Assembly (NCBI GenBank): GCA_947588655.1
Contig: CANPYS010000012.1
Coordinates: forward strand, 1 to 48,952
Source: an uncultured Alphaproteobacteria bacterium
GTDB lineage: Bacteria > Pseudomonadota > Alphaproteobacteria > RF32 > CAG-239
Direction: 5' to 3'
DNA: 48,952 nucleotides
Positions 1-48,952 of the stretch are shown here, piece after piece. The position numbers and the translations under genes are program-made. The notes under the pieces were generated by a model, which was given only the letters and a program-made list of their open reading frames with translations, was not told where the DNA came from and made no database searches. Within the stretch, counting starts at the first letter, position 1. Each line of letters begins with the position of its first letter.

Positions 1-104
1 AAGTTCAGCATGACATTTGAGGTCGTTTCAGGATGACGATTCGGAGGGGATGCTGAAACAAGTTCAGCATGACATTTGGGGTCGTTTCAGGATGACGATT
101 CGGA
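1..104. repeat. Tandem palindromic intergenic repeat, period 59 bp
   Basis: Two head-to-tail copies, 1-59 and 60-about 104, differ at very few positions. Each carries an inverted pair ATGCTGAA / TTCAGCAT around a short loop and a second motif containing GTCGTTTCAGGATGACG. Related sequence lies in opposite orientation at 35945-36035, so in both places it sits just upstream of a cysteine-rich secreted protein gene. This looks like a dispersed palindromic element rather than coding sequence. The open frame running through it into the next gene is treated as accidental. Confidence 0.8.
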
Positions 105-130
105 AGAATTTGGGCGAAAGGATAAAGACA

Positions 131-2680
131 ATGAAGTACATTTTATTTTTGATAGCAATTTTGTTTTCGGGGCAAGCGGTGGCTTTGGAGTGTGTCAAGC
201 AACCAAGTTGCGCTGCTTTAGGCTATAAGCAAGAAAACGACCCTATGTGCGCCGATGACGGTTATATTCTTTGCCCTTTTGATTTTTCCTATAAAAAATG
301 TGCAGAATTTGATTGTGCAAAGCTCGGTTTTACAAAGTCTGAGAAATCTTCTTGGTGTGGTAAAATCAGCTATTGCCTAACAGATAAGTCTTATTCTGCT
401 TGTGTTGAAGATATTCCCTGTGCCGAGGGTTACACAAAAGAAATTCATGATATTGACGCTTGTGGTGAGACGGGTGCTTTAGGTTGGGCTTTAGAATCGT
501 ACAGTCAAAATCCGCTTTGCAAAAAATGCACACCCAAAACTTGTTCAAAAGGTTCTCTTTTTACCGATATTTCAGAATGTTCATTCTCAGGCACAAAATA
601 TGCCGAATTGGTTGAGACCGAAAGTTATGCTGGTAATGAGGCGTGTAAAGAATGCGTTTGCCACGCCGATGAAGCAAAATGCCCATGGAATAAAGATAAC
701 GTTGGCAAAGACGGTCAAGTTTCAGGCGAAGTCTGTTGCAATGGTAATAGTACACAATGTCAAAACCATTGCCAAGCGGTTGTTGTGCCGGATCACGCGT
801 CAACAACAGAAACATGTTCGGCATGCGGACAAACTGTTCCGACGGCATGGGAATGCCATGCGGGTTATACGCGCGTAGACGATATTTGCCAACCGTCGCA
901 ATGTTTGAACAACGGCTCCACATCACAAGATTTAACAGAATGTTTGAAAGCGCCGTTTAGCTATTTAGGAACAAAATATGCTAGCCGAACAGAAACAGGA
1001 CAATATTCTGGTACAGAAAAATGTTATACATGTTCATGTGACACAAGCTCTGCTTATAGCGCTTGCACTTGGGATGAGAGTAAGAGGGGTGCAAATGGAA
1101 CTTTAGAAGATCCATGTTGTAACGGCAAATACGCCACTTGTAACACGACTTGTTCGCCTGTAACGGTGCCTGATTATGCCACAGGTAAAGATTATTGTGA
1201 CGGGTGTGGTAAATCAGGTTATACAGGTTGGGATTGCAATCAAGGATATGAGAACAACAATGCCGGCGGATGTCAAATCAGGACATGTCCGAGTGGTTTT
1301 GTAACGGAGTCTAATGTGGCGGGCTGTGGTACAAAAGACGGTTGGCATTTAGGGGCAGAAACAAATGGATACAGTGGCGCTGAGATATGCAAGAAATGTG
1401 AGGCAAACACCTGTGAGGGGTATCCGTTAGGGAATTGTCCGGATAAAGGTCATTGCACACCATGTCAGAAAGGCGATGCGCAGGCTTTCCGGTTAGAAAG
1501 TTGTGACAACTACTGGACACCAAATGCTAATAAAACAGCTTGCGAACCTGCGGCTTGCTTAAAAGGCGACACGTCTAGTGATACAGCGAACTGTTACTCT
1601 GGATTATATGGCGCCACCAAAACACTTAATGGTTATTATTCGGGAAACAGTCCATGTTATGATTGTCAATGCAATGCCACAGAATGCACTTGGGATAATA
1701 ACAACAAAGGAACAAGTGGTAGTTTAAGCACCAAGTGTTGCAATGATAAATATAAAGATTGCACCGATAATACAATATCTGTAACTGTTCCCGAAAACGC
1801 CACTTGTAATGGATATCATTCAGCATGTGGAAAGAATGATAAATGTAAATCTTGGGCGTGTAATGAGGGATTTGTGATAAGAGATGACGCATGCATGGTA
1901 CCATGTAAAGTTGGCAATGTGTTTTATGCGGACGGAAGTTGTGGCGATGTGAAAAACTATACCAAAGGTTCAGGCAAAATACCGGTTGGCGTGGTGTATT
2001 GGATTAAAGACCAAGGTGCGCATGGTAAGGTGATTAACTTGAAAGACTTAGGTAGAGAAGCGGATAATAAGTCATTTGATCCGACAAATCCGTATAAAAC
2101 AGCGCATTTGTATTGGGGATATTATAGGTATAATGTTCCAAATCTGAAAGATTATGGATATGATAATAATACACTAGCAGCATTGCAGAATAGAGATTCT
2201 GATTTATATAATGGTAAGGAAAATACAGATAAGATATTAGCAGATTCTGGTCCAGCTAATTGTAGCTATGGGAAAGACACTGAACAATATTATCAATCTT
2301 GTATACCGCAAGCGGCTCAGGCGGCACGGGCTTTTTATCCTCCAGTAGTTCAACCGAATAATCAGATTGTTGGTGCAGGGCATTGGTATTTACCCGCGCT
2401 TGGAGAGTTAATGGAGCTATATGGATATAACAATAGTGAAATAACGAAGTATTCAGGGACATCAGGCGCCAAGAGCAATAACAAAACTATAATAAACAAT
2501 ACCTTGAGCGCTTTGAAGAGCAAGAGTGTTGATGCTGAAACGCTAACAAAAGAGTGGTATTGGTCGTCGACAGAGAAAGATACTGAGGATTCATGGGGGC
2601 TCAGGATGAGTGATGGTTTCCGGTTCGATTTGAATAAGAACTTCAATTTTTACTATCTTCGTGTGGGCTTAGAGTTTTAG
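131..2680 (+). CDS. Secreted cysteine-rich repeat protein with C-terminal DUF1566-like domain (paralogue A)
   Basis: An 849-aa protein of unknown function. I start it at ATG 131, preceded by GAAAGGA, because a typical Sec signal peptide begins there (MKYILFLIAILFSGQAVA); an upstream frame start at 17 lies in repeat DNA. After the signal come about 75 residues with many cysteines that are shared with the proteins at 34717-35922 and 38976-40175. Next come about three cysteine-rich modules near residues 175-290, 300-410 and 510-590, each with a CC pair, a V-VP element and a W-C--GY element. From about residue 590 a cysteine-poor domain contains WYLPALGE near 750 and WYWSSTE near 808, followed by GFRF and LRVG, resembling DUF1566/Lcl-type C-lectin-like domains. 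Disulfide-rich extracellular or surface location is inferred. Binding partners cannot be read from the sequence. Confidence 0.85.
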   Translation: MKYILFLIAILFSGQAVALECVKQPSCAALGYKQENDPMCADDGYILCPFDFSYKKCAEFDCAKLGFTKSEKSSWCGKISYCLTDKSYSACVEDIPCAEGYTKEIHDIDACGETGALGWALESYSQNPLCKKCTPKTCSKGSLFTDISECSFSGTKYAELVETESYAGNEACKECVCHADEAKCPWNKDNVGKDGQVSGEVCCNGNSTQCQNHCQAVVVPDHASTTETCSACGQTVPTAWECHAGYTRVDDICQPSQCLNNGSTSQDLTECLKAPFSYLGTKYASRTETGQYSGTEKCYTCSCDTSSAYSACTWDESKRGANGTLEDPCCNGKYATCNTTCSPVTVPDYATGKDYCDGCGKSGYTGWDCNQGYENNNAGGCQIRTCPSGFVTESNVAGCGTKDGWHLGAETNGYSGAEICKKCEANTCEGYPLGNCPDKGHCTPCQKGDAQAFRLESCDNYWTPNANKTACEPAACLKGDTSSDTANCYSGLYGATKTLNGYYSGNSPCYDCQCNATECTWDNNNKGTSGSLSTKCCNDKYKDCTDNTISVTVPENATCNGYHSACGKNDKCKSWACNEGFVIRDDACMVPCKVGNVFYADGSCGDVKNYTKGSGKIPVGVVYWIKDQGAHGKVINLKDLGREADNKSFDPTNPYKTAHLYWGYYRYNVPNLKDYGYDNNTLAALQNRDSDLYNGKENTDKILADSGPANCSYGKDTEQYYQSCIPQAAQAARAFYPPVVQPNNQIVGAGHWYLPALGELMELYGYNNSEITKYSGTSGAKSNNKTIINNTLSALKSKSVDAETLTKEWYWSSTEKDTEDSWGLRMSDGFRFDLNKNFNFYYLRVGLEF

Positions 2681-2700
2681 AATTGAAAGTTGCGAACAAA

Positions 2701-2728
2701 AACACACCCCTCGTTTGAGGGGTGTGTT
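2701..2728 (-). terminator. Rho-independent terminator of adhE, possibly shared
   Basis: A perfect 12-bp stem (AACACACCCCTC / GAGGGGTGTGTT) with loop GTTT. On the minus strand it is followed by a run of T, as expected for a terminator after adhE. It also lies just beyond the convergent gene ending at 2680, so it may stop both transcripts. Confidence 0.85.
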
Positions 2729-2740
2729 AGTTCATTAAGG

Positions 2741-5353
2741 TTATAAGTTGAAATTATATTTTCCGGCATACGCCAACCGATAAAGTTGTTCAATCTCCTT
2801 AATCAGCGGATAGCGCGGGTTAGAGCCTGTGCATTGGTCGTCAAAGGCCAAGGTCGGAAGTGTTTCCATCGCCTTTTCAAAATCGGCCTCCGATACACCC
2901 CAAGCTTTGATTGAAGGCGGAATATCAATTTGTTTTTTCAAATCTTCAATTGCCTTAATCAGGTTTTCAACCTTTTCATCATCGGTTTTGCCCTTTAAGC
3001 CCAAGCCTGCCGCAAAAGAGGCATAAGCCGCTTTGGCATTCGGGAAACGATATTGCGGAAAGGCGCATTGTTTGCAGGGGCAATCGGTGGCGTTGTAACG
3101 AATGACCTGTGAAATCAGCAACGCATTAGCTATACCGTGCGGAATGTGAAATGCCGCGCCAAGCTTGTGCGCCATGGAGTGGCAAACGCCCAAGAATGCG
3201 TTTGCAAACGCCATACCGGCAATGGTTGCCGCATGGTGCATGCGTTCACGCGCTTCAAAATCAGCCGTTTTATAAGATTTCGGCAAATATTCCATCACAA
3301 GCCGACCGGCCTCAAGCGAAAGACCGCGTGTATATTCGGTCGCCATAGATGAAACATAAGATTCCAAAGCGTGCGTTAAAACGTCAATACCTGATGCCGC
3401 ACACAAACCTTTCGGCATGGTGGTGACTAAATCAGCGTCCACAATCGCCATGGAAGGTGTGAGGGCATAATCGGCAATGGCATATTTAATGTTTGCCTTG
3501 TCATCGGTGATAATTGAAAACGGCGTGACTTCCGAACCTGTACCCGATGTGGTCGGAATCGCCACCAAGAGAGCCTTTTCACCAAGCGGCGGAAATTCAA
3601 AAATACGTTTGCGAATATCCATAAAGCGCATGGCTAAATCTTCAAACTTGAGTTCAGGATGTTCGTACATAATCCACAAAATTTTGGCCGCATCAATCGG
3701 TGAGCCGCCACCAAGGGCGATGATGACATCCGGTTGGAAAGTATCCAACATTTTTTTGGCGCCGTTAATGGTCGTTAAGTCCGGATCCGGGCGAACATCA
3801 GAGAAAATTTGATATCGGATACCCAAAGTTTCTAAAATATCTGTCACTTTTGCGGTAAAGCCCAAATCAAATAAAGATTTATCGGTAATCAGGAATGCGC
3901 GCTTTTTGCCTTTCAGTTCTTTCAAGGCAAAAGACAAGCTCCCCGGTTTGAAATAAATCTTGGGCGGAACTTTAAACCAAAGCATATTTTCTTCTCTTTT
4001 TGCAACAGTTTTAATATTCATCAGATGTTTCACTCCCACGTTTTCGCTAACGGAGTTGCCGCCCCAAGAGCCGCACCCCAAAGTTAATGAAGGTTCAAGT
4101 CTAAAGTTATAAATATCGCCGATAGCGCCTTGCGATGACGGACAGTTAATCATCACGCGACCGGTGTGCATTAAGTGTCCGAACGCTTTAATGCGTTCAT
4201 CATTGCAAGGGTTGGTGTACAAAACCGACGTATGCCCGTTGCCGCCAAAAGTGACCAAACTCTTGGCAAGCTTTGTGGCTTGTTCATAATCAGCGGCTTT
4301 GTAAAGCGCCAACACCGGCGAAAGTTTTTCCATGGAAAAAGGCTCTTCTTTGCCAACCTTGGAACATTCGGCAATCAAGACCTTTGTTTCGGGGCGCACT
4401 TTAATGCCTGCCATCTCGGCAATTTTTGCCGCCGGCTGACCGACAATCGCCGAATTAAGCTTGCCGTCTAAGGCAATCACAGTCCCAAGTTTTTCCTTTT
4501 CTTTGGGCGATAAAATATAAGCGCCACGTTTTAAGAACTCCGCCTTTAAGGCATCATAAATGCTTTTAACCGCCACAACCGATTGCTCGGAAGCGCAAAT
4601 CATACCGTTATCAAAGGTTTTAGAAAGCAAAACGGAGCTGACCGCCGTTTGAATATCAGCTGTTTCATCAATTACGGCAGGGGTGTTGCCCGCGCCCACG
4701 CCAATTGCCGGTGTGCCGGACGAATATGCCGCTTTGACCATGCCGGGGCCACCGGTTGCCAAAATCAAATCAGCCGATTGCATCAAATATTGCGTGCCAA
4801 ACAGCGAGGGGTTGTCAAGCCAACCGATAATGTCTGCCGGCGCACCTGCTTTGACGGCTTCTTCCAAGATAATCCGTGCTGTTTCAATGGTGCAACTTTT
4901 GGCGCGCGGATGCGGTGAAAAGATAATGCCGTTGCGCGTTTTTAAGGCAATCAGGGCTTTAAAAATAACCGTAGAAGTCGGGTTTGTGGTTGGGATAACA
5001 CCCGCAATCACGCCAATCGGCTCGGCAATTTTAATAACGCCGTTTTCTTTATCTTCTTCCAAAATGCCGCAGGTTTTGATGTTTTTATACTTGTTGTAAA
5101 TGTATTCTGAAGCATAGTGATTTTTAATGACCTTATCTTCCACAACGCCCATGCCGGTTTCCGCTACCGCCATTTTGGCAAGCGGAATACGAAGCGAGCT
5201 CATCTTCAGCGCCACGCGCCGAAAAATCTCGTCTACTTGCTCTTCCGTATACTCGGCAAATTTTTGTTGTGCTTTTTTAACCTTTTCCACAAGCGCGTCA
5301 ATTTGCTGTTGCTCTTGCGCTTCTGTTAAAGGTTTTTGTTCTTTTTGCACCAT
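2741..5353 (-). CDS. adhE: Bifunctional acetaldehyde-CoA/alcohol dehydrogenase AdhE
   Basis: An 870-aa fusion enzyme that reduces acetyl-CoA to acetaldehyde and then ethanol, reoxidising NADH during fermentation. The N-terminal half is a CoA-acylating aldehyde dehydrogenase with the catalytic cysteine in FDNGMICASEQ. The C-terminal half is an iron-dependent alcohol dehydrogenase with GGGSPIDAAK and the metal-site segments DVLTHALESYVS and CHSMAHKLGAAFHIPHG. The length is close to the E. coli enzyme (891 aa). I use ATG 5353, preceded by AAAAGGAGA, rather than the longer frame start at 5440, whose extra residues are not family-like. It is a single gene, divergent from the stomatin gene, with its own terminator. 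Its presence implies anaerobic or microaerobic fermentation. Confidence 0.97.
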   Translation of the reverse strand: MVQKEQKPLTEAQEQQQIDALVEKVKKAQQKFAEYTEEQVDEIFRRVALKMSSLRIPLAKMAVAETGMGVVEDKVIKNHYASEYIYNKYKNIKTCGILEEDKENGVIKIAEPIGVIAGVIPTTNPTSTVIFKALIALKTRNGIIFSPHPRAKSCTIETARIILEEAVKAGAPADIIGWLDNPSLFGTQYLMQSADLILATGGPGMVKAAYSSGTPAIGVGAGNTPAVIDETADIQTAVSSVLLSKTFDNGMICASEQSVVAVKSIYDALKAEFLKRGAYILSPKEKEKLGTVIALDGKLNSAIVGQPAAKIAEMAGIKVRPETKVLIAECSKVGKEEPFSMEKLSPVLALYKAADYEQATKLAKSLVTFGGNGHTSVLYTNPCNDERIKAFGHLMHTGRVMINCPSSQGAIGDIYNFRLEPSLTLGCGSWGGNSVSENVGVKHLMNIKTVAKREENMLWFKVPPKIYFKPGSLSFALKELKGKKRAFLITDKSLFDLGFTAKVTDILETLGIRYQIFSDVRPDPDLTTINGAKKMLDTFQPDVIIALGGGSPIDAAKILWIMYEHPELKFEDLAMRFMDIRKRIFEFPPLGEKALLVAIPTTSGTGSEVTPFSIITDDKANIKYAIADYALTPSMAIVDADLVTTMPKGLCAASGIDVLTHALESYVSSMATEYTRGLSLEAGRLVMEYLPKSYKTADFEARERMHHAATIAGMAFANAFLGVCHSMAHKLGAAFHIPHGIANALLISQVIRYNATDCPCKQCAFPQYRFPNAKAAYASFAAGLGLKGKTDDEKVENLIKAIEDLKKQIDIPPSIKAWGVSEADFEKAMETLPTLAFDDQCTGSNPRYPLIKEIEQLYRLAYAGKYNFNL

Positions 5354-5588
5354 TTTAACATCTCCTTTTCTAAAAATTTGCCTATAATTTTGGCATAAAT
5401 AAGTTGAAAAACAATTAATTTTAGGGAAAAATTCAATCACATCTTATTTCATATTTGTTGCAAAATGAGGGAACGTGTCTAGCTACACATCTAGCGCAGT
5501 TTTGGGTGCAAAAAGATATGCATTTTGTTGCTTTTGGCGGGCTGAAACTTTATATTAAATTCAGGTCTAACGATAAAGGAGATTTTCA
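5354..5588. promoter_or_regulatory. Divergent promoter region between adhE and the stomatin gene
   Basis: This 235-bp gap separates two divergent genes. For the plus-strand gene, TTGCTT at 5528-5533 and TATATT at 5551-5556 are 17 bp apart and form a credible sigma-70 promoter about 30 bp before the start. For adhE only a weak TATAGG-like box is visible on the minus strand near 5385-5391. The segment also contains a copy of a dispersed motif at 5469-5516. Confidence 0.55.
5469..5516 (+). repeat. Dispersed GGGAAC...CTAG...TTTT...CAAAA repeat, stand-alone copy
   Basis: Starts GGGAACGTGTCTA, continues through CATCTAGCGC and ends TTTTGGGTGCAAAAAG. It aligns with the left end of the composite repeats at 34411 (after atpD) and 38669 (overlapping the end of atpC). 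This copy lies in a promoter region with no atp gene nearby, which suggests the motif is a repeat in its own right rather than a piece of atpC. Confidence 0.5.
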
Positions 5589-6350
5589 ATGGATGATAAT
5601 TTTTGGGTAACGGCTCTGCCCGTTTTGTTTGTTGTTTTTGTTTTTCTTATTATCCCGGGGTTTCGGGTTGTGATGCAATATGAGCGCGGCATTATCTTCA
5701 CGCTTGGGCGTTACACCTCAACGCGCAATCCGGGGTTAAGGTGGTTTTTGCCTTATATTCAGCGTATGGAAAAAATTGATATGCGAATTGTAACCGTGGA
5801 TATCCCAAAACAAGAAGTGATGACTAAAGATAATATTCCTGTCAACATTAATGCGGTGGTTTATTTTAAGGTCAAAAATCCTGAAAAAGCCGTAATAGAA
5901 ATTTCAGATTATACTTTCGCGGTGGTCCAACAAAGTCAATCGGCTTTAAAAGATGTGATTGGCACAAACGATTTAGATACAACGCTTTCGGAACGTAAGC
6001 GCATTGGCGAAGAAATTAAGGAAATTGTGGATCAGTCAACCGATAAATGGGGCATTGATATTGAGGCAATCAACGTGCAGGAAATTGAACTGCCGGAAGA
6101 TATGAAACGCGCGATGGCCAAGCAGGCCGAGGCTGAACGCAACCGTCGTGCGATGATTATTGCCGCGCAAGGCGAAGTGGAATCCGCCAAGAAAATGCTT
6201 GAAGCGGCGCAAACCTTGGAGAAAAGTCCTGTCACGATGCAACTCAAAACATTGCAAACGTTAAAAGATATCTCTGCCTCGCAGTCGCAAACAATTGCCC
6301 TGTTCCCCGCAGAACTAACGAATGGACTTTTTAGGAAAAACGCCCAATAA
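5589..6350 (+). CDS. Stomatin/prohibitin-like SPFH membrane protein (slipin)
   Basis: A 253-aa protein with one N-terminal membrane segment (about residues 8-27) followed directly by an SPFH domain (YERGIIFTLGRY near residues 34-45). A charged helical stretch rich in A, E, K and R (about residues 170-210) probably mediates oligomerisation. Family members form membrane-associated rings or microdomains and regulate proteases or channels. Bacterial slipins are commonly paired with an NfeD gene; none is seen here, since adhE is upstream and the CRISPR locus downstream. The start at 5589 has AAAGGAG at good spacing. The gene ends in a strong terminator and looks monocistronic. Confidence 0.9.
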   Translation: MDDNFWVTALPVLFVVFVFLIIPGFRVVMQYERGIIFTLGRYTSTRNPGLRWFLPYIQRMEKIDMRIVTVDIPKQEVMTKDNIPVNINAVVYFKVKNPEKAVIEISDYTFAVVQQSQSALKDVIGTNDLDTTLSERKRIGEEIKEIVDQSTDKWGIDIEAINVQEIELPEDMKRAMAKQAEAERNRRAMIIAAQGEVESAKKMLEAAQTLEKSPVTMQLKTLQTLKDISASQSQTIALFPAELTNGLFRKNAQ

Positions 6351-6385
6351 GCGCCTAAGATAATAAAGCAACTGATAACTTGTTT

Positions 6386-6424
6386 ATGCTTAAAAGAGTC
6401 TTCCCTCTTTTAAGCATATCTTTT
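6386..6424 (+). terminator. Terminator of the stomatin gene
   Basis: A perfect 13-bp stem (ATGCTTAAAAGAG / CTCTTTTAAGCAT) with a 6-nt loop, followed by a T-rich tail. It lies 36 bp after the stop codon. Confidence 0.85.
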
Positions 6425-6445
6425 ATTCAAAAGCCTATTTATAGA

Positions 6446-6562
6446 TAAAAAAAAGGGGATGACTACACACCGACAAGTCGGCTATCGTCAGAACCCCACT
6501 CGAAATTTTCGATTGTTACAGCTCGCTTTCCAAATTTGACATAACATCAAAAATTTCTTGAA
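6446..6562 (-). ncRNA. Predicted tracrRNA of the type II-C system
   Basis: On the plus strand, 6515-6542 matches the first 28 nt of the CRISPR repeat in crRNA orientation at 24 positions. Three of the four differences would be G-U wobbles in the RNA duplex, so a minus-strand RNA would pair with the crRNA almost throughout. Downstream in the RNA comes a small hairpin (TCGAA / TTCGA). A larger nested hairpin follows, closed by GGGG / CCCC and containing GAC/GTC and CCGAC / GTCGG stems, and then eight U residues from the A-run at 6447-6454, a clear intrinsic terminator. Ends are approximate (start about 6562 from the promoter, end about 6446). It is transcribed divergently from cas9. Confidence 0.9.
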
Positions 6563-6568
6563 CAAATA

Positions 6569-6597
6569 TATATATAATATGTTAAACAGGTTGTCAA
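6569..6597 (-). promoter_or_regulatory. Promoter of the tracrRNA
   Basis: On the minus strand, TTGACA (6592-6597) and TATATA (6569-6574) are separated by 17 bp. This places the transcript start about 15-20 nt upstream of the anti-repeat. The region overlaps the probable cas9 promoter area, so both transcripts start from the same 100-bp segment. No equally good promoter was seen for cas9. Confidence 0.8.
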
Positions 6598-6625
6598 GGG
6601 GTAATTTCGTAAAAGAGGTGCTTAA

Positions 6626-9600
6626 ATGAAAAAAAGAGTTTTAGGTTTAGATGTTGGTGTTGGTTCAATAGGTTGGGCTGTTGTTGATATTGAAGAAAAA
6701 GAGGAAAGGAAGGTAGTAAACGCTGATATAAATAATTCTGCCAAAATAAATGATGAAAAAATAGTAGGCGCCGGTGTCAGAATCTTTCAGCAACCGATTG
6801 ACCGTAATAAAAAGAGTTTGGCCCTTATTCGTGGAGAGGCAAGGCGTGCCAGAGCAACCATTGAACGTAAGGCGGAAAGGTTAAAATATCTCATAAAATT
6901 AGCCAAAAAATATGCTTTAATTAATGACACTTTTAAACTTTCGGATTTTGATGCTCCGAAAAACACTTCCCCAAAAGAATGGGATGTATGGGGCTTAAGA
7001 GATCGTGCCGTCACAGAAAAATTATCAAATCTTGAAATTTTTAGGGTTTTATACCATATAGCAAATCATAGAGGTTTTTATTTTCCGACAAAAGCTGAAC
7101 GTATGGATGAAGTGGCTCAAAAAGAAGATAAAATCACGGATGAAGAGGCAAAGAAAAAAGCCGATGAAAATAAAAAAATTAAAAATTCTCTCCGCAAAAA
7201 TCACAAGGCTTTTTTGGAAGGAAAATATCAAACAATAGGGCAATATATATCTCAATTATCACAAAAACATAATAAATCTGATGATTATTCTCTTTCAATT
7301 CAAAGAGAAGATTTACGAGAGGAAGCAAGAAAAATCTTTGAATTTCAGCGTTCAAAAGGAAATTCTGCTCTTTGTACGGAATTTGAGGAACAATACATTA
7401 ATAATGTTTTGATGTATATGACACCAATAAATGAGAAAAAACTCCAAAAAATGATGGGAATTTGTGAGCTTACAGGGGAAATTTGTTTCCCTAAGGAAGG
7501 TTATGCTTCAGAACTTTTTACTTTTTATAATCGGCTGAATAATTTGGCTATAGAAAATAAATCGTTCAAAACATCTGAAAAAAATAAAGATAAGAAAATC
7601 TCTGAAATCAAAGAAAAAATTTTACAATTAGCACTTCAAAAAGAAAAAGTCAGCTTTTCTGATTTAAGAGAAATTTTAAATCTTACCGATTTTGATGACA
7701 AGTTTAATCTTTGCTCATATCGTGAATTTAATCCGGAATATGAAAAGATAATAACCATTAAACGTGATAAAATTGAAAACATCAAAATTGATGATTTTTC
7801 CATGTACAATATACAAGGGGAAACAGATGTTTATAATTGTTGGCAAGATGTAAAACCAAAAGTTAAGCAATATTTTGATAAAAACAAAGATGCTAAAGAT
7901 AAAAAATATTATTTTTCTGATATCAGAAAAATGATACCCAATCACCAAGATGAAGGCTTACGTTTTGAAAAATTGAAAAAAGACTATTGCCTCAGTAAAG
8001 AAGAAATTGGCGAAAAAGACTATTATGCCCAGTTTGAAAAAGATACATTCGTATCTTTTCCCGGATACCATAAACTCAAGAAAAAATTAAAAGACGATTT
8101 CAATAAATTATCTGTAGAAAATCTTAATGATATTGCCGAAGCCCTTGTCTATTGCAAAAGCGATGAAACACGCAGAGAATATTTAATTAAAAAAGGCATT
8201 CAAGACGAATCGCTTATCTCTCAGATATTAGATCTCAATATGAATGATTTATCAAAGTTTTCTAGAGTGGCTTTAACAAAATTAAATGAGCAGCTTGAAA
8301 AGGGGCTGTTGTTTAATGATGCCAAAAAAGAAGCAGGATTTGAGAAAAAAGAAACGAAGAAAACGCTTCAAATAGATAAATATTCAGGCTTTTTTGAAAA
8401 CAATCCGACTGTAGCAAGAATTATTTCCCAGTTGAGAAAAGTGATTAATGCCATAACGCGAAATGAAAAATATAAAGGCATTGATGAAATTCATATTGAG
8501 CTAGCCACGGATGTTGCTAATTCCAAAGATAAAAAAGCCAGAATTGAAAATGGTCAATTTCGTTATAAACAGCAAAAAGATCTTGCAAGAGAACGTTGTA
8601 AAGAGTTAGGTCTAAATCCTGATGATGGCGATACTTTGTTGCGTTTCAGACTTGCCGAGGAACAAGACTGGCAATGTTTGTATTCCGGCATCCATATTTC
8701 ACCAGTAGAGTCTGGTAAGGCGCCTTGTGGTCAAATCAGTATTTTTGATTGTCAAATTGATCATATCATACCGATAAGCCGTTCTTTTAACGATAGTTTG
8801 AACAATAAAACTTTATGCGCCGATAAAGAAAATCAGCAAAAAAGGAACATGCTTCCATTTGAATATTTCAAAAGTGTCAAAACTGAGGAAGAATGGGAGA
8901 TTTTTAAAGCACGTGTCAAAAATTTGAACAAGCTTTCTTATACCAAGAAAAACAATCTTTTAAGAGAGCAATTTACCCAAGAAGATATGGATAAATTCAT
9001 TTCCAGAGACTTAAATAATACAAGATACGCTTGTCGTCATATTGCAGAATATTTGAGAGAACATTTTGATTTTTCTACTGCACCGAATCAAAATATTTCG
9101 GATAGTAAGAGGATAATGGTTCTTGGCGGTGGTATTACGGCGAAACTCCGGCATATGTGGGGACTTGATAAAAATCGTGATGAAAGCAATAAACATCATG
9201 CTCAAGACGCCATTGTCATCGCTTGTGCAGATGATGGTCATATTTATTATATATGCAGTATCTTAAAGGACTTAGAAGAAAAAGGTCAACGCCCAAAGCA
9301 CCATTTGATTATGCCATGGAAAACTTTCCGCGAAGATGTCCAAAAGACTTTAGATAACATTTTTGTTTCACATCAAAGCAGGCATAAAGCTACCGGTGAA
9401 ATTCATGAAGCGACCATTCGTACTCTTAATCCTAATCATAAAAATTATAATCCTAAAAATTTAAAATCCGGGATGAAGATTCGTGGAGGCCTAGCGAATT
9501 ACGGTGAAATGCTTCGTACAGATGTTTTTGTGAAGAAAACAAAAACAGGTAAAAATAATTTTTATCTTGTACCCGTTTATCTTTCTGATATGGGAAAAGA

Positions 9601-9973
9601 GCTTCCTAACAAAGCAATTGTTGTTCACAAACCTGAATCTGAATGGATCGCGATTGATGATACCTTTAAGTTTAAATTTAGTTTATATATGGATGATTTG
9701 GTTAAAGTAACGAAAGGTAAGAAAACTATATTAGGATACTTTAAAGGTACACACAGAGTTAACGCCTCAATTACCCTCAAAGCTCATGACGAATCTTTTG
9801 AAGTTTCCGGAATAGGGGTGAAACAACTTGATAATATTCAAAAATATATGGTTGATCCTTTAGGCGTTACTATAGAAGTAAAGCAAGAAAGGCGTCAACT
9901 TCTCACGGGCATCAAATCTAATCATCAACGTTATTTGGAAAAGAAACAGAAAAAACTTCAAAAGGAAATTTAA
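6626..9973 (+). CDS. cas9: CRISPR-associated endonuclease Cas9, type II-C
   Basis: A 1115-aa RNA-guided DNA endonuclease, within the compact type II-C size range. Visible landmarks: RuvC-I with D9 in GLDVGVGSIGW; an arginine-rich bridge helix at about 64-92; RuvC-II with E625 in IHIELATD; an HNH nuclease with D712-H713 in QIDHIIPISRSFNDSLNNK and a downstream ENQQKRN element; RuvC-III HHAQDA at 857-862 (H858 and D861 equivalent to the usual catalytic pair). The last 200 residues should hold the PAM-interacting domain. All nuclease residues are present, so it should be active. The start has GAGGTG upstream. Its stop overlaps the cas1 start by one base. The gene is visibly more A+T-rich than rpoBC or atp genes, consistent with transfer. 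Confidence 0.98.
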   Translation: MKKRVLGLDVGVGSIGWAVVDIEEKEERKVVNADINNSAKINDEKIVGAGVRIFQQPIDRNKKSLALIRGEARRARATIERKAERLKYLIKLAKKYALINDTFKLSDFDAPKNTSPKEWDVWGLRDRAVTEKLSNLEIFRVLYHIANHRGFYFPTKAERMDEVAQKEDKITDEEAKKKADENKKIKNSLRKNHKAFLEGKYQTIGQYISQLSQKHNKSDDYSLSIQREDLREEARKIFEFQRSKGNSALCTEFEEQYINNVLMYMTPINEKKLQKMMGICELTGEICFPKEGYASELFTFYNRLNNLAIENKSFKTSEKNKDKKISEIKEKILQLALQKEKVSFSDLREILNLTDFDDKFNLCSYREFNPEYEKIITIKRDKIENIKIDDFSMYNIQGETDVYNCWQDVKPKVKQYFDKNKDAKDKKYYFSDIRKMIPNHQDEGLRFEKLKKDYCLSKEEIGEKDYYAQFEKDTFVSFPGYHKLKKKLKDDFNKLSVENLNDIAEALVYCKSDETRREYLIKKGIQDESLISQILDLNMNDLSKFSRVALTKLNEQLEKGLLFNDAKKEAGFEKKETKKTLQIDKYSGFFENNPTVARIISQLRKVINAITRNEKYKGIDEIHIELATDVANSKDKKARIENGQFRYKQQKDLARERCKELGLNPDDGDTLLRFRLAEEQDWQCLYSGIHISPVESGKAPCGQISIFDCQIDHIIPISRSFNDSLNNKTLCADKENQQKRNMLPFEYFKSVKTEEEWEIFKARVKNLNKLSYTKKNNLLREQFTQEDMDKFISRDLNNTRYACRHIAEYLREHFDFSTAPNQNISDSKRIMVLGGGITAKLRHMWGLDKNRDESNKHHAQDAIVIACADDGHIYYICSILKDLEEKGQRPKHHLIMPWKTFREDVQKTLDNIFVSHQSRHKATGEIHEATIRTLNPNHKNYNPKNLKSGMKIRGGLANYGEMLRTDVFVKKTKTGKNNFYLVPVYLSDMGKELPNKAIVVHKPESEWIAIDDTFKFKFSLYMDDLVKVTKGKKTILGYFKGTHRVNASITLKAHDESFEVSGIGVKQLDNIQKYMVDPLGVTIEVKQERRQLLTGIKSNHQRYLEKKQKKLQKEI

Positions 9974-10887
9974 TGGGTTGGCGTATCTTACAAATTACAA
10001 AACCTTGTAAATTGCACATTCAGAATAAACAGTTTGTTTATGATCCTGTAGAAGGAGATGCCCTTAAACTTCCGTTGGAAGATATTTCTGTTATTATTTT
10101 GGAAAACAAACAAATTTCCTTAAATAATGCCTTAATTTCCGAGCTTGCTGAAAATGATATTGTTTTGTTTTCATGTAATGTGTCGCATTTGCCTTCCGGT
10201 GTTTATTTCCCGTTTCATAATCATTCCCGATATTCCGAAACAGCTTGGCAACAAGTGGAAATCACGACGCCTTTTAAAAAACGCTTGTGGCAAGATATTG
10301 TAAAAGCCAAAATCAACAATCAGGCTGATTGTTTAGATATTTTAAGCCGCCCTCATGCTTCAAAATTAAGAGAAATATCCAAATTGGTGCAATCTGGTGA
10401 TTCTAAAAATTCAGAGGCGTTCGCGGCTAATCTTTATTGGAAAAGTTTGTTTGAAACATTTAACCGAAGTGATGAATCAGATATACGTAATGCCGCTTTA
10501 AATTATGGCTACGCTATTGTGCGGGGATGTGTTGCTCGTTCGGTTGTGGGTGCCGGGCTATTGCCATGCTTTGGCTTGCATCATGCCAACAAGCTCAACC
10601 CTTTCAATCTGGTTGATGACCTTATGGAACCTTTCAGGCCATTTGTTGATTATATGGTTTTTAAGCTTAATTTTGAAAAAAGTATTGAATTGACACCAGA
10701 ATCTAAAAATAAAATTGTAGAAGTTTTGACACAGAATTGCATTTTCAATAACGAAGAAATTAATCTTTTGAAAGCGTGCGAGTTAACGGCGACAAGTTTG
10801 GCTAAAGCAATTAAAGTCAGCGATCCTAAGATGCTTCAAGTCCCAATTTTAAAAAAATTACCTTTATTTGAGCGAGGCTGTGGATAA
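9973..10887 (+). CDS. cas1: CRISPR adaptation integrase Cas1
   Basis: A 304-aa type II Cas1. It forms the Cas1-Cas2 integrase that inserts new spacers at the array. The family's metal-binding residues are visible: E148 in NSEAFAANLYW, a histidine in GLHHANKLNPF (203/204), and acidic residues in VDDLMEPFRPFVD (about 215-226). The start codon shares a base with the cas9 stop (TAATG), implying translational coupling. Length and motifs fit an intact gene. No csn2 or cas4 follows, which fits subtype II-C. Confidence 0.97.
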   Translation: MGWRILQITKPCKLHIQNKQFVYDPVEGDALKLPLEDISVIILENKQISLNNALISELAENDIVLFSCNVSHLPSGVYFPFHNHSRYSETAWQQVEITTPFKKRLWQDIVKAKINNQADCLDILSRPHASKLREISKLVQSGDSKNSEAFAANLYWKSLFETFNRSDESDIRNAALNYGYAIVRGCVARSVVGAGLLPCFGLHHANKLNPFNLVDDLMEPFRPFVDYMVFKLNFEKSIELTPESKNKIVEVLTQNCIFNNEEINLLKACELTATSLAKAIKVSDPKMLQVPILKKLPLFERGCG

Positions 10888-11217
10888 GTGGCGGTCGGTG
10901 GAGAAAGATTTATGCGCATGTTAGTGTTTTTTGACCTGCCGACACTCACAAAAACAGACAGAAAAAATGCGAGTCGCTTTAGGAATTTCCTTGTTAAAGA
11001 TGGATATACAATGTTGCAACTTTCTGTTTATTCCAGAATCTGTAAAGGACAAGATGATGTGGAAAAACACGCAAAACGCTTAAAAAGCTTGATTCCTAAA
11101 GAAGGAAGCGTTAGAATGTTAACAATAACAGAAAAGCAATATGCGTCTATGGAAATTTTAGTTGGGACGCTCAAAAAAGAGGAAGAAATAGGTGAAAAAC
11201 AGCTTTTATTACTCTAA
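10888..11217 (+). CDS. cas2: CRISPR adaptation protein Cas2
   Basis: A 109-aa protein with the family's first beta strand and conserved aspartate (MLVFFDLP), then FRNFLVKDGYTMLQLSVYSR and a C-terminal ITEKQY region. It is the structural partner of Cas1 in spacer integration. Two starts are possible: GTG 10888 directly after the cas1 stop, giving an N-terminus containing GERFMRM that I judge family-like, or ATG 10912 with GGAG eight bases upstream. The protein core is the same either way. Confidence 0.93.
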   Translation: MAVGGERFMRMLVFFDLPTLTKTDRKNASRFRNFLVKDGYTMLQLSVYSRICKGQDDVEKHAKRLKSLIPKEGSVRMLTITEKQYASMEILVGTLKKEEEIGEKQLLLL

Positions 11218-11236
11218 ATTTTCAACTTTAAAAATG

Positions 11237-11266
11237 AATAATCCGTTGGTAAATCAACGGATTATT
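11237..11266. terminator. Bidirectional hairpin between cas2 and the CRISPR array
   Basis: A perfect 12-bp stem (AATAATCCGTTG / CAACGGATTATT) with a 6-nt loop, placed between convergent cas and array transcripts. On the minus strand it is followed by a T-rich stretch, so it best fits the end of the pre-crRNA. On the plus strand the T-run is weak. Confidence 0.7.
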
Positions 11267-11274
11267 CACATTCT

Positions 11275-11971
11275 AGTATAGCATATCAGATTTGGAAAGC
11301 AAGCTATAACCCCCGCAGGCAGAAACGGCGCAGATACGAAAGTATAGCATATCAGATTTGGAAAGCAAGCTATAACTGTCCCTTCACCTTTTGCATACGG
11401 TGCAGGAGTATAGCATATCAGATTTGGAAAGCAAGCTATAACTAGTTTTTTTTCCATTGCTTAGCCTCACAGAGTATAGCATATCAGATTTGGAAAGCAA
11501 GCTATAACCTCTTCCATACCAACATTTTGAAGTAGTTTAGTATAGCATATCAGATTTGGAAAGCAAGCTATAACAAGAGTTCGGAAAGGCAGGACATAAA
11601 GGTTAGTATAGCATATCAGATTTGGAAAGCAAGCTATAACATAGTATGCCGAATCCAGCTCGTCCATATCAAGTATAGCATATCAGATTTGGAAAGCAAG
11701 CTATAACCATATATGGGCTAAAAAGGCGTTACAGGGGAGTATAGCATATCAGATTTGGAAAGCAAGCTATAACCTTATTTTTCAACGCTTTCAGATTGTT
11801 GATAGTATAGCATATCAGATTTGGAAAGCAAGCTATAACTAACCTACTTCATATACGACAAAAAAACGGAGTATAGCATATCAGATTTGGAAAGCAAGCT
11901 ATAACCAAATATACTACTCGCTTTTGTCATCTCTTAGTATAGCATATCAGATTTGGAAAGCAAGCTATAAC
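11275..11971 (-). CRISPR. Type II-C CRISPR array: 11 repeats of 36 bp, 10 spacers
   Basis: Repeats start at 11275, 11341, 11407, 11473, 11539, 11605, 11672, 11738, 11804, 11870 and 11936. Spacers are 30 bp, except 31 bp for the one at 11641-11671. By eye all 11 repeats are identical. On the minus strand each begins GTTATAGCTTGC and ends ATGCTATACT. This is the crRNA orientation, as shown by the anti-repeat at 6515 and by the family pattern of type II repeats. The array is therefore transcribed toward cas2, convergent with the cas operon. The repeat's last bases, TGCTATACT, form an extended -10 box, so each repeat can promote its own crRNA. No spacer matches elsewhere in the window were noticed. 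Confidence 0.99.
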
Positions 11972-12177
11972 TTTCTGTTTGATATATCCCCTTATAATAA
12001 TTAAATATACCTTCTTATATAAATCATAATATTGTCCTTTTATTTGATAAAGCTTATCATATACCTTATCTAATATTTCATTGATATATATTTAAGGTCA
12101 TTATCTCAATTATATTTTATAAAATTTTCCTCAAAATATATATTTTTTGACAAAGCGTCTTTTAGGATTTTAAATAC
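11972..12177 (-). other. A+T-rich leader-side region of the CRISPR array
   Basis: About 200 bp with no gene, very A+T-rich, lying upstream of the array in its inferred minus-strand direction. It contains a small palindrome TGATAA-AGC-TTATCA near 12047. Its position opposite the cas genes fits a leader where new spacers would enter, but II-C arrays may not need a leader promoter. No clear -35/-10 pair stands out. The 3' end of the rpoC transcript reaches into the right edge. Confidence 0.5.
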
Positions 12178-12209
12178 AAAAACACCGCCCTTTATCAGAG
12201 CGGTGTTTT
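12178..12209 (-). terminator. Terminator of the rpoBC operon
   Basis: A stem of about 11 bp (AAAACACCGC pairing with GCGGTGTTTT, 11-nt loop) just after the rpoC stop. On the minus strand it is followed by further T residues. Confidence 0.85.
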
Positions 12210-12223
12210 GAAAGCCTAAACGG

Positions 12224-15200
12224 TTATTCTGCCGGCGTTTCTGCCACAGTTTCCGTTTGCGCGTTGTTCTCAAGTCGGGCATTTGCTGCCGCTTCGCGTT
12301 GCGCCAGAATTTCTTTATCATTCTGAGCCGCCACACGTCGCAGTGAGCGTAATACCGTACCCGTACCGGCCGGAATTAAACGACCGACAATCACGTTTTC
12401 TTTCAAGCCATAAAGCTTGTCCACCTTGCCGGCAACAGCCGCCTCGGTCAAAACACGCGTGGTTTCTTGGAAGGAGGCCGCCGAAATAAACGACTTGGTC
12501 TGCAAAGATGCCTTTGTAATACCTAACAAGATCGGGTCAGCCGTTGCAGGCGTACCGTTTTCGGCAATCGTCTTGGCGTTTTCTTCCTCAAAGACATCAC
12601 GATCAACCTGTTCGCCAACCAAGAATGTGGTGTCGCCCGGCGTGACAATTTCAACTTTGCGCAACATTTGCGATACAATCACTTCAATGTGCTTATCGTT
12701 AATTTTCACACCTTGCAAGCGGTAAACGTCTTGGACTTCCTTGACCAAATATTCAGCCAATTTTTCAACACCCAACACACGCAAAATATCGTGCGGGGCG
12801 GGTGTGCCTTCAACCAGCATATCACCTTTCTTGACTTTATCGCCGTCTTGAACAACCAAATGGCGACCTTTCGGGATTAAGTACTCAATCGGCTCGCCCT
12901 TCTGCGGGATAACCGTGATACGCTGTTTGGCTTTATAGTCTTTGCCAAACTCAACCATACCGTCAATATCAGAGATAAGAGCCTGATCTTTCGGGTGACG
13001 CGCTTCAAAAAGCTCAGCCACACGCGGCAGACCACCGGTAATATCTTTGGTCTTGGAGCTTTCTCTCGGAATACGGGCAATGACGTCACCAACTTTCACT
13101 TCAGAGCCGTTGTCCACATTCAACACGGCATCCACCGAAAGATAATAACGCGCTTCCTTGCCGTTATCAAAGTTGACAGGCTTGCCTTTGGCATCTTTTA
13201 AGACAATGCTCGGCTTTAACGAAGCATTCGCCGAGGCGCCGCTGCGCCAATCAACCACGACCTTGGAAACAATACCCGTGGTTTCATCCATATTTTCACG
13301 AACCGAAACGTTGTTGATTAAGTCCACAAGCTCGGCGCGACCGGCTTTTTCAGAAATGACCGGCACCGTAAACGGATCCCACTCGGCAACCTTTTGGCCT
13401 TTTTTGACCTTGGTGCCTTCATTTACCAAAACGGTTGTTCCGTAAGGCACATGATGACGTGATTTTTCACGCCCTTGGGCATCTTCAATCACAATATCGC
13501 AGTTACGTGACAAAACAATCAAATGACCTTCCGAATCCGTGACCGTATGTTTGTTGTCTAATTTCAAAACACCGGCAAACGGCACTTCCACTGTGGATTG
13601 CTCGGCTGATTTTGAAGCCGCGCCACCAATATGGAATGTACGCATCGTTAATTGGGTACCTGGTTCGCCAATGGATTGCGCCGCAATCACGCCAACCGCC
13701 TCGCCGACGTTGACCGGCGTACCACGCGCTAAATCGCGCCCGTAGCAAGCCGCGCAAACGCCGTGCTCGGATTCACAGGTTAAGACAGAACGGATTTTAA
13801 CTTGTTCCACACCTGCTTTTTCAACCAATTCGGCATCGTTTTCATCAATTAAACGACCTTTTTGGATAAGCACTTCGCCTGTTTCAGGATGAACAATATC
13901 TTCCTGAACGGTTCTGCCTAAAATGCGCTCGCCAATTGAAACAATCACGTTGCCACCGTCCACGACCGGACGCACGATAATACCGCGCTCCGTGCCGCAG
14001 TTTGTTTCTGTGACAACAACATCTTGCGCCACATCAACCAAACGACGCGTTAAGTAACCGGAGTTTGCCGTTTTCAAAGCCGTATCCGCCAAACCTTTAC
14101 GCGCACCGTGCGTGGAGTTAAAGTATTCGGAAACGGTTAAGCCCTCTTTAAAGTTAGAGATAATCGGTTGTTCAATAATCTCTCCCGAAGGTTTTGCCAT
14201 CAGGCCACGCATACCCGCTAATTGACGCATTTGCGCCACGCTACCACGCGCGCCAGAGTGCGCCATCATGTAAACCGAGTTGATGTAACCATGTTCCGTC
14301 TTGGAAATGTTTTTCATCATTTCATCAGCAATTTTATCGGTACAGGCCGCCCAAATATCAACAACTTTGTTGTATTTTTCGCCCTTGGTGATTAAACCGT
14401 TTTGATATTGCTGTTCAAACTCTTTAACCTGTTTGGTGGTTTCTTCAATCAGCTCTTTCTTGGCGGCAGGAACAATCAAATCGTCCTTACCGAAAGAAAT
14501 GCCCGCCTTGCAAGCGTTTGTAAAGCCCAAGGTCATTATTTTATCAACCATCAAGCAGGTTTCTTTCTGTCCGCAATGACGATAAACCGTGTCAATGATT
14601 TCAGAAATTTCTTTCTTCTTAAGCAAGCGGTTCACCAATGAGAACGGAATGTGCGGATTTTTTGGCAAAATGTCTGAAACAATCAAACGTCCCGGCGTGG
14701 TATCTACCAAGCCGTATTTTGTTTCGCCGTTATCATCCACATATTCCATGCGGCATTTAATTTTGGCGTGCAAGTCAACAACCTTGGCGTCTAAGGCCAT
14801 GCTCACTTCATCAGCATCAGCATAAATGCCACCCTCGCCCATCACGCCGTCAGCTTCATAAGTTAAGTAATAAATGCCCAAAACCATGTCTTGTGAAGGC
14901 ACAATAATCGGCTTACCAGATGCCGGCGACAAAATGTTGTTTGTAGACATCATCAGCACGCGGGCTTCTAACTGCGCTTCAATGGAAAGCGGCACGTGAA
15001 CGGCCATTTGGTCACCATCAAAGTCGGCGTTAAAAGCGGTACAAACCAACGGGTGCAAGTGAATGGCCTTACCTTCAACCAACACCGGCTCAAAAGCTTG
15101 AATACCCAAGCGGTGCAATGTCGGCGCACGGTTTAACAAAACAGGATGCTCACGAATGACCTCTTCCAAAATGTCCCAAACCTCGGGGCGCTCTTTTTCC

Positions 15201-16405
15201 ACCATACGCTTTGCCGCTTTAATGGTGGTGGCGTGGCCGTAAAGTTCCAGTTTGGAATAGACAAACGGCTTAAAGAGCTCAAGCGCCATTTTCTTCGGCA
15301 AGCCGCATTGTTGCAGTTTGAGTTCAGGACCAACCGTAATCACAGAACGACCTGAATAGTCCACACGTTTACCCAACAAGTTCTGACGGAAACGTCCCTG
15401 CTTACCTTTGAGCATATCTGATAGGGATTTCAACGGACGCTTGCTTGTGCCTGTAATGGCGCGCGCACGGCGACCGTTATCAAACAAGGCGTCAACAGAT
15501 TCTTGGAGCATACGTTTTTCATTTCTGACAATGATTTCAGGCGCGTGCAATTCCAACAAACGTTTCAAACGATTGTTACGGTTAATGACACGACGATACA
15601 GATCATTCAAATCAGAAGTTGCGAAACGACCGCCGTCTAACGGCACCAACGGACGCAACTCAGGCGGAATAACCGGCAAAACCGTTAAAATCATCCACTC
15701 AGGTTTTGTATTAGAATCAATGAATGATTCCACAATCTTCAAGCGTTTGACTAACTTTTTGCGTTTCGCCTCAGAGTTTGTTTCTTTGAGCTCAGCGCGC
15801 ATGTTGGCACGCTCGGCTTCCAAATCAATGTTGGCTAAAATTTCGCGAATAGCCTCTGCGCCAATGCCGGCACGGAAAGATTCTTCACCATATTTATCCA
15901 AAGCGTCCTGATACTCGTCTTCCGTTAAAAGCTGATTGAGTGTTAAATCTGTTAGACCCGGCTCAATCACGATGTAGCTTTCAAAATAAAGCACGCGCTC
16001 TAAAGCTTTCATCGGAATATCCGTCAACATGGAAATACGGCTTGGCAACGATTTCAAAAACCAAATGTGTGCCACAGGCGCGGCCAACTCAATGTGACCC
16101 ATACGCTCACGACGCACTTTTGAAAGCGTGACTTCAACACCGCACTTTTCGCAGACAATACCGCGATATTTCATACGTTTATATTTGCCGCACAAGCATT
16201 CGTAATCCTTCACAGGACCGAAAATGCGTGCGCAGAACAAACCGTCACGCTCGGGTTTAAATGTGCGGTAGTTAATGGTTTCAGGCTTCTTGACTTCGCC
16301 ATACGACCACGAACGAATTTGTTCAGGGGAAGCAATAGAGATTTTGATTTCATCAAAAGACTCTTCAGCCGGTTGCTGACCAAAAAATTTCATTACATCA
16401 TTCAT
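12224..16405 (-). CDS. rpoC: DNA-directed RNA polymerase subunit beta'
   Basis: A 1393-aa catalytic subunit of RNA polymerase. The N-terminal zinc site shows CLCGK and CEKCGVEV near residues 70-90. The active-site loop [12 protein letters not shown] coordinates the catalytic magnesium. A second zinc site is [13 protein letters not shown]. The length matches alphaproteobacterial beta'. ATG 16405 is preceded by AAAAGGAG. It lies 17 bp downstream of rpoB, so the two are co-transcribed and end at the hairpin 12178-12209. In many bacteria rpsL/rpsG follow rpoC; here the CRISPR array follows. Confidence 0.99.
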
Positions 16406-16422
16406 ATTCTCAAACTCCTTTT

Positions 16423-19400
16423 CTAAACTTCTTCGTTCATCATTTCAACGTTCAAGCACAAAGACTTCATTTCCTTGACCAAAACGTTAAACGATTCAGG
16501 AACGCCTGTTTCAAAGGTATCTTCGCCACGGACAATTGCCTCATAAACCTTGGTACGACCGTTCACGTCATCAGACTTGACGGTTAACATTTCTTGCAAG
16601 GTATATGCCGCACCGTAAGCTTGCAACGCCCACACTTCCATTTCGCCGAAGCGTTGACCACCAAATTGGGCTTTACCACCCAAAGGCTGTTGTGTGACCA
16701 AGCTGTACGGACCAACTGAACGAGCGTGCATCTTTTCATCAACAATGTGGTGCAGTTTAATCATGTAAATGATACCCACCGTCACTTTACGGTCAAATTT
16801 TTCACCTGTACGACCATCGTAAAGATCAATTTGACCAGATGTCGGCAAACCTGCCATTTCAAGCATATTGTTGATGTCATCATTGCTGGCGCCATCAAAA
16901 ACAGGTGTTGCCATTGGAATACCGTCTTTGAGGTTTGCTATCAGCTCCATTTTTTCAGGTTCCGAAAGCGGGGCAATGTCAGATTTATATTGCTTTTCGC
17001 CATAAATTTGCTTCAAACGCTTATTTAAATCTTCAATTGTCTTTTCGCCACGTTTATATTGTTCGCACATCTCGTTTAATTGCTTGCCAAGTTCTTTGGC
17101 CGCCCAACCGAGGTGTGTTTCCAAAATTTGTCCCACGTTCATACGCGAAGGCACGCCCAACGGGTTCAACACAATGTCAACCGGTGTGCCGTCTTCCATA
17201 TAAGGCATATCTTGCAACGGCAACACGCGGGAAACTGTACCTTTGTTTCCGTGACGACCGGCCATTTTATCGCCGGTTTGCATTTTACGCTTGGTCGCGA
17301 TGAAAACTTTAACCATTTTCAACACGCCAGGAAGCAAATCGTCACCACGTTGAACTTTCTCAACCTTGTCATCAAAGTGTTTTTGAACTTTAGCGACACG
17401 GTCATCAAAAGCCGCGGAAAGCTCCTCAATCTGCGCCATAACGTTTTCGTCTTTCACAACAATCTTACGCCATTGCGCTGAGGGCATTTCATCAAGCATT
17501 TCAGCCGTGATTTTAGCCTTTTTGGCAATGCCTTTGGGCGCGTCAACGACTGTCTGACCGACAAGCATTGATTTTAAGCGCGCGTCAAAGCTGCGGCGAA
17601 CAATGGCAATTTCATCATCACGGTCTTTCGCCAATTGTGAAATTTCTTGTTGTTCAATGGAAAGAGCGCGTTCATCTTTTTCAACGCCACGGCGTGAAAA
17701 TACATGAACATCAACCACAACGCCCTCAATGCCCGGTTGGACGCGCAAAGATGTGTCGCGCACATCGCTTGCCTTTTCGCCAAAAATAGCGCGGAGAAGT
17801 TTTTCTTCAGGCGTGACGGGCGATTCACCTTTCGGGGTGACTTTACCAACCAAAATATCGCCAGCTTTCACTTCGGCACCAATGTAAACAATGCCCGCTT
17901 CATCCAAGTTTCTTAAAGCTTCTTCGCCAACATTGGGGATATCGCGCGTGATTTCTTCCTGTCCGAGCTTGGTATCGCGCGCCATAACCTCAAATTCTTC
18001 AATATGAAGCGAGGTTAAAACATCATCACGCGAAATGCGCTCAGAAAGCAAAATCGCATCTTCGTAGTTCAAACCATTCCAAGGCATAAACGCCACCAAA
18101 ACGTTTTTACCCAAAGCAAGCTCGCCCATGTTGGTGCAAGGACCGTCCGCAATGATATCGCCGGCCTTGATTTTATCGCCAACTTTGACAAGCGGCACTT
18201 GGTTAATGCAGGTGTTTTGGTTGGAACGGCGGAATTTTTGCAACCGATAAATTTCAACACCGACTTCGCCGGCCTTGCTTGAATCGGAGCGAATCACAAT
18301 ACGGTTGGCATCAACAGAGTCAACCACGCCGTCATACTTTGCAACCAACGTTGCGCCCGAATCTTTGGCCACCGTTTCTTCAATGCCGGTACCAATTAAC
18401 GGGGCTTCACTACGAAGCAACGGCACGCCTTGGCGTTGCATGTTTGAACCCATCAAAGCACGGTTTGCGTCATCAGATTCCAAGAAAGGAATCAAGGCTG
18501 TTGCCACAGAGACCAACTGTTTTGGCGAAACATCAATCAAACCAATTTCAGCCGGACTTGCAAAAATCACCTCACCGGCTTTGCGGCAGGCAATCATATC
18601 ATTTTCAAAGTGACCGTCATCTTTGACCTTGGCATTAGATTCAGCAATAATAAATTTGCTTTCTTCATCTGCGGAAAGATAAACAACATCTTTGGTCACC
18701 ACGCCGTTGACAACCTTTCTGTACGGACATTCAATAAAGCCGTATTTATTGATGCGGGCATAGGTTGAAAGCGAGTTAATCAAACCGATGTTCGGACCTT
18801 CAGGCGTTTCAATCGGGCAGATACGACCATAGTGCGTGGGGTGCACGTCGCGGACTTCAAAGCCGGCGCGATCACGTGACAAACCACCAGGGCCCAAAGC
18901 CGACAAACGGCGCTTGTGGGTAATTTCCGACAACGGGTTGTTCTGGTCCATAAATTGCGAGAGCTGTGAAGAGCCGAAAAATTCGCGAATAACGGCCGCA
19001 ATCGGTTTCGCATTAACTAAATCTTGCGGTTTGACGTTGTTTAAAACTTCGGCGCTCATCTTTTCACGAATCGCGCGCTCCATTCTGAGCAAGCCCATAC
19101 GATATTGATTTTCCATCAACTCGCCAACGGAACGAACACGACGATTGCCCAAGTGGTCAATATCGTCCACTTCGCCTTTGCCGTCACGCAATTCAATCAT
19201 GTGTTTGATGATGCGCAAAATATCGTCTTTGCGCAAAATGCGGTATGTATCAGGCGCTTCTTCAAACGGAATATCTAACGCCAAATTCATCTTCACACGA
19301 CCGACAGAGGAAAGATCGTAACGATCTTCATCAAAGAAAAGGTTTTTAAATACCTGATGCGAGGCTTCCAACGTGGCTGGTTCGCCCGGGCGCATCACAC

Positions 19401-20589
19401 GGTAAATATCAAGCAATGCCTCTTCACGGCAGTGGTTTTTATCAATCTCAAGCGTGTTGCGGATATAAGGTCCAACATTCACGCCGTCAATATAAAGAAT
19501 GCTTAATTCGGTAATTTTGTTTTCCGTCAGCTTATTTAAAAGCTCTTCATTTAATTCCGCGCCTGCATCGGCCAAAACTTCGCCTGTTTTGGCATTGACA
19601 ATGGCTTTTGCTAAATATTTGCCGTAAAGCTGTGTCTTTTCAACCTGATATTCTTCCAAGCCGTCTTTTGCAAGCTTTTCTGCTGTTCGGGGCGTAATTT
19701 TTTTACCTTGCTCCCAAACAACCTTGCCTGTTTTGGCATTGATAAGGTCAAAGTCAAACTTAACACCTTTCATACGCTCCGGCACAAACTTAACTTTCCA
19801 GCCTTTTTTGTTAGCGGTATAAGTATCTGCTTCATAGAAATAAGCCAAAATTTCTTCTTTATCCATGCCTTTGATATCTTCAAAAGCAACTTTTTTGCCG
19901 GCTTTAATTTTTTCTTCCGTTTCGGCAGAATATAAAGAATAAAGCAAAGATGTCACCGGTAATTTGCGGCGGCGGTCAATACGGGCGTAAATCAGGTCTT
20001 TAGCGTCAAACTCAAAATCAAGCCAAGAGCCACGATAAGGAATAACACGCGCGGCAAACAAAAATTTGCCCGAAGACATGGTCTTGCCTTTGTCGTGATC
20101 AAAGAATACGCCCGGCGAACGGTGCATTTGCGAAACAACAACGCGTTCCGTACCATTAAAGATAAATGTACCTTTATCGGTCATGAGCGGAATATCGCCC
20201 ATATAAACGTCTTGCTCTTTAATGTCATGAATAGATTTTGCGCCTGTGGCTTCGTCAATATCCCAAACAACCAAACGCAATGTGGCTTTAATAGGCGCGG
20301 CATAAGTCATATCGCGCTTAATGCATTCGTCCACATCGTACTTGGGTTCTTCAAGCTCATATTTGACGAACTCAAGTTCGCCTGTTCCTGAAAAATCTTT
20401 AATCGGGAAAATGGATTTGAATACCTCTTCCAAACCGAATTCGCAGTGATCGCCGTTAGAATCAACGTTATTAATAAAACTGGAATAAGAACCGGTCTGG
20501 ACTTCAATCAAACTCGGCATATCAATGACAGCGTCAATTTTGCCGAAGTTTTTTCTTACACGTTTTTTGCTCGTATAAGATGCCTTCAT
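16423..20589 (-). CDS. rpoB: DNA-directed RNA polymerase subunit beta
   Basis: A 1388-aa subunit that forms the RNA polymerase active-site cleft with beta'. The rifampicin-region sequence [21 protein letters not shown] is intact, followed by LSALGPGG and the C-terminal [24 protein letters not shown] 20589 has AGGAAAG upstream. The ribosomal protein genes rplJ-rplL that normally precede rpoB are absent from this window. Instead there is a 222-bp gap with its own promoter-like sequence and then an unrelated hypothetical gene, so transcription is probably uncoupled from an L10 operon here. Confidence 0.99.
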
Positions 20590-20615
20590 GTTGCTCTTTC
20601 CTTTACTAGGTTAAA

Positions 20616-20659
20616 TTCCGCGACAATCCTATCGGCAAACCCGAAACCCGACCGCGGAA
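20616..20659 (-). promoter_or_regulatory. Inverted repeat in the rpoB leader
   Basis: TTCCGCG (20616-20622) and CGCGGAA (20653-20659) can pair around a 30-nt G-rich loop (minus strand) within the 5' untranslated region of rpoB. It may be a regulatory or stabilising leader structure. No terminator-like T-run directly follows. A role is inference only. Confidence 0.35.
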
Positions 20660-20766
20660 GGTTAAAAACAAGTTATTATGCGTTAAAAAACCGAATCGCT
20701 CAAACCCCTAGGCATTGTGCCAAACTTGAGCAAATTCACCGAATAATTTTTGCAAAAACTGGCAAA

Positions 20767-20795
20767 TTTTTACACGATTTTATCTTAAATTGCAA
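20767..20795 (-). promoter_or_regulatory. Candidate promoter of rpoBC
   Basis: On the minus strand, TTGCAA (20790-20795) and TAAAAA (20767-20772) are 17 bp apart. This would give a leader of about 170 nt before rpoB. It is the best match in the 222-bp gap 20590-20811, but the -10 is only moderate. Confidence 0.45.
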
Positions 20796-20811
20796 GCACT
20801 TTTTTTAAATT

Positions 20812-22629
20812 TTACAGACCGCCTCGGCCTTTCTCCGGAAGAGGTGGCGTTTTGACTTCATCTTCCTTCTTCTTTTCAGGAATAATGTAAGCATCGCAAG
20901 CCGGATTTTTATAATCTGTCGGTAATGTCAATTTATCCACACCATTTTCTTGTAAATAAGCATTAAAGCCACTGAGCGAGCCTTTGACATCTTTGACCAG
21001 ACCGTCAATCACAACCAAGGGGTTACGTCTGTATTTACGTTTTTCTTCTCGCGCTAACTCCGCTTTAATTTCTTTTTTGGCTTTTTCAATATGGATAGGA
21101 ATAAATGTGTCATAAAGTTTTTCCCATTCCTGCGGCGTTATATCGTATTTTGATTTTTTCAAAGATATACCGGCAGCTGCGACAGATTCTTTCAAATCAG
21201 GATTTTTTGAAACAAAATCTTCCAAATCTGGATGCTTTTTATAAATTTCAAATAAAGCACCTAAGGCATATCCAGCGCCAATTGTTGTTGCCGCGCCATA
21301 ATCACGATCTTGAGAGCCTTCTTCAATCTTGTCAATAAACTTAAGATAAATGTTACTATAACCTTTACGGAAGTTCTCAAATTTATACACTTCTTCCACG
21401 CTAGCCAACATATTTTCTTCAGATCTTTCCAGTTTTTTGCCTTTTAATGCCGCATTGTCACGGTACTGTTCAGCTAAACGCTTTTCAAAAAGAATGAACT
21501 CCTCTTGTCCAAGTTTTCCACGGGCTTTTTCTTTCATCATATTCATCTTAGCAATATTAAGGCTAATGCCAACCGGCACAATCCCTTTTTCAGCGCATGC
21601 CACAAGCCAAACACCTTTATCTTGGTTCGGGATATTTTTAAAATTAAGGTGTGTTATGCCTGTTCCCTTAATCACGCCCAAGAAATCGCCCGCCATAACG
21701 TCATCCATCTTTTTACCGCCTGGCGTGGCATAAGCAAAACGGAATTTGCCTGATTTTTGATCCTGCCCAATGTACAAACGATAAGCATAGGTCGGCACAT
21801 GAAAACCGTTTTTATCTTCCAAGCCATCCATTTTTTCATTATCGCGGTTTGGTTTATCATAAAGGCTAAACTCAAGCATGCCGTTTCTATGATGTTCAAA
21901 ATAAGTTAAACCGCGCGTTTTATGGATGTCGTTTTCCAAAAAATTCAGCATATCTTCGCGCAAGCTTTCAAGCGTTTTTGGCTTTTTGGCTTTTTTCTTT
22001 GGCTCAGGGATAGAAATAACCTCATGTTCAGGCACGGCCGTTTCAAGCTCGCGGATTTCTTCAGGGGCTTTAAGATCTTCTTCCCGCCTATCAGCCAAAA
22101 ACTTTTTGGTTAACTCCAAAAGCTTGTCATCTAAAGAAAAATCGCTCCCAGCTTCAGGCATATCAATATCATAAACCGAGATACCATTTTTTTCACAAAA
22201 CTCTAAAATGCGTTTAAAACGCACGTCATCTAGCTTGCTTAAAGTTTCTTCATCAAAGTTTAAGCGCGCTCTTAATTGCGGCTTGTCTTCGCCAGCTTTA
22301 TCAAAAGGTTCAACCGAAATTGCAAATTTTGAGCCATCTTCTGTTTCAAAGGCAAGCTCCAGCCCTTTGGTCTTATCTTCCACATCTTTGGCTTCAGGTA
22401 CAATATCGGCGCGCGTTACCTCAACTTCGCGCATTTGAACATGAAGATGGTCATCTTCAGAAATATTTTCACGGATACTGTAGAGTTTCGGAAAAGACTC
22501 AGGATATTTTTTCAAAAGGTCAATATCGGCTTCAGCCTTTTTGTCTTCTAAAGCGCGCATGACATTATCATAGCTCATTTCTTCAAAATGATGATTGAGC
22601 GTTTTAAACGTCAAATATGTTCTTGCCAT
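20812..22629 (-). CDS. Hypothetical protein, 605 aa, family not recognised
   Basis: I do not recognise a family with confidence. I start it at ATG 22629 (GGAG upstream); the longer frame to 22704 adds residues overlapping rsmD. The protein is soluble-looking, has no signal peptide or membrane segment, and is highly charged. Residues about 1-130 are acidic. A Lys-rich linker (PKKKAKKPK) lies near 210. The central part has LYIGQDQKSGKFRFAYATPGG and a segment WLVACAEKGIVPVGIS that faintly recalls the W-L-A-GI-V-G pattern of large polyvalent (LPD7-like) domains of conjugative proteins; this is weak. The C-terminus is proline- and charge-rich. It lies 49 bp after rsmD, same strand, so it may belong to the rluB-rsmD transcript. 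Confidence 0.75.
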   Translation of the reverse strand: MARTYLTFKTLNHHFEEMSYDNVMRALEDKKAEADIDLLKKYPESFPKLYSIRENISEDDHLHVQMREVEVTRADIVPEAKDVEDKTKGLELAFETEDGSKFAISVEPFDKAGEDKPQLRARLNFDEETLSKLDDVRFKRILEFCEKNGISVYDIDMPEAGSDFSLDDKLLELTKKFLADRREEDLKAPEEIRELETAVPEHEVISIPEPKKKAKKPKTLESLREDMLNFLENDIHKTRGLTYFEHHRNGMLEFSLYDKPNRDNEKMDGLEDKNGFHVPTYAYRLYIGQDQKSGKFRFAYATPGGKKMDDVMAGDFLGVIKGTGITHLNFKNIPNQDKGVWLVACAEKGIVPVGISLNIAKMNMMKEKARGKLGQEEFILFEKRLAEQYRDNAALKGKKLERSEENMLASVEEVYKFENFRKGYSNIYLKFIDKIEEGSQDRDYGAATTIGAGYALGALFEIYKKHPDLEDFVSKNPDLKESVAAAGISLKKSKYDITPQEWEKLYDTFIPIHIEKAKKEIKAELAREEKRKYRRNPLVVIDGLVKDVKGSLSGFNAYLQENGVDKLTLPTDYKNPACDAYIIPEKKKEDEVKTPPLPEKGRGGL

Positions 22630-22678
22630 TATTTTACTCCACTGTTTGTCCGTTATCTTTAAAGTAACACAATTTATT

Positions 22679-23236
22679 TTAAATATCAACGATTTTTTTG
22701 TCAAAAGTCAAAAAAATCACTTTTGCCAAGCCATAAATTTTTTCATCTGTTTTGCAAAAACCCAAAGGCGGGGTTAAAGCCTCGTCTTTTCGGACTTCTA
22801 CCATGCAAAAAGCGCCCTCCAGAAGCCAACTTTTTTTCGCAAGCTCAGTCAAAGCTGGTTCTGTTAAGCCTTTGGCATAAGGCGCATCGCAGAACACCAA
22901 GTTATATGTTTGTTTTGCATAAGGCAAGTGGCAAGCGTCAGCGCGCAAAACTTCAAGCTTTTGTTTAAAATCAGGAAACAATGCCGCATTTTTTGTAGCC
23001 AAAGCCGTGTCTTTATCAATCAGGAGGGCTTTTTCAGCGCCACGAGAAAGGGCTTCCAGCCCAAAAGCGCCCGTACCGGCAAAAATATCAATCACACTTA
23101 AGCCCGAAAAGCCGCCAAAACGCGAATAAAGCACGCTAAAAAGCGCTTCACGCGCCCGATCCGATGTTGGACGAACGCCCTCTCGCGTTGGCGAAAAAAG
23201 CTTTTTGCCACGATATTTCCCTGCAATTATCCTCAT
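22679..23236 (-). CDS. rsmD: 16S rRNA (guanine(966)-N2)-methyltransferase RsmD
   Basis: A 185-aa SAM-dependent methyltransferase that modifies G966 of 16S rRNA in the small subunit. The N-terminal signature MRIIAGKYRGKKL and the element RPTSDRAREALF are typical. The SAM-binding loop is DIFAGTGAFGLEALSRGA. The catalytic motif is DAPY (about residue 118) where many members have DPPY. The ATG overlaps the rluB stop by four bases (ATGA), so translation is coupled. Confidence 0.96.
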   Translation of the reverse strand: MRIIAGKYRGKKLFSPTREGVRPTSDRAREALFSVLYSRFGGFSGLSVIDIFAGTGAFGLEALSRGAEKALLIDKDTALATKNAALFPDFKQKLEVLRADACHLPYAKQTYNLVFCDAPYAKGLTEPALTELAKKSWLLEGAFCMVEVRKDEALTPPLGFCKTDEKIYGLAKVIFLTFDKKIVDI

Positions 23237-23955
23237 TTTTGAAACCTTGCGCCTAATTGCTCTTTCAAAACTTTTTGCGGAACTTCCCTGATTTCGCCTT
23301 TTTTGAGGTTGCCAAGCTGAAACGGCCCGTACGAAACCCTAATTAAACGCGCCACCTCAAGCCCAATAAACTTCATCAACTTTCGGATTTCGCGGTTTTT
23401 GCCCTCGGTTAAAGTGATACTAAGCCAAGAATTGCTTCCTTGCGTGCTATCCACAACGGCCGTGACTTTGCCGTATTTGACGCCTTCAACTGTCACGCCT
23501 TTTTCAAGTTCCGCCAATTTTTTCAAATCTACGCGCCCATGCACGCGCACCCGATAACGCCTGCTCCATGCATTTTTGGGCAATTCCAGCGTGCGGGAAA
23601 GCTCCCCATCGTTAGTTAAAAGCAACAAGCCCTCGGAATTAAGGTCTAGCCGACCAACACTCATCACACGCGGCAAACTTGGCGGTAAATGATCAAAAAC
23701 AGTCGGGCGATTTTTTTCATCTTTATGCGTGGTAATTAAGCCTGTCGGTTTATAATAAAGCCAAAGGCGTGTTTTTTCCGTTTCAGGCAGTTTTTCGCCG
23801 TCAAACAAAACCTTATCCGTCCCTTCCACATTAAACGCCGGCGTTGACACAACTTCGCTATTGACTGTAACGCGCCCTTCTAAAATATATTTTTCAGCAT
23901 CGCGGCGCGAGCATAACCCCGAACGCGCTATAAATTTTGCTAGCCTTTCGCTCAT
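23233..23955 (-). CDS. rluB: 23S rRNA pseudouridine synthase, RluB/RsuA family
   Basis: A 240-aa enzyme that converts uridine to pseudouridine in rRNA. An N-terminal S4 RNA-binding domain (LAKFIARSGLCSRRDAEKYI, residues about 4-23) is followed by the catalytic domain with YKPTG and the active-site aspartate in GRLDLNSEGLLLLTNDG. A C-terminal GKNREIRKLM motif is also present. ATG 23955 (AAGGAAA upstream) is preferred over the frame start at 23997 because the S4 domain begins there. RluB versus RsuA-type specificity cannot be settled from sequence alone; RluB is the common chromosomal copy. It is the first gene of a minus-strand run with rsmD. Confidence 0.92.
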   Translation of the reverse strand: MSERLAKFIARSGLCSRRDAEKYILEGRVTVNSEVVSTPAFNVEGTDKVLFDGEKLPETEKTRLWLYYKPTGLITTHKDEKNRPTVFDHLPPSLPRVMSVGRLDLNSEGLLLLTNDGELSRTLELPKNAWSRRYRVRVHGRVDLKKLAELEKGVTVEGVKYGKVTAVVDSTQGSNSWLSITLTEGKNREIRKLMKFIGLEVARLIRVSYGPFQLGNLKKGEIREVPQKVLKEQLGARFQK

Positions 23956-24022
23956 TTTTTGTTTCCTTTTTGATAAATTTGTTTTATGATAAACCATATT
24001 TTGAAAATTGCAAAGGTTATTT

Positions 24023-24487
24023 ATGACTGATCAGGATTATATGGCGCTCGCCCTCAAAGAGGCTCAAAAAGCTTTTCAAGCCGATGAAACACCTGTTGGC
24101 GCGGTGCTTGTTGACACTTTAAGCGGAAAAATTGTCGCCAAAGCGCATAATCAAACCGAACATGGGCAAGATGTGACGGCTCACGCCGAAATTTTGGCTC
24201 TGCGCAAAGGGCTTAAAAAACTTTCTCAAAAAAGGCTTTGGGATTGCGACTTATATGTGACGCTTGAGCCTTGCGCAATGTGCGCGGCCGCTATTTCTTT
24301 TGCGCGCATTCGGCGGGTTGTTTTTGGGGCTTTTGATGCCAAAGGCGGCGCGGTTGAGAGTCATATTCGCTTTTTTGAAAGCCCTGCTTGTCATTTTCGC
24401 CCCAATGTTAAAAGTGGCGTGAATAACCTTGAATGCGGACAAATTTTGAAAGATTTTTTTAAAACCAAACGCGCAAAAAACTCTTGA
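24023..24487 (+). CDS. tadA: tRNA-specific adenosine deaminase TadA
   Basis: A 154-aa zinc deaminase that converts A34 of tRNA-Arg(ACG) to inosine for wobble decoding. The zinc and catalytic residues are in HAEILAL (proton-donor Glu) and PCAMCAAA. The start is ATG 24023 with AAGG upstream; a TTG six codons earlier is less likely. It is divergent from rluB across 67 bp. Pairing of rRNA- and tRNA-modification genes across a divergent junction fits a translation-maintenance neighbourhood. Confidence 0.95.
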   Translation: MTDQDYMALALKEAQKAFQADETPVGAVLVDTLSGKIVAKAHNQTEHGQDVTAHAEILALRKGLKKLSQKRLWDCDLYVTLEPCAMCAAAISFARIRRVVFGAFDAKGGAVESHIRFFESPACHFRPNVKSGVNNLECGQILKDFFKTKRAKNS

Positions 24488-24510
24488 CAAAATATATTTT
24501 ATCATATAAC
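24484..24510 (+). promoter_or_regulatory. Promoter of the small membrane protein gene at 24560
   Basis: TTGACA at 24484-24489 overlaps the tadA stop codon, and TATAAC at 24505-24510 follows with a 15-bp gap. The leader would be about 45 nt long and lacks an obvious Shine-Dalgarno sequence before ATG 24560. Confidence 0.55.
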
Positions 24511-24559
24511 CTCTTTATCAATTAACCTTATTATGTCTTATATTTAACTTCTTATTATT

Positions 24560-25051
24560 ATGAAAACAAATGAAAAACCTTTTCTAAGGGCTTTTAAGAC
24601 CGTGCTTGCTTTGGCAGGGGCAGTTGTTGGCATTATTGCTCTATTCTTTTTGTGCGACTTTATGTACGAAAAAGAACAGTTTGCTTTTCCTTTATGGATT
24701 TCTGCAAACGCACTGCTTTACATTTTTTTTCTCATGACCAATGACAAAGAGCTTGTTATTTATGTGCTCTTTTTTCTTGTCAATGCACTCGGGTGGGTAA
24801 TTGGCGCCCTAATTTGCTGGATTGCCGGCTTAAAAATTTTGATTTGCACGCCCATCCTTTTTGGTATGGTTCTTATTCTGTTATTCTTTGTTCTTAGCGG
24901 TTTTTATCCCGCTTGTGTATCTCTCAAAAAGAATTACAAAAGATGGTATCATGAAGGTATCATAAAAAATTGGTTGCAATGGTTAGCCGGACTTTTGACG
25001 GGCATTATTGTCGTTGGGATTCTGGTTTATGCTTTTTACTTTTTCATATAA
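24560..25051 (+). CDS. Small multi-pass membrane protein of unknown function (163 aa)
   Basis: About five hydrophobic segments are visible (roughly residues 14-34, 45-60, 68-92, 95-117 and 137-162) with short charged loops such as KKNYKRWYHEG. No signal or conserved catalytic motif was recognised. The start follows a run of T and A with no ribosome-binding site, as for the genes at 27558 (minus) and 40538. It is monocistronic: own promoter-like sequence and a terminator just after the stop. Confidence 0.7.
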   Translation: MKTNEKPFLRAFKTVLALAGAVVGIIALFFLCDFMYEKEQFAFPLWISANALLYIFFLMTNDKELVIYVLFFLVNALGWVIGALICWIAGLKILICTPILFGMVLILLFFVLSGFYPACVSLKKNYKRWYHEGIIKNWLQWLAGLLTGIIVVGILVYAFYFFI

Positions 25052-25055
25052 TTTT

Positions 25056-25084
25056 AAAAGGTCGCTTTCATTTGGCGACCTTTT
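25056..25084. terminator. Bidirectional terminator between convergent genes
   Basis: A 10-bp stem (AAAAGGTCGC / GCGACCTTTT) with T-rich tails on both strands. It lies between the membrane protein ending at 25051 and the antiporter gene, whose stop codon it touches. Confidence 0.85.
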
Positions 25085-26993
25085 ATTTTTCCTCATTTTT
25101 TGGCTCACCTTGCAGATTGTTCAAAAACTGGTTTTCAATTTGCAAATAGCGGTCTGAAAGCCCTTTGGATTGTAAAATCAGCGCCACCGTGATTAAAAGC
25201 ATGAGAAAAGTCACTTTTGGATTTTCGGTTAAAAACTGATGCACAACCATCACAATAAAAAAGCCCACAAGCCCCAAACGAAACCCCGTTAAGACCAATA
25301 GCGGCAGGCGGTTTGAGGCACGTGCGTACCACAAAATACTGTAAATGCGCGCCGCGCGACTCTCTGATAAAAAAAGCTTTTTTACAAAAGGCGTGTTTTC
25401 TGTTAAGACATTTTGCCAAACCGATTGGCTTGAAGGCACACATTTATCGTTTATCGGTAAACTTCCCTCGCAAACACTTTCTGCCTTTGTTAAATTTTTA
25501 AAACCCAATCTTGATAAAACGCTGTAAAACGCATCTATTAATGTGCCATTGTAGCCAATGAGGCCTTTTAAAAACGGCGACATCAACACAAGGGTTGAAA
25601 TCGTTAAAACAAGGCGTGCCGACAAATCAGGCAATTCTTTTGATAACCATGGGCGCACGACGCTCATCATCAGCGCCATAACAGCATACAAGACAACTGA
25701 AAATAAAAAAATGCGCATAAACCAGCTCTTAAACAATTCGCGCCATAATTTTTCTTCTGTCAGGGCAACAACATTTTTCTTGGTGCCGCGGTTGATGTAT
25801 TCGTGCCAACTTAAGGGCAAAATTTTGTTTAAGATTTTATAAGCTTTGTCGGCCGATTTAATCATCAGTGGCGTTAAAAACGTCGTAACAACCGAAACCG
25901 CCACAATAATCGGATAAACAAAGCCGTCTAAAACGCCAAGTTCTCGCCCCAAGGTGGCAATAATGAAGGCAAATTCGCCAACTTGCGCCAAGGAAAAACT
26001 ACTTTCAACCGCTGTTTTTAAATTCTGACCTGATATGGTAAATCCAAAAATGGAAAATACCACTTTGCCGATAATCACAACAAGCGTGATGATTAAAATG
26101 GGATAAGCATAAGTGACAAACATCAAAGGATTAACCATCATGCCAACACTTACAAAAAATACCGCGCCAAAAAAATCTTTCAAAGGTTTTATAACCGTTT
26201 CAATATGCTTAATCGCGCCTGTTTCGGATAAAACCGAGCCCATAACAAAAGCGCCTAAAGCGGAGGAAAACCCTGAATAAACCGCGATAAACACCATGGA
26301 TAAACTTAAGGTAACGCTTAAAAGCAAAAGCATTTCATCGTTTAACAAGGGGCTTATTTTTTGAAGCATCGTCGGGACAATATAAATGCCTATGATAAAG
26401 CATAAAACCAAAAAGAACATCAGCTTAAAAGCGCTTAATCCCAACGCTTCGCCGTTGATGTTATTACCAAGCGCGATAGTGGGCAATAAAACCAAAAGCA
26501 AAATGCCCATCATATCTTCTATGACTAAAACGCCAAAAACAAGATCCGTAAATTTTTGTTTTGGAATGCCCAAGTCATCAAAGGCCTTGATAATGATGGT
26601 GGTTGATGACATGGAAATCATGGAGCCTAAAAAGAAACTGTCTATGGTACTCCAAGATAAAAACAAGCCTGCGTAATGACCTAAAAAAAGCAAAAGAAAT
26701 ATGTTGAGCGTGGCGGTAATTGTGGCGGACTTGCCAACACTTAATAATTTTTTGAAGCTGAACTCTAACCCTAAGCCAAAAAGCAAAAAAATGACGCCGA
26801 TATCTGCCCAAATCAGCAAGTTTTGAGAATCTGAAACGGTGGGCAAAAAATGAAGATAAGGACCTGCTAAAATGCCTGCAAGCAAGTAGCCCAACACCAT
26901 CGGTTGCTTAAATCTTCTGAAAATAAGCGTGATGACAGCGGCATAAACCGTAATTAACGTTAAATCGGCTATAAGAGGATGAAGCCCATGCAT
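25083..26993 (-). CDS. Kef/CPA2-type monovalent cation:proton antiporter
   Basis: A 636-aa integral membrane protein. The first 390 residues show the Na+/H+ exchanger fold with many membrane helices and the CPA2 signatures PMVLGYLLAGILAGP and LLFGLGLEFS. SSTTIIIKAFDDLG and LVIEDMMGILLL follow; the ED corresponds to the usual transport carboxylates. It should exchange K+ or Na+ for H+ across the inner membrane. KefB/KefC end in a cytosolic nucleotide-binding RCK domain; here no such GxGxxG domain is visible. The C-terminal 230 residues instead contain several more hydrophobic segments and a charged tail. The start at 26993 has GAGGAAA upstream. Confidence 0.88.
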   Translation of the reverse strand: MHGLHPLIADLTLITVYAAVITLIFRRFKQPMVLGYLLAGILAGPYLHFLPTVSDSQNLLIWADIGVIFLLFGLGLEFSFKKLLSVGKSATITATLNIFLLLFLGHYAGLFLSWSTIDSFFLGSMISMSSTTIIIKAFDDLGIPKQKFTDLVFGVLVIEDMMGILLLVLLPTIALGNNINGEALGLSAFKLMFFLVLCFIIGIYIVPTMLQKISPLLNDEMLLLLSVTLSLSMVFIAVYSGFSSALGAFVMGSVLSETGAIKHIETVIKPLKDFFGAVFFVSVGMMVNPLMFVTYAYPILIITLVVIIGKVVFSIFGFTISGQNLKTAVESSFSLAQVGEFAFIIATLGRELGVLDGFVYPIIVAVSVVTTFLTPLMIKSADKAYKILNKILPLSWHEYINRGTKKNVVALTEEKLWRELFKSWFMRIFLFSVVLYAVMALMMSVVRPWLSKELPDLSARLVLTISTLVLMSPFLKGLIGYNGTLIDAFYSVLSRLGFKNLTKAESVCEGSLPINDKCVPSSQSVWQNVLTENTPFVKKLFLSESRAARIYSILWYARASNRLPLLVLTGFRLGLVGFFIVMVVHQFLTENPKVTFLMLLITVALILQSKGLSDRYLQIENQFLNNLQGEPKNEEK

Positions 26994-27060
26994 TTGTTTT
27001 CCTCATTGTTTAACTGCTGATAAGATAAGGGCTTATTTTGATATTTCCATAACAAGGCAC

Positions 27061-27089
27061 AAAAAAACGCCCCGAAGGACGTTTTTTTT
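27061..27089 (-). terminator. Terminator of the small membrane protein gene at 27094
   Basis: A short G+C hairpin around a CGAA loop (ACGCCC / GGACGT with one mismatch), flanked by A-run and T-run so it can act on both strands. It lies directly after the stop at 27094. Confidence 0.7.
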
Positions 27090-27093
27090 GATT

Positions 27094-27558
27094 TTACACT
27101 ACGCTATACAGTCCCCAAAGCAAGGCAAAGACTATAAAGCAAAAGATAATGCCGAACAGTTTAATATACCACTTTGTTTTTTCCTCTTCTTTATGCCAAA
27201 GAAGCAAAACTAACGGGCTCAAGAATAGCACTGTTAAAGATATGGGCACGCAAAATTGTGCTATAGGATTGTCTGTAAAAAAGACAACACCATATTTTGC
27301 AAACACAGGTTTCGTGATGACTGCTATCATCATGACCAGAATCACAAACCCTATGAGACTGGCGAAAAAATATCGCCAAGGAAGAAACTTTTCCACTGTA
27401 GCCACGGACAGGAGCAAGAAAATTGCCGTTACTCCCATGAAAGCGAGAAAAATCACTCCCATGCGATCCATGAGACAAAAGCTCGCAAGAAACATCACAA
27501 AGCCTACAATCAGCGATTTGATGGACATTTCTCCCAAATTTTTCAATAATTCCTTCAT
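27094..27558 (-). CDS. Small multi-pass membrane protein of unknown function (154 aa)
   Basis: About five hydrophobic segments, with a charged loop HKEEEKTKWYIK before the last. I choose ATG 27558 (MKELLKNLGEMS) because a promoter lies just upstream at 27602-27630. Longer frames would start inside or before that promoter and run into the divergent priA start. There is no Shine-Dalgarno sequence before the ATG. No family recognised. Similar in size, topology and start context to the gene at 24560, though sequence identity is not obvious. Confidence 0.7.
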   Translation of the reverse strand: MKELLKNLGEMSIKSLIVGFVMFLASFCLMDRMGVIFLAFMGVTAIFLLLSVATVEKFLPWRYFFASLIGFVILVMMIAVITKPVFAKYGVVFFTDNPIAQFCVPISLTVLFLSPLVLLLWHKEEEKTKWYIKLFGIIFCFIVFALLWGLYSVV

Positions 27559-27601
27559 AATTTTTATATTTTGGTTACACAATAATTTTTTTAAGAAACA
27601 A

Positions 27602-27630
27602 ATACTATTTTTCATTTTCTCTTTTGTCAA
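27602..27630 (-). promoter_or_regulatory. Promoter of the gene at 27558
   Basis: On the minus strand, TTGACA (27625-27630) and TAGTAT (27602-27607) are 17 bp apart. It implies a leader of roughly 37 nt and decides the start codon choice for this gene. Confidence 0.7.
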
Positions 27631-27714
27631 TAAAAAAATGTGGGCAAAAGCGCTTCCGACTTTGCAAAAAATATCAACGGCGCTAAACTTTAGCTTACGT
27701 GATAAGGAGGCATA

Positions 27715-29892
27715 ATGAGCCGGATTGTCGGGGTGCTTCTGCCCCTGCCTTTTCAAGATGTTTTTGATTACACCGCCAATGATGATGTTTCATTGGGGCA
27801 AATTGTGCGCGTGCCCTTTGGGCGCGAATCGCAGGTGGGCGTGGTGTGGAAAATCGGGCAATCTTCCAAGCTTGAAAAATCTAAAATCAAACCCGTGACC
27901 GAAGTTTTGCAACTGCCGCCTTTAAGCCAAAAGCTTATGAAACTTGTGGAATTTGTGGCGTCTTATAATATGGCCTTTTTGGGATTGGTGCTTAAAATGG
28001 TGCTTTGCGCTAAAAACGTTTTTGATGACCCGAAAGTTGAGGTTCTTTATAAGCTTACCAGCAAAACGCTCCAAGATGCCAAGCTCAAAAACTCGGACGC
28101 ACGGTGGCGCGTGATTGAGCTTTTGCGCCATGGACCTTATTCACGGGTGGAAATTGCCAAAGGTGCCGGCGTTTCACAAAGCGTGATTAAAACCCTGATT
28201 GATGCAGGGCTTTTAGAGCCTTTTCATCAGCCAAAACGCAAAAAATCAGAAGTGCCGAAATTTTCTTTCACGCAAGTAAACTTAACCGATGAGCAAAGAC
28301 AAGCCGCCGACTATCTTTGCGCCAAATGCGACACAGGCTTTAGCGTGACGCTTTTGGACGGTGTGACCGGTTCGGGCAAGACGGAAGTTTATTTTGAGGC
28401 GGTTGAAAAAGTTTTGCGCGCCGGCAAGCAAGCCTTGATTTTGGTGCCTGAAATTTCATTGACAACACAGTGGTTGGAGCGTTTTCAAAAACGTTTCGGC
28501 GTGTTGCCGGCACAATGGCATTCGGCGCTTGGCAATAACGAGCGCGCCGAAACATGGAAAGCCGTTTTTGAAAACCGCATACAAGCGGTTGTCGGCGCGA
28601 GATCCGCGCTCTTTCTTCCTTATGCCGATTTGGGGCTTATTATTGTTGATGAAAGTCATGATCATTCGTTTAAGCAAGAAGACGTGGTTAATTATCAGGC
28701 GCGGGATATGGCGGTTGTGCGCGCCAAGTTTGAAAATATCCCGATTATCCTTTCCACCGCCACGCCTGATTTGGAAACAACCGTTAATGTGGAACAAGGC
28801 AAATATGACACGGTTGTTTTGAAGAATCGGTTTGCCGCCGCTAAATTGCCCGAAATCAATATTGTGGATTTAAAGAAAGATAAGCCCGTTAAAGGCGATT
28901 GGGGTGTTTCGTGGCTTTCGCCAACACTTGTAAAGGCTTTGGCAGAAAACCTTGAAAAAGGCGAGCAATCTATGCTCTTTTTAAACCGCCGCGGTTATGC
29001 ACCACTGATGATTTGCCGTGATTGTGGGCACAGAATTCAATGTCCACATTGTAGCGCGTGGCTGACAGAACACCGCGCCTCGGGGCGGCTTGTCTGCCAC
29101 CATTGTGGCTATTTTATTCCAACGCCCAAAACCTGCCCTGAATGTCATTCCGAAACAGGCCTAACCGCTTGTGGCCCTGGGGTGGAGCGTATTGCCGAGG
29201 AAGTCCGCGGGCGTTTCCCGAAAGCGCGGGTTGAGGTGCTTTCAAGCGATACGGCTTATTCCTTTGCGGAAGTTTCTGCCGCTATTGAACGTATGGAAAA
29301 CCGCGAAACGGATATTTTAATCGGCACACAGATTTTGGCCAAGGGGCATCATTTTCCGGCGTTGACGCTTGTAGGCATTGTAGATGCCGATTTAGGTCTG
29401 ATGGGCTCTGATTTGCGCGCGGCGGAGCGGACGTTTCAGCTTTTGTCGCAAGTTTCAGGGCGCGCCGGACGCGCTTCTCAAAAAGGTGTGGTTTATCTGC
29501 AAACACTCCAACCTGAAAACCCTGTTTTGCAAGCGCTGATTAAAAATGATCGCGAACGTTTTCAAACCCTTGAAAAGCAGGCGCGTCAACGCCTTGCGCT
29601 ACCGCCTTTCGGGCGCTTGGCGGCGCTGATTGTTTCAGGGACAAATGCGCATGCCACCGAAAAAGTGGCGCAAGCTTTAGCCAAATGCGCTCCTTACGGT
29701 AATGGGTGCGATGTTTTAGGCCCCGCACCGGCACCGATTTATATGTTGCGTGGAAAATTCAGATACCGCTTGCTTTTAAAAACTCAAAAGACTATAAATA
29801 TACAAGCGGTGGTCAAAAAGTGGCTTTCTATGGTCAATGTGCCAAACGCTGTGCGCGTGGAAGCCGATATTGACCCCTACTCGTTTATGTGA
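27715..29892 (+). CDS. priA: Primosomal protein N' (replication restart helicase PriA)
   Basis: A 725-aa DNA helicase that recognises stalled forks and reloads the replisome. The N-terminal 3'-DNA-binding region is followed by the helicase core with Walker A GVTGSGKTEVYF (near residue 220), Walker B IIVDESHD, and STATPDLET. The zinc-binding insertion has paired cysteines (CRDCGHRIQCPHC and CHHCGYF...CPEC). Downstream motifs ILIGTQILAKGHHFP and LLSQVSGRAGR complete the core. ATG 27715 has a near-perfect AAGGAGG. It is followed 15 bp later by atpH, an adjacency common in Alphaproteobacteria, and probably heads that transcript. Confidence 0.98.
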   Translation: MSRIVGVLLPLPFQDVFDYTANDDVSLGQIVRVPFGRESQVGVVWKIGQSSKLEKSKIKPVTEVLQLPPLSQKLMKLVEFVASYNMAFLGLVLKMVLCAKNVFDDPKVEVLYKLTSKTLQDAKLKNSDARWRVIELLRHGPYSRVEIAKGAGVSQSVIKTLIDAGLLEPFHQPKRKKSEVPKFSFTQVNLTDEQRQAADYLCAKCDTGFSVTLLDGVTGSGKTEVYFEAVEKVLRAGKQALILVPEISLTTQWLERFQKRFGVLPAQWHSALGNNERAETWKAVFENRIQAVVGARSALFLPYADLGLIIVDESHDHSFKQEDVVNYQARDMAVVRAKFENIPIILSTATPDLETTVNVEQGKYDTVVLKNRFAAAKLPEINIVDLKKDKPVKGDWGVSWLSPTLVKALAENLEKGEQSMLFLNRRGYAPLMICRDCGHRIQCPHCSAWLTEHRASGRLVCHHCGYFIPTPKTCPECHSETGLTACGPGVERIAEEVRGRFPKARVEVLSSDTAYSFAEVSAAIERMENRETDILIGTQILAKGHHFPALTLVGIVDADLGLMGSDLRAAERTFQLLSQVSGRAGRASQKGVVYLQTLQPENPVLQALIKNDRERFQTLEKQARQRLALPPFGRLAALIVSGTNAHATEKVAQALAKCAPYGNGCDVLGPAPAPIYMLRGKFRYRLLLKTQKTINIQAVVKKWLSMVNVPNAVRVEADIDPYSFM

Positions 29893-29907
29893 AAAGTAAG
29901 GCAAGGT

Positions 29908-30456
29908 ATGAAAAAAAATTCGCAATATGAAACAGCCCAAAAATATGCCAAAGCATTGTTTGATGCCGCACAAGCCAAGCAATGCACCGAAAAAGTGTTT
30001 CAAGATGTTGAAATGTTGCGGCAAAGCTTAAATGCCGAGCAAATCCGCCTTCTTTCAAATCCGCAATTTGAAGGCACGCTTTTAGATGAAACATTAGCTG
30101 AAATTAAGCAAAAGCTCAACCTTTCAGATACAACGCTTCATTTCTTAAAACTTTTAGCCTCGCGCAAGCAATTTTATGTGATTATGCAAATCTTTGATAT
30201 TTACACGCATATTTTTTACAAGGCGCAGGGCGTTATGGAAGTTTGTGTGCAAAGCGTGCGCAAGCTTTCAACACCGCAAGTGCAAAAATTGGAAAAAGGA
30301 CTTGAAAAAGCCCTTCAACAACGTATTCATATAACTTATATTCTTAATCCGAATATTTTGGGCGGGTTATCGTTGCAATACGGCGATATTCTCGTTGATG
30401 ACACCATACGCGGCAAATTAAACCAATTGGAAAAAATCATGAAAGGTCATGAATAA
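29908..30456 (+). CDS. atpH: ATP synthase F1 subunit delta
   Basis: A 182-aa peripheral-stalk subunit linking F1 to the b subunits. The N-terminal part matches the family (YAKALFDAAQAKQ) and the C-terminal part has LNPNILGGLSLQYGDILVDD, the usual GG element near the end. It is the first gene of the F1 cluster. The TAA stop directly abuts the ATG of atpA, so the two are translationally linked. Confidence 0.95.
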   Translation: MKKNSQYETAQKYAKALFDAAQAKQCTEKVFQDVEMLRQSLNAEQIRLLSNPQFEGTLLDETLAEIKQKLNLSDTTLHFLKLLASRKQFYVIMQIFDIYTHIFYKAQGVMEVCVQSVRKLSTPQVQKLEKGLEKALQQRIHITYILNPNILGGLSLQYGDILVDDTIRGKLNQLEKIMKGHE

Positions 30457-32007
30457 ATGTCTATCAAAACAGATGAAATAACCTCCATTTTACAAGAAAA
30501 AATAGCCCATTATAAACTTGAAACGGATATGCGCGAAGTTGGCTATGTTTTAAGCGTGGGCGACGGCATTGCGCAAGTTTATGGGCTTGATAATGTTCAG
30601 GCTAACGAAATGGTTGAGTTTGCCTCGGGCGTGAAAGGTATGGCCTTAAATTTGGAAGAAAACAGCGTTGGTGTCGTGATTTTTGGCTCTGATGAAAGCA
30701 TTAAGGAAGGCGATGTTGTCAAACGCACCGACCGCATTGTGAGCGTGCCTGTCGGCAAAGAGCTTTTGGGGCGAGTCGTGAATGCTTTGGGCGAACCGAT
30801 TGACGGCTTGGGCAAAATTGGGGCTAAACATTCAAGCTTTTCAGAAATTAAAGCCCCTGGCATTATTGAACGTCGTAGCGTGCATGAACCTATGCAAACC
30901 GGCTTAAAAATTATTGATTCGCTTATCCCAATCGGGCGCGGGCAACGCGAACTGATTATCGGGGATCGGCAAACCGGTAAAACTTCTATTATCTTAGATA
31001 CAATCATTAATCAAAAACGCTTAAACGATGCCGCTAAGTCCGAGCAGGAAAAGCTTTATTGCATTTATGTTGCTATTGGGCAAAAACGCTCTACCGTGGC
31101 GCAGGTTGTGAAAACGCTTAAAGATCACGGCGCGATGGATTATACCATTGTGGTGGCGGCAACTGCCTCCGAATCGGCGCCGTTGCAATTCATTGCCCCT
31201 TACTCGGGTTGCGCGATGGGCGAATATTTTCGTGATAATGGTATGCATGCGGTGATCTTTTATGACGATCTTTCAAAGCAAGCGACGGCTTATCGGCAAA
31301 TGTCTTTGTTGCTCCGCCGTCCGCCAGGGCGCGAAGCTTATCCGGGCGATGTCTTTTATCTGCACTCGCGTTTGTTGGAGCGCGCCGCCAAAATGGACGA
31401 TGCGCATGGCGCGGGCTCGCTTACGGCTTTGCCCGTGATTGAAACGCAGGCAGGCGACGTTTCCGCCTATATTCCAACGAATGTGATTTCCATTACAGAC
31501 GGACAAATTTTCTTGGAAACAAACCTCTTTTATCAGGGTGTGCGGCCTGCCGTCAATGTCGGTATTTCGGTTAGTCGTGTCGGTTCTGCCGCGCAAATTA
31601 AGGCGATGAAGCAGGTCTCAGGTTCTATGAAGCTTGATTTGGCACAATATCGCGAAATGGCTTCATTTGCTCAGTTTGCCTCTGATTTAGATGCCTCAAC
31701 GAAAAAACTTTTGGATCGTGGCGCAAGGCTAACCGAGCTTTTAAAGCAACCCGTTTATCATCCGATGCCTGTTGAAGACGAAGTTGTTGCTATTTTTGCA
31801 GGTGTCAAAGGCTTTTTGGACAAGATGCCAATTGCCGATATTAAGCATTTTGAGGCAGAATCTCTTGAAGTGCTTAAAGCAACGCATCCGGAATATCTTT
31901 CTGATATAAAAACCAAAAAGCTCATTTCTGATGACTTGGAAGAAAAGCTTAAAGCCTTTTTTGCCGAGCGTTTGGCTCAATATGAAGAAAACAAAAAGGC
32001 GGCATAA
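30457..32007 (+). CDS. atpA: ATP synthase F1 subunit alpha
   Basis: A 516-aa non-catalytic nucleotide-binding subunit of the F1 hexamer. The P-loop is [10 protein letters not shown] (near residue 170). The element [25 protein letters not shown] and the [13 protein letters not shown] segment are characteristic. Full length compared with the family. It overlaps atpG by one base (TAATG). Confidence 0.99.
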
Positions 32008-32909
32008 TGGCAGGGCTCAAGGAATTACGCAACCGCTTGGAAAGCATTAAGTCAACGCAGAAAATTACTTCCGCGATGAAGCTTGTTGCCGCCTCGCGTT
32101 TGCGGCGCGCGCAGCTTTTGCTTGATAAAAGCGTGATTTATTCCGATATGCTCTCAACCATTGTAAAACGCCTTGCCGCCACTATCAGAGAAGAAGAGGC
32201 TGAAAAAAACGTGCGCTATCTGTTGCCTTCGTTGGTGCGTCAGCCTCAAAATCCGAAGCGCTATCTCTTGGTTGTCTTTGCCTCGGATCGGGGGCTTTGC
32301 GGCAGTTATAACCAAAACGTGGGGCGCGCCGCCGTTCGTCGCGCCGATGCTCTGTTGAGCCAAGGCAAAGAAGTTGAAATTATTTGCTTTGGCAAAAAAG
32401 GTTTTCATATTTTAAAGCGCCGTCACGCTGATTTGGTTGTTGAAAATCTGCCCGCGCTAGAGCCTGATTTGAAAAACGAAACAGCTCTGATGCTTTTGGA
32501 AAAAATCAGGCATTATAACCCTGATATCTGCGAAGTTATTTATAGCTTTTTTTATTCTGCCTTAAGTCGCGAGATGAAAACGGAACAAGTGTTTCCCCTA
32601 CCCTTAAGCGTGTTGGAATCTGATGACGATGTTTCGCTTTTACGGGTGGGCAACGCTTATTACGATTATAAGCCTGATAAGTTTGAAATGCTTGACGCGC
32701 TTTTGCCTCAACTTCAGGCAAATATCATTTTCAGGACAATGATGAACGCTTTGGCATCTGAACACGGCGCGCGTATGGCCGCTATGGATAACGCCACCCG
32801 AAATGCCAAAGATATGATTAGTTCGCTCACGCTTAAATATAACAGTATTCGGCAATCCGCTATTACAACCGAATTGACCGAGATTATTTCCGGTGCTGAG
32901 GCACTTTAA
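32007..32909 (+). CDS. atpG: ATP synthase F1 subunit gamma
   Basis: A 300-aa rotor shaft subunit. The N-terminal coiled-coil helix has LKELRNRLESIKSTQKITSA and the C-terminal one has the conserved MAAMDNATRNAKDMI. The Rossmann-like middle has FASDRGLCGSYN. Length is normal. It is followed nine bases later by atpD. Confidence 0.98.
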   Translation: MAGLKELRNRLESIKSTQKITSAMKLVAASRLRRAQLLLDKSVIYSDMLSTIVKRLAATIREEEAEKNVRYLLPSLVRQPQNPKRYLLVVFASDRGLCGSYNQNVGRAAVRRADALLSQGKEVEIICFGKKGFHILKRRHADLVVENLPALEPDLKNETALMLLEKIRHYNPDICEVIYSFFYSALSREMKTEQVFPLPLSVLESDDDVSLLRVGNAYYDYKPDKFEMLDALLPQLQANIIFRTMMNALASEHGARMAAMDNATRNAKDMISSLTLKYNSIRQSAITTELTEIISGAEAL

Positions 32910-34379
<1,470 letters not shown>

Positions 34380-34410
34380 AGTTGGAAAGGCGTCTAGCTG
34401 GCACCTTTTG

Positions 34411-34752
34411 GGGAACATGTCTAATGGGCACCTAGAGCGATTTTTTGCTCAAAAGTGTCCTCACGTACCTCTTACGTACGCTGCGGTACTTTTGGGCTTA
34501 AAATCACTCTATCTGCACCACTTCTTGCTCGTAAGTTTTGCGATTAACGCAAAACTAACTCGCTTCGGTCACCGCTCTGTAACGCTTGCATCGGCGCTTA
34601 TCAGCGCCTCGCAACCTAACACTCGCGTGATGTCGCCTTGCAAACACCAATTACTTTTGGTGTTTGCAAGGCTCCACCCCTTTCCGCGGACTATGAGAAA
34701 AATAAGGATTTGTTTTTTATTCTTTTCTCCAATTTGGGGAATTGGGAATCTC
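34411..34752. repeat. Composite hairpin repeat, copy 1 (after atpD)
   Basis: Copy 1 of a composite element also found at 38669-39011 (near-complete) and 36427-36582 (partial). Contents in order: GGGAACATGTCTA...CCTAG; GAGC-GATTTTTT-GCTC; GTAC-containing stretches; AGTTTTGCG / CGCAAAACT inverted repeat; CTTGC...GGCGC-TTATCA-GCGCC...GCAAG-type nested palindrome; a perfect 16-bp stem with TTACTT loop at 34635-34672; then a stretch nearly identical to copy 2 that runs into the 3' end of the minus-strand gene at 34717. The 34380-34716 gap holds this repeat and no gene that I can support. Confidence 0.85.
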
Positions 34753-35922
34753 TGGCAAGGTTGTTGTGGCGGAAGTGGTTGGGTGATATGAAACACCTTT
34801 ATAAACCAATGTGTCCGTCAAGTTAGAGGCGGTGATTTCTATAGTTTCCGACCAAACCATGAGCCCTTCAAGCTGGAGAAGAACAGGATTTTGCGAGGTC
34901 CCTGACAATACCAAATTATACTTATGTTGCGCTTCATTTGTCATGCGCTCAGTAATGTTGAAAGAAACCCGGCTCCCTTCCTCAAAAAGATATTTTCCTT
35001 CTTTCGGCCCATAAGCAAAAAGTTTTTCTGCCGTTATGTTCGCCGTTGTTCCCTTAAATCTGAAAGGAGCCCCGTTAGAAAAAGCGTTTGCTTTCGTAAT
35101 ATTTATTTGGGCGTTTTCAAAAGTTAACTCTGAGTTCCAAAAAACACTTCCGTTAGGATTTGTGAAAGAGGCTGTCAAATTGGTACCCGCAAATTGAATT
35201 TTTGAGGATTTAAAAACATTACAATGTATGGAGTTAAGATTAATGTCAACTTTGTCTTTAAAAATAAAAGTTGCGTTATAGAAAGCTGCATTTTCTTGAT
35301 TTTCTGTCACTTGCGAATCATAAATTAAGGAAACATTTTCTAAGGAAACAATGTTGTCTTTGTTAGAACTGTTGATATAAACATGGTTATAGTGAGTCAC
35401 ACTGTCTTGATGATGCAGATTGATGTTTTTGAAAGCGGTGTTGTTTTCAACAGTTATGACTGTTTTATTTGCTTGATTCGCAAAAGTTGATAGCGTATGC
35501 CCGCTGCCATCAAGCGTGGTATTGGCAGCAAGCGTGAAGCCTTGGTTTTCAGGAATGGTGATGTCGTTTTTCATGGTTACAACTTTGCATTTACCGGAAC
35601 CTGCAAGGCTTGAAAGCGTGTCTGAATCCCAAGCTAAACAAGGTGTTTGGCAAAGTGTGTAACTTTTATCGCCTTTGCAGGTGGCAATATCCGCGCACCA
35701 AGCTGATTTGTCTGATTGCGTAAAGCCTAAAGTTTCGCAATTATAGCGAACACACTTTTTATATGATTGGTCGTAAGGACAAAGAATATAACCGTTTTTA
35801 TCACATTTTGGATTATCTTCTTTGGAATAATTTAATTCTTCACAAGTCGGTTGCTTTTCACAATTCAACGCCACCGCTTGTCCTGAAAACAAAATCATAA
35901 CTAAAAATAAAACGTACTTCAT
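34717..35922 (-). CDS. Secreted cysteine-rich/beta-helix protein (paralogue B)
   Basis: A 401-aa protein of unknown function. It has a signal peptide (MKYVLFLVMILFSGQAVA) and about 75 cysteine-rich residues closely matching paralogues A and C. From about residue 105 there is a pectate-lyase-like right-handed beta-helix: short strands rich in N, T, I and V with ITIPENQGFTLAANTTLDGSG, the kind of start seen in such folds. It ends EIPNSPNWRKE, shared with paralogue C (one residue differs). ATG 35922 has AAGGAGGAAAG. The 5' and 3' ends are near-identical at DNA level to paralogue C, while the middle has diverged. Surface or periplasmic location is inferred from the signal peptide and disulfide-prone head. 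Confidence 0.85.
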   Translation of the reverse strand: MKYVLFLVMILFSGQAVALNCEKQPTCEELNYSKEDNPKCDKNGYILCPYDQSYKKCVRYNCETLGFTQSDKSAWCADIATCKGDKSYTLCQTPCLAWDSDTLSSLAGSGKCKVVTMKNDITIPENQGFTLAANTTLDGSGHTLSTFANQANKTVITVENNTAFKNINLHHQDSVTHYNHVYINSSNKDNIVSLENVSLIYDSQVTENQENAAFYNATFIFKDKVDINLNSIHCNVFKSSKIQFAGTNLTASFTNPNGSVFWNSELTFENAQINITKANAFSNGAPFRFKGTTANITAEKLFAYGPKEGKYLFEEGSRVSFNITERMTNEAQHKYNLVLSGTSQNPVLLQLEGLMVWSETIEITASNLTDTLVYKGVSYHPTTSATTTLPEIPNSPNWRKE

Positions 35923-35944
35923 TCTTTCCTCCTTAAATTAAAAA

Positions 35945-36070
35945 GTTCTCCCATCCGAATCGTCATCCTGAAACGACCCCAAAAGTCAACCCAAAACGAC
36001 CCAAAATGTCATGCTGAACTTGTTTCAGCATCTCTTTTTATGAGCGCCCGAAACGAATTTGGGATGACGT
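35945..36070. repeat. Palindromic repeats upstream of paralogue B
   Basis: Contains, in reverse orientation, the elements seen at 1-104: CGTCATCCTGAAACGACC, and the ATGCTGAA / TTCAGCAT palindrome in the stretch ending near 36033. A GGATGACG-like piece follows near 36061. The arrangement relative to the cysteine-rich gene is the same as for paralogue A, so the repeat and gene seem to travel together. Confidence 0.7.
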
Positions 36071-36104
36071 TTTAGAGAGACTTTCCCTCTTTTGTTCTAG
36101 CCAA

Positions 36105-36229
36105 AGAAATGTGGAGAGTGGTGCAGATAAAGTCGTTTCAAAAGTGAGGAAAATTTGAGCGTACATAGACGTACGTGAATTTTCCGAACTTGAAGAAAAG
36201 GCTTTAGATGTGCCGCTATACACATTTCT
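36105..36229. repeat. Inverted-repeat element with internal GTAC palindrome
   Basis: AGAAATGTG (36105-36113) and CACATTTCT (36221-36229) bound a 125-bp segment containing CGTACATAGACGTACG. A piece reading ATCTGCACCACT on the minus strand recurs near 34512-34523 within the composite repeat. No convincing gene is present; the 64-aa open frame here shows no coding features. It looks like a short non-autonomous element. Confidence 0.45.
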
Positions 36230-36364
36230 CAAAAAAAGGTACGTTTAAATGCGCGTTTCATCAAGAAAATAACCTTTTGAAAAATCTCAAAAATTTTCCT
36301 TGACAAATTGTACATTTAAAGGTACGTTTTTTTGTGCATGTTTTATTGATAAGTTATTGATTTT
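36227..36364 (+). repeat. 138-bp module with inverted GTAC arms, copy 1
   Basis: Arms at 36231-36251 and 36313-36333 (21 bp each) are inverted repeats with two mismatches; both read A/T-run-GTAC-TTTAAATG in the paired orientation. Copy 2 lies at 40328-40466. A promoter-like TTGACA (36300-36305) with TACGTT (36323-36328) sits in the right part, reading plus. The end TGATAAGTTATTGATTTT is shared by both copies. Confidence 0.75.
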
Positions 36365-36426
36365 CTTGTTTTTTCTTTGTCATTCCGGACTTGTTTCGGA
36401 ATCTCATAAAAAGATGCTGAAATATT

Positions 36427-36582
36427 CTTGCTCATAAGTTTTGCGTTTATCGCAAAACTAACTCGCTTCGGTCACCGCTCTGTAACGCTTGCATCGGCGC
36501 TTATCAGCGCCTCGCAAGCTAACCCTCGCGTTATCTCGCTTTCAAAACACCAATTACTTTTGGTGTTTTTATAGGCTCTACA
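36427..36582. repeat. Composite hairpin repeat, copy 3 (partial)
   Basis: Lacks the left third of copies 1 and 2. It keeps CTTGCTCATAAGTTTTGCG, the nested GCTTGC / GCAAGC palindrome around GGCGC-TTATCA-GCGCC, and a hairpin at 36544-36569 (AAAACACCAA / TTGGTGTTTT, loop TTACTT). A palindrome ATTCCG...CGGAAT lies just upstream near 36384-36405. The 35923-36686 gap is filled by this and the neighbouring repeats, with no supported gene. Confidence 0.8.
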
Positions 36583-36623
36583 GCATGACGATTCGGATGT
36601 TTTTTACACTTGGATTCTTCGGC

Positions 36624-36670
36624 TTCTTGCTCATAGAACAGAGCTTACGAGCAAGAAGGACGTTTTTTTA
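36624..36670 (+). terminator. Terminator-like hairpin with T7 tail
   Basis: A 10-bp stem (CTTCTTGCTC / GAGCAAGAAG) with a 16-nt loop, followed by TTTTTTT at 36664-36670 on the plus strand. It is related in sequence to the CTCGTAAG...GAGCAA piece of the composite repeats. No plus-strand gene precedes it, so it may end a non-coding transcript or be part of the repeat family. It also lies just beyond the end of proS. Confidence 0.55.
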
Positions 36671-36686
36671 ATAAATAAAGCTATGG

Positions 36687-38204
36687 CTAATATGAACGCG
36701 CGTAAATCACATCAATTGTTGCCGGCTTGCCGGTTAAGAGGCAGGTGCCCTCTGTGCCGGACTGGTCAAAAGGCAGACAGCGGATGGTTATTTTCATATT
36801 TTTGAGCAATTGGTCGCTGTTTTCATCGCCACTCCATTTGCCACGCACAAAAGCCACTTTGCCTTGTTTGCCCTCTTCAATCCATTGGTTCGCCTCGGCA
36901 AAATACGTTTGAAAGGCCTCAGGCGTGGTAATATCAGTGCGAATGTTACTGAACAGGCGCGTTTGGGCGCGTTCAAACATAGTTTTTTGAATGTTTTGCA
37001 CACGCTCGGCCGCTGTTGCGCAAAATTCCGCACGCGGCGCAATCTGCTTGCCTTCCGGCGTACCTAACTTTAAGCGCTCTTTAATCATCACATTGCCGGC
37101 ATCGGCATCACGCTTGCCGATTTCAAGAATAATCGGCGCTCCTTTGCGCGTCCATTCCCAAAACTTATCCACGGAAGATTTATCGCGCCGGTCAATTTTA
37201 AGACGGAGCTTTTCGCCAAAAGGCGTTTGCGCGCTTAAATCTTGGCGAATCTCTTCAATATAAGCCATAACCGCCTCTTCATCCGCCGGATTTTTAATAA
37301 CCGGCACAATCACAATCTGATAAGGCGCAATCTTGGGTGGCACAATCATCCCTTCATCATCGGCATGAGTCATAATCAGACCACCGATTAAACGCGTGGA
37401 CACACCCCAAGAAGTGGTGTAAGCAAATTCCGGCTGATTTTGGCGATTAATGAAACTGATATTCGCCGATTTCGCAAAATTTTGCCCCAAGAAATGCGAT
37501 GTTCCGGCTTGTAAAGATTTGCCGTCTTGCATCATCGCTTCAATACAATAAGTATCAACCGCGCCGGGAAATTTATCATATTCGGGCTTGCGTCCCATAA
37601 TCACAGGCATAGCCAAACTTTCTTCACATAACTCGCGGTAAGCCTCAAGCATCAGCTTTGTTTCCGCTTCCGCTTCGGCGGCGGTGGCGTGCGCGGTGTG
37701 ACCTTCCTGCCACAAAAACTCCCGCGTGCGCAAAAACAGCCGCGGACGCATTTCCCAACGCACAACATTTGCCCATTGATTGATTAAAACCGGCAAGTCG
37801 CGGTAAGACTTAATCCACTTGGAAAAAGCATCGGCAATAATGGTTTCAGATGTCGGGCGGACAATTAAGGGCTCCTCAAGCTTGGAATCGGGGACAAGTT
37901 TGCCTTCATGCATTGACAGGCGCGAATGCGTCACCACCGCCATTTCTTTGGCAAAACCATCCACATGCTCGGCTTCTTTCCGGAAAAAAGAAAGCGGAAT
38001 AAACATCGGAAAATAGCAGTTCTCATGACCGGTTGATTTAATCTTTTCATCAAAAATATCACGAATGCGCTCCCAAATGCCGTAACCCCAAGGTTTAATG
38101 ACCATGCAACCGGGGGAAGACGAGTTTTCGGCCATATCGGCCTCGCTGACCACACATTGATACCATTCGGGATAATTTTCTTGGCGCGTTTTCTTTAAAG
38201 ACAT
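36687..38204 (-). CDS. proS: Prolyl-tRNA synthetase, archaeal/eukaryotic-like type
   Basis: A 505-aa class II synthetase that charges tRNA-Pro. Motif 2 and its surroundings are visible (VIRPTSETII-like PLIVRPTSETII, then VVRWEMRPRLFLRTREFLWQEGHTAHAT), and motif 3 region GGLIMTHADDEG. The anticodon-binding domain begins near residue 285. A C-terminal domain ends with TGKPATIDVIYARSY. The lack of an editing insertion in the middle and the C-terminal extension ending in tyrosine are features of the archaeal/eukaryotic-like form rather than the usual bacterial one. ATG 38204 has AAGGAGA. The gene lies, on the opposite strand, between atpD and atpC. Confidence 0.95.
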   Translation of the reverse strand: MSLKKTRQENYPEWYQCVVSEADMAENSSSPGCMVIKPWGYGIWERIRDIFDEKIKSTGHENCYFPMFIPLSFFRKEAEHVDGFAKEMAVVTHSRLSMHEGKLVPDSKLEEPLIVRPTSETIIADAFSKWIKSYRDLPVLINQWANVVRWEMRPRLFLRTREFLWQEGHTAHATAAEAEAETKLMLEAYRELCEESLAMPVIMGRKPEYDKFPGAVDTYCIEAMMQDGKSLQAGTSHFLGQNFAKSANISFINRQNQPEFAYTTSWGVSTRLIGGLIMTHADDEGMIVPPKIAPYQIVIVPVIKNPADEEAVMAYIEEIRQDLSAQTPFGEKLRLKIDRRDKSSVDKFWEWTRKGAPIILEIGKRDADAGNVMIKERLKLGTPEGKQIAPRAEFCATAAERVQNIQKTMFERAQTRLFSNIRTDITTPEAFQTYFAEANQWIEEGKQGKVAFVRGKWSGDENSDQLLKNMKITIRCLPFDQSGTEGTCLLTGKPATIDVIYARSY

Positions 38205-38238
38205 AAAGCTATTCTCCTTTTTTCATAAATAATGAAAC

Positions 38239-38263
38239 ATTCGCGAACCCCAATGCCGCGAAT
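38239..38263 (-). promoter_or_regulatory. Inverted repeat in the proS leader
   Basis: ATTCGCG (38239-38245) and CGCGAAT (38257-38263) form a short palindrome between the proS promoter and its ribosome-binding site. It could be a leader hairpin or protein-binding site. Function is unknown. Confidence 0.35.
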
Positions 38264-38273
38264 TTGTGCAAGG

Positions 38274-38302
38274 ACTATAACAAAATAAAATTAAAATGTA
38301 CA
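38274..38302 (-). promoter_or_regulatory. Candidate promoter of proS
   Basis: On the minus strand, TGTACA (38297-38302) and TATAGT (38274-38279) are 17 bp apart, giving a leader of about 60-70 nt. The same 219-bp gap must also hold the promoter for atpC on the plus strand; a weak TTGCAA with TAAGTT is visible near 38363-38390. Confidence 0.5.
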
Positions 38303-38423
38303 GTGTTTTTTAATGCTTACAAAAAATTGCAGATTAATGGCATTTGAACCGCAAAATAGTTCTTGCAAACCGAAATATTTGGAGTAAGTTAAAAACATAA
38401 GGATATTAAAAAGGAAAACACCG

Positions 38424-38693
38424 ATGCCGATTGCTCTTGAGATTTATGCCCCCGAAAAACTTGTTTTTAGCGATAAAGCGGATAAGGTTGTTTTGCCCGT
38501 GGCGGAAGGCACGCTGACCATTATTCAAGGACGCGCGCCACGACTTCAGGCTTTAACGGCAGGTGATGTTGTTCTTTTAGATGAAGCGAATCGCGAGGTG
38601 AAGAGGGTTGGCATTAGCGGAGGGGTGGCTGATATAGCATCTGAAAAAGTTCACCTCCTCTTAGTCTCGGGAACGCGTCTCATGGGCGCCTAG
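38424..38693 (+). CDS. atpC: ATP synthase F1 subunit epsilon, short form
   Basis: An 89-aa protein matching the N-terminal beta-sandwich domain of epsilon (MPIALEIYAPEKLVFS..., then VLPVAEGTLTIIQGRAP, and GGVADIASEKVHLLLVS). It couples the gamma shaft to the c-ring. Bacterial epsilon normally has a further 40-50 residues forming two regulatory helices; these are absent. The last nine codons and the TAG stop lie in a sequence repeated after atpD (34411) and related to 5469, so the 3' end may have been altered by the repeat. The start has AAAAAGGAAA. It is separated from atpHAGD by a repeat cassette and proS, so it needs its own promoter. Confidence 0.9.
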   Translation: MPIALEIYAPEKLVFSDKADKVVLPVAEGTLTIIQGRAPRLQALTAGDVVLLDEANREVKRVGISGGVADIASEKVHLLLVSGTRLMGA

Positions 38694-39011
38694 AGCGATT
38701 TTTTGCTCAAAAGTGTCCTCATGTACTTCTATGGTCTTACTCGTAAGTTTTGCGTTAATCGCAAAACTAACTCGTTTCGATCTTGCTCGTAAGCTCTGCT
38801 CTATGAGCAATCGCTAACTCGCTTCGGTCACCGCTCTGTAACGCTTGCATCGGCGCTTATCAGCGCCTCACAACCTAACACTCGCGTGATGTCGCCTTGC
38901 AAACACCAATTACTTTTGGTGTTTGCAAGGCTCCACCCCTTTCCGTGGACTATGAGAAAAATAAGGATTTGTTTTTTATTCTTTTCTCCAATCTGGGGAA
39001 TTTGGAATCTC
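38669..39011. repeat. Composite hairpin repeat, copy 2 (overlapping the atpC end)
   Basis: Same order of elements as copy 1: GGGAACGCGTCTC...CCTAG, GAGC-GATTTTTT-GCTC, AGTTTTGCG / CGCAAAACT, then an extra CTCGTAAGCTCTGCTCTATGAGC-type hairpin not found in copy 1. The nested GGCGC-TTATCA-GCGCC palindrome and the 16-bp stem with TTACTT loop at 38894-38931 follow. The right part continues into the 3' end of paralogue C. Its left end supplies the last atpC codons and stop. Confidence 0.85.
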
Positions 39012-40175
39012 CGAAAGTTTTGTTGTGCCGATTTGTTTCGGGCGGTATGTGACACCATTCAAAATAAATTTATCTGTGGTGTTGGTTGCCACAATATTAG
39101 TTTTCTCCGCCCCGTCCCCGCTATATTTCATCTTTAACACAGCAGGGTTTTCAGCGGTGCCTTTAAGCGTTATTGACGCTGCTTTTTGATTACCTTGTGA
39201 GTATAAAGAAGAGAGTTCTAAACTAACATTTGCATCCTCTTTCAAAATCAAGTTAAGATCGTGATATATAGCATAAAAAAGATAACCTCCTTTTAAATTT
39301 GCTTCACTATTTTGAAATGTTACAGAATATCCAGCCATAAAAAGGGAACTTAAGGTCTCAAGCTGAATTGTGGCGTTTGTAAAGGTTAAATCAACTGTAT
39401 CAGATATAGTTGCATGATTCCCTTTCAAATAAACTTGGGCATCTGTGAAATTATATGTGCCTCTAAAAAAGCCGACCATAGAGCGCTTGGCCTCTATATC
39501 AAGCGCAAATTTTCCGCGTATATTATAAGTGCCATCATTAAAAACGGCACTCCATACAGTCGTATTGTCATCTGAAGAAATCAAAATATCCATATTTTCA
39601 AGAGAAATCGTATCATCAGCAGAAGCTATTAAAAAACTAAACTCTTCTAGATTACCCGCTGTGTGGCGAATTTTGATGTTTTTCATTCCTGTGTTATTCT
39701 TAGCCCTCACAACGATATGTTCAGCTTGATTACTTGATGATGTCAATGTGTGCCCGCCACCGTCAATGACGGTATTTTCTGCCAAAGTAAGAGATTCGTT
39801 AAGGGGTATGGTAATGTCATTTTTCATTGTGATAATTTTGCATTTTCCCGATTCCGCAAGGTTGCTAAATTCCTCATAAGTGGTTGCAAAGCAAGGCGAT
39901 TGGCAGGCTGTAAAGGTTTCGTCCGTTTTGCAATGCGCAATATCCGCGCACCATTCTGATTTGTCTGATTGTGTAAAACCAAGCGACTCGCAATTAAAGT
40001 TGACACATTTTTTATAGGATTGGTCATAAGGGCAAAGAATATAACCGTTTTTATCACATTTTGGATTATCTTCTTTGGAATAATTTAATTCTTCACAAGT
40101 CGGTTGCTTGCTACAATCTAAAGCCACCGCCTGACTTGAAAACAAAATCATCATTAAAAATAAAACGTACTTCAT
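38976..40175 (-). CDS. Secreted cysteine-rich/beta-helix protein (paralogue C)
   Basis: A 399-aa protein of unknown function. ATG 40175 (AAGGAGGAAAG upstream) begins the signal peptide MKYVLFLMMILFSSQAVA; the frame extends upstream to 40211 without support. The cysteine-rich head (about residues 20-95) is very close to that of paralogue B. The body is a predicted beta-helix with ITIPLNESLTLAENTVIDGGG and many short strands, but differs from B in sequence. The C-terminus SEIPNSPDWRKE is again shared. Conserved ends with a diverged middle suggest recombination or selection on the passenger. Exported location is inferred. Confidence 0.85.
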   Translation of the reverse strand: MKYVLFLMMILFSSQAVALDCSKQPTCEELNYSKEDNPKCDKNGYILCPYDQSYKKCVNFNCESLGFTQSDKSEWCADIAHCKTDETFTACQSPCFATTYEEFSNLAESGKCKIITMKNDITIPLNESLTLAENTVIDGGGHTLTSSSNQAEHIVVRAKNNTGMKNIKIRHTAGNLEEFSFLIASADDTISLENMDILISSDDNTTVWSAVFNDGTYNIRGKFALDIEAKRSMVGFFRGTYNFTDAQVYLKGNHATISDTVDLTFTNATIQLETLSSLFMAGYSVTFQNSEANLKGGYLFYAIYHDLNLILKEDANVSLELSSLYSQGNQKAASITLKGTAENPAVLKMKYSGDGAEKTNIVATNTTDKFILNGVTYRPKQIGTTKLSEIPNSPDWRKE

Positions 40176-40204
40176 TCTTTCCTCCTTAATTACAGACTCC
40201 GCCG

Positions 40205-40310
40205 TCGTCACTCTGAGCGTCAGCGAAGAGTCCAGGACAACAAATTAGCTATATTGTTCCTGGATGCTTCGCGAATGGTGCTATCGCATCAAAGCTCAGC
40301 ATGACGTTTG
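40205..40310. repeat. Palindromic repeats upstream of paralogue C
   Basis: Includes an imperfect inverted pair TCCAGGACAACAA / TTGTTCCTGGA around AATTAGCTATA (about 40228-40262), the phrases CACTCTGAGCGTCAGCGAAG and CTTCGCGAATG, and CTCAGCATGACG. It is a different palindromic family from the one upstream of paralogues A and B, but in the same position relative to the gene. Confidence 0.65.
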
Positions 40311-40327
40311 AGTGAGATTTTTCCCTC

Positions 40328-40466
40328 TCTCAAAAAAAGGTACGTTTAAATGCGCAAATCGTCAAAGAAATTTATATTTGAAAAAACAATGCATTATTTT
40401 CTTGACAAATTGCACATTTAAAGGTACGTTTTTTTACACACGATTTTATGATAAGTTATTGATTTT
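40328..40466 (+). repeat. 138-bp module with inverted GTAC arms, copy 2
   Basis: Arms at 40332-40352 and 40415-40435 match copy 1 exactly, while the spacer between them has diverged. TTGACA (40402-40407) and TACGTT (40425-40430) recur at the same spacing. The module lies on the promoter side of paralogue C, as copy 1 does for paralogue B. Confidence 0.75.
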
Positions 40467-40484
40467 GCGTTAGTTTATTAACTG

Positions 40485-40513
40485 TTGACGAGGCGATAAA
40501 AATCTGATATAAG
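40485..40513 (+). promoter_or_regulatory. Promoter of the 58-aa membrane protein gene
   Basis: TTGACG (40485-40490) and TATAAG (40508-40513) are 17 bp apart. The transcript would start about 20 nt before ATG 40538. Confidence 0.75.
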
Positions 40514-40537
40514 TTTTACTTGTTAAAATTTATAATT

Positions 40538-40714
40538 ATGAAAAAAGTATTATTTTTGCACCTTATCGGGTGCATTTTATGCCTTGTGGGCATTGTGTTA
40601 TCTCTCATAAATGGTGCTTTGAGCATTTCATTTTTTGCCACCGGCATAGTGCTTTATGCGCTGAGTATTTACATCAACAATCGGCGGGAAAAGAAGAATC
40701 TTCCCACATGGTAA
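40538..40714 (+). CDS. Small two-helix membrane protein of unknown function (58 aa)
   Basis: Two hydrophobic helices (about residues 3-24 and 29-49) followed by a basic tail NNRREKKNLPTW, so the C-terminus is predicted to be cytoplasmic. ATG 40538 is preferred over a TTG at 40520. No Shine-Dalgarno sequence is visible, as for the genes starting at 24560 and 27558. A consensus-like promoter before it and a strong terminator after it argue that the gene is real. No family recognised. Confidence 0.65.
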   Translation: MKKVLFLHLIGCILCLVGIVLSLINGALSISFFATGIVLYALSIYINNRREKKNLPTW

Positions 40715-40718
40715 TATT

Positions 40719-40742
40719 AAAGCCCCTTTTAAGGGGCTTTTC
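40719..40742. terminator. Bidirectional terminator between the small gene and lon
   Basis: An 8-bp stem AAAGCCCC / GGGGCTTT with loop TTTTAA, ending in T residues on the plus strand and with AT-rich flanks on the minus strand. It lies between convergent stops. Confidence 0.85.
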
Positions 40743-43091
40743 TTATTTTTCAAGCGGTTTAAGCTTGCCTTTCAGGGCAATTTTTAACACCTCGCTCACA
40801 TCGGAAACAGGAATAATTTTAAGCCCTGTTTTGACATTATCGGGAATTTCCGCCAAGTCTTTTTCATTTTCTTTCGGAATAATCACCGTCTTAATGCCCC
40901 CGCGCAACGCCGAAAGCAACTTTTCTTTTAAGCCACCAATCGGCAAAACGCGCCCTTGAAGCGTGATTTCGCCCGTCATCGCAACGTCTTTGCGCACCGG
41001 CAACTTTGTAAACACCGAAACAAGCGTTGTGTACATGGCAATGCCTGCGGACGGCCCGTCTTTGGGCGTGGCACCCTCCGGCACATGAATATGCACGTCT
41101 GTTTTATCAAAAACCTCAGGATCAATGCCCAACGCTTTAGAATGCGCGCGAACCACCGAAAAGGCTGTGTCAATGGATTCTTTCATGACATCACCCAATT
41201 TGCCGGTCTGCATCACTTTACCCTTGCCGGGCATATCCACCGCCTCAATGAACAAAATATCGCCGCCGACTTCCGTCCACGCCAAACCCGTCGTGACACC
41301 GATGTGATCTTCCTCTTCCGCCTCGCCGAAACGGAAACGGCGCACACCTAAGTATTTCTCCAAGTTCTTAGCGTTGACCTCAATTTTAACGCAACGATCT
41401 TTGTTCATCAAAATTTCTTTGACAGATTTGCGCGCAATGGTCGCGAGCTCGCGCTCCAGGTTGCGCACGCCCGCCTCTCGCGTGTAATAACGGATAATAT
41501 CACGCACGGCATCGTCACTGATAGAAAGTTCTGAACATGCCACCGCATTTTCGCCAAATATTTTCGGGATTAAGTGCCGACGCGCAATCTCAACCTTTTC
41601 ATCTTCCGTGTAACCGGACAGGCGGATAATTTCCATTCTATCAAGCAATGGTCGTGGCATATCCAACGAGTTGGCGGTTGTGACAAACATCACATCGGAA
41701 AGGTCATAATCCACTTCCAAATAATGGTCGTTAAACGTGGCGTTTTGCTCCGGATCAAGCACTTCCAAAAGCGCTGAGCTCGGGTCACCGCGCCAATCGT
41801 TGCCAAGCTTATCAATTTCATCAAGCAAGAACAACGGGTTTGAAGTGCCTGTCTTTTTCATGCTTTGAATAATTTTACCAGGCATAGATCCGATATATGT
41901 GCGGCGATGTCCGCGGATTTCCGCCTCATCGCGCATACCACCTAACGAGGCGCGCACAAAGTTACGCCCTGTAGCGCGCGCAATGGATTGCCCCAACGAT
42001 GTTTTACCAACACCCGGTGGACCGACAAGGCACAAAATCGGCCCTTTGATTTTATCGGCGCGCGACTGCACCGCCAAATATTCCACAATGCGCTCTTTAA
42101 CTTTATCTAACCCATAATGATCTTTTTCCAAAATCTCGGTGGCTTTGACCAAGTCTTTATTCACTTTGGAATATTTTTTCCACGGAATATCCAAAAGCCA
42201 ATCCAAATAATTGCGCACAACAGTGGCCTCAGAGCTCATCGCGCCCATGGTTTTAAGCTTGCGAACCTCGCCCAAAGCTTTTTCTTTGGCTTCTTTGGAA
42301 AGCTTTGTCTTTTTAATTTTTTTCATATAAACCGAGATTTCATCTTCGTCTTCGCCGTCATTGAGCTCTTTTTGAATGGCTTTCATTTGCTCGTTGAGGT
42401 AATATTCCTTTTGGCTTTTTTCCATTTGCTGTTTGACGCGATTTTTAATTTTGTTTTCCACCTCAATCATAGCCATTTCAGAATCCATAAACGCCAAAAG
42501 TTTTTCTAAACGCGCTTTCAGACCTTTGGCTTCCAAAAGTTGTTGCTTCTGCTCCATTTTTAAGGCAAGATGTGACGCAATGGTATCGGCAAGCTTGCTT
42601 TTATCATCAATTTGACGAACAGCCATAATAACATCAGGCGCAATTTTTTTAGAAACCGCCACATATTCTTCAAACTGCGAAACAACCGCGCGCGCCAAAG
42701 ATTCCAACTCCATATCATCAATCGCGTCATCGGGCAAGGCTGAAATGTAGGCTGAGATATAACGCTCTTCCATTTGAAATTTTTCAATTTTGACGCGTTC
42801 AATGCCCTCAATTAAAACTTTAACCGTGCCGTCAGGAAGTTTCAGCATTTGCAAAATGTTGCCGATTGTCCCGATGTGATAAATGTCAGATTCTAAAGGA
42901 TCTTCAATTTCTGCTTTTTTTTGCGTTGCCAAGACAATCATCCCGTTCATTTCATTCACGCGTTGCAAGGCGTTGATTGATTTTTCACGCCCGACAAACA
43001 ACGGCACAATCATCTTCGGAAAAACAACCGTATCTCTTAAAGGTAACACAGGATATGGTTGATTTTCAAACAAACCCTTTTCTGCAGACAT
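40743..43091 (-). CDS. lon: ATP-dependent protease Lon
   Basis: A 782-aa AAA+ serine protease that degrades misfolded and regulatory proteins in the cytoplasm. The N-terminal substrate domain starts [23 protein letters not shown]. The Walker A is [13 protein letters not shown], Walker [12 protein letters not shown]. The protease domain has the catalytic serine in [11 protein letters not shown] and the partner lysine in the GGLKEKLL segment. The length is typical. I use ATG 43091 (MSAEKGLF) rather than 43166, because the longer frame would begin inside the promoter found at 43124-43152. The gene is single, with its own terminator. Confidence 0.97.
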
Positions 43092-43121
43092 TTTTTCTGA
43101 CACTCCAACTTTATTTTTTAA

Positions 43122-43152
43122 TGTATATAGGAAATCTATATACATTTGGCAA
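43122..43152 (-). promoter_or_regulatory. lon promoter with overlapping 23-bp palindrome
   Basis: On the minus strand, TTGCCA (43147-43152) and TATATA (43124-43129) are 17 bp apart. The spacer and -10 are covered by a perfect inverted repeat, TGTATATAG-GAAAT-CTATATACA (43122-43144). Such a palindrome over the -10 is the layout of a repressor operator. Confidence 0.65.
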
Positions 43153-43207
43153 GAGCCGCAACGCAAAACTTTTTAATCCACAATTTTATTTTAAATGGTG
43201 CTAAAAT

Positions 43208-43978
43208 ATGGTTGCGAAAAACAAAAATATGTATATGATGAGCAGTATGAAATTAAAAAAACTCGGTCAGAAAATTATAAATTTACCTTTAACGGCTCAC
43301 TTGGTTAGTTGGGTGGCTTATTGGTATGTGCGTTTTGTGGCGGCAACAACACGTTGGGATATCCGTTATCTTGAAAATTTTTATGACAGTTTGGAAAAAT
43401 ACGGCAGTGTGATTTATGTGACATGGCACGGACGCGTGGCGATGGCGCCTTATTTTTGGGATAAGCGCAAAACGCTTAAGGCGCTGGTGTCACCGCACCG
43501 TGACGGGCAGTTGATTGTGGGTGTTTTAAATCGTTTCGGCATTGGCAATATTGACGGCTCAAGTAACGAGCATGCGCAATCAGCCGCCGTTACCCTGATG
43601 CGCGAGCTTAAAAGCGGCACGACCATCGCTATTATTCCTGACGGACCGCGCGGTCCGTCCATGACCATGACGAACAGTCCGCTTTATTACGCCCAAAAAA
43701 CAGGCAAGCCCATTGTTTGTGTAACCTATAGCATTGCCGGCTCTTATATTGTGGAAAGAAGCTGGGATAAAATGCTTATTCCGTTGCCTTTTCATAAGGG
43801 TATTTGCGCTGTGACAGAGCCGTTTTTTATTCCGCCCGAGGCTGATAAGTCAGAACTTGAAACTTATCGGCAAAAATTGGAAGATAATCTTAATAATCTG
43901 ACGTGGCAACTTGATCGGGAGTTGAATATGCCGTTCATCCAAAAAGGCTCTTTGCCACGCCGTAAATTTAAAGGATAA
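43208..43978 (+). CDS. DUF374 lysophospholipid acyltransferase family protein
   Basis: A protein of up to 256 aa with the LPLAT/DUF374 features: a hydrophobic N-terminal stretch, then WHGR (acyltransferase HX4D-like region: HRDGQ near residue 98), IPDGPRGPSM (about 141-150) and KPIVCVTYS. It probably transfers an acyl chain in the inner membrane during lipid A or phospholipid synthesis. DUF374 genes often sit next to waaA, as here (5 bp gap). The start is uncertain: ATG 43208 follows a TGCTAAAAT extended -10, which would put the transcript start downstream, so ATG 43229 or 43247 (MKLKKLGQK) may be used instead. Confidence 0.88.
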   Translation: MVAKNKNMYMMSSMKLKKLGQKIINLPLTAHLVSWVAYWYVRFVAATTRWDIRYLENFYDSLEKYGSVIYVTWHGRVAMAPYFWDKRKTLKALVSPHRDGQLIVGVLNRFGIGNIDGSSNEHAQSAAVTLMRELKSGTTIAIIPDGPRGPSMTMTNSPLYYAQKTGKPIVCVTYSIAGSYIVERSWDKMLIPLPFHKGICAVTEPFFIPPEADKSELETYRQKLEDNLNNLTWQLDRELNMPFIQKGSLPRRKFKG

Positions 43979-43983
43979 GCCTC

Positions 43984-45249
43984 ATGTTGATGAAACTTTA
44001 TAATACGCTGATTTATATTTTATATCCGCTGGCTATTAGCCGATATATTGAAAAGCGCAAAAAAATCGGCAAAGAAGATGTGAAACGTTTTAATGAAAGA
44101 ATTGGGCGTCCTGTTAAACCGCGGCCTGAAGGCAAATTGATTTGGATGCACGGCGCGTCAGTCGGCGAATCTATTTCTATGTTGCCCTTAATTGAACGGC
44201 TTTTGCAGATTTATCCTGATGCGCACATTATGGTCACAACCGGCACGACAACTTCTGCCGAAGTGATGGCAAAACGTTTGCCCGAGCGCGCCTTTCACCA
44301 ATATTTACCGATTGATCACCCGATTTTTGCCACACGTTTTATAAGGCATTGGCATCCTGATATTGTTTTGTGGTTTGAATCTGATTTTTGGCCGGCGATG
44401 CTTTCAGGGATTAAGCGCAAAAATCTGCCACTAATTTTGGTCAACGGTCGCATTTCAAATAAGTCGTTTAAGCGTTGGCAACAGTTTGAATTTGTGATTA
44501 AAGAACTTTTGGATTGTTTTACGCTCTGTTTAGGGCAATCGGAAGAAGATACGTATAGACTCCGCGTTTTGGGCGCTAAAAACACACTTTGCCTTGGTAA
44601 TTTGAAGTATGCTGGGTTGCCTTTGCCGGTTGATGAAAAAGTTAAAGATGATTTTGCCACGCAAATTCAAAATCGGACGGCATGGCTTGTGAGTTCTACC
44701 CATGATGATGAAGAATATAAAATTGGGCGTTTTCTTAAAGATCTGGCGCAAAAAGTTCCAAACTTGTTGACGGTTATTGCCCCAAGGCATCCGCAACGTG
44801 GCGCTGAGATTAAAGAACGTTTGGAAAAAGAACTTCATTTGAATGTGGCATTGCGCTCGCAAAATGAGCCAATTACAGACAAAACAGAAGTTTATATTGC
44901 CGATACGATTGGTGAAATGGGCATTTGGTATACGCTTTTTCCGCTGGTGTTTGTCGGTGGTTCGCTCATTCCGCACGGCGGGCAAAATTTTATGGAACCC
45001 TCGCGTTATCGTGATGCCGTGATTGTTGGGCCGCACATGCATAACTTTACAGATGCGATGAATCGCGCTAAAAAAGCCGATGCGATTATTCAGGTCAATG
45101 ATGTGCTTGATTTGGCTGATATGGTTGAAAATTTGCTCACTAATCCTGAACTTTTGGAAGCCAAGTGCAGTTTGGCATATAATTGGGCAAGCAGTGAAGC
45201 CAAAGTTTTGGACGGCATTGTTGAAAAAATTAAGGAATATATGGATTAA
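43984..45249 (+). CDS. waaA: 3-deoxy-D-manno-octulosonic acid transferase
   Basis: A 421-aa Kdo transferase (GT30 family) that adds Kdo residues to lipid IVA at the inner membrane. It shows the family's MHGASVGES near residue 55, TTGTTTSAEVM, and VNGRISNKSF. The C-terminal acceptor/donor region has FVGGSLIPHGGQNFMEP. A membrane-anchoring N-terminus is present. ATG 43984 has AAGGATA upstream. It overlaps lpxK by one base and forms an operon with the DUF374 gene upstream. Confidence 0.97.
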   Translation: MLMKLYNTLIYILYPLAISRYIEKRKKIGKEDVKRFNERIGRPVKPRPEGKLIWMHGASVGESISMLPLIERLLQIYPDAHIMVTTGTTTSAEVMAKRLPERAFHQYLPIDHPIFATRFIRHWHPDIVLWFESDFWPAMLSGIKRKNLPLILVNGRISNKSFKRWQQFEFVIKELLDCFTLCLGQSEEDTYRLRVLGAKNTLCLGNLKYAGLPLPVDEKVKDDFATQIQNRTAWLVSSTHDDEEYKIGRFLKDLAQKVPNLLTVIAPRHPQRGAEIKERLEKELHLNVALRSQNEPITDKTEVYIADTIGEMGIWYTLFPLVFVGGSLIPHGGQNFMEPSRYRDAVIVGPHMHNFTDAMNRAKKADAIIQVNDVLDLADMVENLLTNPELLEAKCSLAYNWASSEAKVLDGIVEKIKEYMD

Positions 45250-46205
45250 TGAAAACGCCTTCGTTTTGGAAACAAAAAACGTTTTTTTCTACATTGCTGA
45301 TGCCTTTGGGTTGGCTTTATGGCGGCATAACAGCTTTACGCATACGTTTTTCAAAGCCTTATCACGCGGCATGCCCTGTTTTTTGCGTTGGCAATTTAAC
45401 AGCGGGTGGCACGGGCAAAACGCCTGTTTCAATCGCCTTAGCGAAAATTTTGAAAAGCATGGGCAAGCATCCGTTTTTTATTTCACGTGGCTACGGTGGC
45501 AAGCTTACGGGCGTTTTGGTTGAGCCCGAAAAGCACACGCCTTTTGAAGTAGGCGACGAGCCTCTGCTCTTGGCGCAAACCGCCCCTGTTGTGATTAATC
45601 CGAACCGTGCCGAAGCCGCCAAGCTTGCACTTCAAAACGGGGCGGATTGTTTGATTATGGACGACGGTTTTCAAAACCCGACACTTTATAAAGATTTTTC
45701 ATTTTTGGTTTTTGACGGCGCATATGGAATCGGCAACGGGCGCGCTTTGCCCGCTGGTCCGTTGCGCGAATCGTTTAATCGTGGGCAAAAACGCGCGCAA
45801 GCATTTATTATTTTGGGTCCCGATTTGCAAAACTTGGCGCAAAGGACAAGCCTACCTGTTTTAAAGGGCGAAATTGTGCCTGATTTGCAACAAAAAGCCA
45901 CAAAATCCGTGCTGGCGTTTGCTGGCATCGGGCATCCTGAAAAGTTTTATCGCTCTTTGGAAGAATGCGGTTTTCAAGTGCTTCAAAAGTATGATTTCCC
46001 CGATCATCATTTTTACACGGCATCTGAGTTGAACGCTTTGATAATGGAAGCCCAAAATCTGAAATGTGAAATTTTTACAACCTCTAAAGATTATGTTAAA
46101 ATTCCTCAAAATTTGAAGTCATATTTTAAGGTGTTGGACATAAAGGTGCGTTGGGAAAATGAAAATGCTGTGCGGCAAATGTTGGAAAATATTTTGAAAG
46201 GTTGA
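45249..46205 (+). CDS. lpxK: Tetraacyldisaccharide 4'-kinase LpxK
   Basis: A 318-aa kinase that phosphorylates the 4' position of the lipid A disaccharide precursor. The P-loop is GNLTAGGTGKTPVSIALAK (near residue 50). Further landmarks are LIMDDGFQNPTL and the C-terminal DFPDHHFYT. The start shares a base with the waaA stop. The next gene starts 2 bp after its stop, so a waaA-lpxK-dgkA transcript is likely. Confidence 0.97.
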   Translation: MKTPSFWKQKTFFSTLLMPLGWLYGGITALRIRFSKPYHAACPVFCVGNLTAGGTGKTPVSIALAKILKSMGKHPFFISRGYGGKLTGVLVEPEKHTPFEVGDEPLLLAQTAPVVINPNRAEAAKLALQNGADCLIMDDGFQNPTLYKDFSFLVFDGAYGIGNGRALPAGPLRESFNRGQKRAQAFIILGPDLQNLAQRTSLPVLKGEIVPDLQQKATKSVLAFAGIGHPEKFYRSLEECGFQVLQKYDFPDHHFYTASELNALIMEAQNLKCEIFTTSKDYVKIPQNLKSYFKVLDIKVRWENENAVRQMLENILKG

Positions 46206-46207
46206 AA

Positions 46208-46576
46208 ATGAAAGCTACAGATAAAGGCATTAAACGCATTTTAAAAGCTTTTACATATTCATACGACGGATTTAGAGCAACTTTTCGCTCAGAACAAGCT
46301 TTTCGTCAGGATTTGCTTTTCTGCGCGGTTTTTGGGGCGAGTTTGTTTTTTATACCGCTGGATAATCTATCCTTGGCTGTGATGTTTTTTGCACTGGTTT
46401 TAATTTTATTTGCCGAGCTTGTGAATACGGGGCTTGAAACACTTGTTGACCGTATTTCGCCTCAGTGGCACGAGCTTTCTAAAAAAGCCAAAGACATTGG
46501 GAGCTTTTTGGTTTTGCTCTCTTTTATCAATATGTTTGTTATCTGGACGATTATATTGCTTCCTATTTTATTTTAA
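46208..46576 (+). CDS. dgkA: Diacylglycerol kinase DgkA
   Basis: A 122-aa membrane kinase with three helices. The active-site segment is FAELVNTGLETLVDRI, containing the conserved E and N, followed by SKKAKDIGSFLVLLS. An amphipathic N-terminus with FRSEQAFRQDL is typical. It phosphorylates diacylglycerol to phosphatidic acid. ATG 46208 with AAAGG upstream is used, not TTG 46202. Its position directly before eptA suggests it recycles diacylglycerol released by that enzyme. Confidence 0.95.
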   Translation: MKATDKGIKRILKAFTYSYDGFRATFRSEQAFRQDLLFCAVFGASLFFIPLDNLSLAVMFFALVLILFAELVNTGLETLVDRISPQWHELSKKAKDIGSFLVLLSFINMFVIWTIILLPILF

Positions 46577-46588
46577 AGAGGTATCTTG

Positions 46589-48235
46589 ATGAAATCGTTA
46601 ATTAAAATTTCTGCTCAAAAGTTTATTTATGTATTTGCGCTTTATTTTACCTTTCTGATGAATCTTTCCTTTTGGCGTTTCTTTTTCAAAAATATTGAAG
46701 AGCATACTTTTATAAACTTTGTTTTTTTAGCAACCCTTATCATCAATGTATTCTTAATTTATGCTTTGTTTTTTAACTTGGTATTTTGGAAAAAGAGTTG
46801 GAAGATTTTAAGCATATTATTTTTAATCTCAAGCGCTTGCGCTAACTATTTTATGTATCAGTTTAATATTATTATAGATAAATTTATGATACAAAATGTT
46901 ATGGAAACAACTTATCGTGAAGCCTCAGAACTCGTTACATGGCGTACTATTTTTTGGATTTTTGTAACAGGTTTTTTGCCTGCTCTTTTGATGCTGTTTC
47001 TAAAAATTGATATTAAGCCTTTTAAGCAAGAATTAAAATGTAGAGTAGCGTTTATTTTGGGCGCGCTTTTGTTTATTGGGTGCAGTGCTGGCATCTTTTT
47101 TGAACGCTACAAAGAATTTGGGCAGAACAATGAAAATGTGCACCGTATGTTTAATCTTTTTAATTATACTTATTCTATTTATCAATATTACCATAAATTA
47201 CGCGGTCATGTTAAGCCTTTTGAAGTTTTAGACAACACCGTCGCATGGGAAGATTTTCCAAATAATGACGGTAATCATACGCTGATTGTGGTTGTTGTGG
47301 GCGAAACAGCGCGCGCGGCAAATTATCAGTTTGCCGGATATTCGCGCCAAACAAACCCCTATTTAAGTGCTCGGGGCGATGTTATTTTCTTTAATAAAAC
47401 TAGCTCTTGCGGCACAGATACATCGTACTCTTTGCCTTGCATATTTTCAGCCGATGCGCGTGATAGCTATGAACAAGGCACGGCAAAATATGAGCAGAAT
47501 GTGGTTGATATGATTCAAAGCGCGGGTTACGGTGTTTTGTGGCGTGAAAATAATGAAGGATGCAAGGGCGTTTGTGAACGTGTAACAACAGAATCTATGG
47601 TGAGCTTAAACAACCCCGAATTTTGCTTTGGGCTTTATTGTCATGATGAGGCTTTGTTAGATGGTTTGGAAGATAAAATTAAAAATATGAAGAATCAGAA
47701 TAATCTATTAGTTCTTCATTTAATGGGGAGTCATGGACCAGCGTATTACAAGAGATATCCTCCCCAATTTAGAAAATTTATACCAACTTGTGATACGGCA
47801 GATATACAAGATTGTACCCATGACGAAATTGTAAATACTTATGATAATACCATTTTGTACACGGATTATATTTTGGCTGAACTCATTAAAATATTAGAAA
47901 AGTTTCCACAAAAGGAAATTGCGCTTTTATATGTTTCAGACCATGGGGAAAGTTTGGGTGAAAACGGCATGTATTTTCACGGTTATCCGTACAATGAAGC
48001 ACCAAAGGAACAAAAGGAAGTGCCTTTGCTTATGTGGTTTAATCAAACAGCCTTGAAATTTGATCATCTTGATTTGGGTTGTATCAAACAAATTGCTAAA
48101 AAGGGTGGCTTTTCACATGATAATATATTTCATACACTTTTGGGGTTAACAGAAGTGGATTCTAAGCTTTACAATTCTGATTTAGATATGTTTACCTCTT
48201 GCCGAAAGCAAACATTGCCTGCTGTGTTGGATTAA
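46589..48235 (+). CDS. eptA: Phosphoethanolamine transferase, EptA family
   Basis: A 548-aa inner-membrane enzyme with about five N-terminal membrane helices (residues 1-170) and a periplasmic sulfatase-like domain. Catalytic and zinc-binding landmarks: VVVGETARAANYQFAGYSR (metal-binding Glu), SCGTDTSYSLPC (phosphorylated Thr), HLMGSHGPAYYKRYP, and VSDHGESLGENGMYFHGYPY. Cysteine pairs typical of the family are present. It transfers phosphoethanolamine from phosphatidylethanolamine to lipid A or another glycan, reducing negative charge; in relatives this lowers susceptibility to cationic peptides. The acceptor cannot be told from sequence. ATG 46589 has AAAGAGG. Last gene of the lipid A cluster. 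Confidence 0.93.
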   Translation: MKSLIKISAQKFIYVFALYFTFLMNLSFWRFFFKNIEEHTFINFVFLATLIINVFLIYALFFNLVFWKKSWKILSILFLISSACANYFMYQFNIIIDKFMIQNVMETTYREASELVTWRTIFWIFVTGFLPALLMLFLKIDIKPFKQELKCRVAFILGALLFIGCSAGIFFERYKEFGQNNENVHRMFNLFNYTYSIYQYYHKLRGHVKPFEVLDNTVAWEDFPNNDGNHTLIVVVVGETARAANYQFAGYSRQTNPYLSARGDVIFFNKTSSCGTDTSYSLPCIFSADARDSYEQGTAKYEQNVVDMIQSAGYGVLWRENNEGCKGVCERVTTESMVSLNNPEFCFGLYCHDEALLDGLEDKIKNMKNQNNLLVLHLMGSHGPAYYKRYPPQFRKFIPTCDTADIQDCTHDEIVNTYDNTILYTDYILAELIKILEKFPQKEIALLYVSDHGESLGENGMYFHGYPYNEAPKEQKEVPLLMWFNQTALKFDHLDLGCIKQIAKKGGFSHDNIFHTLLGLTEVDSKLYNSDLDMFTSCRKQTLPAVLD

Positions 48236-48260
48236 AACACTTAAACATATAGAGATTTCC

Positions 48261-48286
48261 AAACACCAATTACTTTTGGTGTTTTT
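48261..48286 (+). terminator. Terminator after eptA, built from the dispersed hairpin motif
   Basis: AAACACCAA / TTGGTGTTT with loop TTACTT, followed by two further T residues. The same stem and loop occur in the composite repeats at 34635, 36544 and 38894. Here it stands alone 25 bp after the eptA stop. Confidence 0.75.
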
Positions 48287-48353
48287 GAGGCTCTAGGTTT
48301 TGTTGTGCATATTTGGGGAAAACAAGTTATTGAAAAAACTGTGTAAAAAATTC

Positions 48354-48471
48354 TTGACAAGTGTTATCTTTTGACATACTTTTTTTACGTACAAAATGAA
48401 TATAAAGTGTTAAAATTATTAGTTACTCAAATCAAGTACAGGCGGAGAGTGGTAACACTCTCCGCCTGTAC
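48354..48471 (+). ncRNA. Candidate small RNA ending in a perfect 16-bp hairpin
   Basis: TTGACA (48354-48359) and TACTTT (48377-48382) are 17 bp apart on the plus strand. About 50 bp further, a perfect stem GTACAGGCGGAGAGTG (48436-48451) pairs with 48456-48471 around loop GTAA. No open frame fits between. Only three T residues follow, so it is not a textbook terminator, and it could instead be the transcription end of the convergent gene at 48532 or a protein-binding palindrome. The 48236-48531 gap holds this, the eptA terminator, and nothing else I can support. Confidence 0.4.
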
Positions 48472-48531
48472 GTTTCATCACGACGAATCTCAAGCGAAAA
48501 ACCAAAAACTAAAAACTTTATCCAGTCTTTA

Positions 48532-48846
48532 TCACTTTTGGAAATGATAAAGATCTTGGAAAAAGTAATTAGGGCTTGTTTGAAACACTTGGGCAAGTTT
48601 TAAGAGCATATCAGGATAAATTTCTGTTTGACCATACTCATAATTTTTGTATTCATCAACAGGCAATTCCAATAATTCAGCGGCTGTATCTAAATCTAGA
48701 TAAAGTTCTTCCCTGCGGCGCATAATACGTGTCCCAATTAACAAACGACGCATCAGCTCAGAAACAACATTTTCTTGTTTTTCTTTTTCTATTTTTTTAT
48801 TTTCGTTTTTCATTTCAATTTTCTTTTTCTTATTTTCATTTTTCAT
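48532..48846 (-). CDS. XRE-family helix-turn-helix regulator
   Basis: A 104-aa protein. The first 26 residues are a Lys/Glu/Asn-rich low-complexity stretch with a tandem repeat (MKNENKKKKIE, MKNENKKIE). Residues about 30-95 form a Cro/C1-type HTH domain (LLIGTRIMRRREELYLDLDTAAELL, then YKNYEYGQTEIYPDMLLKLAQVF). It ends with SPNYFFQDLYHF, a typical XRE tail. It probably binds DNA as a dimer; the target is unknown. ATG 48846 has AAGGA upstream; an internal ATG 11 codons later is also possible. Single gene. Confidence 0.88.
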   Translation of the reverse strand: MKNENKKKKIEMKNENKKIEKEKQENVVSELMRRLLIGTRIMRRREELYLDLDTAAELLELPVDEYKNYEYGQTEIYPDMLLKLAQVFQTSPNYFFQDLYHFQK

Positions 48847-48952
48847 TTCAAATTCCTTTTTATTATGGATATTTTTTATACAAATGTTCTTTTTTAGAAA
48901 AACACTAATTATAATTGCACATTTTTAAACCAAATGTCAATATAAAAATATA
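48847..48952 (-). promoter_or_regulatory. A+T-rich upstream region of the XRE gene
   Basis: On the minus strand there is a TATAAT (48908-48913) and a TTGACA (48935-48940), but the gap is 21 bp, too long for a standard promoter. The TATAAT alone, or another pair, may be used. No gene is visible in this last stretch before the window edge. Confidence 0.35.

Follow-up and report, generated by a model that had tools for sequence, protein, structure and literature searches.

The two units of about 2 kb that lie after atpD and after atpC in the window (the whole analyzed stretch of 48,952 nucleotides from an uncultured alphaproteobacterium) are most likely two members, both in the OFF orientation, of a phase-variation system in which about 50 DNA switches would serve one gene family. 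Comparison of copies among paralogs and between two species indicates that the module with GTAC cores found upstream of the genes is very probably an invertible promoter. Promoter activity, ongoing inversion, an Mpi-type enzyme and a surface role of the products are what we infer from nucleotide and protein sequences.

Two units at the atp locus

According to the initial annotation, a composite repeat, a cysteine-rich gene on the minus strand, a palindromic repeat and a 138-bp GTAC module occur in this order at positions 34411–36364 and again at 38669–40466. The order is indeed present twice, all blocks being co-linear and 81–95% identical: 34411–34472 matches 38669–38730 (90%); 34555–34771, which takes in the 3' end of the gene, matches 38814–39030 (95%); 35633–35932, with the 5' end of the gene, matches 39886–40185 (84%); and the module consists of two blocks, 36227–36284 matching 40328–40385 (81%) and 36295–36364 matching 40397–40466 (87%). 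The description of the ends as nearly identical and of the gene middles as diverged also holds, as the middles give no DNA alignment between the two units; the overall identity of the two proteins is 45–46%.

In unit 1, the composite intergenic repeat (34411–34716), which contains strong hairpins and is dispersed rather than specific for the gene family, is followed by family gene 1 (34717–35922, minus strand, 401 aa), encoding a signal peptide, a cysteine-rich N terminus of about 100 aa and a C-terminal right-handed beta-helix domain. Element 1 comprises the gene-side inverted arm AAAAAAAGGTACGTTTAAATG (36231–36251, GTAC core at 36239–36242), the distal inverted arm CATTTAAAGGTACGTTTTTTT (36313–36333, GTAC core at 36322–36325) and a putative plus-strand promoter (36300–36328) composed of TTGACA (36300–36305), 17 nt and TACGTT (36323–36328), with the -10 box inside the distal arm. 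This promoter is directed away from gene 1, that is, the element is OFF.

Unit 2 has the same layout: a composite repeat (38669–38975), the first 25 nt of which are the end of the atpC ORF; family gene 2 (38976–40175, minus strand, 399 aa), of the beta-helix type and with the same N terminus as gene 1; and element 2 with the gene-side arm at 40332–40352 (GTAC core at 40340–40343), the distal arm at 40415–40435 (GTAC core at 40424–40427) and a putative plus-strand promoter (40402–40430; TTGACA at 40402–40407, 17 nt, TACGTT at 40425–40430), again directed away from the gene (OFF). Between element 2 and gene 2 lies the palindromic repeat (40185–40325, minus strand), which would fall in the 5' leader and has a strong predicted RNA fold (-50.7 kcal/mol, z -4.9). 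A third regional copy of the composite repeat (36458–36581, plus strand, 91% over 124 bp) has no family gene attached. The third family member of the window is a long form of 849 aa with an Lcl_C-like C-terminal domain (131–2680, plus strand), and its upstream region is cut off by the contig end.

The comparison with relatives covered the atpD–atpC region. In about ten other genera examined atpC directly follows atpD; here the two are separated by proS and a family gene, and hence, as had been proposed, material has entered between and after atpD and atpC. The sister species likewise has proS ahead of atpC; on the other side of atpC it has an element and a family gene, the latter in the opposite orientation. 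The units had been thought to begin exactly at the 3' ends of the atp genes. Both do start near such an end, but not exactly at it: 32 nt separate the atpD stop (34379) from the start of copy 1, and copy 2 begins inside the atpC ORF, 24 nt before its end (38693). The atpC ORF (38424–38693) encodes only 89 aa, where the ORFs of other genera encode about 116–138, and the repeat supplies its last 25 nt; judging from these lengths, the epsilon subunit appears to have lost its C-terminal portion.

Copies in the genome

The search of the window's own genome (1.55 Mb, 55 contigs) yielded about 54 members of the gene family, 76 matching pieces of the GTAC module on 52 elements, 52 matches of the composite repeat, often without a family gene, and 43 matches of the outer repeat. 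The units are amplified and carry a gene for a secreted cysteine-rich protein, as had been supposed, and the roughly 50 further copies rule out a single old tandem duplication with no other copies. Many family genes and repeats are located at contig ends (for example, C9:96, C12:131, C32:4 and C34:289), and the gene family therefore probably has more than 54 members.

The GTAC module is found 130–670 bp upstream of 44 of the 54 family genes. Of the ten remaining genes, six start no more than about 290 bp from the end of a contig, two lack any module, one is broken and has a module about 790 bp upstream, and the module of C36:4271 is diverged. Only 9 of 46 family genes, in turn, have a composite repeat at most 400 bp from their 3' end. 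These two counts suggest that the conserved unit is the module with its gene and not the whole cassette. The idea of a mobile, non-autonomous cassette whose ends are fixed is not supported: constant ends common to all copies, which a transposable cassette needs, are not observed, and the composite repeats were rejected as transposon ends, being dispersed independently of family genes.

Several elements adjoin genes of other kinds. An OFF element, L021 (C22:5381–5522), is located 8 nt before an ORF of a family-8 glycosyltransferase (Pfam PF01501, E 5.5e-52), and the GTAC-module switches, to judge by this position, may also govern a glycan enzyme. Two elements with another spacer type, L254 (C15:36037) and L255 (C16:62), both OFF, adjoin other genes for cysteine-rich secreted proteins; L142 and L152, with another spacer type as well, lie beside other genes.

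Encoded proteins

All family members have the first approximately 100 residues in common, comprising a signal peptide and conserved cysteines. In the complete members this N terminus is followed by a beta-helix (16 members) or an Lcl_C-like domain (32 members); the latter domains have variable ends, for example in L087 (1547–2599) and in the window gene at 131–2680. Among the beta-helix members the mean pairwise identity is 0.7–0.85 in the first 120 or so amino acids and about 0.2–0.3 in the middle.

The AlphaFold2 model of the gene 1 product is an all-beta coil with pLDDT mostly 85–97 from residue 100 or so on, and this high model confidence past the N terminus supports a beta-helix domain. 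Foldseek found no match in PDB at E ≤ 0.001; the matches above this threshold are all beta-helix proteins, the best one being the L. reuteri SRRP adhesin (E 2.6e-3). Pfam matches of the gene products were weak throughout, with Pectate_lyase_5 below the cut-off for gene 2. Inspection of the sequences revealed no lipobox, the signal peptide ending in ...QAVA-L/I-N/D-C, and the products do not appear to be lipoproteins, a trait of the mpl family of Mycoplasma penetrans.

Structure of the module and the putative promoter

In gene orientation the module consists of the distal arm AAAAAAASGTACSTTTAAATG, a spacer and the gene-side arm CATTTAAACGTACSTTTTTTT. The two arms are inverted, carry GTAC cores and are separated by 77–88 nt from core to core; they form an inverted-repeat pair around a short segment in the intergenic region ahead of a gene, as expected of an inverton. 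One end of the spacer carries TTGACA, and in 87 of the 89 matches from two species it is followed after 17 nt by TACSTT, a -10-like hexamer situated in the arm. The latter is a weak sigma-70 match, and a scan of the window under E. coli consensus rules did not list the TTGACA-N17-TACSTT promoter. In class A and B spacers a second, weaker hexamer resembling TTGAT/TTGACG is present at 17 nt from the gene-side arm.

Strong hairpins between promoter and gene could lower expression. A terminator-like hairpin just upstream of the element was found in 14 of 50 cases in this genome (1.4 expected) and in 23 of 35 cases in the sister species (1.8 expected); such a hairpin would insulate an OFF gene. In this genome, 41 of 51 elements have an IHF-consensus match, WATCARNNNNTTR, at a distance of 37 nt upstream from the distal GTAC core; none of the 38 elements of the sister species has one, and the match was rejected as a general part of the element for this reason.

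Promoter orientation and inverted spacers in two species

We compared the orientation of 89 scorable elements, 51 in this genome (G000) and 38 in the sister species (G001), among paralogs and between species, using consensus assemblies. The promoter is directed away from the gene in 85 of them; in the other four, the spacer from one GTAC core to the other is present as its reverse complement, which turns the promoter toward the gene. Such a bias suggests that OFF is the usual state.

The only inverted element of this genome (1/51), C22:7671, lies upstream of the family gene C22:8046 and directs TTGACA-N17-TACCTT toward it; its spacer scores 0.93 against its relatives as the reverse complement and 0.57 in the forward orientation. 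In the sister species 35 of 38 elements point away from the gene and three are inverted, with reverse-complement and forward scores of 0.89 and 0.14 (L237), 0.78 and 0.07 (L249), and 0.95 and 0.15 (L250). In the inverted elements the inner arm sequences are swapped at GTAC, and the outer arm sequences and the flanks are unchanged. At the level of paralogs, homologous elements are thus found in either orientation (4/89 inverted), and the breakpoints fall in the repeats, as expected of an inverton.

The sister species shares the gene family and the arms with this genome, while its spacers are unrelated to those found here and fall into two length classes; the arms and the promoter geometry have been kept despite this lack of relationship. 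Independent inversions at the same breakpoints, with unrelated spacers and in two species, are a signature of site-specific recombination.

Candidate recombinases

The genome has five serine resolvase domain matches and encodes three tyrosine recombinases. Two intact serine recombinases of about 200 aa (on contigs C16 and C13) belong to the NCBIfam family NF009949, 'master DNA invertase Mpi family', scoring 298.6 and 279.9 bits at a cut-off of 272. A third Mpi-family gene, L084 (C18:8811–9236), contains one or more in-frame stops. None of the three Mpi-family genes of this genome has the element at its own promoter; in G001, an apparent case of an Mpi gene under control of the element was dropped, as the flank shows the distal side of an element for a gene beyond the contig end.

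The Mpi-type sites given in the published descriptions are ARACGTTCGTN for B. fragilis Mpi and GTTCGTTTAA for B. intestinalis (PMC8375218). The latter and the arm GTACGTTTAA are identical except for one base, and, judged by eye, the arm core AAACGTACGTTTAA resembles both sites. Mpi-family genes are present in 109 of the 126 genomes of the taxonomic family, most of them without this element, and their presence does not therefore single out the enzyme. The module is probably worked by an enzyme of the Mpi type, for which the two intact genes are good candidates.

Distribution in related genomes

Among these 126 genomes, the strict element pattern had 56 and 19 matches in this genome and the sister species, respectively (no matches of the reversed control pattern in either), and one match in the other 124 genomes. 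The strict pattern was found in only three genomes, and a looser one in six; four inspected looser-pattern matches outside the genus and the match in genome G024 are also directed away from the adjoining gene. The abundance of Mpi-family genes suggests that promoter inversion may be common in the taxonomic family. In viral collections no relatives of the gene family were found, and the single pattern match was in an unrelated phage-like contig.

Alternative explanations and proposed mechanism

If the module were a fixed two-sided regulatory site for a transcription factor, a paired operator with divergent promoters, recombination would not take place and the four inverted spacers would be old rearrangements. 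The conserved, near-palindromic arms could be read in this way, as could the IHF-consensus match in 41 of the 51 elements of this genome, and the weaker hexamer near the gene-side arm would make weak expression possible in the majority orientation. However, two species and two unrelated spacer types share inversion breakpoints at the GTAC cores, which a fixed site would not predict, a strong -35 box facing away from its gene in 85 elements out of 89 would be odd for a simple promoter, and Mpi-family recombinases do exist in the genome; we regard this explanation as improbable. Transposition of the whole unit as a non-autonomous mobile element, with the shared ends serving as transposon ends, would account for the many dispersed copies and for the material inserted between atpD and atpC in comparison with other genera, and at least the C15 and C32 genes have the 3' composite repeat arrangement of the window units. 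It is nevertheless very improbable, given that the composite repeat is found at 9 of 46 gene 3' ends and often without a gene, that a common outer boundary is absent, and that the family gene next to atpC in the sister species has the opposite orientation.

The likeliest route of spread of the units is recombination between dispersed repeats. In its full form, namely that homologous recombination and gene conversion between such repeats spread the units, with the invertible promoters as passengers and the variable middles resulting from recombination among paralogs, this explanation has about even chances; it is compatible with an invertible promoter and is consistent with the conserved ends and diverged middles across the family and with a paralog of 86% identity elsewhere in the genome.

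Returning to the invertible promoter, we propose that the arms, AAAAAAASGTACSTTTAAATG and its counterpart, flank a segment with a strong -35 box (TTGACA), the -10 box TACSTT residing in the arm, and that flipping of this segment would turn the promoter toward the gene or away from it. A site-specific recombinase would act at the GTAC cores and flip each copy; the most likely enzyme is one or the other of the two intact serine recombinases of the Mpi family, whose genes lie elsewhere in the genome. About 50 copies would thus control 54 secreted cysteine-rich proteins with variable beta-helix or Lcl_C domains; with most copies OFF and one or a few ON, cells should display different members. A scenario of antigenic variation that we offer only tentatively is that a trans-acting, OFF-biased Mpi-type invertase leaves one or a few of some fifty secreted proteins expressed per cell, and that the promoter sites also recombine together, reshuffling the genome.

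Comparison with known systems

Like the invertons of gut bacteria from PhaseFinder-type surveys, the elements would be short promoter segments between inverted repeats near genes for putative surface proteins; those invertons are defined by reads in both orientations, whereas the elements described here are known from assemblies. A 2018 inverton survey reports none in its four Alphaproteobacteria samples, and we found no description of a system of this kind for Alphaproteobacteria in the literature. The closest known systems are the Mpi network of Bacteroides and the mpl promoters of M. penetrans.

In B. fragilis, according to citing papers, one master serine recombinase, Mpi, acts on 13 distant invertible promoters; B. 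intestinalis has invertible capsule promoters of 183–186 bp with the transcription start inside the proximal repeat (PMC8375218). The similarities to our elements are recombinases of the same NCBIfam family, an arm core that looks similar by eye and a -10 box (predicted here) or start inside the arm, with the pairing of enzyme and site being here a candidate one, based on sequence. In contrast to Bacteroides, where mainly capsule operons are controlled, the elements have 77–88 nt from core to core and serve mostly one family of secreted proteins.

The mpl (P35) family of M. penetrans comprises 38 lipoprotein genes at several loci, most of which have their own invertible promoter and switch independently (Horino et al. 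2003, as cited in PMC2268961), and two candidate recombinase ORFs were named without proof. Here, too, a large paralogous family is spread over several loci, most members having their own predicted invertible promoter. Unlike mpl, the system belongs to a host from Alphaproteobacteria, has about 50 elements and Mpi-type serine enzymes as candidate recombinases, and encodes unrelated proteins without a lipobox, with a cysteine-rich N terminus followed by a beta-helix or Lcl_C domain. If our interpretation is true, an alphaproteobacterium with a 1.55-Mb genome devotes more than 50 genes and a like number of DNA switches to surface variation, on a scale resembling that of mycoplasmas.
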